A stretch of DNA of 64,000 nucleotides from Neorhizobium sp. NCHU2750 (GTDB taxonomy: Bacteria; Pseudomonadota; Alphaproteobacteria; Rhizobiales; Rhizobiaceae): positions 2,232,001 through 2,296,000 of the forward strand of contig NZ_CP030827.1 in the NCBI RefSeq assembly GCF_003597675.1. Direction: 5' to 3'. The notes beneath the pieces are model-generated. The model did not search any database and was not told the DNA's origin. It saw only the letters and a program-made list of their open reading frames with translations. Each line of letters begins with the position of its first letter. Position 1 is the first letter of the stretch. Position numbers and translations under genes: made by a program. Shown here one piece after another: positions 1 through 64,000 of this stretch.

Positions 1-1805
1 GGCTCGACCGGATTGCCTTCCTCGTCCTTCATGAAGTGAAGGCCCATCATCATCATCCGGGCAACCCAGAAGAAGATGATGTCGAAACCGGTGACCAGCA
101 CGTTGGTCGGATAGTAGCGTGCCACTTCCGGCGTCTTGTCTGGCCAGCCGAGCGTCGAGAAGGGCCAGAGCGCCGACGAAAACCAAGTGTCGAGCACGTC
201 TTCGTCGCGGGTCAGGATTTCGCCCGGCTCGAAGTTTTCAAGCTTCTCCTGCACCCAGGCCTTCCACGGGCCTTCATGCGCCAGATAGTGCTGGACAGCG
301 GCTTCAAGCGCCTCTTCTTCCGTCTTTTCGACGAAGCACTGGCCGTCCGGACCATACCAGGCCGGAATCTGGTGTCCCCACCAGAGCTGGCGCGAAATGC
401 ACCAAGGCTCGATATTTTCCATCCATTCGAAATAGGTCTTGTCCCAGTTCTTCGGCACGAAGTTGGTGCGGCCTTCGCGTACAGAGGCGATTGCCGGCTC
501 TGCCAGGGTCTTGGCATCGGCAAACCACTGGTCGGTCAGCATCGGCTCGATGACGACGCCGGAGCGGTCGCCGAACGGCTGCATGATCTTTTTCTTCTCG
601 ACGTAAGGAATGTCGTTGCCTTCGGCATCCCTGACCGTGACGGCAAGCCCCTCGGCATTGATCGCCTCGATGATCTTGGCGCGGGCAACCATGCGGTCGA
701 GACCGCGATATTCTTCCGGAACGAGGTTGATCTCGTCGACGTCGCTCTCGCTTGGCAATTCGCCCGACCTGGTAATGGCGGCGGCCCGTGCGGCGCATTC
801 GGCATAGCTGTCGCCATCGGCACGCATCGCAGCAACCGTATCCATCAGGCGGTAGAGCGGGATCCTGTTGCGCTTGGCGACCTGATAGTCATTGAAGTCA
901 TGCGCGCCGGTGATCTTCACCGCACCCGAACCGAAGGTCGGATCCGGATATTCGTCGGCAATGATCGGGATCAGACGCCGATGTTCCTTCGGCCCGACCG
1001 GGATTTCGCAGAGCTTGCCGACGATTGGAGCATAGCGTTCATCCGACGGATGAACGGCGACCGCACCATCGCCCAGCATGGTTTCCGGACGCGTCGTGGC
1101 GATCGAGATATAGTTGCGCTCTTCCGACAGGACGACGTTTCCGTCGGCGTCCTTCTCGACATAGGTATAGGTCTCGCCGCCGGCCAGCGGGTACTTGAAG
1201 TGCCACATATGGCCGTCGACTTCGCGGCTTTCGACCTCGAGGTCGGAAATCGCCGTCTCGAATTTCGGGTCCCAGTTGACCAGACGCTTGCCGCGATAGA
1301 TCAAGCCTTCCTTGTAGAGCGAAACGAAGACTTCGAGCACGGCCTTTGACAGGCCCTCGTCCATCGTAAACCGCTCGCGCGACCAGTCGCAGGAAGCGCC
1401 GAGGCGTTTCAGCTGGTTGAAGATCAGCCCGCCGGATTCAGCCTTCCATTCCCATACCTTGTCGACAAAGGCGTCGCGCCCCATGTCGCGGCGGCCGGGC
1501 TGCTGGCGCTCGGCAAGCTGACGCTCGACGACCATCTGTGTCGCGATACCGGCATGGTCCATGCCCGGCTGCCACAGCACGTCCTTGCCGCGCATGCGCT
1601 CGAAGCGGACCATGATGTCCTGCAGCGTATTGTTGAGCGCGTGGCCCATATGCAGCGAGCCGGTAACGTTCGGCGGCGGGATCACGATGGTGAAGGTTTC
1701 CGCACCCGGCTTGGCATTGGCGCCGGCGCGGAATGCATCCGCATCGTCCCAGGCTTTTGCGATCTTCGGTTCGACGGCGGCGGAATCGTAGGTCTTCTCG
1801 AGCAT
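1..1805 (-). CDS. valS: Valine--tRNA ligase, partial (C-terminal part beyond window edge)
   Basis: Class I aminoacyl-tRNA synthetase that charges tRNA-Val in the cytoplasm. The reading frame starts at an ATG at 1805 and stays open to the window edge, giving about 601 of the roughly 950 residues usual for bacterial ValRS. The class I HIGH signature appears as HMGH at residues 52-55 within [15 protein letters not shown], which is diagnostic for ValRS. The frame ends in [19 protein letters not shown], so the KMSKS loop lies just outside the window. It is downstream of popZ on the same strand but separated by a strong terminator at 1871-1901, so it probably has its own promoter. The popZ-valS order is common in alphaproteobacteria. 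Identification is secure; only the 3' end is unseen. Confidence 0.97.
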
Positions 1806-1870
1806 TTCCTGACCCGTTTTTATTTCTGAATGAGATGCAGGGTTGTTAAAGACGTGGGGGGTGGCAAGTC

Positions 1871-1901
1871 AATAAAAAAGCCGCCCCGTTGCCGGAGCGG
1901 C
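1871..1901 (-). terminator. Rho-independent terminator after popZ
   Basis: On the minus strand a 9-bp stem (GCCGCTCCG pairing with CGGGGCGGC, one G-T pair) closes a GCAA tetraloop and is followed by a run of T residues (A-run at 1872-1879 on the plus strand). It lies 40 bases past the popZ stop codon and separates popZ from valS. Confidence 0.88.
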
Positions 1902-1939
1902 CATATTCATTGACACATGCGGCAGAATTAGCGGCCCAA

Positions 1940-2842
1940 TTACCTGCGGGGACCGCGGGCCACGCGCTCGATCTCTTCGCGCACGAGGCGCTCGACCAGC
2001 GTCGGCAGGTTGTCGTCCAGCCATTCCTGCAGCATCGGCCGCAGCATTTCCTGCGCCATGTCCTCGACCGAGCGGCGTTCAAGCCCGTCGAAAACCTCGG
2101 CGAGTTCGCCGAAGGACTTGGCCACCTGGGCACCAGCCGCCTCGGACAGAAGCCCGGCCATGGCGGACATCGAGGTGATCGCCGGCGCGGAAACCGGAGC
2201 AGAAGAGAGATCTGCGGAAACGGTCGGCTCAGCGACAGGCTCGGGAGATACGACGGCAGGCACAGGCGCGGAGACCGGCTCCTCTGCCGTCATCTCGACG
2301 GCAGCTGCCGGTTCCGTTGCGACAGACACCGGCTCTGGCAAGACCGCAGGCACGCTCTGCAGCGGTTCAACCAGCGCGGGGCGCAGCTCCGGCATGGGCA
2401 GCGAAACGATGGAAGCGGAGGTTTCGCGGAAAGGCGTCGGCTTTGCGAAATCCACCTCGGCAGCGCTTGGCTGCAACGGGGGTAGCCCGGCGTCCTCGTC
2501 GCGTGTCGTCGATCGTGAGGTCGCCATGTCCTGGTGTCGTGCAGAAGCGGCGCGAACGCGGGCCGCAACATCGGCAAGCGACATCGACTTCTCCGCGGGT
2601 GCGGAAACCACGGCAGTGGCAGCGACAGGCTCCGGCGCGCGCGGCAGGCCGGGATCATTGGCCACCATATCCGGTACGAAGGAGCCCTCGTCGAAATCCT
2701 CGATCTCGTCGTCGGCATAGGAGGATGACGCGTCGTGAAGCGCAGCCGCATCCGATGTCGGATCGTTGCTTTCGATGATCCTGCGGATCGATGCCAGGAT
2801 CTCCTCCATGGAGGGTTCACGCGCTACATTTGGCTGAGCCAT
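1940..2842 (-). CDS. popZ: Polar organizing protein PopZ family (DUF2497)
   Basis: 300-residue, acidic, Pro/Ala/Glu-rich protein with the PopZ layout. A short conserved N-terminal helix carries PSMEEILASIRRIIESND (residues 11-28). A long low-complexity spacer rich in P, A, V and E follows to about residue 235. The conserved C-terminal helices contain MLRPMLQEWLDDNLPTLVER, the self-assembly region. In Caulobacter, PopZ forms a cytoplasmic polar matrix that anchors ParB-parS and recruits cell-cycle factors; in Agrobacterium it marks the growth pole. The ATG at 2842 is the natural start because the family begins just ahead of the EEILASIRRII helix. The neighbour downstream is valS, as in many alphaproteobacteria. 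The spacer is disordered, so overall similarity to Caulobacter PopZ will be low outside the ends. Confidence 0.92.
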   Translation of the reverse strand: MAQPNVAREPSMEEILASIRRIIESNDPTSDAAALHDASSSYADDEIEDFDEGSFVPDMVANDPGLPRAPEPVAATAVVSAPAEKSMSLADVAARVRAASARHQDMATSRSTTRDEDAGLPPLQPSAAEVDFAKPTPFRETSASIVSLPMPELRPALVEPLQSVPAVLPEPVSVATEPAAAVEMTAEEPVSAPVPAVVSPEPVAEPTVSADLSSAPVSAPAITSMSAMAGLLSEAAGAQVAKSFGELAEVFDGLERRSVEDMAQEMLRPMLQEWLDDNLPTLVERLVREEIERVARGPRR

Positions 2843-3016
2843 TTCGTCCTCGTAATTGGCGAGTGCCTCTGGCCCGATGATCAGGGCCGAACTCGCTTTA
2901 CTGTAGGCGCTTGGCCGTCAGACACAATGAGACGCAAAGCGCGAGATGCGGCGATACACAGATTTTGCGCGCATCTGAGTCTCTCCCGCCACAGGCGAGC
3001 GGCTGAAATAGCGGGC

Positions 3017-3044
3017 AATAAAAAAGGAGGCGACCGGCGCCTCC
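3017..3044 (-). terminator. Rho-independent terminator after the pcm-like gene
   Basis: Minus-strand stem GGAGGCG / CGCCTCC (plus 3026-3032 and 3038-3044) with a 5-base loop, followed by T residues (plus-strand A-run 3017-3025). It ends the pcm-like transcript 29 bases after its stop codon. Confidence 0.85.
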
Positions 3045-3072
3045 CTGTTACGTCGCGTCAACCTGTCAGGCC

Positions 3073-3726
3073 TCAGAACACGAATTCCTTCGCCTTCACG
3101 AAGCCCGGCAAAGGCTTGATGGAGAGATTGAAACGGGAGCTTTCCGAAATCGCGCCATGCTCGCGAAGCAGCACCTTGGCCTGCGCCGCATTGCCGTAAC
3201 CGACGACGGCGACAAGCCGCCCGCCTTCGGAAAGCTGCTCGAGAAGCACCGAAGGCACTTCCTCGATCGCACCGTCGACGAAGATCAGCTCGTAGGGAGA
3301 AGACGCCGCATGCCCCTGCGCCATGTCGCCAGTGACGACCGTCACATTAGGACAGTTGAACGACGCCAGATTGGCGCGTGCCTGCTCGGCAAGGCTGGCA
3401 TCGACTTCAAGAGCAGTCACAGAACCGGCAAGCTGCGACAGCAGCGCCGCCACATAGCCGCTTCCGGCACCCAGAAGAAGAACACGGTCGTCCTTGGAAA
3501 TCTCTGCTGCCTGCAACAGCTTTGCCAGCGGCGATGCATCCATCATGTAACGGCCCGGAGCCAGCGCGATATCCGCATCGGCATAAGCCAGTGCCTTGAC
3601 CTTTTCCGGCACGAACGCCTCGCGCGGCACGGACAGGAAGGCCCGCAGAACGGAGTGCGACGTCACGTCAGTTGTCCGGATCTGGCTTTCCACCATCTTA
3701 ACCCGGGCGGCCTCGAAATCTATCAT
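3073..3726 (-). CDS. Protein-L-isoaspartate O-methyltransferase-like protein
   Basis: 217-residue cytoplasmic SAM-dependent methyltransferase of the Pcm/PIMT family, which repairs isoaspartyl residues in aged proteins. The SAM-binding glycine loop reads LLLGAGSGY, followed by ALEVDASLAEQA, the acidic residue that binds the ribose. The N-terminus IDFEAARVKMVESQIRTTDV is typical of the rhizobial branch. The canonical PIMT substrate motif (ISAPHM-like) is not seen; the equivalent stretch reads MMDASPLAKLLQ, so true PIMT activity is uncertain. I chose the ATG at 3726 because the conserved region begins there; a GTG at 3765 would add 13 unconserved residues. In other Rhizobiaceae a tolC gene commonly lies between this gene and popZ; here there are only about 230 non-coding bases. 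Confidence 0.8.
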   Translation of the reverse strand: MIDFEAARVKMVESQIRTTDVTSHSVLRAFLSVPREAFVPEKVKALAYADADIALAPGRYMMDASPLAKLLQAAEISKDDRVLLLGAGSGYVAALLSQLAGSVTALEVDASLAEQARANLASFNCPNVTVVTGDMAQGHAASSPYELIFVDGAIEEVPSVLLEQLSEGGRLVAVVGYGNAAQAKVLLREHGAISESSRFNLSIKPLPGFVKAKEFVF

Positions 3727-4167
3727 GTCCTGTGCCTCGAATACGGTCTCACGACTGCTCACCACCCGTCTTACTGGCGAGCGGCGGTGGTTTCAAGACA
3801 GCGCAGGCCCGCACAGGAAAAAACCCGTCCTGCGGCCGCCGCCGGCCATGAGCCAGGCCGTCCAGATGTCGCCAAAGCCTATCCCGGCGTGACACGAAAA
3901 CCTCTTCGCAAGCGCACAAGCGTCGCTGGCGGAGGTCACGATTCGACGCGAACCTGTCACGAAAGATATCAGTTGTTAACAGCAGAATAGCGATTTTTAA
4001 CCGCCGATAAACCATGATGAAAACAGGAATAATACAATAAAAACAATTTCTTATCGCAAAAAAGCAAATTCGGAGACCGCCGCGGCGCTGCGTCGCAGCA
4101 CAAGTTTATGCTTCCCATTTGCCACAGAAGCGACATAAACTCTGACAGTCAACGCAAGGAGGCAGAC
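3727..4167. other. 441-base intergenic region upstream of the pcm-like gene and a small ORF
   Basis: No convincing protein gene on either strand. The first 270 bases are GC-rich and the stretch around 3960-4075 is AT-rich (TTGTTAAC, ATTTTTAACC, AATAATACAATAAAAACAATTT), consistent with divergent promoters for the pcm-like gene and the 25-codon ORF at 4168. A short palindrome GCTGCGTCGCAGC lies near 4087-4099. The last bases carry the strong ribosome binding site AAGGAGG (4156-4162). Confidence 0.6.
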
Positions 4168-4245
4168 ATGGGACGTACTTACCCCCTCAATCTCCTGGTA
4201 GTCGGTGCAGCCTTTGTATTCGTGGTCTCGATGCTGTTCATCTAA
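4168..4245 (+). CDS. 25-residue single-pass membrane protein
   Basis: A 25-codon ORF that begins MGRTYPLNLLVVGAAF and ends in TAA. After a short positively charged head (MGRTYP) the rest is one hydrophobic helix, long enough for one membrane pass. The case for a real gene is the near-perfect ribosome binding site AAGGAGG, five bases before the ATG, and the coherent membrane-protein composition. It stands alone between the pcm-like gene and metF, with an imperfect hairpin after it at 4304-4339. No function can be assigned. From memory, very similar miniproteins occur in other Rhizobiaceae genomes, but this needs a search to confirm. It is too short for most gene callers. Confidence 0.68.
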   Translation: MGRTYPLNLLVVGAAFVFVVSMLFI

Positions 4246-4303
4246 GACCTGGGCTACCGGTCGTATCTTGCATCCATCAACGTTCGATATGATCCAACAT
4301 TTC

Positions 4304-4339
4304 GAAGAACGCACGTTCCCCTTGGAGCATGCGTTCTTC
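4304..4339. terminator. Inverted repeat between the small ORF and metF
   Basis: Perfect 10-bp arms GAAGAACGCA (4304-4313) and TGCGTTCTTC (4330-4339) around a 16-base loop. It lies between the convergent small membrane-protein gene and metF. There is no clean T-run, so it may act as a weak two-way terminator or 3'-end stabiliser. Confidence 0.4.
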
Positions 4340-4353
4340 TCAAAATGGAAGCG

Positions 4354-5247
4354 TCAGGCGGCAGCCACGGCCTTGGTGGCCTGCGGCTTGTAGCCGATAT
4401 TGTCGAGCACGGCGGAAACCAGCGGCGAGCGGTTCATCGTGTAGAGATGGATATGTGAGAAGCCGCGTCGGCCGAGATCCTCGATCTGCTCGGCGGCAAC
4501 CTCGGCCGCCACCTTTGCACGCTCTTCCGGCTTCTCGTCCAGGCCCTCGAATCGCGCATCGAGAAAACCCGGAACGGTGGCGCCGCAACGCTTGGAAAAC
4601 CGCTTGAGCTGCGTCAAGTTCTGGATCGGCATGATGCCCGGAATGACGGGCAGCGTGATGCCGGCGGCGGCGACCGCATCCATGTAGCGGGCAAATATTT
4701 CGTTATCGAAGAAGAATTGCGTCAGCGCCCGCGTGGCGCCGGCATCCGCCTTGCTCTTCAACACATCGATATCCGCCGACATGTCAGGGCTTTCCGGATG
4801 CTTTTCCGGATAGGCGGAAACCGAGATATCGAAATCGCCGTAATCCGCCAGAGCGCGGACCAGATCGGCGGTCTGGTTGAACCCTTCAGGATGCGGCGTG
4901 TAGGCGGTACCGATTCCGGCCGACGGATCGCCGCGCAATGCCACGATGCGGCGAACGCCTGCCGCTCGATATTCCTCGATCACGGCACGGACCTCGTCCT
5001 TCGAGGCATCGACGCAGGTCAGATGCGCGGCAGTCGGCATTTTCGTGCCGTCGATGATCTTTGTCACCGCAGCCAGCGTCGGCTCCTTGGTCGATCCGCC
5101 GGCGCCATAGGTCACCGTCACGAATTCCGGCTGAAAGAGCGACAGTTGCTCGACGGTTTCCCAGAGCTGCGCCTCCATCTCCTCCGACTTCGGGGGAAAG
5201 AACTCGAAGGAGATCTCGAACCGCTGGTCTTTTGTCTTGTCGTTCAT
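4354..5247 (-). CDS. metF: Methylenetetrahydrofolate reductase
   Basis: 297-residue flavoprotein that reduces 5,10-methylene-THF to 5-methyl-THF, the methyl donor used by MetH. The family pattern is clear: FEFFPPKSEEMEAQLWETV at the N-terminus, VTYGAGGST, LRGDPSAG, and FFDNEIFARYMD with IMPIQNLTQLKRF further on. Length matches bacterial MetF. The start is the ATG at 5247 with AGGAAGGG upstream; an in-frame upstream start would overlap the preceding gene by about 80 bases. It begins two bases after the stop codon of the ArsR-methyltransferase regulator, so the two are one translation-coupled operon. The operator at 6275-6296 therefore probably controls metF. The product feeds the MetH encoded at 28218-32000. 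Confidence 0.96.
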   Translation of the reverse strand: MNDKTKDQRFEISFEFFPPKSEEMEAQLWETVEQLSLFQPEFVTVTYGAGGSTKEPTLAAVTKIIDGTKMPTAAHLTCVDASKDEVRAVIEEYRAAGVRRIVALRGDPSAGIGTAYTPHPEGFNQTADLVRALADYGDFDISVSAYPEKHPESPDMSADIDVLKSKADAGATRALTQFFFDNEIFARYMDAVAAAGITLPVIPGIMPIQNLTQLKRFSKRCGATVPGFLDARFEGLDEKPEERAKVAAEVAAEQIEDLGRRGFSHIHLYTMNRSPLVSAVLDNIGYKPQATKAVAAA

Positions 5248-5249
5248 GA

Positions 5250-6254
5250 TCACCCTTCCTGGAGAACGGAAATAGCTGCTGCCGGTGGCGTATCGGCCAT
5301 CAGCATGCGGCGATCCCTCGCCAGCCATATTGTCACTGTCAGCCCGTCATCCTTGTCGGGCGCGATATCGATGGTCTTGTCGAGCTCAAGCCCGATCTTC
5401 TCCAGCCAGTCGCTGATCATCTCATGCGAGAATCCGAGACGGACATGCGCATGGTCCTCACGCAGATGCTCCATCTTGTGGGGCGCGAGGTCCACGATCA
5501 TCAACCGCCCGCCCGGCCGCAATATCCGCGCGGCTTCGGCAATGGCAAGCTCCGGCTGATCGAGGAAATGCAGCACCTGGTGGATCGTCACGAGATCGAA
5601 ATCCTGCCCCTCGAGCGGCAGGTTGAGAATATCGGCATGCCGGACCGACGCCTTCAGGATGCCCGCCTTGTCGAGATTGGCCCGCGCCACCGACAGCATG
5701 TCGCGGCTTGCATCCACCCCGATTGCCCGCCGATAGCGCGGCGCCAGCAGTTGCAGGATCCAGCCGGTACCGGTGCCCAGATCGAGCAGGCTGTCGATCG
5801 GCGCAGTCCCCACCAGCTTCAACAGCGCCTGCTCGACGGCAGCGTCGCTTGCATGCAGCCGGCGCAGCTCATCCCATTCGGAAGCATTGCGGCTGAAATA
5901 GGCCTGCGCTCGCTCGGCCCGCTGGCGCTTGACGGCGGAAAGCCGCTCTCCGTCGCGCAGCAGAACCGGATCGTCGGCCGCAGCCGTCGAAAGCAGCGTG
6001 CGCACCAGCGTCGCCCCTGCCCCATCCTGCTGGAGGCGGAAATAAGCCCAGGCGCCCTCCTGGTAGCGATCGATCAGCGCATCCTCGGCTAGAAGCTTCA
6101 GGTGGCGGGAAATACGGGGCTGTGACTGGCCGAGAATTTCGGTAAGATCGGTCACCGTCAGGTCGCCCCGCGAAAGAAGCGCAAGCAGGCGAAAACGCGT
6201 CGGTTCTCCAACGGTCTTGAGCACGTCTACGAGCGTATCGAGCGGTAGCGACAT
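5250..6254 (-). CDS. ArsR-family regulator fused to a SAM-methyltransferase domain (SahR-like)
   Basis: 334 residues in two parts. Residues about 1-90 are an ArsR winged helix: GEPTRFRLLALLSRGDLTV, then the recognition helix region QSQPRISRHLKLL. Residues about 110-310 are a class I methyltransferase fold with a glycine motif DLGTGTGWILQLL, an acidic ribose contact IGVDAS, and RILRPGGRLMIVDLAPH. The ArsR cysteine metal site is absent, so it is not an arsenic sensor. Proteins of this build next to metF or metH are proposed methionine-cycle regulators that sense S-adenosylhomocysteine or SAM. Here that is supported by the palindromic site in front of this gene (6275-6296) and its near copy in front of metH. 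Whether the domain methylates anything is unknown. Confidence 0.88.
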   Translation of the reverse strand: MSLPLDTLVDVLKTVGEPTRFRLLALLSRGDLTVTDLTEILGQSQPRISRHLKLLAEDALIDRYQEGAWAYFRLQQDGAGATLVRTLLSTAAADDPVLLRDGERLSAVKRQRAERAQAYFSRNASEWDELRRLHASDAAVEQALLKLVGTAPIDSLLDLGTGTGWILQLLAPRYRRAIGVDASRDMLSVARANLDKAGILKASVRHADILNLPLEGQDFDLVTIHQVLHFLDQPELAIAEAARILRPGGRLMIVDLAPHKMEHLREDHAHVRLGFSHEMISDWLEKIGLELDKTIDIAPDKDDGLTVTIWLARDRRMLMADTPPAAAISVLQEG

Positions 6255-6274
6255 TCAGCCATCCCTATAATCAA

Positions 6275-6296
6275 CATATAAAGATATCTTTATGTG
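6275..6296. promoter_or_regulatory. Palindromic operator upstream of the ArsR-metF operon
   Basis: A 22-bp site with a perfect 16-bp palindromic core ATAAAGATATCTTTAT (6278-6293), extended by CAY on the left and RTG on the right. It sits 21 bases upstream of the regulator start codon. A second copy, identical at 20 of 22 positions, precedes metH at 32033-32054. I infer that it binds the ArsR-methyltransferase protein and is autoregulatory. Confidence 0.85.
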
Positions 6297-6353
6297 ATTT
6301 AAGGTGCATTTGCAAGCTGTAACTCGTGGCTTATCCCTCTGAAAAACGACAAA

Positions 6354-6373
6354 GGGCGGCGTCGCCGCCACCC
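6354..6373 (-). terminator. Probable terminator hairpin after the chemoreceptor gene
   Basis: Minus-strand stem GGGTGGCG / CGCCGCCC (one G-T pair) with a GCGA tetraloop, followed by TTTGTCGTTTTT. It lies about 50 bases past the chemoreceptor stop codon. Confidence 0.65.
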
Positions 6374-6421
6374 TTCGCCTGCCTGATGATCTTGAGACGC
6401 CGGATCACGGCATCCTGGAAT

Positions 6422-8785
6422 TCAGAACTCCTGCCAGTCGTCGGTCGCAACAGCCGCAGCCGCACCACCCCTTGCGACACGAGCCGCAGGAGCGGACGAG
6501 CGCATTGCCTGCCCCTGCTGTGTAGCGACCCGACCTTGAGGTGTGCCCGCACGCATCTGGCCGGCAACCTTGCGCAAGCCGTCGGTGGGGCGGGAGCCGA
6601 GGGTGAAGCTGGAAATCAGCCCCTCGAGATTGCTGCTCTCCTGCGCAAGCCCCGCACCGGCCGCACTCATTTCTTCCACCATAGCGGCATTCTGCTGGGT
6701 AGCCTGGTCCATCTGGTTGATCGCGGTGTTGATTTCCGCCAGACCTACCGACTGCTCCTGCGCCGCCGTGGCGATCGCATCCATATGGCGATTGACCACC
6801 AGCACCAGCTCCGCGATCTGGGTCAAACCGTCGCCGGTATCGCTGACCAGCTTGACGCCCTCCCCGACAGCAACCGCGGAATTCGAGATCAACCCCTTGA
6901 TCTCCTTCGCAGCCGTGGCCGAGCGCTGCGCAAGCTCGCGCACTTCCTGTGCAACCACTGCAAAGCCCTTGCCCGCTTCGCCCGCACGTGCGGCCTCGAC
7001 GCCGGCGTTTAGCGCCAGAAGATTGGTCTGGAAGGCAATCTCGTCGATGACGCTGATGATCTGGCTGATCTGTTGAGAGGACTGTTCGATCCGCTCCATG
7101 GCAGCAACCGCATCGCGGACAACCTTGCCGGAGCGATCGGCCTTCGCCGTGGCATCGCGCACGACGTCGCGCGCTTCGCCGGTCCGCTTCGACGTATTGG
7201 TGACGTTGGAGGTAATCTGCTCGAGGGCGGCAGCCGTTTCTTCCAGCGATGCTGCCTGCTGTTCGGTGCGCTTGGAAAGCGTATCGGAGGCCGCGGAAAT
7301 CTCGTCGCTACCGCTTGTGACGGTCGAGACCGACTGCCCCACGCTGAGCAGCGTCGAGCGCAACTGACTGACCGAAGCGTTGAAGTCCCGGCGAAGCGCT
7401 TCGAACTGCGGCGCGAATTCCGCGTTGATTTCGCAGACCATGTCGCCGGATGCGAGACGCTTCAGCCCTTCGGCCAAAGAGCCTGTCGCCTGATTGAGGC
7501 GTTCTTCTGCATCGGCCTCGGCACGGCGCTGCGCTTCGATGCGTTGCTGCTCGGCGGTCAGGCGATCCGCCTCGGCCGACGCCTCAAGTTCGCGATTGCG
7601 AATTGCCGATTGGCGGAAAACCTCGACGGAGCGGGCCATGTTGCCGATCTCGTCCTTGCGCAGAGCGAACGGGATCGCGGCATTCGTATCGCCTTCCGCA
7701 AGCATGCTCATAGACTTGGTCAGCGCGCTGATGGGGGCGATGACGCGGCGCAGGACGACGGCGAAGACAACGGCGGCCAAGATCACGACGCCGGCAAGCA
7801 GTAGGCAATAGAAGATCATGTTGCCGAACGCCGCCGAAGCCGCATCGATGGCCGTCTGGTTCAACGTATTCATGGCAAGCAGCGCGACATCCGAGATGGT
7901 GCCCTGGCTGATCGTGCTGGCAGCAATCCAGTCGTCATAGGTGAGGTTCGGCGCATTGCCGGCGACCAGGCTCTTGATGGCCGCAGTCTGCATGGCAGCG
8001 AAACTGCCGCTGAAGAAGCCGTCATCCGCCTTGGCTGCCGCTGCTTTCAGCTCACTCGACACGGACGGATGATTGATGAGCACACGGACCTGAGCCCAGG
8101 CAAAGTTCGTCTTCGTTTCGGAAGCAAGCACATCGGTGACTTCGGCCGGCGACAATGGCTTGGCCGTTGCCGTTGCCTTGTTGACAGCCGTTCCGATGCC
8201 ACCGGAAGCCGCGCGGGCGGCCCACGCAGTCGCACGGATCTGAATAAGATCAACCAGTCTGTTGTCGAGCGAGCGGATTTTCGCCTCGGCGGAATTGGAG
8301 GCCTTCTCAAGCTGCGTCAGATAATCGTTGCCAAAGTTCATCCCCCGCGGGCTGACCGCCGGATCGCGCGATTCGAATGGCATGGCGAGCTGACGATCAA
8401 CCTCGGCACGCAGAGCAAGATTGCCGTCGGTGGCGGTCTTAAGCTGGCTCAACATCGGCGCCAATTCGCTGTCGTTGAGGTCTGCCATGGCGGCGACCAC
8501 TTCGGCCCAGCCCGCATCGACCTTGGAACGGTAGCTGTTCAGGGCCTGAATTGTGTTCTTGCCGCGCTCGATGCTCATCGACAGCGCCGTCGCAGTCTGG
8601 CCGCGTTCCTGGCGATAATTCACCAGCACATCGAACAACCCCTTATCGAGAACCGTCAGGCGCGCAACCTTGTCGAACACGACTCTGTTGTTGTAGGAAT
8701 GTTGCAGCGACGTGATGGACATAAAGGCCAGCAACAGGCTGACGACAGAAAAGGCGGTTATCAGTACATTTCTTAATGAAAACAT
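6422..8785 (-). CDS. Methyl-accepting chemotaxis protein
   Basis: 787-residue inner-membrane chemoreceptor. TM1 is at about residues 5-25, followed by a roughly 300-residue helical periplasmic sensor with the pattern [18 protein letters not shown]2 ([18 protein letters not shown]) is near 330, then two HAMP-like segments (one around [10 protein letters not shown], one around [13 protein letters not shown]). The cytoplasmic signalling domain has the invariant hairpin tip [20 protein letters not shown]. The C-terminus DDWQEF is a tethering pentapeptide of the kind that docks CheR/CheB. I prefer the ATG at 8785, which has AGAGG eight bases upstream; the ATG at 8809 would add eight residues without a good ribosome binding site. 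No chemotaxis operon is adjacent, so this is a stand-alone receptor; its ligand is not predictable. Confidence 0.93.
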
Positions 8786-8935
8786 AGACTTGCCTCTAAT
8801 TTTCTTCATATATAATGAAAGATAATTTTCCCTTCGCGACTGTAGCGAGGCGCGTCTAACAAGCCGTTAATTTTAAATTTTCAAGCCCATTTGCGCAGAC
8901 AAATTGCCGCAGGCCGTCAATAGTAAGCTCAAACG

Positions 8936-8964
8936 CAAAAAGGCCCGGACGAGCCGGGCCTTTT
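8936..8964. terminator. Bidirectional rho-independent terminator downstream of ettA
   Basis: Stem AGGCCCGG / CCGGGCCT with a 5-base loop, flanked by A residues on the left and TTTT on the right, so it can end transcription on either strand. It lies 28 bases beyond the ettA stop codon. Confidence 0.88.
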
Positions 8965-8991
8965 GTAAAGCAAAGTTCCGAATTGGAGGCC

Positions 8992-10641
8992 TTATCGCGT
9001 CAGGCGCTTATAGGCTTGGCTGCCGGGGTTGAGAGCATCCGGGCCAAGACGACGAACCTTGTCCTGCTCGTAGTCTTCGAAGTTGCCTTCGAACCACTCC
9101 ACATGGCCGTCGCCTTCGAAGGCGAGGATGTGCGTCGCCAGACGGTCGAGGAACATGCGATCGTGGCTGATGATGATCGCGCAGCCGGCGAAAGCTTCCA
9201 GCGCGCTTTCAAGCGCACCGAGCGTTTCCGTATCGAGGTCGTTGGTCGGTTCGTCGAGCAGCAGCACGTTGCCGCCGGCCTTCAGCATCTTGGCAAGGTG
9301 AACGCGATTGCGTTGGCCGCCCGAGAGATTGCCGACCTTCTGCTGCTGGTCGCCACCCTTGAAGTTGAAGGCGCCACAATAGGCACGGGAGTTCATGTCG
9401 AACTTCCCGAGCTTGATGACTTCGGCACCTCCCGAGATTTCTTCCCAGACGGTCTTGTTGCCATCCAGCGCATCGCGGCTCTGGTCGACATAACCGAGAT
9501 GAACCGTGTCGCCGACGCGGATCGAGCCGGCATCTGGAGTTTCCTGGCCCGTGATCATCTTGAACAGCGTCGACTTGCCGGCGCCGTTCGGACCGATAAT
9601 GCCGACGATGCCGCCAGGGGGCAGCTTCAGCGACAGGTCGTTGATCAAAGTGCGGCCGTCAAAGCCCTTCTTGATGCCTTCCAGTTCGATGACCACGTTG
9701 CCGAGGCGTTCGGAAACCGGAATGATGATCTGCGCGTCGCCGGGGCGGATGCCCTCGGCCGCGTCGACCAACTGTTCATAGGCCTTGATACGGGCCTTCG
9801 ACTTGGCCTGACGTGCCTTCGGGCTGGAGGCGATCCATTCCTGTTCGCGAGACAGCGCCTTCTGGCGGCCGGCTTCTTCGCGCGCTTCCTGCTGCATGCG
9901 CTTGGCCTTCGCCTGCAGGTAGGCGGAATAGTTGCCTTCGTAAGGAATGCCACGGCCGCGATCGAGTTCGAGGATCCAGCCGGTGACGTTGTCAAGGAAG
10001 TAGCGGTCGTGGGTGATCATCATCACGGCGCCCGGATAATCGCGCAGGTGCTTTTCAAGCCAGGCGATGGTTTCGGCGTCGAGATGGTTGGTCGGTTCGT
10101 CGAGCAGCAGCAGGTCTGGCTGCGACAGCAGCAGGCGGCAAAGCGCGAGACGGCGGCGTTCACCACCCGACAGATTGTCGACGGCCGCATCCTTGGGCGG
10201 GCAGCGCAAGGCTTCCATCGCCATCTCGACCTGCTGTTCGAGGTCCCAGAGATTCTGGCTGTCGATGATGTCCTGCAGCTTGGCGCCTTCATCCGCAGTC
10301 TCGTCGGAATAGTTCATCATCAGTTCGTTGTAGCGATCGATGACGGCCTGCTTGTCGGCAACGCCTTCCATGACGTTTTCGAAGGCGGTTTTGTTGGGAT
10401 CGAGCTTCGGCTCCTGCTCCAGGTAGCCGACAGTCGCGCCCTCGGCGAGCCAGGCTTCGCCGGTATATTCCTTGTCCTGTCCGGCAATGATGCGAAGGAC
10501 GGTCGACTTACCGGCGCCGTTCGGGCCGAGGATACCGATCTTGGCATCGGGATAGAACGACAGGTTGACGTTCTCAAGGATCTTCTTGGCGCCATAGGAC
10601 TTGTTCAATCCCGACATGTGATAGATGAACTGACGTGCCAT
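8992..10641 (-). CDS. ettA: ABC-F protein, energy-dependent translational throttle EttA
   Basis: 549-residue cytoplasmic ABC-F ATPase that binds the ribosomal E site and gates the first elongation steps according to ATP/ADP level. There are two nucleotide-binding domains without membrane segments. Each has a Walker A GPNGAGKS (about residues 40 and 352) and an ABC signature (LSGGERRRLAL and LSGGQRNRVHL). The linker between them contains the EttA-type P-site tRNA interaction motif region with GRGIPYEGNYSAYLQAKAKR. The start ATG at 10641 gives the family N-terminus MARQFIYHMSGLNKSYG; an in-frame upstream start would add 22 unconserved residues. Divergent from the hydrolase gene at 10741 and closed by a strong terminator. 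Confidence 0.95.
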   Translation of the reverse strand: MARQFIYHMSGLNKSYGAKKILENVNLSFYPDAKIGILGPNGAGKSTVLRIIAGQDKEYTGEAWLAEGATVGYLEQEPKLDPNKTAFENVMEGVADKQAVIDRYNELMMNYSDETADEGAKLQDIIDSQNLWDLEQQVEMAMEALRCPPKDAAVDNLSGGERRRLALCRLLLSQPDLLLLDEPTNHLDAETIAWLEKHLRDYPGAVMMITHDRYFLDNVTGWILELDRGRGIPYEGNYSAYLQAKAKRMQQEAREEAGRQKALSREQEWIASSPKARQAKSKARIKAYEQLVDAAEGIRPGDAQIIIPVSERLGNVVIELEGIKKGFDGRTLINDLSLKLPPGGIVGIIGPNGAGKSTLFKMITGQETPDAGSIRVGDTVHLGYVDQSRDALDGNKTVWEEISGGAEVIKLGKFDMNSRAYCGAFNFKGGDQQQKVGNLSGGQRNRVHLAKMLKAGGNVLLLDEPTNDLDTETLGALESALEAFAGCAIIISHDRMFLDRLATHILAFEGDGHVEWFEGNFEDYEQDKVRRLGPDALNPGSQAYKRLTR

Positions 10642-10740
10642 ACGTAAAAACGCTCCGGAGGGCTTGGGGGGCTTTTGTTTGCCCGCTATGTAGGCGAAGA
10701 AAGGCAAAGGGGCAATGCGAGAGCGGGCGGAGGTGCTAAA

Positions 10741-11757
10741 ATGAGCTTGGATTTTGCGTGGGAAACCTCAAAATTGCAGAGCCCGACAGGTGCTTCGATG
10801 GCCTGCCACCATCTACCCGCCGTCGTAACGGAGATGCATCCCGCGCGCGGAATACTTTTGATCTGTCACGGCCTTGCCGAACATTCAAAACGCTATCGCG
10901 CCTTCGCCTCTGCCATGGCAGCCGCAGGTTTTCACGTCTATGCCTGGGATCACCGCGGCCACGGCGAGACGACGGCACGGGACGCGCCGATCGGCCGTTT
11001 TGCCTTGAAGGACGGAGCGCGGATCGTCATCGAGGATGTAATGGCGGTGCGGGCGCAGGCGGTCCTGGCCCATCCGGGCCTTCCCGTCATTCTCTTCGGT
11101 CACTCCATGGGCGGCCTGATCGCACTCAACGCCGCCGTCGATCACCCGGACGCCTTCGATGCCGTCGCCGTCTGGAACTCCAATTTCAATCCCGGCCTTG
11201 CCGGCCGCGCCGCACAGGTCCTGCTCAAGATCGAGCGTGCGCTGAAAGGTTCGGACACGCCGAGCGGCCTGCTGCCTCGCCTCACCTTCGGCGCCTGGGG
11301 CAACAGCATTCCCGACCATCGCACCACCTTCGACTGGCTGAGCCATGATCCGCATGAGGTCGATGCCTATATCGCCGATCCGCTCTGCGGTTTCGACGCG
11401 AGCGTTTCCCTTTGGCTCGATCTCTTCGAACTGACGTTTCGCGCCCCCCCGATGGTCGGCAGGCTTCGCAGGAACCTGCCCGTCTACCTGCTCGGCGGCG
11501 GCGAGGACCCGGCCACCAACAAGGCCGAGGAAATCCTCTGGCTGTCGGGGCATCTGCGCCGGAATGGTCTTACCAACGTCATGACCCGATTCTGGCCCAA
11601 TGCCCGCCACGAGACGCTGAACGACACGATGCGTGTGGAAGCCACCGCCGAATTTGCGGCATGGGCCACGAATGCATTCCACCCGGTCGCCCAATCGGCC
11701 TCCCCGTCGGCCACCGAGTCGCCTATATCGCCCGCAGCGGCAGCGCCCGCGGAATGA
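10741..11757 (+). CDS. Alpha/beta hydrolase, lysophospholipase/monoacylglycerol lipase type (PldB-like)
   Basis: 338-residue serine hydrolase of the COG2267 type. Visible features are the oxyanion strand ILLICHGLAEHSKRY, the DHRGHGET turn, the nucleophile elbow FGHSMGG, and the catalytic histidine in NARHETLND. It probably hydrolyses monoacylglycerols or lysophospholipids; the substrate cannot be read from sequence. No signal peptide is seen, so it should be cytoplasmic. The start is the ATG at 10741 with GGAGG nine bases upstream. The last 25 residues are a Pro/Ser/Ala-rich tail. Divergently transcribed from ettA. Confidence 0.87.
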   Translation: MSLDFAWETSKLQSPTGASMACHHLPAVVTEMHPARGILLICHGLAEHSKRYRAFASAMAAAGFHVYAWDHRGHGETTARDAPIGRFALKDGARIVIEDVMAVRAQAVLAHPGLPVILFGHSMGGLIALNAAVDHPDAFDAVAVWNSNFNPGLAGRAAQVLLKIERALKGSDTPSGLLPRLTFGAWGNSIPDHRTTFDWLSHDPHEVDAYIADPLCGFDASVSLWLDLFELTFRAPPMVGRLRRNLPVYLLGGGEDPATNKAEEILWLSGHLRRNGLTNVMTRFWPNARHETLNDTMRVEATAEFAAWATNAFHPVAQSASPSATESPISPAAAAPAE

Positions 11758-11811
11758 GGTCATGACTTTTCTTCACGTGCGCATAATGTCGCACGCGGCT
11801 ATATCCATGCC

Positions 11812-12777
11812 ATGAGCGCAGCCCAGACCATGTCACATCCGCAAGCACAGACGACCAGCATATCTGCAGGCCTCGGCCTGATGATACTCGCCATGCTGCT
11901 CGCGCCGCTGATGGACGTGTTTTCCAAGCTCGCGACCGACACCGCGTCGCCGATGATGATCACCACCGCCCGCTTTGTGCTGCAGGGCCTGTGCATGACC
12001 CCCTTCGTTCTCGGTTCGGGCGCATGGCGCCGTTTCTCCTGGCGCATGAGCTTTTATCATGCCATTCGCGCCGCGGTCGTCGCACTGTCGATGATCTGCT
12101 TCGTCGCCACGCTCGCCGTCATGCCCGTTGCCGATGCCGTTGCGATTTTCTTCATTGAGCCGATTATTCTTACGGTTCTCTCCAGCATCTTCCTCAAGGA
12201 GACGATCGGCTGGCGGCGCTACACCGCCTGCGCCGTCGGCTTCATCGGCGCGATGATCGTCATCCGCCCGAGCTTCCAGGAAATCGGTGCAATCGCACTG
12301 CTGCCGGTCGTCACCGCCTTCTGCATCGCGATCTTCGCCATGATGACCCGTGCCTTGTCGCAGCGGGAGGATCCCTGGACGATGCAGTTTCAGATGGCGC
12401 TCTGGGGCGTACCGATCTGCGCCGTCCTTCTCATCGCAGGCCACGAGGCCGAAATCGATTTTCTCGCCCCGTCCCTGCCCGACGTCACCACCCTCACCTG
12501 GCTGCTGGGCGTCGGCATCTTCGCCACCCTCTCCGGCCTGTTCAGCGTCTATGCCTACCGCGCAGCCCCCGCCTCCGTGCTGGCGCCGATACAGTATTTC
12601 GAGATCGTCTCCGCCACCCTGTTCGGATGGCTGGTCTTCGATGATTTCCCGGATCCGATCAAATGGCTCGGCATCTCGATCATCATCGGCTCTGGCCTCT
12701 ACATCATCTGGCGCGAGCGCCGTGTCGCCTCGACCAAGCCCGTCACCACAAGCGAAACCACATCGGTATCCCCCTGA
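11812..12777 (+). CDS. DMT-superfamily (EamA) transporter
   Basis: 321-residue inner-membrane protein with about ten hydrophobic helices in two EamA repeats. The first repeat runs from about residue 20 and the second from about 160. Proteins of this superfamily export amino acids, nucleobases or other small metabolites. It starts 54 bases after the hydrolase gene and ends two bases before the CoA-transferase start, so it looks co-transcribed with the CoA-transferase and TPP enzyme. An internal ATG at 11830 is an alternative start. The substrate is unknown; the operon context hints at export or uptake of a metabolite linked to the downstream enzymes. Confidence 0.88.
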   Translation: MSAAQTMSHPQAQTTSISAGLGLMILAMLLAPLMDVFSKLATDTASPMMITTARFVLQGLCMTPFVLGSGAWRRFSWRMSFYHAIRAAVVALSMICFVATLAVMPVADAVAIFFIEPIILTVLSSIFLKETIGWRRYTACAVGFIGAMIVIRPSFQEIGAIALLPVVTAFCIAIFAMMTRALSQREDPWTMQFQMALWGVPICAVLLIAGHEAEIDFLAPSLPDVTTLTWLLGVGIFATLSGLFSVYAYRAAPASVLAPIQYFEIVSATLFGWLVFDDFPDPIKWLGISIIIGSGLYIIWRERRVASTKPVTTSETTSVSP

Positions 12778-12779
12778 CC

Positions 12780-13976
12780 ATGGACATCGCGCAGAAGAAG
12801 CCACCGCTCGCCGGCATCCGCGTCCTCGAACTCGCTCGCGTGCTGGCCGGTCCCTGGGCTGGCCAGATGCTCGCCGATATGGGGGCCGACGTCATCAAGG
12901 TCGAAAACCCCGAGGGCGGCGACGATACCCGCGCTTGGGGGCCGCCCTTCGTCGAGAGCCGCGACGGTGAAAACCTCTCCGCCGCCTATTACCACTCGAC
13001 CAACCGCGGCAAGCGTTCGATCGCCGTCGATCTCAAGACCGAGGAAGGCCAGGCGATCGTACGGCGCCTCGCCGCCCGGTCCGACGTGCTGATCGAAAAC
13101 TTCAAGATCGGCGGCCTGAAGAAATACGGGCTCGACTACGAGAGCCTGAAGGCGGTCAACCCGAAGCTCGTCTATTGCTCGATCACCGGATTCGGCCAGG
13201 ATGGCCCCTATGCCGCGCTTGCCGGCTACGACTATATCGTCCAGGGCATGTCCGGCTTCATGTCGATCACCGGCGAACCTGAGGGCCAGCCGATGAAGGC
13301 CGGCGTGGCGATCGCCGATATCTTTACCGGCATCTATGCCGTCACCGCCATCCAGGGCGCGTTGATCCATGCGATGAAGACCGGCGAAGGCCAGCAGGTC
13401 GACATGGCGCTTCTTGACGTCATGTCGTCGGTTCTCGCCAACCAGAACATGAACTACCTGATTTCCGGCATTTCGCCGGTCAAGCTCGGCAACGCCCATC
13501 CCAACATTTCGCCCTATGAGGTGATCCCGGTCCATGACGGCCACATCATCCTTGCAGTCGGCAATGACGGCCAGTTCCGGCGGTTTTGCCGCATTCTGGG
13601 CATCGAGCAAGTGGCAGATGATGAACGCTACGCCACCAACAAGGCACGCGTCGCCCACCGCATCGAGGTGCGCAGCCTGCTGGTCGCCGAAACGACGAAA
13701 TGGTCGAAGGCCGATCTTCTCGCCGCCTGCGGCGACAATGCCGTACCGGTCGGGCCGATCAACTCGATCGGCGAGATGTTCGAGGACCCGCAGGTCAAGG
13801 CCCGCGGCCTTCGCATCGATCTAGAGGCCGACGACGGCACGGTCATTGCGGGTGTGCGGAGCCCGATCATGCTGTCTGAGACACCGCTCAGCTATCATCG
13901 TCCGAGCCCGGCACTCGGACAGCATACGGACGAGATACTGGCCGAACTGAAGAAAATGGAGGAGGATTCCAAGTGA
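12780..13976 (+). CDS. Family III CoA-transferase (CaiB/BaiF type)
   Basis: 398-residue enzyme that moves CoA between organic acids through an aspartyl-CoA thioester. Family features are LAGIRVLELARVLAGPWAGQ at the N-terminus, DMGADVIKVENPEGGDDTR, and the region RSDVLIENFKIGGLKKYGL. The start ATG at 12780 gives the standard CaiB/BaiF length. Its stop codon overlaps the GTG start of the next gene (GTGA), so the two products are translationally coupled. Formyl-CoA transferase and oxalyl-CoA decarboxylase form a similar pair in oxalate breakdown, but the downstream enzyme here is closer to acetolactate synthase. The pair probably handles some other acyl-CoA or 2-oxo acid. The substrate is unassigned. 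Confidence 0.9.
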   Translation: MDIAQKKPPLAGIRVLELARVLAGPWAGQMLADMGADVIKVENPEGGDDTRAWGPPFVESRDGENLSAAYYHSTNRGKRSIAVDLKTEEGQAIVRRLAARSDVLIENFKIGGLKKYGLDYESLKAVNPKLVYCSITGFGQDGPYAALAGYDYIVQGMSGFMSITGEPEGQPMKAGVAIADIFTGIYAVTAIQGALIHAMKTGEGQQVDMALLDVMSSVLANQNMNYLISGISPVKLGNAHPNISPYEVIPVHDGHIILAVGNDGQFRRFCRILGIEQVADDERYATNKARVAHRIEVRSLLVAETTKWSKADLLAACGDNAVPVGPINSIGEMFEDPQVKARGLRIDLEADDGTVIAGVRSPIMLSETPLSYHRPSPALGQHTDEILAELKKMEEDSK

Positions 13977-15625
13977 CGAAGACCGGTGGCCAACTGATCG
14001 TCGAAGCCCTGAAGGCAAACGGCGTCAGGCAAGTGTCCTGCGTACCCGGCGAAAGCTATCTCGCGGTACTCGACGCACTCTATGAAAGCGGCATCGACGT
14101 CATGGTCTGCCGCCAGGAAGGCGGCGCCGCGATGATGGCCGACACCTGGGGCCGGCTATCCGGCGAACCAGGCATCTGCATGGTCACGCGCGGCCCCGGC
14201 GCCACCAATGCCTCTGCCGGTCTGCATATCGCCCGGCAGGATTCGATCCCGATGATCCTCTTCGTCGGCCAGATCGGCCGCGACATGAAGGAGCGGGAAG
14301 CCTTCCAGGAAGTCGAATATCGCCGCGCCTTCACCGAATTCGCCAAATGGGTCGGCGAGATCGACGATGCCCGTCGCATCCCCGAATTCGTTACCCGCGC
14401 CTTTGCCGTGGCCACATCCGGCCGCCCCGGCCCCGTCGTCCTGACCCTGCCCGAAGACATGCTGGTCGATGTAGTCGAAGCGCCACAGGCACGAGCTTAT
14501 ACACGCGTCGAAAGCCATCCCGGTCCCTCGCAGATCGCACAATTCGACAAGCTGCTGAAGGAAGCCCAGCGACCGATGATCATCCTCGGCGGCACCCGCT
14601 GGAATGAGCAGGCGGTGGCCGACATCGCGGAGTTCGCCGACCGCTTCAAGCTGCCGGTCGGCTGCTCCTTCCGCCGCCAGATGCTGTTCGACCATCTCCA
14701 TCCCTCCTATGCTGGCGATATCGGCATAGGCATCAATCCGGCGCTGGCAAAGGAGGTCAGGGAGAGCGACCTTTTGATTCTCGTCGGCGCCCGCATGTCG
14801 GAAATGCCCTCGTCCAGCTACACGCTGATCGACATCCCCTATCCGGCCCAGAAGCTCGTGCATGTCTTCCCGGATCCGGAAGAACTCGGTCGTCTCTACA
14901 GACCCGATCTCGCCATCTGCGCCGGCCCGGCAGAGTTTGCCGCCGCCGTTCAGTCGCTCGAACCGCCGGCCCGGCCGATCTGGGCCGAACGCAAGTCGGC
15001 CATGCATGACGCCTATCTCAAATGGTCGACGCCGCCCGGCATCGGCCCCGGCAAGGTCCATATGGGCCCGATCATGGACTGGATCGAGGAAAACGTCGCC
15101 GAGGACACGATCTTCACCAATGGCGCCGGCAACTACGCCACATGGCTGCATCGCTTCCATCGCTTCCGCAAATTCAACACCCAGTCCGCCCCGACCTCCG
15201 GCTCGATGGGGTACGGCCTGCCGGCTGCGGTCGCGGCCAAGAAGCTGTTTCCCGAGCGCGAAGTCGTCTGCTTTGCCGGCGATGGCTGCTTCATGATGCA
15301 CGGCCAGGAATTCATCACCGCCGTCCGCTATGACCTGCCGATCATCACCGTCCTCGTCAACAACGGCATCTACGGCACGATCCGCATGCATCAGGAGCGG
15401 GAATATCCCGGCCGCGTCAGCGGCACCGATCTCATCAATCCGGATTTCGTCGCCTATGCCAAGGCCTTCGGCGGACATGGCGAACTGGTCGAGCAGACCG
15501 AGGATTTCGGCCCCGCCTATCTGCGCGCAAGAGCAAGCGGCAAGCCGGCTATCATCGAGGTCAGGCTCGATCCGGAAGCGATCACGCCGGCAAAGACGCT
15601 GACCCAGATCCGCGAAAAAAGCTGA
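13973..15625 (+). CDS. Thiamine diphosphate-dependent enzyme, acetolactate synthase-like
   Basis: 550-residue ThDP enzyme with the three-domain layout of the acetolactate synthase/benzoylformate decarboxylase superfamily. The N-terminal pyrimidine-binding domain has the activating glutamate in VPGESY. The central domain resembles a degenerate FAD/NAD fold. The C-terminal domain has the ThDP motif FAGDGCFMMHGQEFITAVRYD and ends in VNNGIYGT. It starts with GTG overlapping the CoA-transferase stop by four bases. No small regulatory subunit gene (ilvN/ilvH) is adjacent, so it is unlikely to be the biosynthetic acetolactate synthase. Oxalyl-CoA decarboxylase and sulfoacetaldehyde acetyltransferase are related alternatives. 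The reaction is not assigned. Confidence 0.87.
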   Translation: MTKTGGQLIVEALKANGVRQVSCVPGESYLAVLDALYESGIDVMVCRQEGGAAMMADTWGRLSGEPGICMVTRGPGATNASAGLHIARQDSIPMILFVGQIGRDMKEREAFQEVEYRRAFTEFAKWVGEIDDARRIPEFVTRAFAVATSGRPGPVVLTLPEDMLVDVVEAPQARAYTRVESHPGPSQIAQFDKLLKEAQRPMIILGGTRWNEQAVADIAEFADRFKLPVGCSFRRQMLFDHLHPSYAGDIGIGINPALAKEVRESDLLILVGARMSEMPSSSYTLIDIPYPAQKLVHVFPDPEELGRLYRPDLAICAGPAEFAAAVQSLEPPARPIWAERKSAMHDAYLKWSTPPGIGPGKVHMGPIMDWIEENVAEDTIFTNGAGNYATWLHRFHRFRKFNTQSAPTSGSMGYGLPAAVAAKKLFPEREVVCFAGDGCFMMHGQEFITAVRYDLPIITVLVNNGIYGTIRMHQEREYPGRVSGTDLINPDFVAYAKAFGGHGELVEQTEDFGPAYLRARASGKPAIIEVRLDPEAITPAKTLTQIREKS

Positions 15626-15690
15626 CGCCCGGTGCCAGGCATTCGTCATGAAAGCTCGGAACCATCTGACCGTCATGCCGTTTGGTCTGC

Positions 15691-15813
15691 ATGGCTAGTG
15701 AAACAAAACGAAAAGCACTTGGAGGGATGTCGACCTTCGTCGTCGTCATCTTCCTCATCGCGGTCGCCCTGGCAGCCTTCTATATGTTCGGCATGACGCC
15801 CGGCGAACCCTGA
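15691..15813 (+). CDS. Small single-pass membrane protein (28-40 residues)
   Basis: A 40-codon ORF: a basic head (MASETKRKALGG), then a hydrophobic helix STFVVVIFLIAVALAAFYM, then the tail FGMTPGEP. It is followed by a strong hairpin terminator at 15831-15861. Start choice is unclear. The ATG at 15691 has no ribosome binding site. GGAGGG lies directly against an internal ATG at 15727, which would give a 28-residue protein, but that spacing is too tight to be ideal. The membrane helix composition, the nearby terminator and the conserved-looking tail argue that something is translated here. Function unknown. Confidence 0.5.
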   Translation: MASETKRKALGGMSTFVVVIFLIAVALAAFYMFGMTPGEP

Positions 15814-15830
15814 TGCTCAGTCAGACGCGG

Positions 15831-15861
15831 AAAAAGGGGCTGGATATTCCGGCCCCTTTTT
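15831..15861. terminator. Bidirectional rho-independent terminator
   Basis: AAAAAGGGGC (15831-15840) pairs with GCCCCTTTTT (15852-15861), with a further GG/CC pair inside the loop. Flanking A and T runs allow termination from both sides, between the small membrane protein and the convergent secreted-protein gene. Confidence 0.9.
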
Positions 15862-15911
15862 CACATCCAAAGCTTAGGGTCTCTTTCCACTTCGGGCAGA
15901 GAAGACTTCAG

Positions 15912-16271
15912 TCAGCGCTTGAGTTCGGTTTTGAACATCTGCGCCAGCCGATTGCAGAATGCGACGGTAAAATCCGCCGTGGCCTTGGCATAGGCACGCG
16001 TCGTGGCGGTTTGGGCCTGATTGAAGGCTTGATTCGTGACCGCCATGGGATCTGCATAGGTCTTGCTGGCGTATTTGAAGAAGAGGTTCTTTGAATCCCA
16101 CACCATGGCGGGCCGCTTGTAGCGGATATCGCAGGCGCGCGCATAGACCATAGCCTGCGCCGCCACCTGCAGTTCCGATCCCGACGGGATCGCAGGCAGG
16201 TTTTCGGAACGGGCCGCGGATGCCATGAAACCGGCGGCAATTGCAATCGCCATCAGACCAGTCCTGAACAT
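15912..16271 (-). CDS. Hypothetical secreted protein
   Basis: 119 residues with a signal peptide (about residues 1-22, MFRTGLMAIAIAAGFMASAARS, cut near ARSEN). The mature part is about 97 residues with two cysteines (in ARACDIRYK and AFCNRL) that could form one disulfide in the periplasm. The middle is rich in alanine, threonine and tyrosine (QAFNQAQTATTRAYAKATAD). Ribosome binding site GAGGG precedes the ATG at 16271. It is 16 bases downstream of the RidA gene and may be co-transcribed. I do not recognise a domain, and no function is proposed. Confidence 0.75.
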   Translation of the reverse strand: MFRTGLMAIAIAAGFMASAARSENLPAIPSGSELQVAAQAMVYARACDIRYKRPAMVWDSKNLFFKYASKTYADPMAVTNQAFNQAQTATTRAYAKATADFTVAFCNRLAQMFKTELKR

Positions 16272-16287
16272 CCGCGGTCCCTCTTGA

Positions 16288-16629
16288 TCAGATCGCCGCA
16301 GTGACGACGAATTCGACCTTGTACTTCGGCGCAGCGAGCTTGGCTTCGCTGGTGGCGCGGGCCGGCGTGTTGGCCGGATCGACCCAGGCTTCCCAGGCAG
16401 CGTTCATTTCGCCGAAATAGGACATGTCGGAGAGATAGATGATCGTCTGCAGGATCTTCGACTTGTCGGAACCGACGGCAGCCAGCAGGCGGTCGACTTC
16501 AGCCAGGGCGTCCTTGCACTGTTCGGTCACGGTTTCGCCGTCGCCAACCTGGCCGGCGAGATAGACGGTGTTGCCGTGGACGACTGCGCCGCTCATGCGT
16601 GCGCCGGGGTCGATGCGCTTGATGCTCAT
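16288..16629 (-). CDS. RidA/YjgF/Rid-family protein
   Basis: 113-residue member of the Rid family, which forms trimers and hydrolyses reactive enamine/imine intermediates made by PLP enzymes. Family hallmarks are IDPGARMSGAVVHGNTVYLAGQ at the N-terminus and the C-terminal VEFVVTAAI. The usual RidA arginine region reads ANTPARATSEAKLAAPKY, with the conserved arginine present, which points to an active or near-active member. The start ATG at 16629 has AGGAG seven bases upstream. It sits in a minus-strand run with the small secreted protein and a DUF442 gene. Confidence 0.9.
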   Translation of the reverse strand: MSIKRIDPGARMSGAVVHGNTVYLAGQVGDGETVTEQCKDALAEVDRLLAAVGSDKSKILQTIIYLSDMSYFGEMNAAWEAWVDPANTPARATSEAKLAAPKYKVEFVVTAAI

Positions 16630-16730
16630 GGGAATGCTCCTGAATGCTGAGCTTTGGGATAACATGGCGCGAAGCGATCGCACCATGCGCGAAAAGATGT
16701 GCCGGGCCTGAAGCGGAGAGCCTGGTCGGG

Positions 16731-17069
16731 TCAGCCCTTGAAGCGCTGCGCCTGTTCGTAGATCGCGGTCGAGCGGGCGCCCGAACGGCAGAAGCCGAGC
16801 ATCGGCGTCGGAAGATCCTCGACCGCATCGACCATCTCGGTCACACCCTCCGGCGTCAGGCCCATGCGGCCGACCGGGATATGGCGGATTTCCAGGCCAA
16901 GTTCCTTGGCGCGCGCCTCGATATCGGCGTAATGCGGCTGGCCGGGCTCTTCTTCGTCGGGACGGTTGCAGACGAGCGACTTGAAGCCGAGTGCCTTGAT
17001 CTCGTCGAGCTCGTCGACGGTGATCTGTCCGGAAACCGAATACTCGTCGTTGATCTGGCGGATATCCAT
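16731..17069 (-). CDS. DUF442 / TIGR01244 family phosphatase-like protein
   Basis: 112-residue domain related to cysteine-dependent dual-specificity phosphatases. The active-site loop is GFCRSGARS, where the cysteine is followed by an arginine five positions on. The N-terminus DIRQINDEYSVSGQITVDEL and the segment LVCNRPDEEEPGQP are characteristic of the family. In rhizobia and Xylella the same domain is found fused to a metallo-beta-lactamase-type sulfur dioxygenase (Blh); here it is alone. A link to sulfide or sulfane-sulfur metabolism is possible by association only. The start ATG at 17069 follows GGAGG. Confidence 0.85.
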   Translation of the reverse strand: MDIRQINDEYSVSGQITVDELDEIKALGFKSLVCNRPDEEEPGQPHYADIEARAKELGLEIRHIPVGRMGLTPEGVTEMVDAVEDLPTPMLGFCRSGARSTAIYEQAQRFKG

Positions 17070-17146
17070 GGCGCAGCCTCCATTTTTCTGTCGGGCGCCA
17101 GCATTACGCGGTGGCTCGACGAGCGTCAACGGAAGAAGGACGCTTA

Positions 17147-17986
17147 TCAGGTGAAAGCGAAACGCAGCGCATAGTCGGCGCTTTCGCCCGGCTGCAGCCA
17201 CTGCAATTCGCCCGTCCCGGCAAGCTCGCTGCGGCTGGCCAGACGATGCGAAACCGGCTCGATGCCGAGCACATGGGCAGGCGCCTTCTGGTTTCGCCAG
17301 ATCTGCAGATAGGGCAGTGTATCGGTCCTGAACCTCACCTTCAGCGTTGAGCCGCCGATCGCCGCAATCGGCCCGAGTGCCACCTCCGCCCATGCCTCGC
17401 CCTCCCGCGCCGCCGGCACGCAGAAGACGCTGCCGGGCTCCGGCCCGAAATTCCACGGCATCTGCCCATCCTCGAACATCGCGCCGGACAGATGCACCGC
17501 ATCGTCGAACAGCCATGCGCCGATATTCATGTGATACATATGCACCCGCGCAATCGGCTTGTCCCCGGTATTCGTCACCCTGTCCTGCAGGCAGACTTCG
17601 CCCGTGGCGCTGTCGATCCGCCAATGGCGTTCGAGCAGCACCCTGCCGCCATCTGCGGTGACGACAGGCACATGCGCATGGCATTCCGCATCCTCTCCCT
17701 GCATTTCCCAGAAGGTGATCTCGGCGGGATGGGACGAAAACGAACCGTGCAGCGGATATGCCCTGCCATCGGTCTCGCCGGCGATCTGGTCGGGATGGCG
17801 GATGTGATCGGGACCGCAGGTGAACAGGAACCCCTCGAGCGAGTGATCGATTCGCGGGTCCCCGTCGTCGGGGATCGCCCTTCCCGGCGCGATATCGACA
17901 TCGTTGACGAAGCAGCCGCCGATGTCGAGCACCGAGCTCTCGTCCAGCAAAATCCGCGGACCAAGCGCTGACGCGAAGGATTTCAT
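17147..17986 (-). CDS. Aldose-1-epimerase-like protein (DUF4432-type)
   Basis: 279-residue beta-sandwich protein of the galactose-mutarotase superfamily. Features are a binding-cleft segment YPLHGSFSSHPAE, the motif HMYHMNIGAWLFDD, and LQIWRNQKAPAHVLGIEPVS, where the IEP glutamate would be the catalytic base of the superfamily. Cytoplasmic; the sugar is unknown. I prefer the ATG at 17986 because GGAGG lies eight bases upstream; the ATG at 17992 would overlap that site. It is on the minus strand, divergent from the L,D-transpeptidase gene. Confidence 0.8.
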   Translation of the reverse strand: MKSFASALGPRILLDESSVLDIGGCFVNDVDIAPGRAIPDDGDPRIDHSLEGFLFTCGPDHIRHPDQIAGETDGRAYPLHGSFSSHPAEITFWEMQGEDAECHAHVPVVTADGGRVLLERHWRIDSATGEVCLQDRVTNTGDKPIARVHMYHMNIGAWLFDDAVHLSGAMFEDGQMPWNFGPEPGSVFCVPAAREGEAWAEVALGPIAAIGGSTLKVRFRTDTLPYLQIWRNQKAPAHVLGIEPVSHRLASRSELAGTGELQWLQPGESADYALRFAFT

Positions 17987-18177
17987 GGGCATTTCCTCCT
18001 CAAGCTCGCCTCGTGGTTACCGAGGGTGAGCAGAATTTAATGATTCATTCATCGCAAACTGGGATTCTTCCACAGAAGCGTCAAATTTACCTTGTCAATC
18101 ATCGCACTTAGCAAACGGGAACCAAGCACCCACATTCCCGATTACTTGTATGTGGCAACATTATAATCGGTGAGATC

Positions 18178-19566
18178 GTGAAGCGCTCCCTCTTCGTCGG
18201 CATCAGTCTTATGGTTTTTTCAGCCGCGCTGGCAGAGCCTGCGGCCGCACAGTCGCGTTATGGCTATGGCGGCGGCGCGGTCCTCGTCGCCCCGGACGGA
18301 GCCATCCTCGATTACACCCCGAACAGCCGCGACGTGATCGTCAGCCGCGACAGCGCCGGCCGCCGCGTCTATATCGATCGTTATGGCAACATCCTTGCGA
18401 CCGAAGTGCGGCAGGATGGCTACCAGCAGCGTAACGACCAGTATCCGCCGGCACCGCGGGGCTATGGCAACGGCAGCCAGGCGGATGCCTATCCCTCGAC
18501 CTACAGCAATCGGGGCGGCTATCGCGACTATCGCCAGTACCGGCCGGAAGAACCCGGCGCCGTGACCGGTTCGATCGGCGGCCAGGTCACCCGCGCGCCG
18601 CTTGACGACCAGCAGCAACAGGACAGCGACCAGACCTATCCTCAGGAAGCGTCGCTTGAACCGAGCGCGCCCGCCACCGAAGCCATTCACTCGGCAAAGC
18701 CAGTGATTGCCGTCACCAAGAAGCCCCAGGCTGAAATCGTGGCACTGCAGGTCTTCCTCGATCGCGAGGGCATTTCCCCAGGCGTCATCGACGGCCATCT
18801 CGGCGACAACGTCAACAAGGCGGTCGCGGCCTGGCAGGAAATGACCGGCGAGACGCTCGACCCGAACAATTCCGAAGACATCATGCAGCGGCTTTCCTAT
18901 TCCGGCGGGCTGCCATTCGTCGACTATACGATCACCGCAGCCGATGCCGCCGGCCCCTACGTCGCCTCGATCCCGGAAGACTACGCCCACAAGGCGGCGC
19001 TGCCGGCCATGGCCTTCACCTCGGTTACCGAAAAGCTCGCCGAACAGTTCCACATGGACGAGGGCTATCTGAAGTCGCTGAACCCGAATGTCGACTTCAC
19101 CATTCCCGGCACCATCATCAAGGTCGTCAATCCCGGCGCACCGAAGACCGGTCAGGTGACCCGCATCGTCGCCGACAAGGGCCGCAAGCAGGTCTTCGCC
19201 TATGGCGCCGATGGCAACCTGATTGCCGCCTATCCGGCCACCATTGGCTCCTCGGACACGCCCTCCCCCTCCGGCACCCACACGGTCGAACGCGTTGCGC
19301 TCAATCCGGGCTATACCTACAATCCGAAGATCAACTTCACCCAGGGCAACAACACCCAGATCCTGCAGATCCCGCCGGGTCCGAACGGCCCGGTCGGCAC
19401 CGTCTGGATCGCCCTGTCCAAACCCACTTACGGCATTCACGGCACGCCGGAGCCCTCCAAGATCGGCAAGACCAGCAGCCACGGCTGCGTGCGCCTGACC
19501 AACTGGGATGCGACCGAGCTCGCCAAGATGGTGAAGCCTGGCACCACGGTCGAATTCGTCGAATAG
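18178..19566 (+). CDS. L,D-transpeptidase (YkuD domain) with LysM-like segment
   Basis: 462-residue periplasmic cell-wall enzyme. A signal peptide covers about residues 1-25 (ending AEPAAAQS). A Tyr/Gln/Pro-rich linker runs to about 165. A peptidoglycan-binding-like domain (VFLDREGISPGVIDGHLGDN) lies near 180-240, and a LysM-like stretch (LAEQFHMDEGYLKSLNPN) near 285-330. The C-terminal YkuD domain has the catalytic cysteine in SSHGCVRLTNWD and its histidine partner in GIHGTPEP. It makes 3-3 peptide cross-links or anchors proteins to peptidoglycan, which matters in polar-growing Rhizobiales. It starts with GTG at 18178 and ends at a terminator. Confidence 0.92.
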   Translation: MKRSLFVGISLMVFSAALAEPAAAQSRYGYGGGAVLVAPDGAILDYTPNSRDVIVSRDSAGRRVYIDRYGNILATEVRQDGYQQRNDQYPPAPRGYGNGSQADAYPSTYSNRGGYRDYRQYRPEEPGAVTGSIGGQVTRAPLDDQQQQDSDQTYPQEASLEPSAPATEAIHSAKPVIAVTKKPQAEIVALQVFLDREGISPGVIDGHLGDNVNKAVAAWQEMTGETLDPNNSEDIMQRLSYSGGLPFVDYTITAADAAGPYVASIPEDYAHKAALPAMAFTSVTEKLAEQFHMDEGYLKSLNPNVDFTIPGTIIKVVNPGAPKTGQVTRIVADKGRKQVFAYGADGNLIAAYPATIGSSDTPSPSGTHTVERVALNPGYTYNPKINFTQGNNTQILQIPPGPNGPVGTVWIALSKPTYGIHGTPEPSKIGKTSSHGCVRLTNWDATELAKMVKPGTTVEFVE

Positions 19567-19598
19567 GACCAATCGCCGACGCGATACCCCGGAACGAC

Positions 19599-19624
19599 AA
19601 TGGCCGGCTTTCGCCGGCCATTTG
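19599..19624 (+). terminator. Terminator after the L,D-transpeptidase gene
   Basis: AATGGCCGGC / GCCGGCCATT, a 10-bp perfect stem with a TTTC loop, followed by TTTGCTT. It lies 33 bases past the stop codon, between convergent genes. Confidence 0.82.
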
Positions 19625-19645
19625 CTTCATGAATGCTGCTGCGGC

Positions 19646-20359
19646 TCAAATGCCCCGGCCGAGCCCGATCAGCCGGGAAACCGCTGATCGCGTCACCTTC
19701 ACCGGCATCAGGCGCAGCACTTCCGTCGCGTAGGCGCGGGCGTTCTCCTTGGCCTTGTCGAGATTGCTGACCTTGGCCGGATCCATCATATGCAGCGACC
19801 CGCCGGTCTCGAACAGTTCCTTGAATGCGTTGCGTTCGCCGATCGGTGTCGTCATCACGTTGACGCCCTTGGCGGCCAGCAGGCCCTTGATCGCCAAAAG
19901 GGCCTTCGTCGTGACCATTGAGGTCACGCGGGTAAGGACTACGGAATGGTCGATATCGAGCTTCGCCTTGTCCTTCATCGCCGCGAGCAGATCGAGGATC
20001 TGCGCCGCCCCCTTCGCGTCCATCGCCGACCCCTGGACCGGTATGAAGACATGATCGGATACGCCGAGCGCCGTCGTCACCAGCGCGTCTCGCGCACCGG
20101 CGAGATCGATGATGAAATAATCCGTCGAAGACGCCATTTCGCGCAGATGACATTGCAGCGAGGCGATCGAGACTTCGGATATGACCTCGATATTGCGGAC
20201 CCTGCCCGAAATCTCCTGCCACTGGCTGATCCAGCGCTGCGGGTCGGCGTCGATAATGGTGATGCGAAAGCCCTGATGGGCAAGCTCGGTGGCAAGCAGC
20301 AGCGCGGCGGTGGTCTTGCCGGCCCCGCCCTTGGCATTGGCGAATGAAATTACGGGCAT
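19646..20359 (-). CDS. ParA-family ATPase (orphan, MinD/VirC1-like)
   Basis: 237-residue deviant Walker ATPase. It has [20 protein letters not shown] at the N-terminus (Walker A with the signature lysine), IIDADPQRW (switch I) and [11 protein letters not shown] (Walker B). Such proteins position DNA, plasmids or large complexes in the cell. No parB or centromere-like repeats are adjacent, so it is not the chromosomal parAB locus. The size and lack of an N-terminal DNA-binding domain resemble VirC1 and other small ParA proteins. The ATG at 20359 starts directly at the conserved motif; an ATG 11 codons upstream is possible. Convergent with the L,D-transpeptidase gene. Confidence 0.85.
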
Positions 20360-20514
20360 TGTCCGTCCTTGGAGGGCAATCTTGAGCCGCATCGCTCTTG
20401 CGGCACCGGGAGCATGGTGCCTGAAGCCGCATCCTCCCCAAACATGGTTAACCGAGATTTAAAGCGGCACCCATCGCGATAGCAACTGGGTCGTGTGCGG
20501 TACAGACGTTAGAA

Positions 20515-20545
20515 GAAAAAGGCGGCCATCCATGGACAGCCGCCT
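20515..20545 (-). terminator. Rho-independent terminator after the permease gene
   Basis: On the minus strand GGCGGC pairs with GCCGCC across a 12-base loop that itself contains the palindrome TCCATGGA, followed by TTTTTCTTCT. It lies about 30 bases past the permease stop codon. Confidence 0.8.
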
Positions 20546-20575
20546 CTCACCACAGACAGGATTTACAGACAAGGC

Positions 20576-22075
20576 TCAGGCGAGCGAGGCCGCCTCCTTG
20601 TGCTGCATGGCGAATTCTTCCTCTGGCGACAGGATCAGCCGATGGCGTCCGACCAGCGCGAAATAGGCGATCGCCACCGCGAACCACACGACCACCCAGA
20701 CGACACCCTTGAAGAAGTTCGGGTCCTGTACCTGATAGAGCAGCGTCACAACGGCGATAATGATCGTCAGCACCGCGCCGGGAACACCGAGCGGCGAACG
20801 GAACGGCCGTTCGATATTCGGCAGTTTCTTGCGCAGGATGATGAACGAGATCGCCTGCATGATATAGGAGAACATCGCCCCGAAGACCGCCATGTTGAGC
20901 AGCACGCTACCGATGATGCTGCCGCCCTCTTCCGCTCCAAGCGCAAACCAGATCACCAGCATGACGGCAAGCCCGACGACGGCACCGGCCACCATCGCCA
21001 CGTAAGGCGTCTTGTAGGTCGAGTGGGTTATCGACAGCACCGTCGGAAAATAGCCGGCCCGCGACAGCGAATAAATCTGCCGTCCCTGCGCATAGAGGAT
21101 CGTGTGGAAGCTGGCGATCAGCCCCGTCAGCGCGACAAGACCGAGAAGAACCACGCCGCCATCGCCATAGACCGCCTTGAAGCCATCGAGCAGCGGCTCG
21201 AGCGCCGAACCGAGATGGAAGGCGCCGACGCCCGGCAGCGACGGGTTGAGCAGGATGATCATGAAGGCCGACAGCATCAGAGTCGCCATCCCGAGAATGA
21301 TGCCCTTCGGCATGTCACGCTTCGGATCGACCGATTCTTCCGCAGCCAGCGGCAGCTGCTCGATGGCGAGGAAAAGCCAGACTGCAAAGGGCAGCGTGGC
21401 CAGGACGCCGGACATGCCGAACGGGAAGAATTCACCGTGGCCCTCCGGCAGTTCGACGGCCGCGCCATCCGGCCCGACGCCGATATTGAGCGCCCAGCGC
21501 GAAAAGTCCATGTTGGGGATGGCGCTGATCCAGAAGAAGACCAGCACCGCAAGCGAGATGACCGTGATCACCAGTGTCACCTTGAACGACAGTTCAAGCC
21601 CGAACACGTTGAGAGCCAGGAAGATCGCATAGAACACGATCCAGATGATCGGCGAATAGACGGCATCCAGTCCCAGGATGGAATTGACATAGGCCGTGAT
21701 GAAGGTGACGACGACGGCGGGCGTCAGCACATATTCGACGTTCTCGCAAAGCCCGGTCAGGAACCCGCCCCACGGTCCCATCGCCGTGCGGGCAAACGAA
21801 TAGGCCGCTCCCGTGTGCGGCAATGCCGGGCTCATCTCGGCGATCGAGAAGGTCAGGCCGAGATACATGATGGCGATGATGGTGCCGGCTACCAGCATGC
21901 CGCCCCAGCCGCCCGTCGCAAAACCGAAATTCCAGCCCGAAAAATGGCCGGAGATGACAGCGCCAACGCCCAGCGCCCATAGCGACCACACCCCGGCATA
22001 TCGGGAGAGGCCGCGCTTGTCGAAATAGGATGCGTCAGCCTTCTTGTAGCTGACACCGGCAGATGAACTTTCCAT
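20576..22075 (-). CDS. APC-superfamily permease, ethanolamine permease type
   Basis: 499-residue inner-membrane protein with about twelve helices. It matches the ethanolamine permease branch (TC 2.A.3.5), with GVWSLWALGVGAVISGHFSG near the N-terminus, GGFLTGLCENVEYVLTPAVV, and AIEQLPLAAEESVDPKRDMP. It would import ethanolamine or a similar small amine by proton symport. The start ATG at 22075 has AGGAGAAGGGG just upstream; the longer in-frame extension is not membrane-protein-like. The ethanolamine ammonia-lyase genes (eutBC), often next to this permease, are not in this window, so the ligand is less certain. It is divergent from the ABC importer. Confidence 0.88.
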   Translation of the reverse strand: MESSSAGVSYKKADASYFDKRGLSRYAGVWSLWALGVGAVISGHFSGWNFGFATGGWGGMLVAGTIIAIMYLGLTFSIAEMSPALPHTGAAYSFARTAMGPWGGFLTGLCENVEYVLTPAVVVTFITAYVNSILGLDAVYSPIIWIVFYAIFLALNVFGLELSFKVTLVITVISLAVLVFFWISAIPNMDFSRWALNIGVGPDGAAVELPEGHGEFFPFGMSGVLATLPFAVWLFLAIEQLPLAAEESVDPKRDMPKGIILGMATLMLSAFMIILLNPSLPGVGAFHLGSALEPLLDGFKAVYGDGGVVLLGLVALTGLIASFHTILYAQGRQIYSLSRAGYFPTVLSITHSTYKTPYVAMVAGAVVGLAVMLVIWFALGAEEGGSIIGSVLLNMAVFGAMFSYIMQAISFIILRKKLPNIERPFRSPLGVPGAVLTIIIAVVTLLYQVQDPNFFKGVVWVVVWFAVAIAYFALVGRHRLILSPEEEFAMQHKEAASLA

Positions 22076-22598
22076 TCCCCTTCTCCTGCTCAAAGCAAAG
22101 GGCTCCGGCCCCAGCGGCCGGATGTGCCCATCGGATAGCCGGGCCCGATATTTCGGTGCCGGTACCGCACAGCTTTGACTGTTCCCCGGGGATCTTTTGT
22201 CGCACCGTGATCGGTGCACCATGCCGGACAGCCGCGATCCCTCGATCTGTCCGTTGCATTCCAGCCGCTCTTGATTGCCTGATAAATCAGAAAGGAGGCC
22301 TGATCAGAACGTGTTCTAAAATTTGAATAAATAGCGCAGGTAGAGAATTCTTCACTTTCGACGCGTCGTCAAACGAAAGTTTCAACTTCTCGTGACGCAT
22401 TTGCGCCGCGACTGTTCCACCAGCGACAGCTCCTCCGGTTTATCCACAGCGAACCGCACACACTGGCGTGATCGCAATCAAAAAACGCTTTCACATCTGC
22501 AACTTATTGACCGAAAGTCTGCGCCGGGCCTGTCACATACTGTTCATCAAACGGCACTACCAGTTGCCGCCGACACGATAAACCTCAGGAGGACATCC
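22076..22598. promoter_or_regulatory. 523-base divergent regulatory region between the permease and the ABC importer
   Basis: No supportable gene. It holds several dyads that look like operators. GCACCG-TGAT-CGGTGC lies at 22202-22217, on the permease side. AGAAC-GT-GTTCT lies at 22306-22317. The perfect palindrome CGACGCGTCG is at 22359-22368, nested in ACTTTCG...CGAAAGT (22354-22360 and 22374-22380), on the importer side. The region around 22310-22345 is AT-rich and could hold promoters. The importer ribosome binding site CAGGAGGA is at 22586-22593. No regulator gene is adjacent. Confidence 0.55.
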
Positions 22599-23702
22599 GT
22601 GCTCAAGAACGCTCATCGCCTGCTCTCGCTGACGACCGCCGCCGTCGTCGCCTCCACCTCGTTCGCCTTTGCCGAGCCGAGCGCCGAACTGATCGCCGCC
22701 GCCAAGAAGGAAGGCTCGCTGACCACGATCGCCCTGCCCCACGACTGGTGCGGCTACGGCGACCTGATCGCCGGCTTCAAGGCCAAGTATGGTCTCGACG
22801 TCAACGAACTGAACCCGGATGCGGGCTCCGGCGACGAAGTCGAAGCCATCAAGGCCAACAAGGGTAATTCCGGCCCGCAGGCTCCCGACGTGATCGACGT
22901 CGGCCTCTCCTTCGGCCCCAAGGCCAAGGCCGAAGGCCTGCTGATGCCCTACAAGGTCTCCACCTGGGACTCGATCCCGGATACGGCCAAGGATGCCGAC
23001 GGCGCCTTCTACGGCGACTATTACGGCGTTCTGTCCTTCGTCGTGAACACCGACATCGTCAAGAACGTCCCGAAGGACTGGGACGATCTGAAGAAGTCCG
23101 AATACGCCAACTCGGTCGCCTTCGCCGGTGACCCGCGCGTGTCCAACCAGGCCGTCCAGGCCGTCTACGCTTCAGGCGTCGCCTCGGGTGAAAAGGACGC
23201 CGAGAAGATCGGTGAGGCTGGCCTCTCCTTCTTCGCCGACGTCAACAAGGCAGGCAATTTCGTGCCGGTCATCGGCAAGTCCGCTTCGCTCGCCCAGGGC
23301 TCGACCCCGATCATCGTCGCCTGGGACTATAATGGTCTCGCATGGCGCGACACGCTGAAGGGCAACCCGCCGGTCGAAGTCGTCGTGCCGCAGAAGGGCG
23401 TCGTTGCCGGCGTCTACGTCCAGGCGATCTCCGCCTTCGCACCGCACCCGAACGCTGCCAAGCTCTGGATGGAATATCTCTATTCCGACGAAGGTCAGCT
23501 CGGCTGGCTGAAGGGCTATTGCCACCCGATCCGCTTCAACGACCTCTCCGCCAAGGGCAAGATCCCGAAGGACCTGCTCGACAAGCTGCCGCCGGCTGAA
23601 GGCTATACCAAGGCCGTCTTCCCGACGCTCGAAGAGCAGGACAAGGGTTCGAAGGTCATCACCACCAAGTGGGACCAGGTCGTCGGCGCCAACGTCAAGT
23701 AA
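22599..23702 (+). CDS. ABC transporter periplasmic substrate-binding protein (family 1)
   Basis: 367-residue secreted binding protein. A signal peptide covers residues 1-25 (ending STSFAFAEPS). The rest is a two-lobed family-1 fold, with LTTIALPHDWCGYGDLIAGF at the start and TPIIVAWDYNGLAWRDTL in the middle. It is related to polyamine, iron and 2-aminoethylphosphonate binding proteins; the ligand cannot be fixed from sequence. The GTG start at 22599 has AGGAGGA six bases upstream and begins exactly at the signal peptide. It is the first gene of a four-gene importer operon and is followed by a strong stem-loop at 23714-23738. Confidence 0.92.
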   Translation: MLKNAHRLLSLTTAAVVASTSFAFAEPSAELIAAAKKEGSLTTIALPHDWCGYGDLIAGFKAKYGLDVNELNPDAGSGDEVEAIKANKGNSGPQAPDVIDVGLSFGPKAKAEGLLMPYKVSTWDSIPDTAKDADGAFYGDYYGVLSFVVNTDIVKNVPKDWDDLKKSEYANSVAFAGDPRVSNQAVQAVYASGVASGEKDAEKIGEAGLSFFADVNKAGNFVPVIGKSASLAQGSTPIIVAWDYNGLAWRDTLKGNPPVEVVVPQKGVVAGVYVQAISAFAPHPNAAKLWMEYLYSDEGQLGWLKGYCHPIRFNDLSAKGKIPKDLLDKLPPAEGYTKAVFPTLEEQDKGSKVITTKWDQVVGANVK

Positions 23703-23713
23703 TCTCTGATCCA

Positions 23714-23738
23714 GCCCTTCCGCCATCGGCGGGAGGGC
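23714..23738 (+). other. Stem-loop between binding-protein and permease genes
   Basis: GCCCTTCCGCC pairs with GGCGGGAGGGC (11 bp, one G-T pair) around a 3-base loop, with no T-run after it. Such structures often protect the 3' end of the abundant binding-protein mRNA, so it is better read as a stabiliser or attenuator than as a full terminator. A second, overlapping pairing GCATCC/GGATGC spans 23737-23759. Confidence 0.7.
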
Positions 23739-23763
23739 ATCCCTCCTTCCGGCGGATGCTTTC

Positions 23764-24639
23764 ATGACCACAGCCACCATGCCTTTGATCGATCGCCGCA
23801 AAGTCGTGGACTGGCTCGGCATCGCGCCGTTCATGATCTTCGCGCTGATGTTCCTGATCGCACCGACGCTTTATCTCGTCGTCGGAGCCTTCTTCACGCC
23901 GGATGGCCAGTTCACCTTCAAGAATATCGGCGACCTGTTCACCCCCACCATCCTGTCGGCCTACTGGATCTCGATAAGGGTCTCGTTCGCGTCTTCGGTC
24001 GGCGGCGCGCTGATCGGCTTCTTCCTTGCCTGGGCCATCGTGCTCGGCGGCCTGCCCGCCTGGATCCGCTCCGGCCTCCTGACCTTTTCCGGCGTCGCCT
24101 CGAATTTTGCCGGCGTACCGCTCGCCTTCGCCTTCATCGCCACGCTTGGCCGCACCGGCCTCGTCACCGTCTTCCTGCGCGACTGGTTCGGCTTCAATCT
24201 CTACTCGACCGGCTTCAACCTCCTGTCCTTCTTCGGCCTGACCATCACCTATATGTTCTTCCAGATCCCGCTGATGGTGCTGATCCTGACACCCGCACTC
24301 GACGGGCTGAAGCGGGAATGGCGCGAGGCGTCCGAAAGCCTCGGCGCTTCGGTCTGGCAATATTGGCGCATGGTGGCGATGCCGATCCTCTGGCCGAGCC
24401 TGCTCGGCACCTCGCTCCTCCTGTTCGCCAACGCCTTCGGCGCCATCGCCACGGCCTATGCGCTCACCGGCTCCTCGCTCAACATCGTGCCGATCCTGCT
24501 CTATGCCCAGATCCGCGGCGACGTGCTGCACAACGCCAATCTCGGCTATGCGCTGGCGCTCGGCATGATCGTCATCACCGGCATTTCCAACATTCTCTAT
24601 ATCTGGCTGCGCATGCGCGCCGAACGCTGGCAGAAGTGA
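23764..24639 (+). CDS. ABC transporter permease 1
   Basis: 291-residue inner-membrane protein with six or more helices and a BPD_transp_1 domain. The EAA loop that contacts the ATPase reads EWREASESLGASVWQYWRMV (near residue 185). It pairs with the second permease to form the channel of the importer. It lies 61 bases after the binding-protein gene and 11 bases before the next permease, so it belongs to the same operon. The layout (binding protein, two permeases, ATPase last) is that of polyamine/iron/phosphonate-type importers. Confidence 0.92.
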   Translation: MTTATMPLIDRRKVVDWLGIAPFMIFALMFLIAPTLYLVVGAFFTPDGQFTFKNIGDLFTPTILSAYWISIRVSFASSVGGALIGFFLAWAIVLGGLPAWIRSGLLTFSGVASNFAGVPLAFAFIATLGRTGLVTVFLRDWFGFNLYSTGFNLLSFFGLTITYMFFQIPLMVLILTPALDGLKREWREASESLGASVWQYWRMVAMPILWPSLLGTSLLLFANAFGAIATAYALTGSSLNIVPILLYAQIRGDVLHNANLGYALALGMIVITGISNILYIWLRMRAERWQK

Positions 24640-24650
24640 GGGCGCGCGAC

Positions 24651-25439
24651 ATGAAGCTCACCAAAGTCTTCGCCTGGCTCGCCATCGCCATCGGCGTCAT
24701 CTATTTCTTCGTGCCGCTGCTCGGCACGTTCGAATTCTCTCTGCGCATGCGCCGCGGCCAATATTCCTTCGATGCCTATGGCTCGGTCTTTTCCGATGCG
24801 CAGTTCCGGGAGACCTTCGGCTTCTCGATCATGATGGCGCTGTTCACCATCATCTTCGGCATGCTGCTGGTCGTGCCGACCGCCTACTGGGTCCGCCTTC
24901 GCCTGCCGCAGATGCGGCCCGTCGTCGAATTCGTCACCCTGATGCCGCTGGTCATCCCGGCCATCGTCGTCGTCTTCGGCTATCTTCGCCTCTACAATTC
25001 CTCGTCCTATATCCCATTCACCGGCTCGACCTTCGGCACCAACGTGCTGCTCGTCATGTCCTACATCACCCTGTCGCTGCCCTATATGTACCGTTCGGTC
25101 GATACCGCCATGCGCACCATCGACGTGCGCACCCTGACGGAGGCCGCCGAAATCCTCGGCGCCAAATGGCCGACCATCCTGTTCCGCTGCATTTTCCCCA
25201 ATGTCATGTCGGGCGTTCTGTCGGGCGCCTTCATCACCTTTGCCATCGTCATGGGCGAGTTCACCATGGCGGCACTTTTGAACCGCCCGGCCTTCGGCCC
25301 CTATCTGCAGCTTGTCGGCGCTAACCGGGCCTATGAACCCTCCGCACTCGCCGTCATCGCCTTTGCCATGACCTGGCTATCCATGGGCCTCATCCAGATC
25401 GTCACCCGCCTCACCAAGATGACGCCGTCGCGCGCCTGA
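24651..25439 (+). CDS. ABC transporter permease 2
   Basis: 262-residue inner-membrane protein, second half of the importer channel. It has a hydrophobic N-terminal helix (VFAWLAIAIGVIYFFVPLL) and an EAA loop near residue 165 (LTEAAEILGAKWPTILFRCI), and resembles PotC-type permeases. The ATG at 24651 lies 11 bases after the previous stop codon; an in-frame extension upstream would overlap permease 1 and is rejected. The next gene is the ATPase, 26 bases downstream. Confidence 0.92.
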   Translation: MKLTKVFAWLAIAIGVIYFFVPLLGTFEFSLRMRRGQYSFDAYGSVFSDAQFRETFGFSIMMALFTIIFGMLLVVPTAYWVRLRLPQMRPVVEFVTLMPLVIPAIVVVFGYLRLYNSSSYIPFTGSTFGTNVLLVMSYITLSLPYMYRSVDTAMRTIDVRTLTEAAEILGAKWPTILFRCIFPNVMSGVLSGAFITFAIVMGEFTMAALLNRPAFGPYLQLVGANRAYEPSALAVIAFAMTWLSMGLIQIVTRLTKMTPSRA

Positions 25440-25465
25440 AGCCGCCCTCAAAGGAAATTCCGTCC

Positions 25466-26527
25466 ATGTCCTTCCTCGTCCTCGACAGCATCAAGAAGAA
25501 CTTCGGCGCGACCCAGGTCGTGAAGGATTTCCACATGTCGATCGAAAAGGGAGAATTCGTCTCCTTTCTCGGCCCGTCCGGCTGCGGCAAGACGACGATC
25601 TTGAGGATGATCGCCGGCTTCGAGACCCCGAGCGACGGCACGATCACCATCAACGGCCGCAACCAGTCGGGTCTGAAAACCAGCCAGCGCAATATCGGCA
25701 TGGTCTTCCAGGCCTATGCGCTGTTCCCCAACATGACAGTCTTCGACAATGTCGCCTTCGGCCTCAAGGTCGCCGGCAAGCCGAAGAACGAGATCGAGGC
25801 ACGGGTGAAGGAGATGCTGAAACTCATCCATCTCGACCATCTCGCCGATCGTTACCCCTACCAGATGTCCGGCGGCCAGCAGCAGCGCGTCGCGCTCGCC
25901 CGCGCGCTGGCGCCGAAGCCGCAGGTGCTTCTGCTCGACGAGCCGCTGTCTGCCCTCGACGCCAAGATCCGCGTGTCGCTGCGTGAGGAAATCCGCCTCA
26001 TCCAGAAGCAGCTCGGCATCACCACCGTCTTCGTCACCCATGACCAGGAAGAGGCCCTGTCAATCTCCGACCGCATCGTCGTCATGAACGCAGGCCGCGC
26101 CGACCAGATCGGCACGCCGTCGGAAATCTACAACCGACCCGCCACCCGTTTCGTCGCCTCCTTCGTCGGCACGCTCAACATCATCGACGCCATCGTCGCC
26201 GATCCCGCAGCCAACACGGTGAAGATCGGCGATAACGTAATCGCCCTGCGCGAGCCGATCGGCGCCCTGAAGGGCGGCGACAAGGTCTCGGTCGCCCTGC
26301 GTCCCGAGGCGGGCTCGCTATCCGAAAGTGCGACCGGCGACACCGCGCTCACCGGCAAGGTCGTCGCCACCCACTTCCTCGGCTCCGTCATCCGCACCAA
26401 GATCGATGTCGGCGGCAACCATATCTCTTTCGACATGTTCAATGCCCCCGACAGGATCCTGCCGCAGCCGGACGAGACGGTGACGCTGCGTTTCAACGCC
26501 GGGGATCTTCTGCTCGTCAAGGAGTAA
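25466..26527 (+). CDS. ABC transporter ATP-binding protein
   Basis: 353-residue ATPase of the PotA/FbpC/MalK type. Walker A is GPSGCGKTT (near residue 33), the Q-loop region MVFQAYALFPNMT, the signature MSGGQQQRVALARAL, Walker B VLLLDEPLSALD, and the switch histidine in FVTHDQEEAL. A C-terminal TOBE domain (about 270-350) includes VALRPEAGSL. It energises the importer formed by the three upstream genes and is the last gene of the operon. No regulatory extension is seen beyond TOBE. Confidence 0.94.
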   Translation: MSFLVLDSIKKNFGATQVVKDFHMSIEKGEFVSFLGPSGCGKTTILRMIAGFETPSDGTITINGRNQSGLKTSQRNIGMVFQAYALFPNMTVFDNVAFGLKVAGKPKNEIEARVKEMLKLIHLDHLADRYPYQMSGGQQQRVALARALAPKPQVLLLDEPLSALDAKIRVSLREEIRLIQKQLGITTVFVTHDQEEALSISDRIVVMNAGRADQIGTPSEIYNRPATRFVASFVGTLNIIDAIVADPAANTVKIGDNVIALREPIGALKGGDKVSVALRPEAGSLSESATGDTALTGKVVATHFLGSVIRTKIDVGGNHISFDMFNAPDRILPQPDETVTLRFNAGDLLLVKE

Positions 26528-26697
26528 GGCCGGACCGACCGCAACCTTGCCCGCACCGCTGTTGCCCATCCGCACGGATTCCGCGACAAACGCCAGGATT
26601 GCATGGCCTTTCACCTTGAAATGCCGGCCGTAATGCCGCATTGCGGAAGAGCCGTTTTTGACGGCAAGACCTCCTATTGCACAGTCAGTTGAGTTCC

Positions 26698-28035
26698 ATG
26701 TCCACGATCGCCTCTTCAGCGCCGCCCCGCCGCCTCACCGCGCAGGATTTCCGCACTCTCGGCCTTGCCGCCCTTGGCGGCGCGCTGGAGTTTTACGACT
26801 TCATCATCTTCGTGTTCTTTGCCGCCGTCATCGGCAAGCTGTTCTTCCCGCCGGACATGCCCGACTGGCTGGTGCTGATCCAGACCTTCGGCATCTTCGC
26901 CGCCGGCTATCTGGTGCGCCCGCTCGGCGGCATCGTGCTCGCCCATTTCGGCGACATGTTCGGCCGCAAGAAGGTCTTTGCCTTCTCGATCCTCCTGATG
27001 GCCCTTTCGACGCTCGGCATGGCCTTGATGCCGACCTATGCGACGATCGGCGTCGCCGCCCCGATCCTGCTGATCGTCATGCGCATCCTCCAGGGTGCGG
27101 CGATCGGCGGTGAAGTGCCCGGCGCCTGGACTTTCGTCGCCGAACACGTGCCGTTCCGCCGCGTCGGTTTTGCCTGCGGCTTCCTCTGCTCCGGCCTGAC
27201 GCTCGGCATCCTGCTCGGCTCCTTCATCGCCACGATCGTCAACACCGTGTTCACGCCGGAAACCATCCATGACTGGGCCTGGCGCATTCCCTTCCTGCTC
27301 GGCGGCATATTCGGCCTTCTGGCCGTCTGGCTGCGACGCTGGCTGAAGGAAACCCCGATCTTCACCGAGATGCAGGCCAGCCGAAAGCTTGCTCCGGAAC
27401 TGCCGCTGAAGACCGTGCTGCGCGACCACACCCGCGGCGTGATCATCTCGATCCTCCTGACCTGGATCCTCTCGGCCGGCATCGTCGTCACCACGCTGAT
27501 GACCGCGACCTTCCTGCAGAAGCTCTATCACTACACCGCCCAGCAATCGCTGGCCGCAACAAGCTTCGGAACGCTGTTCCTGATCGTCGGCACGGCAACG
27601 GCGGGCGCCATCGTCGACCGCATCGGCTCGGGCCGTTTCTTCACTGCCGCCGGCATCGTCTTCGGCGCCGCCACCTGGGCCTTCTATAGCTACGCCTCGG
27701 TATCGATCGAGGTCGTCTTCGTCCTCTATGCGGTGATGGGCCTCGCCGTCGGCATGGTCGGCGCCGTGCCCTATGTCATGGTACGCGCCTTCCCGGCCCG
27801 CGTCCGCTTCTCGGGCCTCTCCTTCTCCTACAACATCTCCTACGCCATCTTCGGCGGCCTGACCCCGATCGCGGTCACCACCATGCTGCCGCTCAACCCG
27901 ATGGCGCATGCCTGGTACCTGCTGTTCATCGCAGCGCTCACGACCGGCCTCGGCGTCTACCTCACCTTCCGCGGTGAAACGGTCGAATCCGAAGCCGGCA
28001 TCGAGGAACTGACGGCGAGAATGGCCAAGGGGTGA
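26698..28035 (+). CDS. MFS transporter, metabolite:H+ symporter family
   Basis: 445-residue inner-membrane protein with twelve predicted helices. The MHS-family signature is clear: ALGGALEFYDFIIFVFFAAV in helix 1 and GDMFGRKKVFAFSILLMAL in the loop 2-3 motif, with RILQGAAIGGEVPGAW in helix 4. This family (ProP, KgtP, ShiA and relatives) takes up organic acids, osmolytes or aromatic acids with protons. The substrate is not predictable. I chose the ATG at 26698 since the upstream in-frame TTG at 26677 adds seven residues with no ribosome binding site. It follows the ABC operon by 170 bases and ends before a repeat element and a terminator. Confidence 0.9.
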   Translation: MSTIASSAPPRRLTAQDFRTLGLAALGGALEFYDFIIFVFFAAVIGKLFFPPDMPDWLVLIQTFGIFAAGYLVRPLGGIVLAHFGDMFGRKKVFAFSILLMALSTLGMALMPTYATIGVAAPILLIVMRILQGAAIGGEVPGAWTFVAEHVPFRRVGFACGFLCSGLTLGILLGSFIATIVNTVFTPETIHDWAWRIPFLLGGIFGLLAVWLRRWLKETPIFTEMQASRKLAPELPLKTVLRDHTRGVIISILLTWILSAGIVVTTLMTATFLQKLYHYTAQQSLAATSFGTLFLIVGTATAGAIVDRIGSGRFFTAAGIVFGAATWAFYSYASVSIEVVFVLYAVMGLAVGMVGAVPYVMVRAFPARVRFSGLSFSYNISYAIFGGLTPIAVTTMLPLNPMAHAWYLLFIAALTTGLGVYLTFRGETVESEAGIEELTARMAKG

Positions 28036-28040
28036 CTGGT

Positions 28041-28133
28041 TCCGTCATGCTCGGGCTTGTCCCGAGCATCTGCGACCGGCGCAGCACAACCGACCGCGCT
28101 GCAGATCCTCGGGACAAGCCCGAGGATGACGGA
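28041..28133. repeat. Palindromic intergenic repeat, two head-to-head hairpin units
   Basis: Two 33-base arms (28041-28073 and 28101-28133) are inverted copies of each other, 31 of 33 matching. Each arm is itself a hairpin: CTCGGG-CTTGT-CCCGAG flanked by TCATG/CATCTGC or TCATC/GATCTGC. The two differences between arms are compensatory within each hairpin (G-C in one, C-G in the other), so the single-arm hairpin appears to be the conserved structure. This kind of repeat (CCTCGGGCTTGTCCCGAGG) is widespread in rhizobial genomes. It lies between convergent MFS and metH genes. Confidence 0.85.
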
Positions 28134-28153
28134 GAAAAACTCGCATAACAGTC

Positions 28154-28198
28154 AAAAATAAAGGCCGGAGAGAACATCTCTCCGGCTCTTTCTATTTT
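28154..28198. terminator. Bidirectional rho-independent terminator between the MFS gene and metH
   Basis: Perfect 9-bp stem GCCGGAGAG (28164-28172) and CTCTCCGGC (28178-28186) with loop AACAT. TCTTTCTATTTT follows on the plus side and CTTTATTTTT on the minus side, so it can stop both convergent transcripts. Confidence 0.9.
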
Positions 28199-28217
28199 CT
28201 CTGACAGAGGGCAAACC

Positions 28218-31200
28218 TTACGCCGCGTCGTCCACCTTCGTAGCCGCCCCGCCCGGCACATAGTTCAGAACCGGACCGAGCCAGCGCTCGACCTCCTCGA
28301 TCGCCATGCCCTTGCGGCGCGAATAATCCTCGACCTGGTCGCGCTCGACCTTGGCAACGCCGAAATAATAGCTGGCGGGATGGCCGATATAGAGGCCCGA
28401 GACCGACGAGCCCGGCCACATCGCATAGCTTTCCGTCAGTTCCACCCCGGTCGCCTTGGTCGCATCGAGCAGCGAAAACAGTGTCGCCTTCTCGGTATGA
28501 TCGGGCTGCGCCGGATAACCGGGTGCCGGACGGATGCCGGCATATTCCTCGTGGATCAGCTCGTCATTCGTATAGGTCTCGTCGGCCGCATAGCCCCAGA
28601 ACTCCTTGCGGACCCGCTGGTGCATGCGCTCGGCAAAGGCTTCGGCAAAGCGGTCGGCCAGCGCCTTGACGAGGATCGACGAATAATCGTCATTCGCACG
28701 CTCAAAACGCTCGGCAATCGCCACTTCCTCGATCCCGGCCGTGACGACGAAGCCCCCGACATAATCGCCCTTGCCGCTGTCGACCGGTGCCACAAAATCC
28801 GACAGCGCCACGTTGGGCCGCCCGTCACGCTTCGACAGCTGCTGACGCAGCGTATAGAAGGTTTCGAGCTCCTTCGACCGGCTTTCGTCGGTATAGAGCT
28901 TGATATCGTCACCGATGGCATTGGCCGGCCAGAAGCCGATCACCGCCCGCGGCCGGAACCATTTCTCCGCAATGATCTTTGCAAGCATCGCCTGCGCATC
29001 GGCCCAGAGCTGGCGTGCCGCCTCGCCCTGCTTCTCGTCTTCGAGGATGGCCGGATAGCGACCCTTCAATTCCCAGGTCTGGAAGAACGGCGTCCAGTCG
29101 ATATACTGTGCCAGCTCTTCGAGATCATAGGTTTCGAACACCTTGGTGCCGATAAACTGCGGCTTGACCGGCGCGTAAGCGGCCCAGTCCACCTTTTCCG
29201 CATTGGCGCGGGCACGCGCGATCGGCAGGCGCTGCTTCTCGGCCTCGGCCTTGGCGTGGGCTGCCGCCACCTTGGCATATTCGCCCCGAACACCATCGAC
29301 ATAACCGCCCTTCTGCTCTTTCGACAGAAGCTGCGACACGACACCGACGGCGCGCGACGCATCCGTCACATAGACCGCCTGTCCCTTTTCGTAGCGCGGA
29401 TGGATTTTCACCGCCGTATGGACACGGCTCGTCGTCGCACCACCGATCAGAAGCGGGATATCAAAACCCTGCCGCTCCATTTCGGATGCCACATGCACCA
29501 TCTCGTCCAGCGACGGGGTGATCAGGCCGGAAAGCCCGATGATATCGACATTTTCCGCCACAGCCGTCTCGAGGATCTTCGTTGCCGGCACCATCACGCC
29601 GAGATCGATGATCTCGTAATTGTTGCAGGCGAGCACGACGCCGACGATGTTCTTGCCGATATCGTGGACATCGCCCTTCACCGTCGCCATCAGCACCTTG
29701 CCGGCCGACTTGCGCTCGTCGCCGCCATTGAGGCGCTTTTCTTCCTCCATATAAGGCAGAAGCACGGCGACCGCCTGCTTCATCACGCGGGCGGATTTCA
29801 CCACCTGCGGCAGGAACATCTTGCCGGACCCGAAGAGGTCGCCGACCACGTTCATGCCGGCCATCAGCGGGCCTTCGATGACATGCAGCGGACGCTCCGC
29901 TTTCTGCCGGGCCTCTTCCGTATCGGCCTCGATATAGTCGGTAATGCCGTTCACCAGCGCATGCGACAGCCGCTCCTCGACCGGCCTTTCACGCCAGGCG
30001 AGATCCTGCACCTTGGCTTCCCTACCCGGTCCACCGCGGAATTTCTCCGCCACTTCAAGCAGCCGCTCGGTGCCGTCCGCACGGCGGTTCAGCACCACGT
30101 CCTCGCAGGCCTCGCGCAGTTCCGGATCGATCTGGTCGTAGACCGCAAGCTGCCCGGCATTGACGATGCCCATGTCCATCCCCGCCTGGATGGCGTGGTA
30201 GAGGAACACGGCATGCATTGCCTCACGCACCGGCTCGTTGCCGCGGAAGGAGAAGGACAGGTTGGAGACGCCGCCGGAAATATGCACGAGCGGCATCGTC
30301 TTGCGGATCGTCCGCGTCGCCTCGATGAAGTCGACACCGTAATTGTTGTGCTCCTCGATGCCGGTCGCCACAGCAAACACGTTCGGGTCGAAGATAATGT
30401 CTTCCGGCGGGAAACCAACCTGCTCGGTCAGGATCTTGTAGGCGCGCGCGCAGATCTCGACCTTGCGCTCATAGCTGTCCGCCTGGCCCTTCTCGTCGAA
30501 GGCCATGACGACGACAGCCGCGCCGTAATTGCGCACCGTCCTCGCATGATCGAGAAACTTCTCCTCGCCTTCCTTCAGCGAGATCGAGTTGACGATCGCC
30601 TTGCCCTGCACGCATTTCAGGCCCGCCTCGATGATCTCGAACTTCGAGCTATCGATCATGACCGGCACGCGGGCGATATCCGGCTCGGCGGCGATCAGGT
30701 TCAAAAACTCGACCATCGCCTTTTCCGAATCGATCAGGCCCTCGTCCATATTGATGTCGATCACCTGCGCACCGTTTTCCACCTGGTCGCGGGCAACGGC
30801 GAGTGCAGCCGTATAATCGGCATTGGTGATCAGCTTGCGGAACCTCGCCGAACCGGTGACGTTGGTGCGCTCGCCCACGTTGACGAAGGGAATATCCTTG
30901 GTCAGCACGAAGGGTTCGAGGCCGGACAGCGACATGAACGGCACATGCTCGGGAAGCGCGCGCGGCTTGTATTTCGATACGGCCTCGGCGATCGCGCGGA
31001 TATGATCCGGCGTCGAGCCGCAGCAGCCGCCGACCACGTTGACGAGGCCTTCGCGGGCAAAGCCCTCGACCTGCCGCGCCATGATCTCCGGCGTTTCGTC
31101 ATACTGGCCGAATTCATTGGGCAGGCCGGCATTCGGATAGGCGCAGATGAACGTGTCGGACACCGCCGACAGTTCCTGCAGATGCGGCCGCATCGCGTCG

Positions 31201-32000
31201 GCGCCGAGCGCACAGTTGAGGCCGATGGTGAACGGATGGGCGTGCGACACCGAGTTCCAGAAGGCGGACGGCGTCTGGCCCGACAGCGTGCGGCCGGAAA
31301 GGTCGGTGATCGTGCCGGAGATCATCACCGGCAGGGTGACGCCCTTTGCCGCAAAACGTTCCTCGCAGGCAAAGATCGCGGCCTTGGCGTTCAGCGTATC
31401 GAAAATCGTCTCGATCAGGATGATGTCGGCGCCGCCATCGATCAACCCGTCGATCTGTTCGCTATAGGCGATCTTCAGGTCGTCGAAGGAGACGGCGCGG
31501 TAACCGGGGTTGTTGACGTCCGGCGAAATCGAGGCCGTCCGGTTGGTCGGGCCGATGGCACCGGCAACGAAGCGGCGGCGACCGTCTTCCTTCTCGGCAC
31601 GGATCGCCGCACGGCGGGCAAGCCGCGCACCGTCGCGGTTCAGGTCGTAGACCGCGCCTTCCATCTCGTAGTCGGCCTGCGCGATGCGCGTCGATGAAAA
31701 CGTGTTGGTTTCGAGAATATCGGCACCGGCCATCGCATAGCGATAGTGGATATCCTCGATCGCCTGGGGCTGGGTGAGGATCAGAAGGTCGTTATTGCCC
31801 TGCTGGTGACAGGCGCAGCCGATGAAGCGCTCGCCGCGAAAATGGTCCTCGTTGAAACCGAGGCCCTGGATCTGGGTTCCCATCGCGCCGTCGATGACGA
31901 GAATGCGCTCGCTGGCAGCTTTCTTGAGGGCGTCAAGAATTTCCGCGCCGTCGCGGCGAGCACCTTCGGGACCGAACAGTTCATCGAACAAGGCAAACAC
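28218..32000 (-). CDS. metH: Cobalamin-dependent methionine synthase
   Basis: 1260-residue four-module enzyme that transfers the methyl group of 5-methyl-THF to homocysteine. The homocysteine domain begins [17 protein letters not shown] and has the zinc cysteines in [13 protein letters not shown] (near 327). Next come the pterin-binding domain ([15 protein letters not shown]) and the B12 domain with [10 protein letters not shown] (near 773, the histidine that ligates cobalt). The C-terminal SAM-binding reactivation domain ends about 20 residues after [13 protein letters not shown]. Length is full. The start may be GTG at 32000 or TTG at 31991; AGGAG abuts the GTG but is eight bases from the TTG. 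The operator at 32033-32054 matches the one before the ArsR-metF operon. Confidence 0.97.
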
Positions 32001-32032
32001 TCCTGATAGAGATCAAGGCAACATTTCATAAT

Positions 32033-32054
32033 CATATAAAGATGCCTTTATGTG
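32033..32054. promoter_or_regulatory. Palindromic operator upstream of metH
   Basis: 22-bp site with arms ATAAAG and CTTTAT around ATGC, 32 bases upstream of the metH GTG. It is identical at 20 of 22 positions to the operator at 6275-6296; only two central bases differ. This ties metH to the ArsR-methyltransferase regulator next to metF. It could also overlap the promoter of the divergent AGE-family gene. Confidence 0.85.
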
Positions 32055-32184
32055 AAGTCCAGCGCAGACGGCGCAATTACTCTCGGATTTGTCGCAGCGA
32101 TTCGCCTGTTGAATTATTCATGACAGCTATGGCCGCCATCACTATAGCCTCTAAGTAAAGCACTGACTCACAAGGGAGAAGAGA

Positions 32185-33441
32185 ATGAGCGAAGCCGGTC
32201 AGCCATCGAAATTCTGGAGCGAGCTTCCCTATCATCGGCGCTGGCTTCTTGGCCAGGCGGAAGGCCTGATGGATTTCTTCCAGTATCGCGCCATCAATCC
32301 CAAGGGCGGCTTCTACGATCTGGATGACGAGGGCCGCCCGCTGCCCGGCAACAACCCGGTGCGCGGCATCCATGCCTCCGCCCGCATGGTCCACTGCTTC
32401 TCGATCGCCTACATGCTGGGTCGTCCGGGCGCAGGCGATCTCATCGACCACGGCATGAATTTCCTCTGGAATGGCCATCGTGACGAAAAGCACGGCGGTT
32501 ACGTCTGGTCGATGAACGACGACGGCCCGGCCGATACCAACAAGCAGGGTTATGGCCACGCCTTCGTGCTGCTCGCCGCCTCTTCCGCCAAGGTGATCGG
32601 CCATCCGCTCGCCGACAGGATGCTCGCCGATATCACCGAGGTCCTCGAAACCCGCTTCTGGGAGAAACAACACGGCGCCATCGCCGAGGAATTCACCGCG
32701 GACTGGGGCCCGATCGACGGCGGCAGCTATCGCGGCCAGAATTCCAACATGCACCTCACCGAAGCGCTGATGGCAGCCTTCGAGGCGACCGGCGAACAGC
32801 ATTATCTCGACAAGGCGGAATCGATCGCCGACCTCCTCATCCGCCGCCTTGCCGGTTCGACAGGCTTCCGCGTCGGCGAGCATTTCGACGTCAACTGGAT
32901 CCTCAACAAGGATTATTACCACCCCGACGAGATGTTCCGCCCCGCCGGCACCACGCCCGGCCATGCGCTGGAATGGGCCCGCCTGACGCTGCAGCTCTGG
33001 GTACTTGGCGGCAAAAAGCATGCCTGGATGCCGGATGCGGCGAAGAACCTGTTCATCCAGGCCATGTCACTGGGTTGGGACAAGGAGAAGGGCGGCTTCT
33101 TCTACACGCTCGACTGGGATGACAAGCCCGCCAAGACCAACAAGCTCTGGTGGCCGATGTGCGAGGCGGCGGGCGCTGCCCACTATATCAACCAGCACCT
33201 GCCCCGCGATCCGTTCTTCGAGGACAGCTACCGGCTGATCTGGAGCACCATCGCCAACCGCTTCATCGACCACAGACATGGCGGCTGGCACGAGGAACTG
33301 ACGGAGGACCTCGCCCCCGCCCACACGCTCTTCCCCGGCAAGGGCGATATCTACCACGCCTTCCAGGCCTGCCTCATCCCGCTCTATCCGGCAGACGGCA
33401 GCCTGACCAAGATGATTGGCGAGGCGGAAGGCAATATCTGA
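32185..33441 (+). CDS. AGE-family sugar epimerase/isomerase
   Basis: 418-residue (alpha/alpha)6-barrel protein of the N-acylglucosamine 2-epimerase superfamily. It is closest in style to mannose/aldose-ketose isomerases of the YihS group. Conserved blocks are NPKGGFYDLDDEGRPL, the HxS-type segment RMVHCFSIAYM, YGHAFVLLAASS, and the C-terminal histidines HRHGGWHEEL and KGDIYHAFQACLIPLY. These histidines are the acid/base candidates of the family. Cytoplasmic. The ATG at 32185 follows GGGAGAAGAG. The exact sugar is unknown; mannose/fructose interconversion is the most likely reaction. It is divergent from metH. Confidence 0.87.
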   Translation: MSEAGQPSKFWSELPYHRRWLLGQAEGLMDFFQYRAINPKGGFYDLDDEGRPLPGNNPVRGIHASARMVHCFSIAYMLGRPGAGDLIDHGMNFLWNGHRDEKHGGYVWSMNDDGPADTNKQGYGHAFVLLAASSAKVIGHPLADRMLADITEVLETRFWEKQHGAIAEEFTADWGPIDGGSYRGQNSNMHLTEALMAAFEATGEQHYLDKAESIADLLIRRLAGSTGFRVGEHFDVNWILNKDYYHPDEMFRPAGTTPGHALEWARLTLQLWVLGGKKHAWMPDAAKNLFIQAMSLGWDKEKGGFFYTLDWDDKPAKTNKLWWPMCEAAGAAHYINQHLPRDPFFEDSYRLIWSTIANRFIDHRHGGWHEELTEDLAPAHTLFPGKGDIYHAFQACLIPLYPADGSLTKMIGEAEGNI

Positions 33442-33474
33442 CTGGAGAACGAAGCACGCCTTGCTCTCTCCCTC

Positions 33475-33523
33475 ATTCCTGTGCTTGTCACAGGAATCCA
33501 GCCAGCCCAAGTCCTTGGGCTGG
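33475..33523. repeat. Palindromic intergenic repeat with two hairpins
   Basis: First hairpin ATTCCTGTG-CTTGT-CACAGGAAT (33475-33497), perfect. Second hairpin CCAGCCCAAG-TC-CTTGGGCTGG (33502-33523), perfect 10-bp arms. The CTTGT loop and the leading TCAT are shared with the repeat at 28041-28133. It lies between the convergent AGE-family gene and cutC, and may also act in transcription termination or mRNA 3'-end protection. Confidence 0.82.
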
Positions 33524-33572
33524 AAAGACTTCGGTTTCAGAAGCCCTGTTCCGAAAAAGGTAAATAGCGACG

Positions 33573-34310
33573 CTACCGATGCCCGGCCACCAATTCCGCA
33601 AGCGCGGCACGCATCTCGGCCACCACGACGGAACTGGTCCGGTGCTGCTGCCGGGCCGCAAAGCCGAAGCCGACAAGCGCCTCGTCGACAAAAGTCACCG
33701 GCAGGCGACAGGAGGCATGAACCTCGCTGACGCCGGTTGCAGCAGCGATATGGGCGACGTTGCCCGGCGTGATCCCGCTGCCCGCCATGGTCGAAAGCCG
33801 CCCGTCTGCCCGCTCGACAAGGTGATGAAGCATCGCCATGCCATCCGGCGCCTTTACAGCCAGCCCCGATGTCAGGATGCGCTCGAAACCGAGAGCGATG
33901 GCCTGCTCCAGAGCCTCGTCCGCATCTGGAACCAGATCGAAGGCCCGATGCAGGGTCCGGCCCATCCCCTCGGCGCGTTCAGCAAGCGAGGCAAGCAGAT
34001 CGACATTCAGCCGACCATTACCGAGACTTGCACCGAGAACCACGCCGGCAAGCCCGCTTTGCCGCGCCGCATCGATATCGGCCAGCATCACATCCCGCGA
34101 GGCGGCATCGAAGACGAAATCGCCTGCCCGCGGCCGGATCATCGCATAGGCCGGCACCGGCATCCTGGCGGCCAGTGCCATCAACCCTCTGGATGGCGTC
34201 AGCCCGCCGAGATCGAGCGCCGAACAAAGCTCGATCCTCTCAGCCCCGCCCTCGATTGCGGCGGCAAGCCCTTCGGCGCTGTCGACACAGACCTCAAGCA
34301 GAACCGGCAT
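33573..34310 (-). CDS. cutC: CutC family protein
   Basis: 245-residue TIM-barrel protein of the CutC family. The pattern is clear: MPVLLEVCVDSAEGLAAAIE, GAERIELCSALDLGGLTPS, YAMIRPRAGDFVF, LHRAFDLVPD, and MAGSGITPGNV. CutC was named for copper homeostasis in E. coli, but its biochemical role is unsettled. The start ATG at 34310 lies 17 bases inside the 3' end of the ROK kinase gene, so the two are translationally coupled. The pairing with a sugar kinase is a hint that CutC may be metabolic rather than copper-related here. Last gene of a minus-strand operon. Confidence 0.9.
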   Translation of the reverse strand: MPVLLEVCVDSAEGLAAAIEGGAERIELCSALDLGGLTPSRGLMALAARMPVPAYAMIRPRAGDFVFDAASRDVMLADIDAARQSGLAGVVLGASLGNGRLNVDLLASLAERAEGMGRTLHRAFDLVPDADEALEQAIALGFERILTSGLAVKAPDGMAMLHHLVERADGRLSTMAGSGITPGNVAHIAAATGVSEVHASCRLPVTFVDEALVGFGFAARQQHRTSSVVVAEMRAALAELVAGHR

Positions 34311-35241
34311 CGGCCACTCCCTGTCGCGCCAGTACGGCGGCACCCATCAGTCCGCCATCCTCGCGCCGAACTGCAGGCACGAGCAATGAGCGCTCGAAAC
34401 GGTTCAATATGCGCGCCCTCACCGCCTCGTCGAGCGCCGCGATCAGCGCCCCGGCAGACGCGAGCCCTCCGCCGACCGGCACGATCGACGGACCGACCGT
34501 GTTGATCGCCACGGCCAGAGGATCGGCCACCAGCTGCAGATAGGCCTCGATCGTCTCGCCAGCCTTGACGTCCCCCGCCTGCCAGCCGTCGACGACCTGA
34601 TGGCTGCTGCGCTCCTCGCCATGAAACAGCGTGTGCAGCCGCTCGATCCCGCGCGCCCCGCCGATCGCGTCGACGCAGCCCGATTGTCCGCAGCCGCAGG
34701 AAAAGCGCGGTACATGGCGAAGCTTTCCGCCGATCTCGACGCTCGTATTCGTCGCCGGGCCATGGCCCCACTCGCCGGTCACCCCACCGGCACCCCGCAG
34801 GATATGTCCGTCAACCGCAATCCCGCCGCCGATCCCGGTACCGATGATGATGCAGAACACCACCGCATGGCCGCGCCCAACGCCGTCATTGGCTTCCGCA
34901 AGCGTCAGGCAGTCGGCATCGTTTGCGGCAAACACCGGACGCCCTGTGACCGACGCCATCGATGTCGCGACCGGCAGCCCGGTCAGGCAGGGAACATTGG
35001 CAGAGAGGCCGGCACCCGTCACTGGATCGACGAGCCCCGTCACCGAAAGCCCGATCGGCATCTTCCCGGCGGGATCCGCCTCGTCGGCCAGCATGCGGAG
35101 TGCGTCAGCGAGAGCCCGCCAATCCGACCTCGGCGTCGGCACCCGGTCGATCTCCTCCACCTCGCCCGCTGCCCGCGACAGGCCGAACTTGATGAAGGAT
35201 CCGCCGATATCGGCACAGAGGACCGAAGTACCAGCCGTCAC
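34294..35241 (-). CDS. ROK-family sugar kinase (N-acetylglucosamine kinase-like)
   Basis: 315-residue cytoplasmic kinase. The ATP-binding phosphate loop is CADIGGSFIKFG at residues 9-20, the sugar-binding ROK segment is VVFCIIIGTGIGGGIAVDG, and the zinc-binding motif is SCGCGQSGCVDAIGG near residue 178. There is no DNA-binding domain, so it is a kinase and not a NagC-type repressor. Likely substrates are N-acetylglucosamine, glucose or a related hexose. The start ATG overlaps the stop codon of the upstream fusion gene by four bases (ATGA), and its end overlaps cutC by 17 bases. Confidence 0.9.
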   Translation of the reverse strand: MTAGTSVLCADIGGSFIKFGLSRAAGEVEEIDRVPTPRSDWRALADALRMLADEADPAGKMPIGLSVTGLVDPVTGAGLSANVPCLTGLPVATSMASVTGRPVFAANDADCLTLAEANDGVGRGHAVVFCIIIGTGIGGGIAVDGHILRGAGGVTGEWGHGPATNTSVEIGGKLRHVPRFSCGCGQSGCVDAIGGARGIERLHTLFHGEERSSHQVVDGWQAGDVKAGETIEAYLQLVADPLAVAINTVGPSIVPVGGGLASAGALIAALDEAVRARILNRFERSLLVPAVRREDGGLMGAAVLARQGVADAGSA

Positions 35242-36794
35242 GCCATCCGCTCCTTCAGCCAGTCTCGGGCAATCGCCTCGTCCTCTGGCCCGATGCCGTG
35301 ATTGGTATCGAGCACCCTGGTCGTCAGCTCTGCCCCCGCCGAGCGCAGCCGGTCTTCCAGCTCGCCCGCCAACGGACCATAGAAATCGTCGGTCGCGCTC
35401 AGCGACAGAACCTGCACGCCGGAAAAATCGACTGTCGGCCGTGCCTCCAGCACGTTCATCGAGCGCAACAGCACCGCCCTGGCGATCACCTCCGGCCGAA
35501 GCTGCATCACGGCACCCAGCATATTGCCGCCATTCGAATAGCCGACGAATGCGATACGGGCGAGATCGGCCCCATAGGCCGGTCCGATATCCTCGATGAA
35601 GGCGACGAAGGCCTCGACCTCCGAGGCAATCTCCTTCTGGTCGAATGTCGTCTGGCTAAAGCGGCGGAAGAAGCGCGGAGAGCCCTCGTCGGTGGAACGC
35701 CCCCGCAGGCCGATCAGCATCGCATTCGGTGCCGCCTTGCGCCCGAAGGGCAGCATCGCCGTCTCGTTGGCACCGCTGCCATGCAGCAGAACCAGCGTCG
35801 TCCCGTCCCAGTTTTCCGGCATATGGACGCGATGCACGAATGGTAGGTCGCGATAGATGACCCGCTCTTCGCCCGGCAGGCCGAATTGCGGCAGCATCAC
35901 CTTCAGCGCCTCGTGATCGGCCTTGAAATGCTTTGGAATGAAAAGTTCAGACCCGAGCGTTTCGAGAGGCTCGTCGGCGGTAAAGCCCGGCGCATCGGTC
36001 GCCACCTCGATCAGCGTCCCGCCCGGCTCGCGCACATAGAGCGAATAGAAATAATGCCGGTCATGGACATTGATGTCGCCGGCATTCTCGGCTTGAAGCG
36101 CCTTGTGGAGATCATCGACCGCCTCGCGGCTTACCGCACGCACCGCCACATGGTCGATCGTCCCGGTCCCCGGTGCCGCCGTCCAGAACCCGCCGGCATT
36201 CCTCACATCGATGATCTGGCCGCTCTCCGACGTGAGCCGCTGCACCGCGCCTTCGACCGAGCCGGGCACGAAACCCGTATGCCGTTCCAGGAAGGCCGCC
36301 GTCTCATCCGCCTTTTCCGAAAGGATGGTCGCGCCGCGAATGCCGCGGATCGCATCGGCCTGCCCAATGCCGCCCTCGCTCCACCACACCCAGTCGTCAT
36401 AGGCATCGACACCCACCAGCTTGACGATGATCCCGTCGGGATCGGTCAGCCTCAGCACCGGCTCGCCGAATTCCTGGCTCGGCCCGGTCATCTTCACATT
36501 GCAGGCGAGCGCCCTTGTCAGCCAGAAGCCGATCGCTTCGCGGTCGACGGCAAAGCTGATCTCGCTCGGCGCCCCATGCCCGACACGCCCAAGCGACCCG
36601 TCTTCCCAGGCCAGAAACGTGACCAGCGAACCGGGTGTCGCAGCCCCGTCGCCATAAAACAGGTGCAGCTGCTGCGCATCCTCGAAACCGGCCGTCCGCT
36701 TGACCAGCCGAAGTCCCAGAAAGCCGACATAGAAATCGACATTCGCCTGGATCTTTCGCGTGATGGCCGTGATGTGGTGAATGCCGCTGGTCAT
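35238..36794 (-). CDS. Fusion of VOC ring-cleaving dioxygenase (MhqO-like) and MhqD-like esterase
   Basis: 518 residues in two enzymes. Residues about 1-310 hold two vicinal-oxygen-chelate repeats. The metal ligand histidine is in GIHHITAIT, the second-repeat histidine in TIDHVAVRAV, and the glutamate in GGTLIEVATD. This is an MhqO/LinE-type ring-cleaving dioxygenase for hydroquinone-like compounds. Residues about 315-518 are an alpha/beta hydrolase of the MhqD/carboxylesterase type, with LVLLHGSGANETAM, nucleophile elbow VGYSNGGN, an aspartate in SATDDFYGP and histidine in DTNHGIGPED. In Bacillus the two functions are separate genes of the quinone-stress regulon. Here they share one chain; no stop codon or frameshift separates them. 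It is coupled to the ROK kinase gene. Confidence 0.88.
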   Translation of the reverse strand: MTSGIHHITAITRKIQANVDFYVGFLGLRLVKRTAGFEDAQQLHLFYGDGAATPGSLVTFLAWEDGSLGRVGHGAPSEISFAVDREAIGFWLTRALACNVKMTGPSQEFGEPVLRLTDPDGIIVKLVGVDAYDDWVWWSEGGIGQADAIRGIRGATILSEKADETAAFLERHTGFVPGSVEGAVQRLTSESGQIIDVRNAGGFWTAAPGTGTIDHVAVRAVSREAVDDLHKALQAENAGDINVHDRHYFYSLYVREPGGTLIEVATDAPGFTADEPLETLGSELFIPKHFKADHEALKVMLPQFGLPGEERVIYRDLPFVHRVHMPENWDGTTLVLLHGSGANETAMLPFGRKAAPNAMLIGLRGRSTDEGSPRFFRRFSQTTFDQKEIASEVEAFVAFIEDIGPAYGADLARIAFVGYSNGGNMLGAVMQLRPEVIARAVLLRSMNVLEARPTVDFSGVQVLSLSATDDFYGPLAGELEDRLRSAGAELTTRVLDTNHGIGPEDEAIARDWLKERMA

Positions 36795-36828
36795 GATACC
36801 TCTGCCTGCTGTTATTTCGGCCAGTCTT

Positions 36829-37977
36829 TTATTTGGGCTCGAGCGACATCATCAGGTTCGCCAGAAGCGCCGTGCGCGGCGCAAGGCTGCTGACGAAAAT
36901 GTATTCGTCGAACGTATGGGCGCCTGCGCCATCCGCACCGAGCCCGTCCAGCGTCGGCACGCCGAGTGCTGCGGTAAAATTGCCGTCCGAGCCGCCACCG
37001 GTCGATACGCCGACAAGCGTGATCCCGAGTTCGGCGGCAATCTCCGAAGCCGCGTCGAACAGCTTCACACCCTCTTCCGACTGGGCGAAGGGCGGCCGGT
37101 TCATCTGGCCGTTGATCTCGAAGGTGATATCCGGATCGACCGGCTTCATCGCTGCGATCTTGCCCGTGATTTCCGTCGCGGCTGCGCCATCCGGCACGCG
37201 CACATCCACCAGCATCCGGCATTCCGCCGGGACGGTATTGCGGCCCGTGCCGCCATGGATCGTGCCGACCGTGACACTCACGCCGCGCTCCGCATCATTG
37301 AGCGCCTCGAGATCGAGCACCAGCCGGGCTGCCGCGCGAATGGCGCTGCGTCCATCCTGCGGCCGCGTGCCGGCATGCGAGGCGCGGCCGCGAATGACGA
37401 TGTCGTACATGGCTACACCCTTGCGGGCGATGACAATCTTGCCGCCGTCGCGGGCAGGCTCGACGACCAGCGAATAGCCGGCGCTTGCCGCAAGCTTTTC
37501 CATGAAGGCGCGCGACGAAATGCTGCCGATCTCCTCATCCGGCACGAAGACCAGATCGATCGGCATCCGGCTGCCCTTGGCGACCGCGATCTTCAGAGCC
37601 TCCAGCGCCAGAAGCGCGCCGGACTTCATGTCATAGATACCCGGCCCGTACAGCCTGTCGCCATCACGCTTCAGAGGCAATTGCTTGGCGATCACCCCAT
37701 TCGCATGCACGGTATCGAGATGCGCCAGAACCAGCACCGTCTTCTCGTTGCTGCCTTCCGCCCGCGGCGAGCGGACGGCGAGAATATCGCCAAGCCCGAG
37801 CGTGCCCGGCAACCGCTCGACATCGAGCGAGGCCGCCTTGGCAAGCTGTTCGACATGATCCGCCAGCCGGTTGACGGCAGCGGCGTCATGGGATGGTGTC
37901 TCGATCTCGACCCAGCGGACGAGTTCTTCCAGAATGGCCTTGTCATCGATATCTTCTGCGGAAACGGAAATGGTCAT
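36829..37977 (-). CDS. M20-family metallopeptidase (carboxypeptidase G2-like)
   Basis: 382-residue zinc peptidase. Metal ligands are visible in VLVLAHLDTVHANG, YGPGIYDMKSG (bridging aspartate), and FVPDEEIGS (catalytic glutamate and ligand glutamate). A dimerisation domain spans about 180-290 with GRASHAGTRPQDG, and the last ligand histidine is in GAGAHTFDEY. Probable role: removal of C-terminal glutamate from peptides or folates, or hydrolysis of an N-acyl amino acid. No signal peptide is seen. The start ATG at 37977 has GAGGT nine bases upstream. It lies 34 bases before the fusion gene and may head its operon. Confidence 0.88.
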   Translation of the reverse strand: MTISVSAEDIDDKAILEELVRWVEIETPSHDAAAVNRLADHVEQLAKAASLDVERLPGTLGLGDILAVRSPRAEGSNEKTVLVLAHLDTVHANGVIAKQLPLKRDGDRLYGPGIYDMKSGALLALEALKIAVAKGSRMPIDLVFVPDEEIGSISSRAFMEKLAASAGYSLVVEPARDGGKIVIARKGVAMYDIVIRGRASHAGTRPQDGRSAIRAAARLVLDLEALNDAERGVSVTVGTIHGGTGRNTVPAECRMLVDVRVPDGAAATEITGKIAAMKPVDPDITFEINGQMNRPPFAQSEEGVKLFDAASEIAAELGITLVGVSTGGGSDGNFTAALGVPTLDGLGADGAGAHTFDEYIFVSSLAPRTALLANLMMSLEPK

Positions 37978-38057
37978 CGAAATTACCTCTGAAATGTCAC
38001 GCACTTGCTGACCGGACTATAACGCCGAACGCCCGGCGGGCAACGGCCTCTTGCCCG

Positions 38058-38666
38058 TCACTTGCCTTCGTTCACCAGATTGAGAATGAGCTGGTGGACA
38101 TTGCCGCCATCGTTCATCTCCACCTTGTCATAGTCCCGGTGCCGCTCGCGGTTGCGCCTGGAGATCTCGCCGAGCTTCGCCGTCAATTCCTGCCTTATCT
38201 TCTGGCATTTCGGATCGTCCGGCACCGACAGGCCGACACTGACCGCCTCGATCTCCCTGACCATCTCGACGATCATCTCGCCATGATGCCGCTCGTGCCG
38301 GCGCACGCCATCGGCGAACACCTGCCACTTCGCCTTCATACTGTCGGCAATCCTGCCCGCCTTCGGCAGGATATAGATGAGCGTCAGGCTGGGCCTTGCC
38401 GACGTGAGCACACAGGCACCATCCGGCTGAGGCTCGTATTTGCGGGACCACAGCAGCTTGAAATCGGTATAGGCAATGGTTCTCACCCCGCCGCCGATCG
38501 ACGGTCCTTTTTCGCCGATCTGCGAATAAAGCTCGATGCCCGAGGAACCGTTCACTGTATAGGTCTTCACCTGCTCGACCGGCGCCCAGTCGTCCGCCGC
38601 CGCAGAAGACACGAACACCAGAAGAAACAGCCCCACCGACACAATCGTCTTCAATGTCTCTCGCAC
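38058..38666 (-). CDS. DUF922 family predicted secreted zinc peptidase
   Basis: 202-residue exported protein. An N-terminal signal segment (TIVSVGLFLLVFVSSAAADD) is followed by a DUF922 domain. The putative metal site is RRHERHHGEMI, an HExxH-like stretch (HERHH) in which the central glutamate is followed by RHH, as is usual for DUF922. Mature length is about 175 residues with two cysteines. The substrate is unknown. I take the GTG at 38666 because it begins right at the signal peptide with GGGGAA upstream; a longer ATG form from 38750 would bury the signal 28 residues in. Confidence 0.75.
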   Translation of the reverse strand: MRETLKTIVSVGLFLLVFVSSAAADDWAPVEQVKTYTVNGSSGIELYSQIGEKGPSIGGGVRTIAYTDFKLLWSRKYEPQPDGACVLTSARPSLTLIYILPKAGRIADSMKAKWQVFADGVRRHERHHGEMIVEMVREIEAVSVGLSVPDDPKCQKIRQELTAKLGEISRRNRERHRDYDKVEMNDGGNVHQLILNLVNEGK

Positions 38667-38831
38667 ACCAGTTCCCCGCGCATTTTTCAGTTCGTCGTAA
38701 AGCCTCGGCCCATCCCTTTCAACGCAAAGATGCGGCAACCGCGTCACCACGGCTTATGTCGCAGGCAATCGCGCTGTGCCATAACACCGCCACCGACGTT
38801 TCATCGATCGGCGGGTGACAAGGAGGAGAAC

Positions 38832-38842
38832 TTGTCATACAT
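38832..38842. promoter_or_regulatory. Possible GntR/FadR-type half-matching operator upstream of gntR
   Basis: TTGTCATACAT matches the FadR-subfamily pattern TNGTNNNACNA at all but the last position. It lies 74 bases before the GntR gene start, so autoregulation is possible. The better match is at 39693-39703. Confidence 0.4.
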
Positions 38843-38915
38843 CTTACGGAAATGTGCGAACCACCTCGCCAGCTCCGAAGATTTGGGCGATAAGTTGGAG
38901 GAAGGAAACAGACCC

Positions 38916-39668
38916 ATGAACGAGGAGCTCAAGCTGGATACGATCGGCTTCCCAAAGACCCGCGCCACGCAATTGAGCGATACGCTGCGCCAGGCAATCG
39001 CCGATGGCCAGTTTCCGCCCGGATCCCGTCTTCCCAGCGAAGCGCAGCTGACCCAGACGCATGGCGTCAGCCGGACCGTGGTGCGCGAAGCGATCGCCGC
39101 ATTGCGCTCCGACAGGCTGGTGGAAGCCCGCCAGGGTGCCGGCGTCTTCGTGCTGCAGGCAACGCCATCCCCTCCACCTTTCAACCTGTCGCTCGGCCAT
39201 ATCGATCTCGCCCGCGTATCCTCGATGATCGAACTGCTCGAATTGCGGACCGCCGTGGAGGTCGAATCAGCCGGACTTGCGGCGCTTCGGCGCTCTCCGG
39301 CACAGGAAGAGGTCATTATCGACCGCCATTATGCGGTGAGAGCCAGCCTCGATGCCAACCAGCCGACCAGCGAGGCGGATTTCGCCCTTCACCTCGCTAT
39401 CGCCGATGCCACCAACAATCCGCGCTTTCGCGAATTCCTGACGATGATCGGCCGCAATGTCATTCCCCGTGCGGCCTTGCGCGGCGACCACGATGACGCC
39501 GACCAGTCCGCCTATATCAATCTGCTGGTCGAAGAGCATCAGGCCATCGTCGATGCCATTTCGGATGGCGACGAGGAAGGCGCCCGCGAGGCCATGCGCA
39601 AGCACCTCAGGGGAAGCCAGTTGCGATACAGAAATCTGCTGCGCGCGATACGAGAAGATAACAGATAA
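38916..39668 (+). CDS. GntR-family (FadR subfamily) regulator of the hexarate cluster
   Basis: 250-residue repressor. The N-terminal winged helix has LRQAIADGQFPPGSRLPSEA and the recognition region GVSRTVVREAIAALRSD (residues about 50-66). The C-terminal all-helical FCD ligand domain (about 95-240) has ELLELRTAVEVESAGLAALR, FHLAIADATNNP-like spacing (ALHLAIADATNNPRF) and EEHQAIVDAISDGD, with the metal-binding histidines of the FadR group. The ATG at 38916 follows GGAGGAAGG. It probably senses a galactarate/glucarate-derived acid and controls kdgD-gci-gli and perhaps the TRAP genes through the site at 39693-39703. Confidence 0.9.
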   Translation: MNEELKLDTIGFPKTRATQLSDTLRQAIADGQFPPGSRLPSEAQLTQTHGVSRTVVREAIAALRSDRLVEARQGAGVFVLQATPSPPPFNLSLGHIDLARVSSMIELLELRTAVEVESAGLAALRRSPAQEEVIIDRHYAVRASLDANQPTSEADFALHLAIADATNNPRFREFLTMIGRNVIPRAALRGDHDDADQSAYINLLVEEHQAIVDAISDGDEEGAREAMRKHLRGSQLRYRNLLRAIREDNR

Positions 39669-40651
<983 letters not shown>

Positions 40652-40652
<1 letters not shown>

Positions 40653-41800
40653 TGAAGATCGTTGCGGTTCGCACCCACTTGCTGGAGCACAGGCTCGACG
40701 TCGCGTTCGAAAGCGCTTCCATGCGCTTCGACCGGCGCGCGCATGTGCTCGTCGAGATCGAGTGCGACGACGGGACGATCGGCTGGGGCGAATGCCTCGG
40801 CCCCGCCAGGCCCAATGCCGCCGTCGTCGCCACCTATGCCAACTGGCTCATCGGCGAAAACCCGCTGGAAACCGAAAAGATTTGGGCAAGGCTGTATAAC
40901 GCCTTGCGCGATCAGGGCCAGCGCGGCCTGACTGTCACTGCCCTTTCGGGCATCGACATCGCGCTCTGGGACATCAAGGGCAAGCATTTCGGCGTCCCGG
41001 TCTCGATCCTGCTCGGCGGCCGTTTCCGCGAAGAAATTCGCGCCTACGCCACCGGCAGCTTCAAGCGCGACGGCGTCGATCGTGTCGAGGACAATGCGGC
41101 GGACGTTGCCCGTTATCGCACTGAGGGCTTTCACGCCACCAAGATCAAGATCGGCTTCGGTGTCGAGGAAGACCTTCGCGTCATCCGCGCCGTACGCGAT
41201 GCCGCAGGTCCCGACATGCGGCTGATGATCGACGCCAATCACGGCTACGACGCGATCGAGGCGATTAGGCTCGGCAATGCCGCAGCCGACTACGGGATCG
41301 ACTGGTTCGAGGAACCCGTCGTGCCCGAGCAGCTCGCCGCCTATCGCGAAGTTCGTGCAAAGCAGCCCATACCGGTTGCCGGCGGGGAAACCTGGCACAG
41401 CCGCTGGGGCATGCGCGAGCCGATCGAAACCCGCGCGGTCGACATCGTCCAGCCGGATCTCGCAGGCGTCGGTGGCTTCACCGAAGCCAAGCGCGTCGCC
41501 GATCTTGCGGCTCTGCACGGCGTCCGTGTCGTGCCGCATGTCTGGGGTACGGCAGTCCATATCGCCGCCGCCCTGCAATTCATGGCGGCCATGGTCCCGA
41601 GCCCGGTCCGCACCAATCCGGTCGAACCGATCCTCGAATTCGACCGTACCCACAACCCCTTCCGTCAGGCGATCGTCAAGACACCGCTCGAACATCAGCG
41701 CGGTGTCCTGCAGATCCCGAACGGCCCCGGCCTTGGTATCGAGATCAATCGCGATGCGCTGAAGGAATTCCGGATGCCCGATGAAAAGGGGATCGCCTGA
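40652..41800 (+). CDS. gci: D-galactarolactone cycloisomerase (enolase superfamily)
   Basis: 382-residue muconate-lactonizing-type enzyme. The KxK base is in FHATKIKIGFG (near 165-169). Metal ligands are in LMIDANHGYD and WFEEPVVPEQ with VAGGETWHS, and the histidine base/acid region is RVVPHVWGTAV. The protein matches the Agrobacterium Gci type, which opens D-galactaro-1,4-lactone to 3-deoxy-2-keto-hexarate; the neighbours kdgD and gli are the same as in that organism. A dehydratase role on an open-chain hexarate is the alternative. It is coupled to both neighbours by one-base overlaps (TGATG). Confidence 0.9.
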
Positions 41801-42672
41801 TGCTCGTCCGCACCCTCTCCGGTCCCGCTCCGAAAACGAAGCTGCCTGAAGGTGCGGTCGACACCCAGATGCACATGTATCTGCCCGGCTATCCGGCCCT
41901 GCCCGGCGGGCCGGGCCTGCCGGCTGGCGCCCTGCCCGATCCCGATCAGTACCGCCAGCTGATGGGCTGGCTCGGTATCAACCGGGTAATCATCACCCAG
42001 GGCAATGCGCAGCAGAAGGACAATGGCAATCTGGTCGCCTGCCTCTCGGAGATGGGCGATGTCGCCCGCGGCGTCTGCGTCATCGACGCTACGACGTCCG
42101 ATGCCGAGATGGAACGGCTTTCGGCGGCTGGCGTGGTCGGCGCCAGGATCATGGATCTGCCGGGCGGCGCCGTCGGCCTTTCCGAACTCGAGATCATCGA
42201 TGCCAAGGCCGCAGAGCACGGCTGGATGCTCGCCATCCAGTTCGATGGCAGCAACATTCTCGACCACGAACCACGCCTTGCCGCGCTCAAATCCCGCTGG
42301 TGCCTTGACCATCACGGCAAATTCTTCTGCGGCGTAACGCCCGATAGCGATGAGGTCGCTGCGGTAATGCGCCTCATGGACGCCGGCAACTTATGGTTTA
42401 AGTTCGCGGGTGTCTACGAGTCCTCAAAGTCCGGCGGCCCTGATTACGCCGACGTTGCAGCCGTGGCACGGGCGCTTGGCGCCTATGCGCCGGAACGCAT
42501 CATCTGGGGGACGAATTGGCCACACAATCTGGCTCGCGAACAGACGGATTATCCGGATGACGCGGCGCTAACCGACACAGTACTCGGCTGGCTCGAGGAC
42601 GATGCGTCCCGAAGGCTGGCTCTTGTGGATAATCCACGACAACTCTTCGGCCTGAGGCCTGGGGAGCTGTGA
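41800..42672 (+). CDS. gli: D-galactarolactone isomerase (amidohydrolase superfamily)
   Basis: 290-residue TIM-barrel protein of the amidohydrolase superfamily, COG3618 branch. The first strand reads AVDTQMHMYLPGYPA, with only one histidine of the usual HxH, and the last strand motif is RIIWGTNWPHN. In Agrobacterium the homologue interconverts D-galactaro-1,5-lactone and the 1,4-lactone, delivering substrate to Gci. Reduced metal ligands (QMHMY) fit a metal-independent isomerase. The context, immediately downstream of gci with a one-base overlap, strongly supports the assignment. The gene ends 230 bases before dctP. Confidence 0.87.
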   Translation: MLVRTLSGPAPKTKLPEGAVDTQMHMYLPGYPALPGGPGLPAGALPDPDQYRQLMGWLGINRVIITQGNAQQKDNGNLVACLSEMGDVARGVCVIDATTSDAEMERLSAAGVVGARIMDLPGGAVGLSELEIIDAKAAEHGWMLAIQFDGSNILDHEPRLAALKSRWCLDHHGKFFCGVTPDSDEVAAVMRLMDAGNLWFKFAGVYESSKSGGPDYADVAAVARALGAYAPERIIWGTNWPHNLAREQTDYPDDAALTDTVLGWLEDDASRRLALVDNPRQLFGLRPGEL

Positions 42673-42681
42673 CAGATATTC

Positions 42682-42705
42682 GACCGGGTTGAGGAAGGCC
42701 CGGTC
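42682..42705 (+). other. Stem-loop after gli
   Basis: GACCGGG (42682-42688) pairs with CCCGGTC (42699-42705) around a 10-base loop, ten bases past the gli stop codon and without a T-run. It could be a partial terminator or processing site between the enzyme genes and the TRAP transporter genes. Confidence 0.5.
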
Positions 42706-42726
42706 TTCAAGGGGAGGAGGATTTAT

Positions 42727-42786
42727 TTGACGACCGATTTTACCGAGCGCAGCCCCAGTGTGCCAAGCTCCCGGCTGGCTCGCTGA
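42727..42786 (+). CDS. Possible 19-residue peptide or gene remnant between gli and dctP
   Basis: A very strong ribosome binding site (GGGGAGGAGG, 42711-42720) is followed six bases later by a TTG that opens a 19-codon frame ending in TGA at 42784-42786. The peptide starts MTTDFTERSPSVP. The signal is unexpected in a 230-base gap. It may be a leader peptide, or the 5' scar of a deleted gene of the hexarate cluster. No function can be assigned, and the coding call is weak. Confidence 0.25.
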   Translation: MTTDFTERSPSVPSSRLAR

Positions 42787-42902
42787 CGGCAGGCCGCCGG
42801 TAACGAGGTCGCTTACCGATTAAGCAATCCACATTCGCATTTCATGCCATCTGCCGGAAATAGCCGGCCGAAACATTGTGTTTCTTTTGGGAAGGAGAAA
42901 AA

Positions 42903-43877
42903 ATGTTCCACAAAAGTCTTTTGGGTACCACGCTCGCCGGCCTTCTGGCCATCGGTGCATTTTCCACGGCGGAAGCCCGCGTCCTGCGTTCCGCAGACGT
43001 TCAGCCGCCGGATTACCCGACGGTCACCGCCGTCAAGTACATGAGCGAAGAACTCGCCAAGGCAACCGACAACAAATATACCATCAAGGTCTATCCGAAC
43101 TCGGAACTCGGCAGCGAGAAAGACACGATCGAGCAGGTCAAGCTCGGCGCGCTCGACTTCATCCGCGTCAACGCCGGAACACTGAACACGATTTGCCCGG
43201 CCATGAACGTGCCGGTCCTGCCGTTCATGTTCCACGATCAGGCGCAGATGCGCTCCGTCCTCGACGGACCGATCGGTGACCAGATCCTCAGCGATTGCGA
43301 TGCACACGGCCTGATCGGCCTCGCCTTCTACGATTCGGGTTCGCGCTCCTTCTACACCACCAAGCCGGTCCATAGCATGGCCGACTTGAAGGGCATGAAG
43401 ATCCGCGTCCAGCAGTCCGACGTCTGGGTTGCCATGATGAAGGCACTCGGCGCCAACGCCACCCCGATGGCAACCGGCGAAGTCTTCACCGGCCTCAAGA
43501 CCGGCCTGATCGACGGCGCTGAAAACAACTGGTCCAGCTTCTACAACTTCCATCACTACGAAATCGCCAAGTATTACGAGCTCAGCGAGCATTCGATGGC
43601 ACCCGACGTGCTGCTGATGTCGAAGAGGACCTATGACGGCATGAGCCCGGACGAGCAGAAGCTGGTCCGCCAGCTGGCCAAGAAGTCGGTGCCCTTCATG
43701 CGCGAGCAGTGGGATGCGATGGAAGCCAAGTCCAAGCAGAAGGTCCTCGAAGCCGGCGTCCAGGTCATCACGCTCGACAAGGCTCCCTTCGAGGAAGCCA
43801 TGAAGCCGATCTATGACCAGTTCGTCACCGATCCCAAGCTGAAGGACCTGATCGCTCAGATCAAGGCCTCGAAGTAA
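42903..43877 (+). CDS. TRAP transporter substrate-binding protein (DctP family)
   Basis: 324-residue periplasmic binding protein. A signal peptide covers residues 1-25 (MFHKSLLGTTLAGLLAIGAF, cut after AEA). DctP-family traits are KVYPNSELGSEKDTIEQVKL, VPVLPFMFHDQAQM, YDSGSRSFYTTKPV with the conserved arginine that grips the carboxylate, and GEVFTGLKTGLIDGAENNW. It should bind a hexarate or uronate, given the cluster. The ATG at 42903 follows AAGGAG. It is followed by a stem-loop and then by dctQ and dctM. Confidence 0.93.
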   Translation: MFHKSLLGTTLAGLLAIGAFSTAEARVLRSADVQPPDYPTVTAVKYMSEELAKATDNKYTIKVYPNSELGSEKDTIEQVKLGALDFIRVNAGTLNTICPAMNVPVLPFMFHDQAQMRSVLDGPIGDQILSDCDAHGLIGLAFYDSGSRSFYTTKPVHSMADLKGMKIRVQQSDVWVAMMKALGANATPMATGEVFTGLKTGLIDGAENNWSSFYNFHHYEIAKYYELSEHSMAPDVLLMSKRTYDGMSPDEQKLVRQLAKKSVPFMREQWDAMEAKSKQKVLEAGVQVITLDKAPFEEAMKPIYDQFVTDPKLKDLIAQIKASK

Positions 43878-43883
43878 CCACCA

Positions 43884-43910
43884 GGCCGGGGCGGCAGCCC
43901 CGCTCCGGCC
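43884..43910 (+). other. Stem-loop between dctP and dctQ
   Basis: GGCCGG (43884-43889) pairs with CCGGCC (43905-43910); inside, an alternative GGGGC/GCCCC pairing is possible. No T-run follows. The position just after a binding-protein gene fits an mRNA 3'-end stabiliser that raises dctP over dctQM expression. Confidence 0.6.
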
Positions 43911-43947
43911 GTCGCTTTCCCTATAAGCTATTGGGAGTAACGCTGTC

Positions 43948-44523
43948 ATGTCGCACGCGCCAGTCAGCCATGAGACATCGGGCCCAGAACCCGACAATCT
44001 CCGCACCACAGTCAACACGCCGGGCGCTCTCGGCCTCTATTTTTCCGTCAACGCCTTCCTGTCGCGTATTTGCCTGCAGGTGGCGGTTATCGGAACCCTG
44101 CTTATCGTGGCCGCCGTCCTGTACCAGATCTTCGGCCGCTACATCCTGAACGACTCGCCGGCCTGGACGGAGATTTTCGCGCTCGTCGTGATGCTCTACA
44201 CGACGTGTTTTGCAGCCGCCGTCGGCGTTCGCGACGGACGCCATATCGGCATGGATTCGCTGCTCAATCTCGCACCGCCGGTTTTCCACCTTCTGGCCGA
44301 TATCATCGTCTATCTCGGCATGATCATCTTCGGGCTCGCCATGGCCTGGAGCGGTAGCGAACTTGCCGTCGAGATGGCCCCGTATATCAATCCCGGCCTG
44401 CCGATCTCGCAAGCCTGGAGCTACGTACCTCTGGCCGTTGGCGGTCTGTTGATCGCTCTCTTTGCCGTCGAGCGGATTGTCGCCGCCGTGCTGCATATTA
44501 AGGTTATTCCGTCATGGCACTAA
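43948..44523 (+). CDS. TRAP transporter small permease (DctQ family)
   Basis: 191-residue inner-membrane protein with four helices, after an N-terminal cytoplasmic tail of about 45 residues. The DctQ pattern is visible in VLYQIFGRYILNDSPAWTEI and AAAVGVRDGRHIGMD, where tryptophan/glutamate and the charged loop contact DctM. It forms the membrane complex with the large subunit and works with the DctP-type protein upstream, driven by a sodium or proton gradient. Its last ten bases overlap the start of dctM. Confidence 0.92.
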   Translation: MSHAPVSHETSGPEPDNLRTTVNTPGALGLYFSVNAFLSRICLQVAVIGTLLIVAAVLYQIFGRYILNDSPAWTEIFALVVMLYTTCFAAAVGVRDGRHIGMDSLLNLAPPVFHLLADIIVYLGMIIFGLAMAWSGSELAVEMAPYINPGLPISQAWSYVPLAVGGLLIALFAVERIVAAVLHIKVIPSWH

Positions 44524-45791
44524 TCATACTTTGCGTCATATTCGTGGTGGGCCTGCTGCTCGGCATGCCTGTCATTTTCGCCATCGGTCTCTCCTCGATC
44601 GCCACCGTGTTCTATGAAGGGCTGCCGCTCGCAGTCGTCTTCCAGCGCATGGCGTCGGGCATGGCCACGTTTTCATTCCTCACCATTCCCTTCTTCATCT
44701 TCACCGGCGAACTGATGATGTACGGCGGCATTGCCGACCGGCTCATCCGCTGCTCCAAGGCAATGGTCGGCCATGTTCGCGGCGGTCTCGGCATGACCAA
44801 CGTGTTGGCCTGCACCATGTTCGGCGGCGTCTCCGGCTCTCCGGTTGCCGACGTCTCGGCCATGGGCTCGGCCCTCATCCCGCTGATGAAGCGCGAGGGC
44901 ATCGACGCCGACTACGCCGTCAACGTAACGACCTATTCGTCGCTCGTCGGCGCGCTGATGCCGACCAGCCATAACATGATCATCTATTCGCTCGCCGCAG
45001 GTGGCGTGGTCTCGATGAACGCGCTGATCATGGCCGGCGCGATCCCCGCACTGATCCTGACGATTGCCAACGTCACCACCGCCTATGTCGTCGCCCGCCG
45101 CCGCGGTTATGCGCGCGGAGAGTTTCCGGGCTGGGGCGAAGTCGCCCGCAGCCTTGCATCGGCACTGCCCGGCCTGTTCATCGTCTTCATCATCGTCGGC
45201 GGCATTCTGTCAGGCGTCTTCACCGCGGCTGAAGCCGGCGCCGTCGCCGTTTTCTACGCGCTGCTCTTGACCGTCTTCGTCTATCGCAGCCTGTCTTTCG
45301 ACAACTTCATGCGTGCGGTCGCCAAGGCAACCAAGACGACCGGCGTGGTGTTGCTGCTGATCGGCATTTCCACGATGTTCGGCTACCTGATGAGCATTTA
45401 TGGCGTTGCCGACATGGTGGGTGACATGCTGAGCGACATCAGCGACAAGCCCTGGGTGATCTTCATCCTGGTCAACATCGCCCTGTTCATCTTCGGCATC
45501 TTCCTCGACATGGCAGCCCACATCCTGGTCTGCACGCCGATCTTCCTGCCGATCGTGACCCATTACGGCATGGACCCGGTACAGTTCGGCATCATCGTGC
45601 TGCTGAACTCGACCATCGGCCTCAACACGCCGCCCGTCGGCGCCGCCTTCTACCTCGGCTGCGCCATCGGTGAAGTGCCGGTCGGCAAGGTCGTGCGGTC
45701 GATCTGGCCGTTCATGGTCGCGCTGTGGACCACGCTGATGATCGTCACGCTCATCCCCGAAGTATCGATGTTCGTGCAGAGCGTCCTCTAA
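44514..45791 (+). CDS. TRAP transporter large permease (DctM family)
   Basis: 425-residue inner-membrane protein with about twelve helices, the transport subunit of the TRAP system. Family marks are LGMPVIFAIGLSSIATVFYE, the TIPFFIFTGELMMYGGIADR segment, NVLACTMFGGVSGSPVADVS and NSTIGLNTPPVGAAFYLGCA. It completes the DctPQM importer for the galactarate-type cluster. The gene ends 25 bases before a rho-independent terminator, which closes the cluster. Confidence 0.94.
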   Translation: MALIILCVIFVVGLLLGMPVIFAIGLSSIATVFYEGLPLAVVFQRMASGMATFSFLTIPFFIFTGELMMYGGIADRLIRCSKAMVGHVRGGLGMTNVLACTMFGGVSGSPVADVSAMGSALIPLMKREGIDADYAVNVTTYSSLVGALMPTSHNMIIYSLAAGGVVSMNALIMAGAIPALILTIANVTTAYVVARRRGYARGEFPGWGEVARSLASALPGLFIVFIIVGGILSGVFTAAEAGAVAVFYALLLTVFVYRSLSFDNFMRAVAKATKTTGVVLLLIGISTMFGYLMSIYGVADMVGDMLSDISDKPWVIFILVNIALFIFGIFLDMAAHILVCTPIFLPIVTHYGMDPVQFGIIVLLNSTIGLNTPPVGAAFYLGCAIGEVPVGKVVRSIWPFMVALWTTLMIVTLIPEVSMFVQSVL

Positions 45792-45816
45792 CGGGCATGA
45801 CATGATGTGCAACCTG

Positions 45817-45846
45817 GGTCCCGCCTTGTGCGGGACCTTTGCTTTT
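45817..45846 (+). terminator. Rho-independent terminator after dctM
   Basis: GGTCCCGC (45817-45824) pairs with GCGGGACC (45830-45837) around the loop CTTGT, followed by TTTGCTTTTT. It closes the hexarate/TRAP operon. The loop is the same CTTGT as in the repeats at 28041 and 33475. Confidence 0.88.
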
Positions 45847-45938
45847 TGCGGGTTTCGCCATCCCCTGCGGACGGTTACAGTCCAGCTTTCAGACCGCCAG
45901 CGTTCAGATTGAATGCAATGTTTGCCAGGACCGATACA

Positions 45939-47174
45939 ATGACCGATACCGTGACCAGCCGTTTTCTCCGCTATGTCGTGCTCGATACCCAGTCCGACGC
46001 CTCCTCCCCCTCCCAGCCATCGACCGCCAAGCAGCTCGATCTCGGCCGGCTTCTGCTGCAGGAACTGCGTGACCTCGGCGTCAAGGATGCCGAACTGGAT
46101 GAGCACGGCTATGTCTACGCGACGATCCCGGCCAATACCGGCAAGAACAACGTGCCCGTCATCTGCTTCTGCGCCCATATGGACACCGCTCCGGACTTCT
46201 CCGGCACCAATGTCAGGCCGCAGGTGATCCACGGCTACAAGGGCGGTGACATCTCGCTTCCCGGCGACACGAGCCGCATCATCCGCGAGGCCGAGCATCC
46301 CGAACTGAAGAAGCAGATCGGCAACGACATCATTACGTCCGACGGCACGACCCTGCTCGGCGCCGACGACAAGGCCGGTCTCGCGGAGATCATGACCGCC
46401 GCCGAATTCCTTCTCAACAACCCCGATATCAAGCATGGCGCGATCCGCATCCTCTTCACCCCTGACGAGGAAATCGCCCGCGGCGTCGAAAAGGTCGACC
46501 TGAAGAAGCTCGGCGCCGATTTCGGCTATACGCTGGACGGTGAGACGGCCGGGACGATCGAGGACGAGACCTTTTCCGCCGATGCTGCCGAGATCGCCAT
46601 CAAGGGCGTCGCCATCCATCCGGGCTTTGCCTATGGCAAGATGGAAAACGCCATCCGCATCGCCGGCGACATCATCGCAAAACTGCCGCGCGACATGGCG
46701 CCTGAAACGACAAAGGGCCGCGACGGCTTCATCCATCCGACTTCCGTCACCGGCACGATGGAAGGCGCAAGGATCAGTCTCATCCTGCGCGACTTCACCA
46801 CGGAAGGCCTGCAGGCCAAGGCCGCCCTGCTGCAATCCGTCGTGGATGCGGTCATGGCTACCTATCCCGGCTCGTCGAGCAGCGTGAAGATCACCGAACA
46901 GTATCGCAACATGAAGGAAGTTCTCGACCGCCATCCCGAGATCGTCGACAACGCCATCGAGGCGATCAGTCGGGCCGGCATGAAGCCGGTGCGCGGCAGC
47001 ATCCGCGGCGGCACCGATGGATCACGATTGTCCTTCATGGGTCTGCCCTGCCCCAATATCTTCGCCGGCGGCCATGCCTTCCACTCGCCGCTCGAATGGG
47101 TGAGCAGCCAGGACATGGACCGCGCCGTCCAGACCATCGTCGAACTGGCAAAGCTCTGGGAAGAGCGCGCCTGA
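45939..47174 (+). CDS. pepT: Peptidase T (tripeptidase)
   Basis: 411-residue M20B zinc aminotripeptidase that removes the N-terminal residue of tripeptides in the cytoplasm. Metal and catalytic residues are in CFCAHMDTAPDFSG, LGADDKAGLAEIM, and FTPDEEIARGVEK; the dimer domain has KGVAIHPGFAYGK. The C-terminal ligand histidine is in AGGHAFHSPLEWV. Length matches E. coli PepT (about 408). I use the ATG at 45939; an ATG at 45918 would add seven residues. Single gene, isolated by the upstream terminator. Confidence 0.95.
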   Translation: MTDTVTSRFLRYVVLDTQSDASSPSQPSTAKQLDLGRLLLQELRDLGVKDAELDEHGYVYATIPANTGKNNVPVICFCAHMDTAPDFSGTNVRPQVIHGYKGGDISLPGDTSRIIREAEHPELKKQIGNDIITSDGTTLLGADDKAGLAEIMTAAEFLLNNPDIKHGAIRILFTPDEEIARGVEKVDLKKLGADFGYTLDGETAGTIEDETFSADAAEIAIKGVAIHPGFAYGKMENAIRIAGDIIAKLPRDMAPETTKGRDGFIHPTSVTGTMEGARISLILRDFTTEGLQAKAALLQSVVDAVMATYPGSSSSVKITEQYRNMKEVLDRHPEIVDNAIEAISRAGMKPVRGSIRGGTDGSRLSFMGLPCPNIFAGGHAFHSPLEWVSSQDMDRAVQTIVELAKLWEERA

Positions 47175-47205
47175 CGGGCACTCGCCTGCCCTTTCACTCC
47201 TTGCG

Positions 47206-47736
47206 TCAATGCACGGTGAGGCTTCCCAGCTCGTCGACCAGGCTTTTGCGCGCCCGGTTGACGCGGCTTTTCACCGTGCCGACCTCGCAGCGGCAGATCC
47301 GCGCCGTCTCGTCATAGCTGCTACCGAATGAAATCAGGAGCAGCGCCTGACGCACCCCGCCGGGCATCCTATCGAGCGCCTCCTCCATCTCGATCCTGCG
47401 GATCGCCCAGTCCTGCGACGGAGGCACTCCGAGTACCGCGACAAGCGCATCCGGCAGGCCCACCTGTTCGCGCTGCCGCACCCTGTAGGCGGTGCAGAAC
47501 GTGTTGCGCATGATGGTGAAAAGCCATGACTTGAGTGCCGTGCCTGGACGGAACTGCCCGGAGGCCGAAAGCGCCTTCAACAGCGTGTCCTGAACCAGAT
47601 CCTCGACATCGCCGCGCGGCCCGACAAGACGTCGGGCAAAGCGCGTCAATGCCGGTATCTGTGCAGCAATATTCCGCTCGACCTCGGCTCGTGTGCCATC
47701 GCCGAGCGGTGCTGCATCACGTCGCTGCATACCCAT
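47206..47736 (-). CDS. ECF sigma factor, EcfG-like
   Basis: 176-residue sigma-70-family factor with only regions 2 and 4. Region 2 contains DVEDLVQDTLLKALSASGQF and SWLFTIMRNTFCTAYR; region 4 has SYDETARICRCEVGTVKSRV, the -35 recognition helix. The wording FRPGT..KSWLFTIMRNTF is typical of EcfG-group sigma factors and their paralogues, which run the alphaproteobacterial general stress response. No NepR-like anti-sigma gene lies next to it, so it may be a secondary EcfG. The ATG at 47736 has GGAGG seven bases upstream. A near match to an EcfG promoter (GCAAC-N16-CGTT) lies upstream at 47760-47784, which would allow control by stress sigma factors. Confidence 0.86.
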   Translation of the reverse strand: MGMQRRDAAPLGDGTRAEVERNIAAQIPALTRFARRLVGPRGDVEDLVQDTLLKALSASGQFRPGTALKSWLFTIMRNTFCTAYRVRQREQVGLPDALVAVLGVPPSQDWAIRRIEMEEALDRMPGGVRQALLLISFGSSYDETARICRCEVGTVKSRVNRARKSLVDELGSLTVH

Positions 47737-47783
47737 CCTCACTCCTCCATTTGTCGGAAAACGAAGGACACCCCCATGCGTTG

Positions 47784-47803
47784 CCGTACGGAACCGTACG
47801 GAA
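47784..47803. repeat. Tandem duplicated palindrome in a divergent promoter region
   Basis: CCGTACGGAA occurs twice in direct tandem, and each copy contains the perfect palindrome CCGTACGG. It lies between the ECF sigma gene and the divergent DUF6894 gene, in position to be an operator for either. Confidence 0.65.
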
Positions 47804-47859
47804 CGGCCGTCAGGACAGCCAGGTCGGGAACACTTGGGCGACTTGTCGGTAGGGTAGCG

Positions 47860-48111
47860 ATGAATGAAACGACGAAAGCCATGCCCAGATATTATTTTCA
47901 CGTTCGCCTCGCCGGAAAGCGCTACGACGATCTGGAGGGAAGCGAAATGAGGGATGACGAGACGGCACTCGCCGAGGCAAGGATATCGGCCCGCGAACTG
48001 AGCGCCGACCGGCTGAGACGAGGCATTACGACAGACGAGGCCGCCTTCGAGGTCGAGGATGCGGACGGCACCGTGATCGGCACGATCCCGTTTCCCCGCA
48101 CGATGGCGTAG
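47860..48111 (+). CDS. DUF6894-family small protein
   Basis: 83-residue protein built on the DUF6894 pattern: MPRYYFHVRLAGKRYDDLEG, then DDETALAEARISARELSADR, then a strand-rich end with FEVEDADGTVIGTIPF. This family is common and multi-copy in Rhizobiales, and its function is unknown. The start may be the ATG at 47860 (AGGGT upstream) or the ATG at 47881, which begins at the conserved MPRYYF. It is divergent from an EcfG-like sigma gene and convergent with a Crp/Fnr gene only two bases beyond its stop, so stress control is plausible. Confidence 0.8.
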   Translation: MNETTKAMPRYYFHVRLAGKRYDDLEGSEMRDDETALAEARISARELSADRLRRGITTDEAAFEVEDADGTVIGTIPFPRTMA

Positions 48112-48113
48112 CC

Positions 48114-48830
48114 TCAGCTGAACGGCCCAAGCAGCCGAAAATATTCCCGTTCCGCCTCGCCATAGGCATCGCGGGCGAATTCCTCCAGCGCCGGCCGGTC
48201 GCGCACGATGATCATGCCGCGTTCGGAATAGATCAGCTTGCGCCCTTCGAGCATATGCAATGCGGTCGTCACACTCGGGCGGCGGACCGCCAGCATGATC
48301 GACAGGAACTCGTGTGTCAGGCTGATCTCGTCGCCATCGGTACGGTCGTGGCACATCAGGATCCACCGTGCCAGCCGCTCATCGATATGGTGGACGGCAT
48401 TGGACAGCGACGTATAGGCGCCCTGCACCGAAAGCGCCTGCACATATTTTCCAAGCAGCGCCTTCAGCCCCGGATCCTCGTCGAGAAAGCGTTTCAACAC
48501 GCTTGCCGCGATCCGGTAGCCATCCCCCTGCACCTGCATGAAGATCGAGAATGGATCGCTGCCAGCATCCAGAACCACGGCGGCCGGCGTCATTCCGTCG
48601 CGACCGAAAATGCCGATCTCCGCATGCTGCCCCTGCGGCGAGCGCGCCACGATCGAGGCGATGCCGGTCTCGGGGAAATAGGCGTAATCAGCCTCCTCAT
48701 GCGGCTCGGAAAGTTCGAAACCGCGAGGAAGCTCGACGAATTCGAGATTGCTGGAGAAGGCGGCGAAGCTGTCAGGCGACATGAGCCGGAGCAGATTGTT
48801 GCGGACCGCCGATTGCCGAATGTCACCCAT
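48114..48830 (-). CDS. Crp/Fnr-family transcriptional regulator 1
   Basis: 238 residues. A cNMP-binding-type beta-roll spans about 25-115 (FVELPRGFELSEPHEEADYA ... GIASIVARSPQGQHAEIGIF). A long helix follows, then a C-terminal Crp winged helix (about 165-225) with LTHEFLSIMLAVRRPSVTTA. The Fnr cysteine cluster is absent, so it does not sense oxygen by an iron-sulfur cluster, and the arginine-serine phosphate loop of true Crp is not evident. It is a paralogue of the gene at 49394-50113 and lies in a stress-related block. Its ligand and targets are unknown. Confidence 0.88.
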   Translation of the reverse strand: MGDIRQSAVRNNLLRLMSPDSFAAFSSNLEFVELPRGFELSEPHEEADYAYFPETGIASIVARSPQGQHAEIGIFGRDGMTPAAVVLDAGSDPFSIFMQVQGDGYRIAASVLKRFLDEDPGLKALLGKYVQALSVQGAYTSLSNAVHHIDERLARWILMCHDRTDGDEISLTHEFLSIMLAVRRPSVTTALHMLEGRKLIYSERGMIIVRDRPALEEFARDAYGEAEREYFRLLGPFS

Positions 48831-49032
48831 CGCTCATCCTTGATAGGAGAACATGGCCTGTTCGGCTTCCTCTGGAACGAGAGTCTCCGCTTGATTTGAA
48901 CGATTTCCATCTATGACCATAGAATGGGCGACACAACCCGGCAGGACCGCTCGGTACGGTATCAGACAAAGGGGTACGCGGGCGCAAAAACCGTTTATCT
49001 AATCAGTATCTTGATGCCGCCAGAGATTCGTT

Positions 49033-49413
49033 TTGCCAGATAAGCTCATACTGCTCCTCGAAGACCAGCCGCTGATCTCCCTCGATATCGAGGAAGCGCT
49101 CGTGGAAAAGGGCATGCGCAATCTCGTCACGCTGCGCAGCCGCAAGGAAGCGCTCGACTGGCTTTCGCAATCCTCGCCGGATTTCGTGCTTCTCGATCTC
49201 TATCTGGATGATGGCGATAGCCAGCCGGTCCTCGAGCGTTTGCAGCAGGCCGGCATTCCCTTCATGATCTATACCGGAAGCGAAAGACCATCCGAATGGG
49301 ATGCCAGCCTGTTTGAGGGCAGCGAATGGATGAGCAAGCCCGGAGATCCGGATGCGCTCGCAGACCGGATCAAGACCAGGCTTGCACCATCATCTAGGCC
49401 GAGCGTCGGGTAA
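49033..49413 (+). CDS. Single-domain response regulator (receiver only)
   Basis: 126-residue CheY-like receiver without an output domain. Acidic pair in LLLEDQPLIS (residues 10-11), phosphoacceptor D55 in FVLLDLYLDD, threonine/serine switch in MIYTGSE and the conserved lysine in WMSKPGDPD. It probably works as a phosphate shuttle or sink, or as an adaptor in a phosphorelay. The start is a TTG at 49033; there is no in-frame ATG upstream. Its last 20 bases overlap the 3' end of the convergent Crp/Fnr gene 2. In Alphaproteobacteria, receivers like this often tune the PhyR-EcfG stress pathway; that is an inference from the neighbours. Confidence 0.82.
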   Translation: MPDKLILLLEDQPLISLDIEEALVEKGMRNLVTLRSRKEALDWLSQSSPDFVLLDLYLDDGDSQPVLERLQQAGIPFMIYTGSERPSEWDASLFEGSEWMSKPGDPDALADRIKTRLAPSSRPSVG

Positions 49414-50113
49414 TATCCTCGACGCTGCCGAACAGCCGCTCGTACTCGCGCTCCGCACCACCGTATGAATCGGCGGCGAAGCGCTCCAGCGCCTTGCGGT
49501 CGCGCACGATGATTGTGCCGCGATGCGAATAGATCAGCTGCTTTCCCTCCAGTACATGCAATGCCACCGTCACGCTCGGGCGACGCACGGACAGCATGAT
49601 CGCCAGGAACTCGTGCGTCAGGTCGATCGCATCGCCGTCCACCCGGTCGTGGCACATCAATATCCACCGCGCCAGACGCTCGTCGACGGGATGAATGGCA
49701 TTCGACAGCGCGGTAAAGGCCGCCTGGCTCAGCGCCACATGCGCCCATCGGCTCAACAGGCTTTTGACCTCCGGACGCGCCTCGATGATGTTGCGCATGA
49801 TCGCGATCGGCACGCGCACGCCGCGTCCCGGCACCTGCATGACGACGAGATAGGGCGTATCGGCAGCGCCGAGCGCGATCGAGGCCGGGCTCACGCCCTC
49901 GCGGCCGAGAAGGCCGATCTCGGTGCGCTTGCCGGACGGCGACGTCACGACAGTCGAGATCACCCCCGAAAGCGGGAAATAGCAGTATTCGAGCGGTTCG
50001 CCCGGCGCCGAGAGCACGAAGCCTTGGGGAAGATTGATCGGCTGCAGGACAGGTTCCAGCGCCGTGTAATCCTCATGAGAAAGAAGTGCCAAGAGTTTGT
50101 TCTGGTCTCGCAT
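49394..50113 (-). CDS. Crp/Fnr-family transcriptional regulator 2
   Basis: 239-residue paralogue of the regulator at 48114-48830, with the same plan: beta-roll (YCYFPLSGVISTVVTSPSGK, TEIGLLGREGVS), dimer helix, and the winged helix LTHEFLAIMLSVRRPSVTVA. The long central stretch ERLARWILMCHDR is almost the same in both proteins. No Fnr cysteines. Upstream, at 50355-50379 on the same strand, is a perfect EcfG-type promoter, so this regulator is likely part of the general stress regulon. The leader would be about 235 bases. The 3' end overlaps the convergent receiver gene by 20 bases. Confidence 0.88.
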   Translation of the reverse strand: MRDQNKLLALLSHEDYTALEPVLQPINLPQGFVLSAPGEPLEYCYFPLSGVISTVVTSPSGKRTEIGLLGREGVSPASIALGAADTPYLVVMQVPGRGVRVPIAIMRNIIEARPEVKSLLSRWAHVALSQAAFTALSNAIHPVDERLARWILMCHDRVDGDAIDLTHEFLAIMLSVRRPSVTVALHVLEGKQLIYSHRGTIIVRDRKALERFAADSYGGAEREYERLFGSVEDITRRSA

Positions 50114-50657
50114 GTCAGTCCTTTCCTTTTCCTATCCTCTTTGGTTCATCCTCTGGAGCCCCTGCATCCCGTTTGATGCACAACGGAGGCTCCAGGCCTT
50201 TGAATTCACGCATCGCCGATGCCGAAAATCGGATCCGGCTCCCGGCCGATGCGCCAGTCTTCGTCGCCCATCCCGATGTGCGACGGCCCGCTCCGCTATA
50301 ACTCCGTGAGCTGCATGTTTTGCTGCGCTCTCCCGAGCCGGCGGGCGCATTGGTAACGGCGACGGCCACTTGAAGTTCCCAATTGTAGACACCACCTCAT
50401 ATTCGTCGGTTGCCTGATAGGGACCGGCAAGACGACTTCAGCAGCGTCTACCGACCATGTTGCTCGATGAGGATATGGTGCGACGAAGGCTCATCCCTTG
50501 TAGTGCCCGCCGGATAAGGCGGCGCGCCGTCCATCATGCTTGTCCAACACCGAACCGGGCCGCTGCAAAGTCGGCTGAATTCGCCTGCGCCAACAGCCTT
50601 CCTGATGCGGCCGCATGCGGGGCGAAACAAGTTCGAGTGTTGCGTCTGGAGAGAGCG
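50114..50657. promoter_or_regulatory. 544-base region upstream of Crp/Fnr gene 2 and the DnaJ-like gene
   Basis: Open frames here have no recognisable domain and poor start contexts, so I call no gene. The clear element is the minus-strand EcfG-type promoter at 50355-50379. A ribosome binding site for the DnaJ-like gene (GGAGAGAG) sits at 50647-50654. The remainder has no obvious repeat or RNA structure. Confidence 0.55.
50355..50379 (-). promoter_or_regulatory. EcfG (general stress sigma)-type promoter
   Basis: On the minus strand GGAAC (50379-50375), a 16-base spacer and CGTT (50358-50355). This exactly fits the EcfG/RpoE2 pattern GGAAC-N18/19-TT known from Sinorhizobium. It points to Crp/Fnr gene 2, about 240 bases downstream. 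Confidence 0.75.
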
Positions 50658-51620
50658 ATGAGACAGGATCCTTATGAAATCTTGGGCGTGAAGCAGGATG
50701 CGTCGCAAAAGGACATCCAGAGCGCCTTCCGCAAGCTTGCCAAGAAGTACCACCCCGACCTTAATCCGGGAGATCGCAAGGCCGAGGAGATCTTCAAGGA
50801 GATTTCCGCCGCCAACGAGATCCTTGGCGACGGGGACAAGCGCGCCCGCTTCGACCGCGGCGAGATCGACATCAACGGCGTCGAACGCGCCCCCTCCCAG
50901 AATTACCGCGAATATGCCGGCGCCGGACAACACGGCGCACCGGGTGCAGAGGATGCCTTCTTCGATGAGGGCGGCTTCTCCCAGTTCGGCGGTTTCGAAG
51001 ACATATTCGCAAGCTTCATGTCGCGCCGCGGCGGCGGCAACGCCTCGCAATTCGGTGGCGGCCCGTTCGGTGGCGCGCACTTCCGCGCTGCTGGCGCCGA
51101 CGCCCATTACACGATGGAGGTCGCCTTCCTCGATGCGATCAACGGCACGACGGCCTCGGTCTCGCTCGGCCCCGGCTCGTCGCTCGACGTCAAGATCCCC
51201 GCCGGCACCCGCGACGGCCAGACGCTTCGCCTGCGCGGCAAGGGCGGCAAGGGTCCTGCCAAGGGCCAAGACGGCGACGCCATGATCGAGATCAGGGTCA
51301 AGCCGCATGCCTTCTTCAGGCGTGACGGCGACGATATCCGTGTCGAAGTGCCGATCACCATCCGCGAGGCTGTGCTGGGCGGCAAGGTCAAGGTGCCGAC
51401 CCCCGGCGGCTATGTGAACATGAACCTCAAGCCGAATACCAATAGCGGAACCGTGCTGCGCCTGAAGGGCAAGGGTGCCCCGAAAGCCGGCGGTCACGGC
51501 GACGTTCTGGTAACGCTGAAGATCGTCCTGCCCGAAAAGCCGGATGCCGAACTGACCCGGATGATGGAAAGCTGGCCGGAAGACGCGGCAGGCAATCCCC
51601 GCCGCACGCTCACCCTCTGA
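50658..51620 (+). CDS. DnaJ/CbpA-type co-chaperone
   Basis: 320-residue J-domain protein. The J domain (residues 1-70) has [20 protein letters not shown] and the HPD motif in [11 protein letters not shown], needed to stimulate DnaK ATPase. A Gly/Phe-rich linker (about 95-150) follows, then two DnaJ C-terminal substrate-binding domains ([20 protein letters not shown] and [20 protein letters not shown]). The zinc-finger region of classical DnaJ is missing, so it belongs to the CbpA group. The ATG at 50658 follows GGAGAGAG. It stands between stress-related regulators; the sequence shows no heat-shock promoter that I recognise. Confidence 0.92.
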
Positions 51621-51659
51621 CACCTCCCCGCAGGACCGCGATGCAGTCCTGCGCAGGTG
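51621..51659 (+). other. Stem-loop after the DnaJ-like gene
   Basis: Interrupted hairpin: CACCT/AGGTG outer pairing (51621-51625 and 51655-51659) and GCAGGAC/GTCCTGC inner pairing (51630-51636 and 51646-51652). It starts at the base after the stop codon and has no T-run, so it could be a rho-assisted terminator. Confidence 0.5.
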
Positions 51660-51746
51660 CTGAAAATCCCGTCGAGGACGCCGCCCGGATAAGACCCGGC
51701 TAAGCAACACAGACACATCTTTCCCATCTTAACCTTTAGGAAAGAC

Positions 51747-51771
51747 GGAACTTTGTAGTCCTTGATGCGTC
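51747..51771 (+). promoter_or_regulatory. Weak EcfG-type promoter upstream of a receiver gene
   Basis: GGAAC (51747-51751), a 16-base spacer, then CGTC (51768-51771), one base off the CGTT consensus. It lies about 80 bases before the receiver gene at 51853, at a typical leader distance. Confidence 0.45.
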
Positions 51772-51852
51772 TTGTAATACGAAAGCAACGGTTGAAATAT
51801 CCGGTCAGGGCGCCATCTTGCCCCGGCCCATGAATGCTTCTGTTAGGGTAAG

Positions 51853-52242
51853 ATGACTGAACTCGAATATCTCAACGACTGTCCCAATATCCTTCTTCTC
51901 GAAGATGACCTTCTGCTTGCGATGGATATGGAAGACCATCTCTTGCAGACAGGCCACAAGATCGTCGGCCCCTTCGGCCGCATAGCCGATGCGCTCGATG
52001 CAATACCGCGCAACGATCTTGCCGGTGCGATCGTCGACCTCAATCTCCATGGCGAACTGTCATTCCCGGTCATCGAGGCGCTGCAGAAACTCTCCGTGCC
52101 GGTGATCATCTGCAGCGGCTATGCCGAACTGCCGGAACTGAAGAGCCGCCTCGCCGGCCTGCCGCTCCTGCCCAAGCCTTGGAACGTCCAGAAGCTCGAC
52201 CGCCTGATGCAGGAAACCTTCGGCGTCGGCACCAACGCCTGA
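51853..52242 (+). CDS. Single-domain response regulator (receiver only)
   Basis: 129-residue CheY-like receiver. Acidic pair in ILLLEDDLLLAMD (near 17-18), phosphoacceptor D62 in AGAIVDLNLHG, and the lysine in LLPKPWNVQK. The extra N-terminal MTELEYLNDCPN is short and there is no output domain. Such receivers regulate by binding partners or draining phosphate from kinases. The convergent neighbour is a receiver-HWE kinase gene, and a hairpin between them (52254-52278) ends both. It may be controlled by the EcfG-like promoter at 51747-51771. Confidence 0.88.
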   Translation: MTELEYLNDCPNILLLEDDLLLAMDMEDHLLQTGHKIVGPFGRIADALDAIPRNDLAGAIVDLNLHGELSFPVIEALQKLSVPVIICSGYAELPELKSRLAGLPLLPKPWNVQKLDRLMQETFGVGTNA

Positions 52243-52253
52243 CACCTGATGGG

Positions 52254-52278
52254 CGATATCAGCCCACGGCTGATATCG
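52254..52278. terminator. Hairpin between convergent receiver and HWE-kinase genes
   Basis: Perfect 11-bp arms CGATATCAGCC (52254-52264) and GGCTGATATCG (52268-52278) with a CAC loop. The hairpin overlaps the last codons of the HWE-kinase gene. No T-run on either side, so it may work with Rho or protect 3' ends. Confidence 0.6.
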
Positions 52279-53269
52279 GAAAGCGGATCGTGCAGGTAAG
52301 GCCGGTCTCGGCATAATCCATCTCGACTTCGCCCTGCAGTTCGTAATTGATGCTGCGCTGGATCAGCGTCGTGCCGAAACCTTCCTCCTCGGGCGGCACC
52401 ACCGCCGGACCGTCGACCTCCGTCCATTCGAGCGTCACCACGCCGTCGACGACCGTCCAGCCGACTTTCACATAGCCGGCATCATGCGCCAGCGCGCCAT
52501 ATTTGACCGCATTCGTCGTCAGCTCGTTGATCACCATGCTGAAAGCGAGGGCAGCCTTGGGGTTGAGCATCACAAGCGGCCCCGGCGTTGTCCTGAAACG
52601 CTCTCCCTTGCCTTGAACATAAGGCGCAAGCGTGCGCCGAACGACCTCCACCAGTTCCGCCTGGCTCCAGTTCGTCTCGAACAGCAGCGCATGGGCATCC
52701 GCCATCGCCCTCAGCCGGCCGAGCAGGTTCTGGGAGTAATTCTCTACCGTCGTGCTGTTCTTCGCCGTCCGCCTGACCAGCGACATCACCATCGCCATCG
52801 TGTTCTTCACCCGATGGCTGAGTTCGCGGACCAAGAGTTCCTTCTGCTGCTGAACCCGGCGATATTCCGCCTTTTCGCGCGCCTCCTTGAGCGCCCGCTC
52901 CACCGCCGCCGGCAGACGGATGAGGCGCTGCTTCAGCACATAATCGGTAGCGCCGCGACGGAAGGATTCGATCGCCACCTCTTCGCCGAGAACACCGGAT
53001 ACGAAGATAAACGGAATATCCGGCGCATCCCGATGCGCCATCTCGAGCGCCGACATGCCGTCGAAATCCGGCAGCGAGAAATCGGCCAGGATCAGGTCGA
53101 AACGACCGGCTTCGAGTGCCGAGACGAAACCGCTGCGGTTTTCCGCCCGCAGGATTTCCGGCTGCGGATCCATCCGCTCAAGATGTTCGCGGATCAGCTC
53201 CGCATCGAGCGGGCTGTCTTCCAGCATGAGGATTGTCGGACGGTCCACGGTTACCTCGGCACCTGTCAT
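52259..53269 (-). CDS. Hybrid receiver-HWE/HisKA_2 histidine kinase
   Basis: 336 residues. An N-terminal receiver (about 12-125) has acidic residues in ILMLEDSP, phosphoacceptor D63 in LILADFSLPD, and the lysine in DYVLKQRL. A kinase core follows with the H-box ELSHRVKNTMAM (phospho-histidine H152) and an HWE/HisKA_2-type ATP domain: NELTTNAVKYGAL (N box), LEWTEVDGP (the W-x-E of the HWE class) and GFGTTLIQRSI. It is soluble, with no membrane segments. This class often feeds PhyR in the general stress response. It is the third gene of the phytochrome operon, overlapping the receiver gene upstream by four bases (ATGA). Confidence 0.92.
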   Translation of the reverse strand: MTGAEVTVDRPTILMLEDSPLDAELIREHLERMDPQPEILRAENRSGFVSALEAGRFDLILADFSLPDFDGMSALEMAHRDAPDIPFIFVSGVLGEEVAIESFRRGATDYVLKQRLIRLPAAVERALKEAREKAEYRRVQQQKELLVRELSHRVKNTMAMVMSLVRRTAKNSTTVENYSQNLLGRLRAMADAHALLFETNWSQAELVEVVRRTLAPYVQGKGERFRTTPGPLVMLNPKAALAFSMVINELTTNAVKYGALAHDAGYVKVGWTVVDGVVTLEWTEVDGPAVVPPEEEGFGTTLIQRSINYELQGEVEMDYAETGLTCTIRFPISAVG

Positions 53270-53715
53270 GATTTCTTGTATCCCGGCGGCGGCTCGTTGA
53301 GGATCGCCCAGAACACCCCGAGATCCTGAATGGCCTTGAAGAACTCGTTGAATTCCACCGGCTTCACCACGAAGGCATTGACCCCGAGCTCGTAGCTTCT
53401 CACCAGATCCTGCTCCTCGCGCGACGAGGTCAGCATGACGATCGGGATATGGCGCAGCTTGTCGTGCTTCTTGACCTTTTCCAGCACCTCCAGCCCATCG
53501 ACCTTGGGAAGCTTCAGATCGAGCAGCACCACGGTTGGATCGCCGTCCGGCCGCCCTTCATGCATGCCGGTGCCGAACAGGTAGTCGATCGCTTCCGCAC
53601 CGTCGCGGGCAATGACGATGTCGTTGGCAAGCTGGCATTTTTCGAGCGCTGCAAGTGTCAGTTCGAGATCCCGCGGACTGTCTTCCACGAGCAATATGGG
53701 ACGTAGTTCAGGCAA
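53266..53715 (-). CDS. Response regulator, CheY-like, of the bacteriophytochrome operon
   Basis: 149-residue single receiver of the type that commonly follows bacteriophytochromes. Acidic residues in ILLVEDSPRD (11-12), phosphoacceptor D66 in TVVLLDLKLPKVDG, serine switch in VMLTSSREEQ, and lysine in AFVVKPVEF. I set the start at a TTG at 53715, which overlaps the phytochrome stop codon and has GGAAAGGG upstream; an ATG at 53784 would add 23 unconserved residues. It should accept phosphate from the phytochrome and could pass it on to the HWE kinase or compete with it. Confidence 0.9.
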   Translation of the reverse strand: MPELRPILLVEDSPRDLELTLAALEKCQLANDIVIARDGAEAIDYLFGTGMHEGRPDGDPTVVLLDLKLPKVDGLEVLEKVKKHDKLRHIPIVMLTSSREEQDLVRSYELGVNAFVVKPVEFNEFFKAIQDLGVFWAILNEPPPGYKKS

Positions 53716-55906
53716 TGGCGCGCCCTTTCCTTTCAGGCGTGGGCAGGGCGAAGACGAAGGTGGCCCCCTTGTCGACTTCCCCACTGGCAGTAATGCTTCC
53801 GTTATGGCGCTCGACGATTCGGCGCACCAGCGCGAGGCCTATCCCGGTTCCCTCGAAATCCTCCGCCCTCTGCAGCCGCTGGAAGACGCCGAACAGCTTG
53901 CCGGCATAGGTCATGTCGAAACCGACACCATTATCCGAGACGCTGAACTTGACGATGTCACCATCCAGCGACCCGTCGATCATAATCTTCGCCGGCGCAC
54001 GTGGCCTTGTATATTTCACCGCATTGTCGATGAGATTGAACCACACCTGGCGAAGCAGCGTCGCGTCACCTTGAGCCGATGGCAGCCTTGCGATCGACCA
54101 TTCGATATCGCGCCCCTCGGCATTGATCATCACCGACTTCACCACTTCAGCAACGAGCTTGTTCATGTCGACCTCCTTGATGGCGATCGACGTGCGGCCA
54201 AGCTGCGAGAAGTTGAGAAGGTCGTCCACCAGACGCCCCGCCGCCAGCGCGGAATCGGAAATGTTGTGCAGGTAATGCCTGGATTTTTCGTCGAGCGCCT
54301 GCTCGCGCTCGCGCAGCAGCTGGGCAAAACCGACGATGTGGCGGAACGGTGCTCTGAGATCATGGGAAACGGAATAGGAAAAGGCTTCGAGTTCCTTGTT
54401 GGAACGCTGCAACTCGCCGGAGAGTTCCGCCAGTTCCTCCGCCTTTCTGAGTACGATGCCGACGATTGCGCCGCGAAGGTCGCGCGCCGCCGAAAGTTCG
54501 GCCTCGCTCCATTCGGGTGCCGTCAGATGAACCTGCTCGCGCCAGGCATCGAATGAGCGGCGCGGATGGATGCGTCCCTCCTCCCGCACCACCTTGTGCG
54601 GATCGCCACCCCAGTTGACGGTGGTGATCACTTCCGGCCGGAACCAGATCAGCCAGCTCGGATAGAGTTCGGAAATGCGGATGGCCACCATGCCGCTGGC
54701 CTCGGCGGCGAATGCCTCGCCAGCACGAAAATCACGGGCAAGCGATGACGTCTGGTAGATATCCTCGCTGACATTCTCCTTCAGCCAATCCACCAGCGAA
54801 CGCACATGCGCCTCGTCCGGCACCATGCCGACAGCAAGATAATCGTCCTCCGTCACGATCACCGCACCTCTGGCACGCACCTGCGCCAGGAGATCGTCCT
54901 CTACCTGAATGAGCCCGCGCGGCCAGCTGGCGCCGGCACTCATCGACGCCAAAAGCCGGCTCGAAATACGCCCGAGAGCGACCCTGCTTTCCGCATCGAC
55001 CGCATGGAGAAGCGCCGAAACCCGCATGGCAAGCGATTGCACGACGAAATCGCAGATATCGCGCAGCGTGTTCGACACCACCTTCGCCGCCGCGCTATGG
55101 CAGGACACAAGCCCCCAGAGCCGCCCGTCGATGATGATGGAAACCGACATCGACGATGCCGTTCCCATATTGCGCATATATTCCAGATGCACCGGCGAGA
55201 CGCTGCGCAATTGCGAAAGACTGAGATCGAGCGGCTCTCCCGTGACCGGATTGAGCGCCGGCTCGATCGGCACCGGCCGATAATTCGCATCGGGAATGAG
55301 CCGCACCCGGCTCGAGGCATAGAGCGCCCTCGCCTGCGCCGGGATATCGGATGCCGGAAAACGCAGGTCGAGATAGGATGGCAGCGCCCCGTTTGCCGCT
55401 TCCGCCACGACATGACCGTTCCAGTTCCTGTCGAAACGATAGACAAGCACCCGGTCGAAGCCCGTCAGGTTCTCGATGAAGGTCGCAGCCGCCGTCAGCG
55501 ACCCTTCGACGTCTGACTGTCCGGACAGGATCTGGGCGAAGTCGCGCAGGCGGGACAGCAGGCCATCCGTATCGTCGGCCGCGTTGCGCTCGACCTCGAC
55601 GACGATCAGACCGCCGGAGCGATGCGCCGTCACCTGCAGATCACTCGCCGCGACACGCATCTGCAGTGTCGGTTCGGATGTTGCCTGCCACGCCGCGAGC
55701 CGATCCGACAAGGGCTGGAGAAGAGCCGGCAGCCTCTCGCCGGGGCGGACGACCTCGCCGATGAAACCGGCCAGATTGGCGCTCGCCTGCGCCACGCTCA
55801 GATCCTCGGGGTGGAGGCTCAAAAGCGCGCCATACGGCTGGATCGCACCGGGAATATGGATCGGCTCCCGCGCACAGGCTTCCAGATCTGAGACGGTAAG
55901 GCTCAA
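53708..55906 (-). CDS. Bacteriophytochrome histidine kinase
   Basis: 732-residue red/far-red photoreceptor kinase. The PAS-GAF-PHY sensory module shows a biliverdin-binding cysteine at residue 11 in EACAREPIHIPGAIQPYG, the PASDIP motif (184-189), the chromophore histidines H240 (SPVHLEYMRNMG) and H270 (LVSCHS), and the PHY tongue PRRSF (448-452). The kinase has H515 in YSVSHDLRAPFRHIVGFAQ and an ATPase domain with NLIDNAVKY, DNGVGFDM and GTGIGLAL. All key residues are present, so it should be a functional light sensor. A TTG at 55906 is preferred, with GAGGA six bases upstream; an ATG at 55975 would put 23 odd residues before it. The heme oxygenase gene for biliverdin is not in this window. 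Confidence 0.94.
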   Translation of the reverse strand: MSLTVSDLEACAREPIHIPGAIQPYGALLSLHPEDLSVAQASANLAGFIGEVVRPGERLPALLQPLSDRLAAWQATSEPTLQMRVAASDLQVTAHRSGGLIVVEVERNAADDTDGLLSRLRDFAQILSGQSDVEGSLTAAATFIENLTGFDRVLVYRFDRNWNGHVVAEAANGALPSYLDLRFPASDIPAQARALYASSRVRLIPDANYRPVPIEPALNPVTGEPLDLSLSQLRSVSPVHLEYMRNMGTASSMSVSIIIDGRLWGLVSCHSAAAKVVSNTLRDICDFVVQSLAMRVSALLHAVDAESRVALGRISSRLLASMSAGASWPRGLIQVEDDLLAQVRARGAVIVTEDDYLAVGMVPDEAHVRSLVDWLKENVSEDIYQTSSLARDFRAGEAFAAEASGMVAIRISELYPSWLIWFRPEVITTVNWGGDPHKVVREEGRIHPRRSFDAWREQVHLTAPEWSEAELSAARDLRGAIVGIVLRKAEELAELSGELQRSNKELEAFSYSVSHDLRAPFRHIVGFAQLLREREQALDEKSRHYLHNISDSALAAGRLVDDLLNFSQLGRTSIAIKEVDMNKLVAEVVKSVMINAEGRDIEWSIARLPSAQGDATLLRQVWFNLIDNAVKYTRPRAPAKIMIDGSLDGDIVKFSVSDNGVGFDMTYAGKLFGVFQRLQRAEDFEGTGIGLALVRRIVERHNGSITASGEVDKGATFVFALPTPERKGRAIA

Positions 55907-56040
55907 GGCTGGTCCTCGACATAGGCAGCTAGTGATGCGGATTGCCGAGATGAACTGTGATCGGCGGCGGATCACCCGAACATAGGCAAGTGAAGACTAA
56001 AGTAAACCCGCCCGCAGCAGGTCACCAGTCAGGGACACAC

Positions 56041-56448
56041 TCAGAAGCCGACGGAAAATTTTCGCGCGACCCAGTAGCCGACGCTTGCGGCAAAACCCGT
56101 CAGGACAGTCCCCCAGGCCATGTCGACGGCGCTGACGGCGGGCGACCAGTTTTTCAGCGTCGCGAGATTGGTCATGTCATAGGTGCCATAGGCGATAAGG
56201 CCGAGAATGCCACCCGCGACGGCCGCTGTCGTCCAGCTGCCCGAGACGAGCGCCGGCTGCACCGCGAAATAGACAATGCCCGCCACATAGACGAGGTAGA
56301 ACAGTCCGGCGGCAATGAAATTCGGCTGGGCAAGCAGAAGCTCGCCGATCCGGCTCTTGTAGAACCCCGTCGCCACTGTGCCGAGCCAGAGAAAATCGAG
56401 ACAGAGAAAAGCGATGGCCGTGCCGATATAGGCCAGGATATAGGTCAT
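56041..56448 (-). CDS. DUF2177 membrane protein of the ChrR regulon
   Basis: 135-residue inner-membrane protein with four helices: YILAYIGTAIAFLCLDFLWL, IAAGLFYLVYVAGIVYFAV, AVAGGILGLIAYGTYDMTN and VDMAWGTVLTGFAASVGYWV. It matches the DUF2177 family, which is repeatedly found beside rpoE-chrR loci. It lies 15 bases after the chrR stop codon on the same strand, so it is likely the third gene of the rpoE-chrR operon. Function unknown. Confidence 0.85.
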   Translation of the reverse strand: MTYILAYIGTAIAFLCLDFLWLGTVATGFYKSRIGELLLAQPNFIAAGLFYLVYVAGIVYFAVQPALVSGSWTTAAVAGGILGLIAYGTYDMTNLATLKNWSPAVSAVDMAWGTVLTGFAASVGYWVARKFSVGF

Positions 56449-56463
56449 CGCTCGTCCTTTCGT

Positions 56464-57135
56464 TCAGATCTTCAGGATCGGCTGCATCAGTCTGACGATC
56501 CAGCTCGAGAACTTCAGCGGTGCTTCGGTCACCGCCAGGCAGATGCAGTCCTCGCCTTCCGTCGCATGCGGCGTGTGCAGGAGATCGCCATCGGCCTCCT
56601 CGATATCGCCACGTGCAAACAGATCGTCGCGATCGCGAAAACTGCCCGAAAGCACCAGCGTCAACTCGCGGCCTTCATGCGTATGCTCCGGCACCGGCTT
56701 TCCGGCCGGGATGCGCAACAGCCGAACCTGCGTTTCGCGATCCCCGGTATCGATCAGGATCTGGTAGGCCCCACGTCCGAGCGCGCGCCATTTGAGATCG
56801 GCAAGATCGCCGCCGACATAGGATCGCAGCGGTTCGGGAATGACTGTCGGCGCCGATGCCCGCTGAACGCGCGGCGCAATTTCCTCGACCTTGATATCGA
56901 GCGCTTTCGCCCTGAACCGCGCCCAAGCATCATCCTCGCTGCCGGCCTCGGCATCGAGTTGGGGAGAAAGCTTGTCCAGAAGTACGCCGGCAGCGCCCTC
57001 CATCGCGGCAAGCCGGCCTCGGCATTCAGGGCAGAGCGCCAAATGGCTCGCAACCGCAAGGCTCCATCCTTCGCTGAGTCTGCCTGACGCGTAGTCGATC
57101 AGGAAATCGTCGCCGATATGGTGTTTGACGCTCAT
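56464..57135 (-). CDS. chrR: Zinc-binding anti-sigma factor ChrR
   Basis: 223 residues with the two-domain plan of ChrR. The N-terminal zinc anti-sigma domain has H6 and H31xxxC35xxC38 (HLALCPEC), the same positions as in the Rhodobacter protein. The C-terminal cupin-like domain has H151, H153 and E157 (PEHTHEGRE) with a further histidine pair near 187-190, the metal site needed for release of the sigma factor upon singlet oxygen. It should hold RpoE inactive until singlet oxygen or organic peroxide stress. The start ATG overlaps the rpoE stop by four bases. Confidence 0.95.
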   Translation of the reverse strand: MSVKHHIGDDFLIDYASGRLSEGWSLAVASHLALCPECRGRLAAMEGAAGVLLDKLSPQLDAEAGSEDDAWARFRAKALDIKVEEIAPRVQRASAPTVIPEPLRSYVGGDLADLKWRALGRGAYQILIDTGDRETQVRLLRIPAGKPVPEHTHEGRELTLVLSGSFRDRDDLFARGDIEEADGDLLHTPHATEGEDCICLAVTEAPLKFSSWIVRLMQPILKI

Positions 57136-57716
57136 AGCCGACCGTCCAATGCTGAACGCAGCTTTTCGAAGGCAAGGCGGATGCGCGATTTGACGGTGCC
57201 GAGCGGAACGCCGAGATCATGGGCGATCGTCGCATGCGACGCCTCGTCGAAAAATGCGCGGCGCAGCACATCGAGCTGTTCCGCCGGCAGCGTCGCCATC
57301 GCGCCACGCAGCAGATTGGCTTCCTGAAGCTGCTGGAATTCGAGATCGGCCGGCGCCACATCGTCCGCGACGAAGGCAGGATCGTCCATGTCGAATTCCG
57401 GGCGCTTGCGCCGATAGGCATCGATCCTGATGTTGCGGGCAATCGTGTAGATCCAGGCCGAGACATTGCCGCGCGCAGGGTCGAACTGCGCAGCCTTTGT
57501 CCAGACCGAAGCCATGGTCTCCTGCATCAGTTCCTCGGCCGCCTGCCGATCCTTTGTCTTCGCCGCCATGAAGGTGCGGATACGCGGCGCGTAGAAGCGG
57601 AAGATGGTCTCGAAGGCATCGACGCTGCGCTCGCGCCCGACGATGGAAAGCAACCGCACCATCTCGCGCTGCGCGAGATCGTCGGCCGACAAGCCATCGG
57701 AGTTTTGTGTGTTCAT
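57132..57716 (-). CDS. rpoE: ECF sigma factor RpoE (ECF11, singlet-oxygen response)
   Basis: 194-residue ECF sigma factor. Region 2 reads DRQAAEELMQETMASVWTKA and SAWIYTIARNIRIDAYRR; region 4 reads ATIAHDLGVPLGTVKSRIRL. The overlap with chrR shows it is the partner of that anti-sigma factor, as in Rhodobacter sphaeroides. The ATG at 57716 (MNTQNSDGLS) is the best start because the long in-frame extension upstream covers the promoter at 57815-57844 and has no sigma-like sequence. Its own promoter and the divergent regulon promoter share the same pattern, so it is probably autoregulated. Confidence 0.94.
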   Translation of the reverse strand: MNTQNSDGLSADDLAQREMVRLLSIVGRERSVDAFETIFRFYAPRIRTFMAAKTKDRQAAEELMQETMASVWTKAAQFDPARGNVSAWIYTIARNIRIDAYRRKRPEFDMDDPAFVADDVAPADLEFQQLQEANLLRGAMATLPAEQLDVLRRAFFDEASHATIAHDLGVPLGTVKSRIRLAFEKLRSALDGRL

Positions 57717-57814
57717 CCCGAGCCCATGCACTGCCCGCCCGCCGGGCCTTGATGCCGCGGACCGCCTCTTGTGCCATCTATAAGCCGAGATAGGAATGCT
57801 CAGGTTCATGGCAA

Positions 57815-57844
57815 GCACTACGGCGGGCCAAACGGACCGGATCA
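57815..57844 (-). promoter_or_regulatory. ECF11-type promoter for rpoE-chrR
   Basis: Minus strand: TGATCC (57844-57839), an 18-base spacer, then TAGTGC (57820-57815). It matches the TGATCC -35 box and TA-containing -10 box known for RpoE/ChrR promoters, and the spacing is the same as in two other sites in this window (57868 and 62129). Confidence 0.78.
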
Positions 57845-57867
57845 CGCCAGATTCGGAAATTTTCCAC

Positions 57868-57897
57868 AGATCCATTTAGAACTTCATTACGTAGTCA
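57868..57897 (+). promoter_or_regulatory. ECF11-type promoter for the amine oxidase-DUF1365-cfa operon
   Basis: AGATCC (57868-57873), an 18-base spacer, then TAGTCA (57892-57897), 40 bases upstream of the oxidase gene. One base differs from TGATCC in the -35 box. It is back-to-back with the rpoE promoter. Confidence 0.75.
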
Positions 57898-57936
57898 TGT
57901 TTTGAGGAACGTGACGATGCACGCGAGGATGGTGGA

Positions 57937-59328
57937 ATGACAGTGTCGACCGGCAGGACGCAGCGTCAGACGGCAAGGATTGCCGTCATCGGCTCCGGCA
58001 TCAGCGGCCTGTCCGCAGCATGGCTTCTGTCGAAGACGTGCGATGTCACGCTCTACGAAAGCGCCGGCCGGCTTGGCGGCCATGCCCAAACGGTGAATGT
58101 CAGGATCGACGGCAGCGATGTCCCGATCGATACAGGCTTCATCGTCTATAACGAGGTCAACTACCCCAATCTCGTCGCCCTCTTCGATCATCTCGACGTG
58201 CCGACCACAGCCTCCGACATGTCCTTTGCCGCCTCGATGGATGGTGGCCGCTTCGAATATAGCGGCACCGGCCTGAAGGGCCTGCTCGGCCAGAAGAAAA
58301 ACGCGCTGCGCCCCCGCTTCTGGCACATGCTGCGCGACGTGATGAAATTCTACAGGCACGCCCCTGCCCTGCTCGCCCGGCCCGACACCGAAGACCTTAC
58401 CCTCGGCGACTATCTCCAGCGGGAAGCATATTCCTCCGCATTCATCCATGACCACCTGATGCCGATGGGCGCGGCCATCTGGTCGATGACGGCGCGCGAC
58501 ATGGCAAACTATCCGCTGCACGCCTTCCTGCGCTTCTTCGTCAATCACGGTCTCCTGCTTCTGTCGGGACGCCCGCAATGGCGAACGGTCGAAGGCGGCA
58601 GCCGCGAATACGTCCGGCGCGTCGCCGCTGATTTCAGCGGTACGGTGAGGCTCAATGCCAGGATCGCTTCCATCCGCCGCAACCCCGCTTCGGTGACTGT
58701 CACCGATACAGGCGGCCATTCCGACACATTCGACGAGGTGGTGATCGCCGCCCATGCCGACGAGGCGCTCTCCATGCTCTCCGATGCGGATGGCGAGGAA
58801 CGCGACACCCTCGGCGCCTTTTCCTACACGCCGAACCGGGCCGTGCTGCACAGCGATCCGAACCTGATGCCGAAGACCCGCGCTGTCTGGTCGAGCTGGA
58901 ATTATCTCAGTGCCCGCAACGGCAATGAACCCAAAGGCAATCACGCCAACGGTAACGAGGCCCTGTGCGTCACCTACTGGATGAACCGCCTGCAGAGGCT
59001 CAAGACGAGCCGAGATCTGTTCGTCACCCTCAATCCGCATCGCGCGCCACAGGCCGAGCTCGTCCACGGCATCTATGACTACACCCACCCGCTTTTCGAT
59101 GGCCGTGCGCTTGCGGCGCAGGGCAGGCTCTGGCAGCTCCAGGGCCGCAACCGCACCTGGTTCTGCGGCGCCTATTTCGGCAGCGGCTTCCATGAGGACG
59201 GGTTGCAGTCGGGGCTTGCCGTGGCCGAGGCCCTGGCGGGCAACCGCCGCCCCTGGACGGTCGAAAACGAGTCCGGCAGGATCAGCATCGCCCGGCCTGC
59301 CCCGGCGCTTCGGGAAGCCGCCGAATGA
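57937..59328 (+). CDS. FAD-dependent amine-oxidase-type protein of the RpoE-ChrR regulon
   Basis: 463-residue FAD-binding protein. The dinucleotide fold is IAVIGSGISGLSAAWLLSK at residues about 12-30, followed by LYESAGRLGGHAQTVNV. The C-terminus closes with GAYFGSGFHEDGLQSGLAVA, which contacts the flavin. Proteins of this type (COG2907) stand beside DUF1365 and cyclopropane-synthase genes in ECF11 regulons; the reaction is unknown, and fatty-acid or carotenoid-like substrates are guessed. The ATG at 57937 follows GAGGATGGTGG. It overlaps the next gene by four bases (ATGA) and is led by the promoter at 57868-57897. Confidence 0.9.
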   Translation: MTVSTGRTQRQTARIAVIGSGISGLSAAWLLSKTCDVTLYESAGRLGGHAQTVNVRIDGSDVPIDTGFIVYNEVNYPNLVALFDHLDVPTTASDMSFAASMDGGRFEYSGTGLKGLLGQKKNALRPRFWHMLRDVMKFYRHAPALLARPDTEDLTLGDYLQREAYSSAFIHDHLMPMGAAIWSMTARDMANYPLHAFLRFFVNHGLLLLSGRPQWRTVEGGSREYVRRVAADFSGTVRLNARIASIRRNPASVTVTDTGGHSDTFDEVVIAAHADEALSMLSDADGEERDTLGAFSYTPNRAVLHSDPNLMPKTRAVWSSWNYLSARNGNEPKGNHANGNEALCVTYWMNRLQRLKTSRDLFVTLNPHRAPQAELVHGIYDYTHPLFDGRALAAQGRLWQLQGRNRTWFCGAYFGSGFHEDGLQSGLAVAEALAGNRRPWTVENESGRISIARPAPALREAAE

Positions 59329-60131
59329 GCGTTCCCTCCAGCCTCTATACCGGAGACGTCGTCCACACGCGCCAGCGACCGAAGGCGCACAGCCTGCGCT
59401 ACAGCGTCTTCTCACTGCTGATCGATCTAGACGAACTCGCCGATCTGGACCGCTCGCTGAAACTCTTTTCGGTCGACCGGCGCGGTCTGTTCAGCTTCTG
59501 GCAGAAGGATCACGGCTCAGGCAGCGGCACCGGCCTCAAGGCCTGGGTCGCTGGGCAGCTCGCCGATGCCGCCATCGAAACGGATGGGCTGCGGGTCAGA
59601 ATGCTCTGCTATCCGCGCATCTTCGGCTATGTCTTCAATCCGCTGACGGTCTATTTCTGCTATGGCCGCGACGACGTGCTGCGGGCCATCATCTACGAGG
59701 TCTGCAACACCTTCCACGAGCGCCATTCCTACATCATTCCGGTCACCGGAAGCGGCACTGCCAAGGATGAGCCGGTCAGCCATTCCTGCGGCAAGGATCT
59801 CTACGTCTCGCCCTTCGTGCCGATGGACTGCCGCTACGATTTCTCGATCCGCCCGCCATCCGACCGGGTGCGCATCGCCATCCGCGAATCCGATGATAAC
59901 GGCATGCTGCTCTACGCCATGTTCCAGGGGGAGCGAAAACCGCTCACCGACCGCACTCTGGCACTCGCCTTCTTCCGCTATCCGCTGATGACCGTGAAGG
60001 TCACCGCAGCCATCCATTGGGAGGCGCTGAGACTGTGGCTGAAGCGGGTTCCCGTCTACAGGCACACGCGTGCCGCAGAGCCGCGCTCGGCCACGATCGT
60101 CACCCGAACAGAAACGACGGAGACACGCTGA
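59325..60131 (+). CDS. DUF1365 family protein
   Basis: 268-residue protein. DUF1365 signatures are SLYTGDVVHTRQRPKAHSLR at the N-terminus, LCYPRIFGYVFNPLTVYFCY (near 90), EVCNTFHERHSYIIP and SPFVPMDCRYDF. No signal peptide or clear membrane helix. Function unknown; the unvarying pairing with FAD oxidase and cyclopropane synthase genes suggests a role in altering membrane lipids under singlet-oxygen stress. It overlaps both neighbours (ATGA at the start, TGATG at the end), so the three products are coupled. Confidence 0.92.
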   Translation: MSVPSSLYTGDVVHTRQRPKAHSLRYSVFSLLIDLDELADLDRSLKLFSVDRRGLFSFWQKDHGSGSGTGLKAWVAGQLADAAIETDGLRVRMLCYPRIFGYVFNPLTVYFCYGRDDVLRAIIYEVCNTFHERHSYIIPVTGSGTAKDEPVSHSCGKDLYVSPFVPMDCRYDFSIRPPSDRVRIAIRESDDNGMLLYAMFQGERKPLTDRTLALAFFRYPLMTVKVTAAIHWEALRLWLKRVPVYRHTRAAEPRSATIVTRTETTETR

Positions 60132-61342
60132 TGACAGATATCGACCAGAAAATCGAACTGCCGATCCCGTCCTTCTCGCTGTCGGAACGCATGCTGTGCC
60201 GCTGGGCGGCAAGGCTTGCCGCGGGCCAGTTGACCTTGCGCTTCCCGAGCGGACGCGAGGCGCGCTTTGCCGGCGATCAGGCCGGACCTTCGGCAACGAT
60301 CGCCCTCAACGACATGAAGACCGTGCGCCGACTGCTTTCCGGTGGCAGCCTCGGCTTTGCGACATCCTATCTGCGCGGCGAGTGGGAAACGCCCGATCTC
60401 GCCGACGTTCTCGACCTGGCACTGGCCAACGAAGCCCGCTGGTCGAGCGTCATGGCCGCAAGTCCGCTCGCCTCGGCGATCGCTCGCCTGCGTCACCGCC
60501 TCAACCGCAATTCCAGGGCCGGCAGCCGCCGCAACATCGCCTTCCACTACGATCTCGGCAACGCCTTTTATCGGCTCTGGCTGGACGAGACGATGACCTA
60601 TTCGTCGGCACTCTTTTCCGATCCGCGCCAGAGCCTCGCCGAGGCCCAGACGGCAAAATACCAGCGCATCATCGACACCCTGCAGATCACCGGGGATGAC
60701 CATGTACTCGAAATCGGCTGCGGCTGGGGCGGCTTTGCCGAACAGGCGATCCGCGCCACCGGCTGCCGCGTCACCGGCCTCACCCTGTCGAAGGAACAGG
60801 CCGCCTTTGCAAAAAACCGCCTGCGCGATGCCGGTCTTGCGGATCGCGCCGATATCCGCCTCGAAGACTATCGCGATTGCCAAGGCACCTTTACGAAAAT
60901 CGTCTCGATCGAAATGTTCGAGGCCGTCGGCGAGGAAAACTGGCCCCTCTATTTCGATCGCGTCCGCTCCCTTCTCGCAGAAGGCGGAAAGGCGCTCGTC
61001 CAGTCGATCACCATTGCCGAGGATCGTTTCGACCACTATCGCAGCCATGCGGATTTCATCCAGGCCTATATCTTTCCCGGCGGCATGCTGCCGAGTGTCG
61101 ACGCCTTCGAGGCGCAGGCCGGCAAGGCAGCCCTCACCGTCGACGACCGTTTCCGTTTCGGCCGCGATTACGAGCGCACGCTGATCCTCTGGGACAAGGC
61201 CTTCCGCGACGCCTGGCAGCGCATCGCCCCGCTCGGCTTCGACGACCATTTCCACCGCATGTGGCACTATTACCTGCAATATTGCGCAGCAGGCTTCCGC
61301 TCCGGCCGCCTCGACGTGGTGCAGTTCACCCTGTCTCGCTAA
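60131..61342 (+). CDS. cfa: Cyclopropane-fatty-acyl-phospholipid synthase-type methyltransferase
   Basis: 403-residue SAM-dependent enzyme that adds a methylene group to unsaturated acyl chains of phospholipids, or a related fatty-acid-modifying enzyme. The catalytic domain has NIAFHYDLGNAFYRLWLDET, YSSALFSDP, SAM motif LEIGCGWGGFAEQA (near 195), and SIEMFEAVGEENWP. In Rhodobacter the homologous RpoE-dependent gene belongs to the singlet-oxygen regulon and has been linked to furan fatty acids. The start ATG at 60131 overlaps the previous stop by one base. The last four bases overlap the convergent SDR gene. Confidence 0.93.
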   Translation: MTDIDQKIELPIPSFSLSERMLCRWAARLAAGQLTLRFPSGREARFAGDQAGPSATIALNDMKTVRRLLSGGSLGFATSYLRGEWETPDLADVLDLALANEARWSSVMAASPLASAIARLRHRLNRNSRAGSRRNIAFHYDLGNAFYRLWLDETMTYSSALFSDPRQSLAEAQTAKYQRIIDTLQITGDDHVLEIGCGWGGFAEQAIRATGCRVTGLTLSKEQAAFAKNRLRDAGLADRADIRLEDYRDCQGTFTKIVSIEMFEAVGEENWPLYFDRVRSLLAEGGKALVQSITIAEDRFDHYRSHADFIQAYIFPGGMLPSVDAFEAQAGKAALTVDDRFRFGRDYERTLILWDKAFRDAWQRIAPLGFDDHFHRMWHYYLQYCAAGFRSGRLDVVQFTLSR

Positions 61343-62106
61343 CCCTTGCGTACCATGCGACGGGTAATCGCAAGGCTTGCCCGATAGGGCAAAGCCGCAA
61401 GCAGCTTGGCCGCCACCGCCATCCTCCACGGAAAGACGATCTCGAAGCGCGAACCGGAAAGCCCCTTGACGATGGCATGCGCAGCCTCGTCTTCGCTGAT
61501 CAGGAACGGCATCGGAAAGTCGTTCTTCTTCGTCAGCGGCGTGTCGACAAACCCCGGATTGATCACCTGCAGCTTCACGCCCTGTGAGCCGAGCTGTGGC
61601 TGAAGTGCCTCGCAGAGATTGATCAGCGCCGCCTTCGTCGCCCCATAGATACCGCCGCCGGGAAGGCCGAGATAACCGGCAACCGATGCGACAACGGCGA
61701 TATGGCCCGACCGCCTGGCAATCATCGGCCCCATCACCGCCTCCAGCGCATTGCCGGTTCCGACCACATTGAGGCCGACGAGATCGGCCAGCGCCCCGGC
61801 ATCGAACTCGCCTGCGCTCTCGCGGATATAATTGCCGGCGCAAAACAGCGCGAGGTCGATCGGCCCGAGCATCTGCTCTATGCCGCGTACGGCATCCTTG
61901 AGTGCCTGACGATCGGTGACATCGAGCGGATAGGCATGGATGGCGCCCGGTCGCTCCGCCACCAGCGCGTCGAGCTTGTCGGCCGAACGGGCACTGACCG
62001 CTACGATGAAGCCCTCATCCGCAAGCCGCAGAGCCACCGCCCGGCCGATCCCTGAACTCGCGCCCGTGACCCAGGCAATCTTTCCAGTCCTGCTTCTGAC
62101 CATCAT
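61339..62106 (-). CDS. Short-chain dehydrogenase/reductase of the RpoE-ChrR regulon
   Basis: 255-residue SDR. The NAD(P) motif is VTGASSGIGRAVAL (residues about 14-27), LDVTDRQAL marks the coenzyme site, FCAGN follows the NNAG position, and the catalytic YxxxK is in IYGATKAAL with the serine in VVASVAGYLG. COG0300-like, with a C-terminal stretch (MPFLISEDEAAHAIVKGL) typical of membrane-linked SDRs. The ATG at 62106 has GGAGG five bases upstream. An RpoE-type promoter at 62129-62158 precedes it, so it should be induced together with the cfa operon, with which it overlaps by four bases at the 3' end. Confidence 0.9.
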   Translation of the reverse strand: MMVRSRTGKIAWVTGASSGIGRAVALRLADEGFIVAVSARSADKLDALVAERPGAIHAYPLDVTDRQALKDAVRGIEQMLGPIDLALFCAGNYIRESAGEFDAGALADLVGLNVVGTGNALEAVMGPMIARRSGHIAVVASVAGYLGLPGGGIYGATKAALINLCEALQPQLGSQGVKLQVINPGFVDTPLTKKNDFPMPFLISEDEAAHAIVKGLSGSRFEIVFPWRMAVAAKLLAALPYRASLAITRRMVRKG

Positions 62107-62128
62107 GCAGACCTCCGTCGATCAATCC

Positions 62129-62158
62129 TTTCTACGCAGGCAAGCGGCGAACGGATCT
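62129..62158 (-). promoter_or_regulatory. ECF11-type promoter for the SDR gene
   Basis: Minus strand: AGATCC (62158-62153), an 18-base spacer, then TAGAAA (62134-62129), 22 bases upstream of the SDR start codon. The -35 box and spacing are the same as at 57868-57897. Confidence 0.72.
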
Positions 62159-62176
62159 TTCTCGAAGGCAGCCATG

Positions 62177-62902
62177 TCACCCGACGGGGACGGCACCCTT
62201 CGGTTCGCGGGCGATGAACCGTCGCGCCACCAGCCAGCAGCCGGCGGCCCAGACCGCGCCGGCGCACCAGCCACCCAGCACGTCGGTCGGATAGTGGACG
62301 CCGAGATAAAGCCGCGACAGGCCGATGATCAGGGTCAGGAATATGCCGGCCGCCATCAGGAAAATCCGGGTGGCGCGATATTGCTCTGCCCGCGACAGGA
62401 GTGCTGCAAGCGTCAGATAGGTGACCGCCGACAGCATCGCATGGCCGCTCGGGAAGCTCAGGTCATGCACTTCGACCAGATGCGGCACGATATCCGGCCG
62501 CGGGCGCGCCACGCCGAGTTTCAAAGCACTCGAAACCAGCCAGCCGCCAATGATCGACAGGGCCATGAAGATGGCGATCGCTCTCTGTCGCGCCAGAAAC
62601 AGATAGACGACGGAGAGAACCGTCATCAGCGACAGCACGGTGACGCCACCGAGTGCCGTGATGTCGCCCATCGCATGCGTCACCCAGGACGGCGCGATCG
62701 GCAGCGCGAGGTCGGCCGTCTGGCGCAGCGACAGCAGGATCTCTTCGTCGAAAGCGTGCGTGTCGCCCTCGATCACCTCCCCCGTCAGCGCCAGAAAGGC
62801 CAGCACGCCGCCGGCTACGGCCGCAAACGTGATCAGCCCGATCGGCTCGAAGGTCATGAACCGGTCGATGAGGCTTTGGCGGATGCGCTGATGAAGGGGC
62901 AT
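62177..62902 (-). CDS. PAP2-family phosphatase
   Basis: 241-residue inner-membrane phosphatase with about six helices. The three catalytic signatures are intact: KLGVARPRP (KxxxxxxRP), FPSGHAM (PSGH), and SRLYLGVHYPTDVLGG (SRxxxxxHxxxD). It probably dephosphorylates phosphatidic acid, undecaprenyl diphosphate or another lipid phosphate on the periplasmic side. It lies 70 bases upstream of the SDR gene on the same strand; the SDR promoter sits in the gap, so they can be transcribed separately. The sequence gives no direct sign that it belongs to the RpoE regulon. Confidence 0.92.
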   Translation of the reverse strand: MPLHQRIRQSLIDRFMTFEPIGLITFAAVAGGVLAFLALTGEVIEGDTHAFDEEILLSLRQTADLALPIAPSWVTHAMGDITALGGVTVLSLMTVLSVVYLFLARQRAIAIFMALSIIGGWLVSSALKLGVARPRPDIVPHLVEVHDLSFPSGHAMLSAVTYLTLAALLSRAEQYRATRIFLMAAGIFLTLIIGLSRLYLGVHYPTDVLGGWCAGAVWAAGCWLVARRFIAREPKGAVPVG

Positions 62903-63020
62903 GCTCTCTCGTTGCTCGTTGAATGATCCCGTCTAGATAGGATCGAGGCGCGATCACGCAAGAATTGAAGATGAGACCGATGGGCGACTGCGGCCAATTC
63001 GCAGGTGCAGCATAACGCTT

Positions 63021-63046
63021 GGAACCTTGGACACCCGTCCCGCGTT
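63021..63046 (+). promoter_or_regulatory. EcfG-type promoter upstream of the HlyD-family gene
   Basis: GGAAC (63021-63025), a 17-base spacer, then CGTT (63043-63046), followed 38 bases later by the GTG start of the membrane-fusion gene. It fits the general stress sigma pattern GGAAC-N18/19-TT. Confidence 0.72.
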
Positions 63047-63084
63047 GCTCGCCAGATCTTTCCTGCCAAATCGAGAGGCCTATC

Positions 63085-64000
63085 GTGGCTCAAGCTCAGC
63101 GCGCGCAAAAAAATCAATCCATTCAGACAGAAGCCCCGAACGCCGAGACGGCCGATACGACGCCCAAGGTCGATGAGGCAAGGACGGCAGAGCCCGACAG
63201 GACCGATGATCAGCCTGCAGCCGGCACCAAGGATGAGAAAAAACCGTCGATTTTCAAGCGCCACCCATGGTGGATCGCCATTATCCTGATCGTCGTTATC
63301 GCGCTCGCCGTGGCAACCTATTTCGTCTGGCTGATCTTCTTCCACCCTTATGAATCCACCGACGACGCCTTCGTCGATGCACGCAGCTTCTCGGTTGCCG
63401 CAAAGGTCTCCGGTTATCTCGCCGATATTCCCGCGACCGACAACCAACATGTCGATGCCGGCGCCGTCATTGCGAAGATCGATCCGCGCGATTACCAGAT
63501 CGCCCTCGACCAGGCCGATGCCCAGGTCCAGTCGGCGCAGGCTTCGATCCGCAATGCCGAGGCACAGATCGAAGTCTCCGCCGCATCCGTCGATGAAGCC
63601 CGCGCCCAGCAGGCCTCCTCGGCCGCAGCACTGCAATATGCCAAGGACGAGGCGACCCGCCAGCAGCAGCTCGTCAAGGGTGGGGCCGGCAGCCTGCAGG
63701 CCTCGCAGCAGGCAGAGTCCAACCTGCGCCAGGCGCAGGCGACCTACAATCAGTCCGGCGCCAGCGTCACCTCGGCCATGAAGAACCAGAATGCTGCCGA
63801 GGCCCAGAAGGCAAGCGCTCAAGCGAGCCTGAAACAGGCACAGGCGCAGCGCGAGACAGCCGCCCAGAACATCAGCTACACGACGATCACCGCCGCCCAG
63901 CCCGGCCGCGTCGTCAAGCTTTCCGGCTCCAAGGGCCAGTTCGTCGATGCCGGCCAGGCGATCGCCATGTTTGTGCCCGACGATATCTGGGTCACCGCCA
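63085..64000 (+). CDS. HlyD/EmrA-family membrane fusion protein, partial (runs off the right edge)
   Basis: 305 codons are visible. A charged, Gln/Asp/Thr-rich cytoplasmic tail of about 65 residues leads to one membrane helix (WWIAIILIVVIALAVATYFV). Then comes the barrel-sandwich half-motif SVAAKVSGYLADIPATDNQH, a long alanine/glutamine-rich coiled coil (ADAQVQSAQASIRNAEAQIE and onward), and the return half-motif YTTITAAQPGRVVKLSGSKG. This is the EmrA-type periplasmic adaptor of a drug or metabolite efflux pump; the inner-membrane partner (EmrB or an ABC protein) should lie just beyond the window. The start is GTG at 63085 with GAGAGG upstream, below an EcfG-type promoter. Confidence 0.9.
   Translation, partial: MAQAQRAQKNQSIQTEAPNAETADTTPKVDEARTAEPDRTDDQPAAGTKDEKKPSIFKRHPWWIAIILIVVIALAVATYFVWLIFFHPYESTDDAFVDARSFSVAAKVSGYLADIPATDNQHVDAGAVIAKIDPRDYQIALDQADAQVQSAQASIRNAEAQIEVSAASVDEARAQQASSAAALQYAKDEATRQQQLVKGGAGSLQASQQAESNLRQAQATYNQSGASVTSAMKNQNAAEAQKASAQASLKQAQAQRETAAQNISYTTITAAQPGRVVKLSGSKGQFVDAGQAIAMFVPDDIWVTA

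Follow-up and report, generated by a model that had tools for sequence, protein, structure and literature searches.

A bacteriophytochrome cassette beside the rpoE-chrR locus of Neorhizobium sp. NCHU2750: two neighbouring modules, probably transcribed separately and inherited side by side in one clade

In the 64,000-nucleotide stretch of the Neorhizobium sp. NCHU2750 genome that was analysed (the window, to which all positions refer), a bacteriophytochrome cassette lies directly next to an ECF11-type rpoE-chrR locus on the same strand. The arrangement is best read as two separately transcribed stress modules, lying side by side by common descent; a probability of about two in three is assigned to this reading, which is drawn from gene order, gene families, motifs, conservation and losses as found in the sequences compared.

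The minus-strand order is rpoE-chrR-DUF2177, then bphP, a response regulator gene and a REC-HWE kinase gene. The ECF11-type sigma factor gene rpoE (57132..57716, minus strand) was recognised by its Sigma70 r2/r4 regions, its location and its overlap with chrR, in the form ATGA; it encodes 194 aa from the ATG at 57716, in a frame which stays open to 57875. The anti-sigma factor gene chrR (56464..57135, minus strand) encodes a zinc-binding N-terminus and a cupin C-terminus, matching Cupin_7 and TIGR02451 (217.5 bits, with a cut-off of 124.5), and is followed by a gene for a DUF2177 membrane protein (56041..56448, minus strand; PF09945, E 1e-44). The product of bphP (53708..55906, minus strand) has the Pfam architecture PAS-GAF-PHY-HisKA-HATPase, and its best PDB match is 5hsq (E 1e-157), which we take to be Agp1. 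The alignment with 5hsq retains the N-terminal Cys, PASDIP and the PRxSF motif, presumably the marks of Agp1-type bacteriophytochromes; with these motifs in its PAS-GAF-PHY part, and a HisKA kinase followed by a response regulator gene, bphP was assigned to this type. Its start is probably the TTG at 55906 (732 aa) rather than the GTG at 55975. The single-domain response regulator (53266..53724, minus strand; best PDB match 5brj, E 8e-75) has an uncertain start, its frame being open from 53784. The REC-HWE histidine kinase (52259..53269, minus strand; Response_reg and a clear HWE_HK domain) finds its best PDB match in 5epv, a blue-light-activated histidine kinase. A heme oxygenase gene is present in the NCHU2750 genome.

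A small receiver protein (51853..52242, plus strand; Response_reg E 1e-4, under the Pfam cut-off), which weakly matches PhyR-type receivers and whose gene is convergent with the REC-HWE kinase gene, is probably a fourth member of the cassette. Of 17 cassettes elsewhere in the genus, 13 have a homologue within the same 20-kb stretch, and in 9 of these it immediately adjoins the REC-HWE gene.

Upstream of rpoE, and divergent from it, lie genes for an FAD-dependent amine-oxidase-like protein (57937..59328; PF01593), a DUF1365 protein (59325..60131; PF07103) and a protein of the cyclopropane-fatty-acid synthase (CFA) family (60128..61342; PF02353), all on the plus strand; a short-chain dehydrogenase (SDR) gene (61339..62106, minus strand; PF00106) is located further out. 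All genes named in an earlier note on this DNA are thus present, and the Pfam, TIGR02451 and PDB matches class them as claimed there. That the locus is "followed by" its regulon genes is inexact, since these sit upstream and are mostly divergent, SDR alone being on the minus strand.

An ECF11 promoter motif, counted as present when at least 9 of 10 positions matched, was found by motif comparison before rpoE (TGATCC-N16-CGTA, 57819..57844, minus strand) and, as AGATCC-N16-CGTA, before the FAD gene (57868..57893, plus strand) and the SDR gene (62133..62158, minus strand). In a survey of this chrR across the genus, covering 29 genomes and 30 loci, 29 of the 30 carry the motif before rpoE at 9 or 10 of 10. 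The overlap with chrR, the autoregulatory TGATCC-N16-CGTA promoter and the core regulon of FAD oxidase, CFA and SDR place the locus among ECF11 RpoE-ChrR systems. Elsewhere in the genome, photolyase and ferrochelatase genes also stand behind the motif. By footprinting, the motif stands at the ferrochelatase gene hemH in 9 of the 12 genomes that carry this chrR versus 1 of the 16 that lack it, and hemH is accordingly predicted, from sequence, to be a sigma-E target in NCHU2750; if true, protoporphyrin would be singled out as one source of the stress in such bacteria.

The cassette is preceded by a different type of element. Comparison between cassettes revealed a sigma70-like element before bphP (TTTACT-N16-TATGTT, 55979..56006, minus strand), present in all seven loci where the modules are adjacent and in 12 of 16 cassettes located elsewhere. 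It was noticed only by this comparison, its match to the strict consensus being 8 of 12 in NCHU2750, and a promoter scan of the region under strict sigma70 rules found nothing. An ECF11 promoter before bphP, which would make this gene a direct regulon member, was rejected: none of the seven adjacent loci has the motif there at 9 of 10 or better, whereas the same footprinting does pick up hemH. The DUF2177-bphP gap of NCHU2750 does contain a bare TGATCC, perhaps the remains of an ECF11 site; counted together with the -10, it reaches 8 of 10. At the level of sequence, a cis-regulatory link from rpoE to bphP is therefore not supported. A functional link between red light and photooxidative defence, raised as a possibility in the earlier note, is not supported either: besides the missing motif, there is the promoter-like element found wherever the cassette sits, and the loss of each module alone.

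The physical link is real and inherited. Modules are adjacent in 7 of the 29 genomes of the genus which carry this chrR, the identical gene order recurring in 6 species-level genomes besides NCHU2750, which exceeds what chance would give; adjacency peculiar to one strain, named in the earlier note as a refutation, was thereby rejected. The paired locus is carried, for instance, by Pseudorhizobium pelagicum R1-200B4 (locus L124). In trees, all seven genomes fall within a single clade, clade II, where 8 genomes were seen to hold both modules and 7 of these keep them adjacent; a further 9 genomes carry chrR only, and in 8 the cassette occurs without this chrR. The orthologous cassette is absent among all 21 PHY genes of the nine chrR-only genomes: 20 of these, only 30-35% identical to bphP, were rejected as relocated cassettes, and so was the remaining one (locus L077), which belongs to a different cassette and is 48% identical. 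The chrR module and the bphP cassette divide the genus identically in trees. Within this division, NCHU2750 groups with three genomes (G042, G047, G005) at 80/84 in the cassette tree, and with two (G038, G048) at 92/91 in the chrR tree; in a six-gene tree, the node relevant to the bphP history of its closest relatives is supported at only 32/60. The bphP gene missing from these relatives may reflect one loss, two losses or a regain in the NCHU2750 lineage.

For the two modules, we infer promoter activity, order of the phosphorelay and output as follows. The first would be a standard ECF11 (RpoE-ChrR) singlet-oxygen response, in which ChrR would keep RpoE bound until removed by singlet oxygen or peroxide; free RpoE would then transcribe its own operon, FAD-DUF1365-CFA and SDR. 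The second would be a red/far-red phosphorelay, expressed constitutively from its own promoter, in which BphP would phosphorylate the response regulator, the receiver of the REC-HWE kinase, or both. No gene of this module encodes a DNA-binding domain, and its output must therefore run through protein contacts; the PhyR-EcfG general stress response is the most plausible recipient. HWE kinases feed PhyR-EcfG in Alphaproteobacteria. They are described as coordinators of the alphaproteobacterial general stress response in the available part of PMC12148442. The second module would have joined the first once, in the ancestor of one clade of the genus, and the pair would persist by common descent, either half being liable to loss.

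A single unit formed by read-through is the best-placed alternative, although an unlikely one. RpoE would transcribe rpoE-chrR-DUF2177 on into bphP, the response regulator and REC-HWE genes, so that singlet oxygen raises the red-light receptor. The genes share a strand, their order is conserved in seven genomes, and the DUF2177-bphP gap measures about 130-240 nt in the adjacent loci, with no terminator-like site in 7 of 7, which would allow transcription to continue; this absence is uninformative, because just 3 of 29 DUF2177 genes end with such a site. A precedent is provided by Pseudomonas syringae DC3000, where, in the available part of PMC5507510, the ECF11 factor PSPTO_1043 drives PSPTO_1900-bphO-bphP: its overexpression raises bphO 12.85-fold and the promoter is lower in the deletion. 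The same text, however, reports no induction of the bphOP promoter by singlet oxygen or tBOOH. The seven loci lack the ECF11 motif directly before bphP and have the promoter-like element instead, and many species hold the cassette without an rpoE-chrR neighbour.

Plain inheritance is insufficient as a full account, because phytochromes are also found near rpoE-chrR in two further lineages of Rhizobiaceae, the Ochrobactrum type and an Ensifer megaplasmid. Three lineages are thus co-located, versus 0.24 co-locations expected within 10 kb under a simple chance model, applied post hoc to 51 genomes with both. This recurrence would suit a receptor by which light anticipates damage, BphP altering RpoE/ChrR activity, directly or via the general stress response, and pre-arming the regulon. 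For Azospirillum, Kumar 2012 is cited as linking BphP1 to the ability to withstand photodynamic stress in red light (PMC4618731 and PMC10383956, in the parts available). Nothing in the sequence ties the modules in this manner, however: DNA-binding output is lacking, losses are independent, and co-location outside the family is found in 0 of 21 genomes, leaving anticipation improbable.

Equally doubtful is a tetrapyrrole coupling which would recurrently unite bacteriophytochromes and ECF11 factors, running from ferrochelatase through heme, heme oxygenase and biliverdin to the red-light receptor. If true, the sigma factor would raise ferrochelatase, draining the photosensitiser protoporphyrin into heme, and the biliverdin-loaded receptor would gauge ambient light during a singlet-oxygen alarm; the Rhizobium-type operon, the Ochrobactrum bphP-heme oxygenase-rpoE-chrR arrangement, the Ensifer cluster and the ECF11-bphOP tie of P. 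syringae would be four solutions of this one coupling. Pure accident, a single insertion whose neighbours persist like any others, would agree with the single clade and with the DnaJ-like and PAP2 genes, which are unrelated and yet keep their place beside several of these loci. It is very improbable; the separate co-localisations in other family lineages speak against it.

Light receptors and singlet-oxygen defences both occur in non-photosynthetic bacteria. Together with sister species that hold one half or the other, the paired locus offers a natural comparison on the question of whether cells are readied by red light for photooxidative damage.

Among related arrangements, the Ochrobactrum-type loci (L131, L132, L134, L139, L140, L141) share a phytochrome about 4 kb or less from rpoE-chrR, but this is a different phytochrome (PAS-GAF-PHY-HWE-REC, 29-30% identity) whose gene is divergently oriented, with a Crp-like gene in between and, in L131, a heme oxygenase gene as well. 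In the Ensifer cluster, "heme oxygenase" is a label that the record gives to a 117-aa frame lacking any Pfam match, hence at most a remnant. Agp1-type bacteriophytochromes with their response regulator, and the Azospirillum bphP1-RR-hybrid kinase triad (available part of PMC4618731), are alike in sequence, domain order, response regulator partner (5brj) and triad organisation, but the Azospirillum plasmid region examined has no rpoE-chrR within about 9 kb. RpoE-ChrR of Rhodobacter sphaeroides, Pseudomonas and Shewanella is similar in the overlapping rpoE-chrR, the autoregulatory TGATCC-N16-CGTA and the FAD oxidase, CFA, SDR, photolyase and ferrochelatase genes behind the motif; NCHU2750 differs in the phytochrome operon that follows, and in that its activation by singlet oxygen is a prediction. 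P. syringae DC3000 shares the association of ECF11 with a bacteriophytochrome, there a regulatory tie: the loci are unlinked and the operon is preceded by an ECF11 motif (PMC5507510, in part), whereas in NCHU2750 the two are neighbours without such a motif. The novelty suggested in the earlier note is qualified by the ECF11 control of bphO-bphP already described in DC3000 and by the stress tolerance linked to Azospirillum BphP1: as far as the open-licence literature shows, the adjacency is a new form of an association that was known before.

On the minus strand of the window, rpoE (57716-57132), chrR (57135-56464) and the DUF2177 gene (56448-56041) are directly followed by the Agp1-type bacteriophytochrome gene bphP (55906-53708), by a single-domain response regulator gene extending to 53266, whose best PDB match is 5brj (E 8e-75), and by a REC-HWE histidine kinase gene (53269-52259). 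The adjacency reported in the earlier note, a phytochrome with two signalling partners on the strand of rpoE-chrR-DUF2177, is therefore confirmed for all six genes between 57716 and 52259. The chromophore-binding residues were likewise found as described, since the chromophore Cys, PASDIP and PRxSF are all kept in the alignment with PDB 5hsq. We take 5hsq to be Agp1 and 5brj its partner response regulator. A small receiver gene (51853-52242), convergent with the cassette, is probably part of it. The regulon genes are present but do not follow the locus, as had been stated: the FAD-dependent oxidase, DUF1365 and cyclopropane-fatty-acid synthase (CFA) genes lie 5' of rpoE and divergent from it, and a short-chain dehydrogenase (SDR) gene lies beyond them on the minus strand. 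The same genome contains three further phytochrome domain (PHY) genes, one heme oxygenase gene and a second ChrR homologue (33% identity).

Of the 57 genomes sampled in the genus, 29 have a chrR close to that of the window (E 1e-84 or better). Seven of these have the cassette immediately downstream of DUF2177 in the same orientation: the window's genome, G048, G038, G047, G019, G002 and G042. Four of the seven are also represented by named records (Shinella sp. UYSO24, the isolates AFS087364 and AFS048116, and Pseudorhizobium pelagicum R1-200B4), and bphP is missing from named close relatives such as Aliirhizobium wenxiniae and A. terrae. In the G048 locus (L041) the bphP frame stops early, 552 aa from the Cys versus 719-731 in the 22 other rows measured, while the response regulator gene behind it is intact; this short bphP is either a pseudogene or an assembly fault. 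The adjacency is not unique to one strain; the arrangement is real and clade-wide.

Two trees were compared, one of ChrR (30 rows) and one of the response regulator with the kinase (24 rows). Each divides the genus into two clades, and every genome sampled in both trees falls into the corresponding clade. Adjacency occurs in none of the 12 clade I genomes of the ChrR tree. Among the 17 clade II genomes with window-type chrR, seven show adjacency, one (G021) has both halves apart and nine have chrR only; eight others (G004, G005, G012, G014, G025, G030, G046, G053) have the cassette without window-type chrR. All 21 listed PHY places of the nine chrR-only genomes were inspected (loci L077, L079 and 19 more), and the orthologous cassette is absent from every one: the phytochromes at 20 of them show 30-35% identity, and the remaining place has a different cassette, with 48%. 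The eight closest relatives retain the gene order but lack the bphP, response regulator and REC-HWE genes, and 29 to 91 nt separate the small receiver gene from DUF2177. This distribution fits a pairing that arose once, either half being lost afterwards; the losses may have come in more than one order, and the window's lineage may have regained the cassette.

Beyond the genus, 394 genomes of the family were sampled: ChrR (E 1e-30) is found in 91, PHY in at least 154 and both in 51; for the ChrR-bearing genomes, the five PHY places beyond the capped list were included as well. In four of the 51 (the window's genome, G243, G299, G400) the distance between PHY and chrR is at most 10 kb; co-location in three genera versus 0.24 expected (Poisson P ~0.002, the 10 kb being chosen afterwards and clustering of regulators ignored) hints mildly, on statistical grounds, at recurrence. 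Both G243 and G299 belong to the Ochrobactrum type, in which a different phytochrome lies within the surrounding stretch in 6/12 loci; in L131 (4990-11563), the locus inspected, directly upstream of rpoE-chrR, a bphP of the HWE-REC type (PAS-GAF-PHY-HWE-REC) is divergent from a Crp-like gene, followed by heme oxygenase and by rpoE-chrR with an ECF11 motif, with TspO behind. G400, a genome matching Ensifer sp. PDNC004, carries on a plasmid (L224, 1-14084) a cassette of the same kind. It lies ~4 kb past the FAD gene of another, divergent rpoE-chrR-FAD-CFA locus (34% identical, motifs before rpoE and FAD), near a 117-aa frame annotated as heme oxygenase, without Pfam support. Among the best 80 of 163 named loci, ten have a phytochrome, four adjacent and six of the Ochrobactrum type. 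Outside the family, none of the 21 genomes with both ChrR and PHY (of 145 ChrR-bearing, in a class sample of 385) shows co-location, which says little since only ~0.1 is expected by estimate. A similar cassette lies ~1.4 kb from annotated kaiC and kaiB in a Sinorhizobium sp. B11 plasmid (L221, 5566-7559).

The ECF11 motif (TGATCC-N16-CGTA before rpoE; scored out of 10) was taken from Table 3 of PMC5507510. Three motifs stand in the window, at rpoE, the FAD gene and SDR, versus 0.17 expected (1/100 shuffles reached three). Of the 30 chrR loci of the genus, 24 score 10 before rpoE and five score 9; the remaining locus, that of the second chrR copy in G021, scores 8. Genome-wide, 17 sites were found, of which a fair share is chance, because a reversed control gave 5. 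Plausible further targets, from downstream frames named by eye, are a putative photolyase (G000:C1:1956646, L094), GTP cyclohydrolase I (motif 259 nt upstream; G000:C1:1982656, L095), a TetR-type regulator and the ferrochelatase gene hemH (G000:C1:2838600, L099). At hemH, a score of at least 9 is found in 9/12 genomes with window-type chrR versus 1/16 without (Fisher P 0.0003, relatedness ignored; L191-L220, 28/30 loci anchored, sample of 30/57 genus genomes). hemH looks like a true target detected by the footprint method also applied to bphP; a ferrochelatase paralogue is under RpoE2-ChrR in Shewanella, according to PMC4336711.

Before bphP, in the 330 nt up to the chromophore Cys, the best ECF11 scores are 6-8/10 in the seven adjacent loci and likewise 6-8/10 in 16 anchored cassettes located elsewhere (of 17; L078 not anchorable). 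In the window a TGATCC at 55974 has no matching -10. By these scores, bphP has no ECF11 motif of its own (9/10 or better) through which sigma-E would control it. Read-through from rpoE into bphP may occur. An element TTTAC(A/T)-N16-TAT precedes bphP in 7/7 adjacent and 12/16 other cassettes, and the cassette therefore seems to have a promoter of its own at whatever location. The regulatory link supposed between light sensing and photooxidative defence is, in cis, without support, and two separately transcribed modules, sigma-E and phytochrome, are most likely. None of the proteins on the phytochrome side contains a DNA-binding domain; the likeliest output of this side, through the HWE kinase and the PhyR-like small receiver, would be the PhyR-EcfG general stress response. 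An EcfG-like sigma gene (47206-47790, minus; PhyR_sigma2 match) 4.5 kb from the cassette is suggestive only in this respect; two Crp-like genes (48114-48830, 49394-50113) lie between.

Among open-licence papers, a literature search on phytochromes in connection with ChrR, RpoE or photooxidative stress found none on this gene order. In Azospirillum, BphP1 has been tied to photodynamic-stress tolerance (Kumar 2012, as cited in PMC4618731 and PMC10383956), and bphP1 belongs to a triad of two-component genes (PMC4618731). In P. syringae DC3000, PMC5507510 reports that the bphO-bphP promoter is induced by neither singlet oxygen nor tBOOH, that the ECF11 factor PSPTO_1043 binds before PSPTO_1900-bphO-bphP, that its overexpression raises bphO 12.85-fold and that its deletion lowers promoter activity. 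A closer ECF11-phytochrome link than the one described here is already published in that species.
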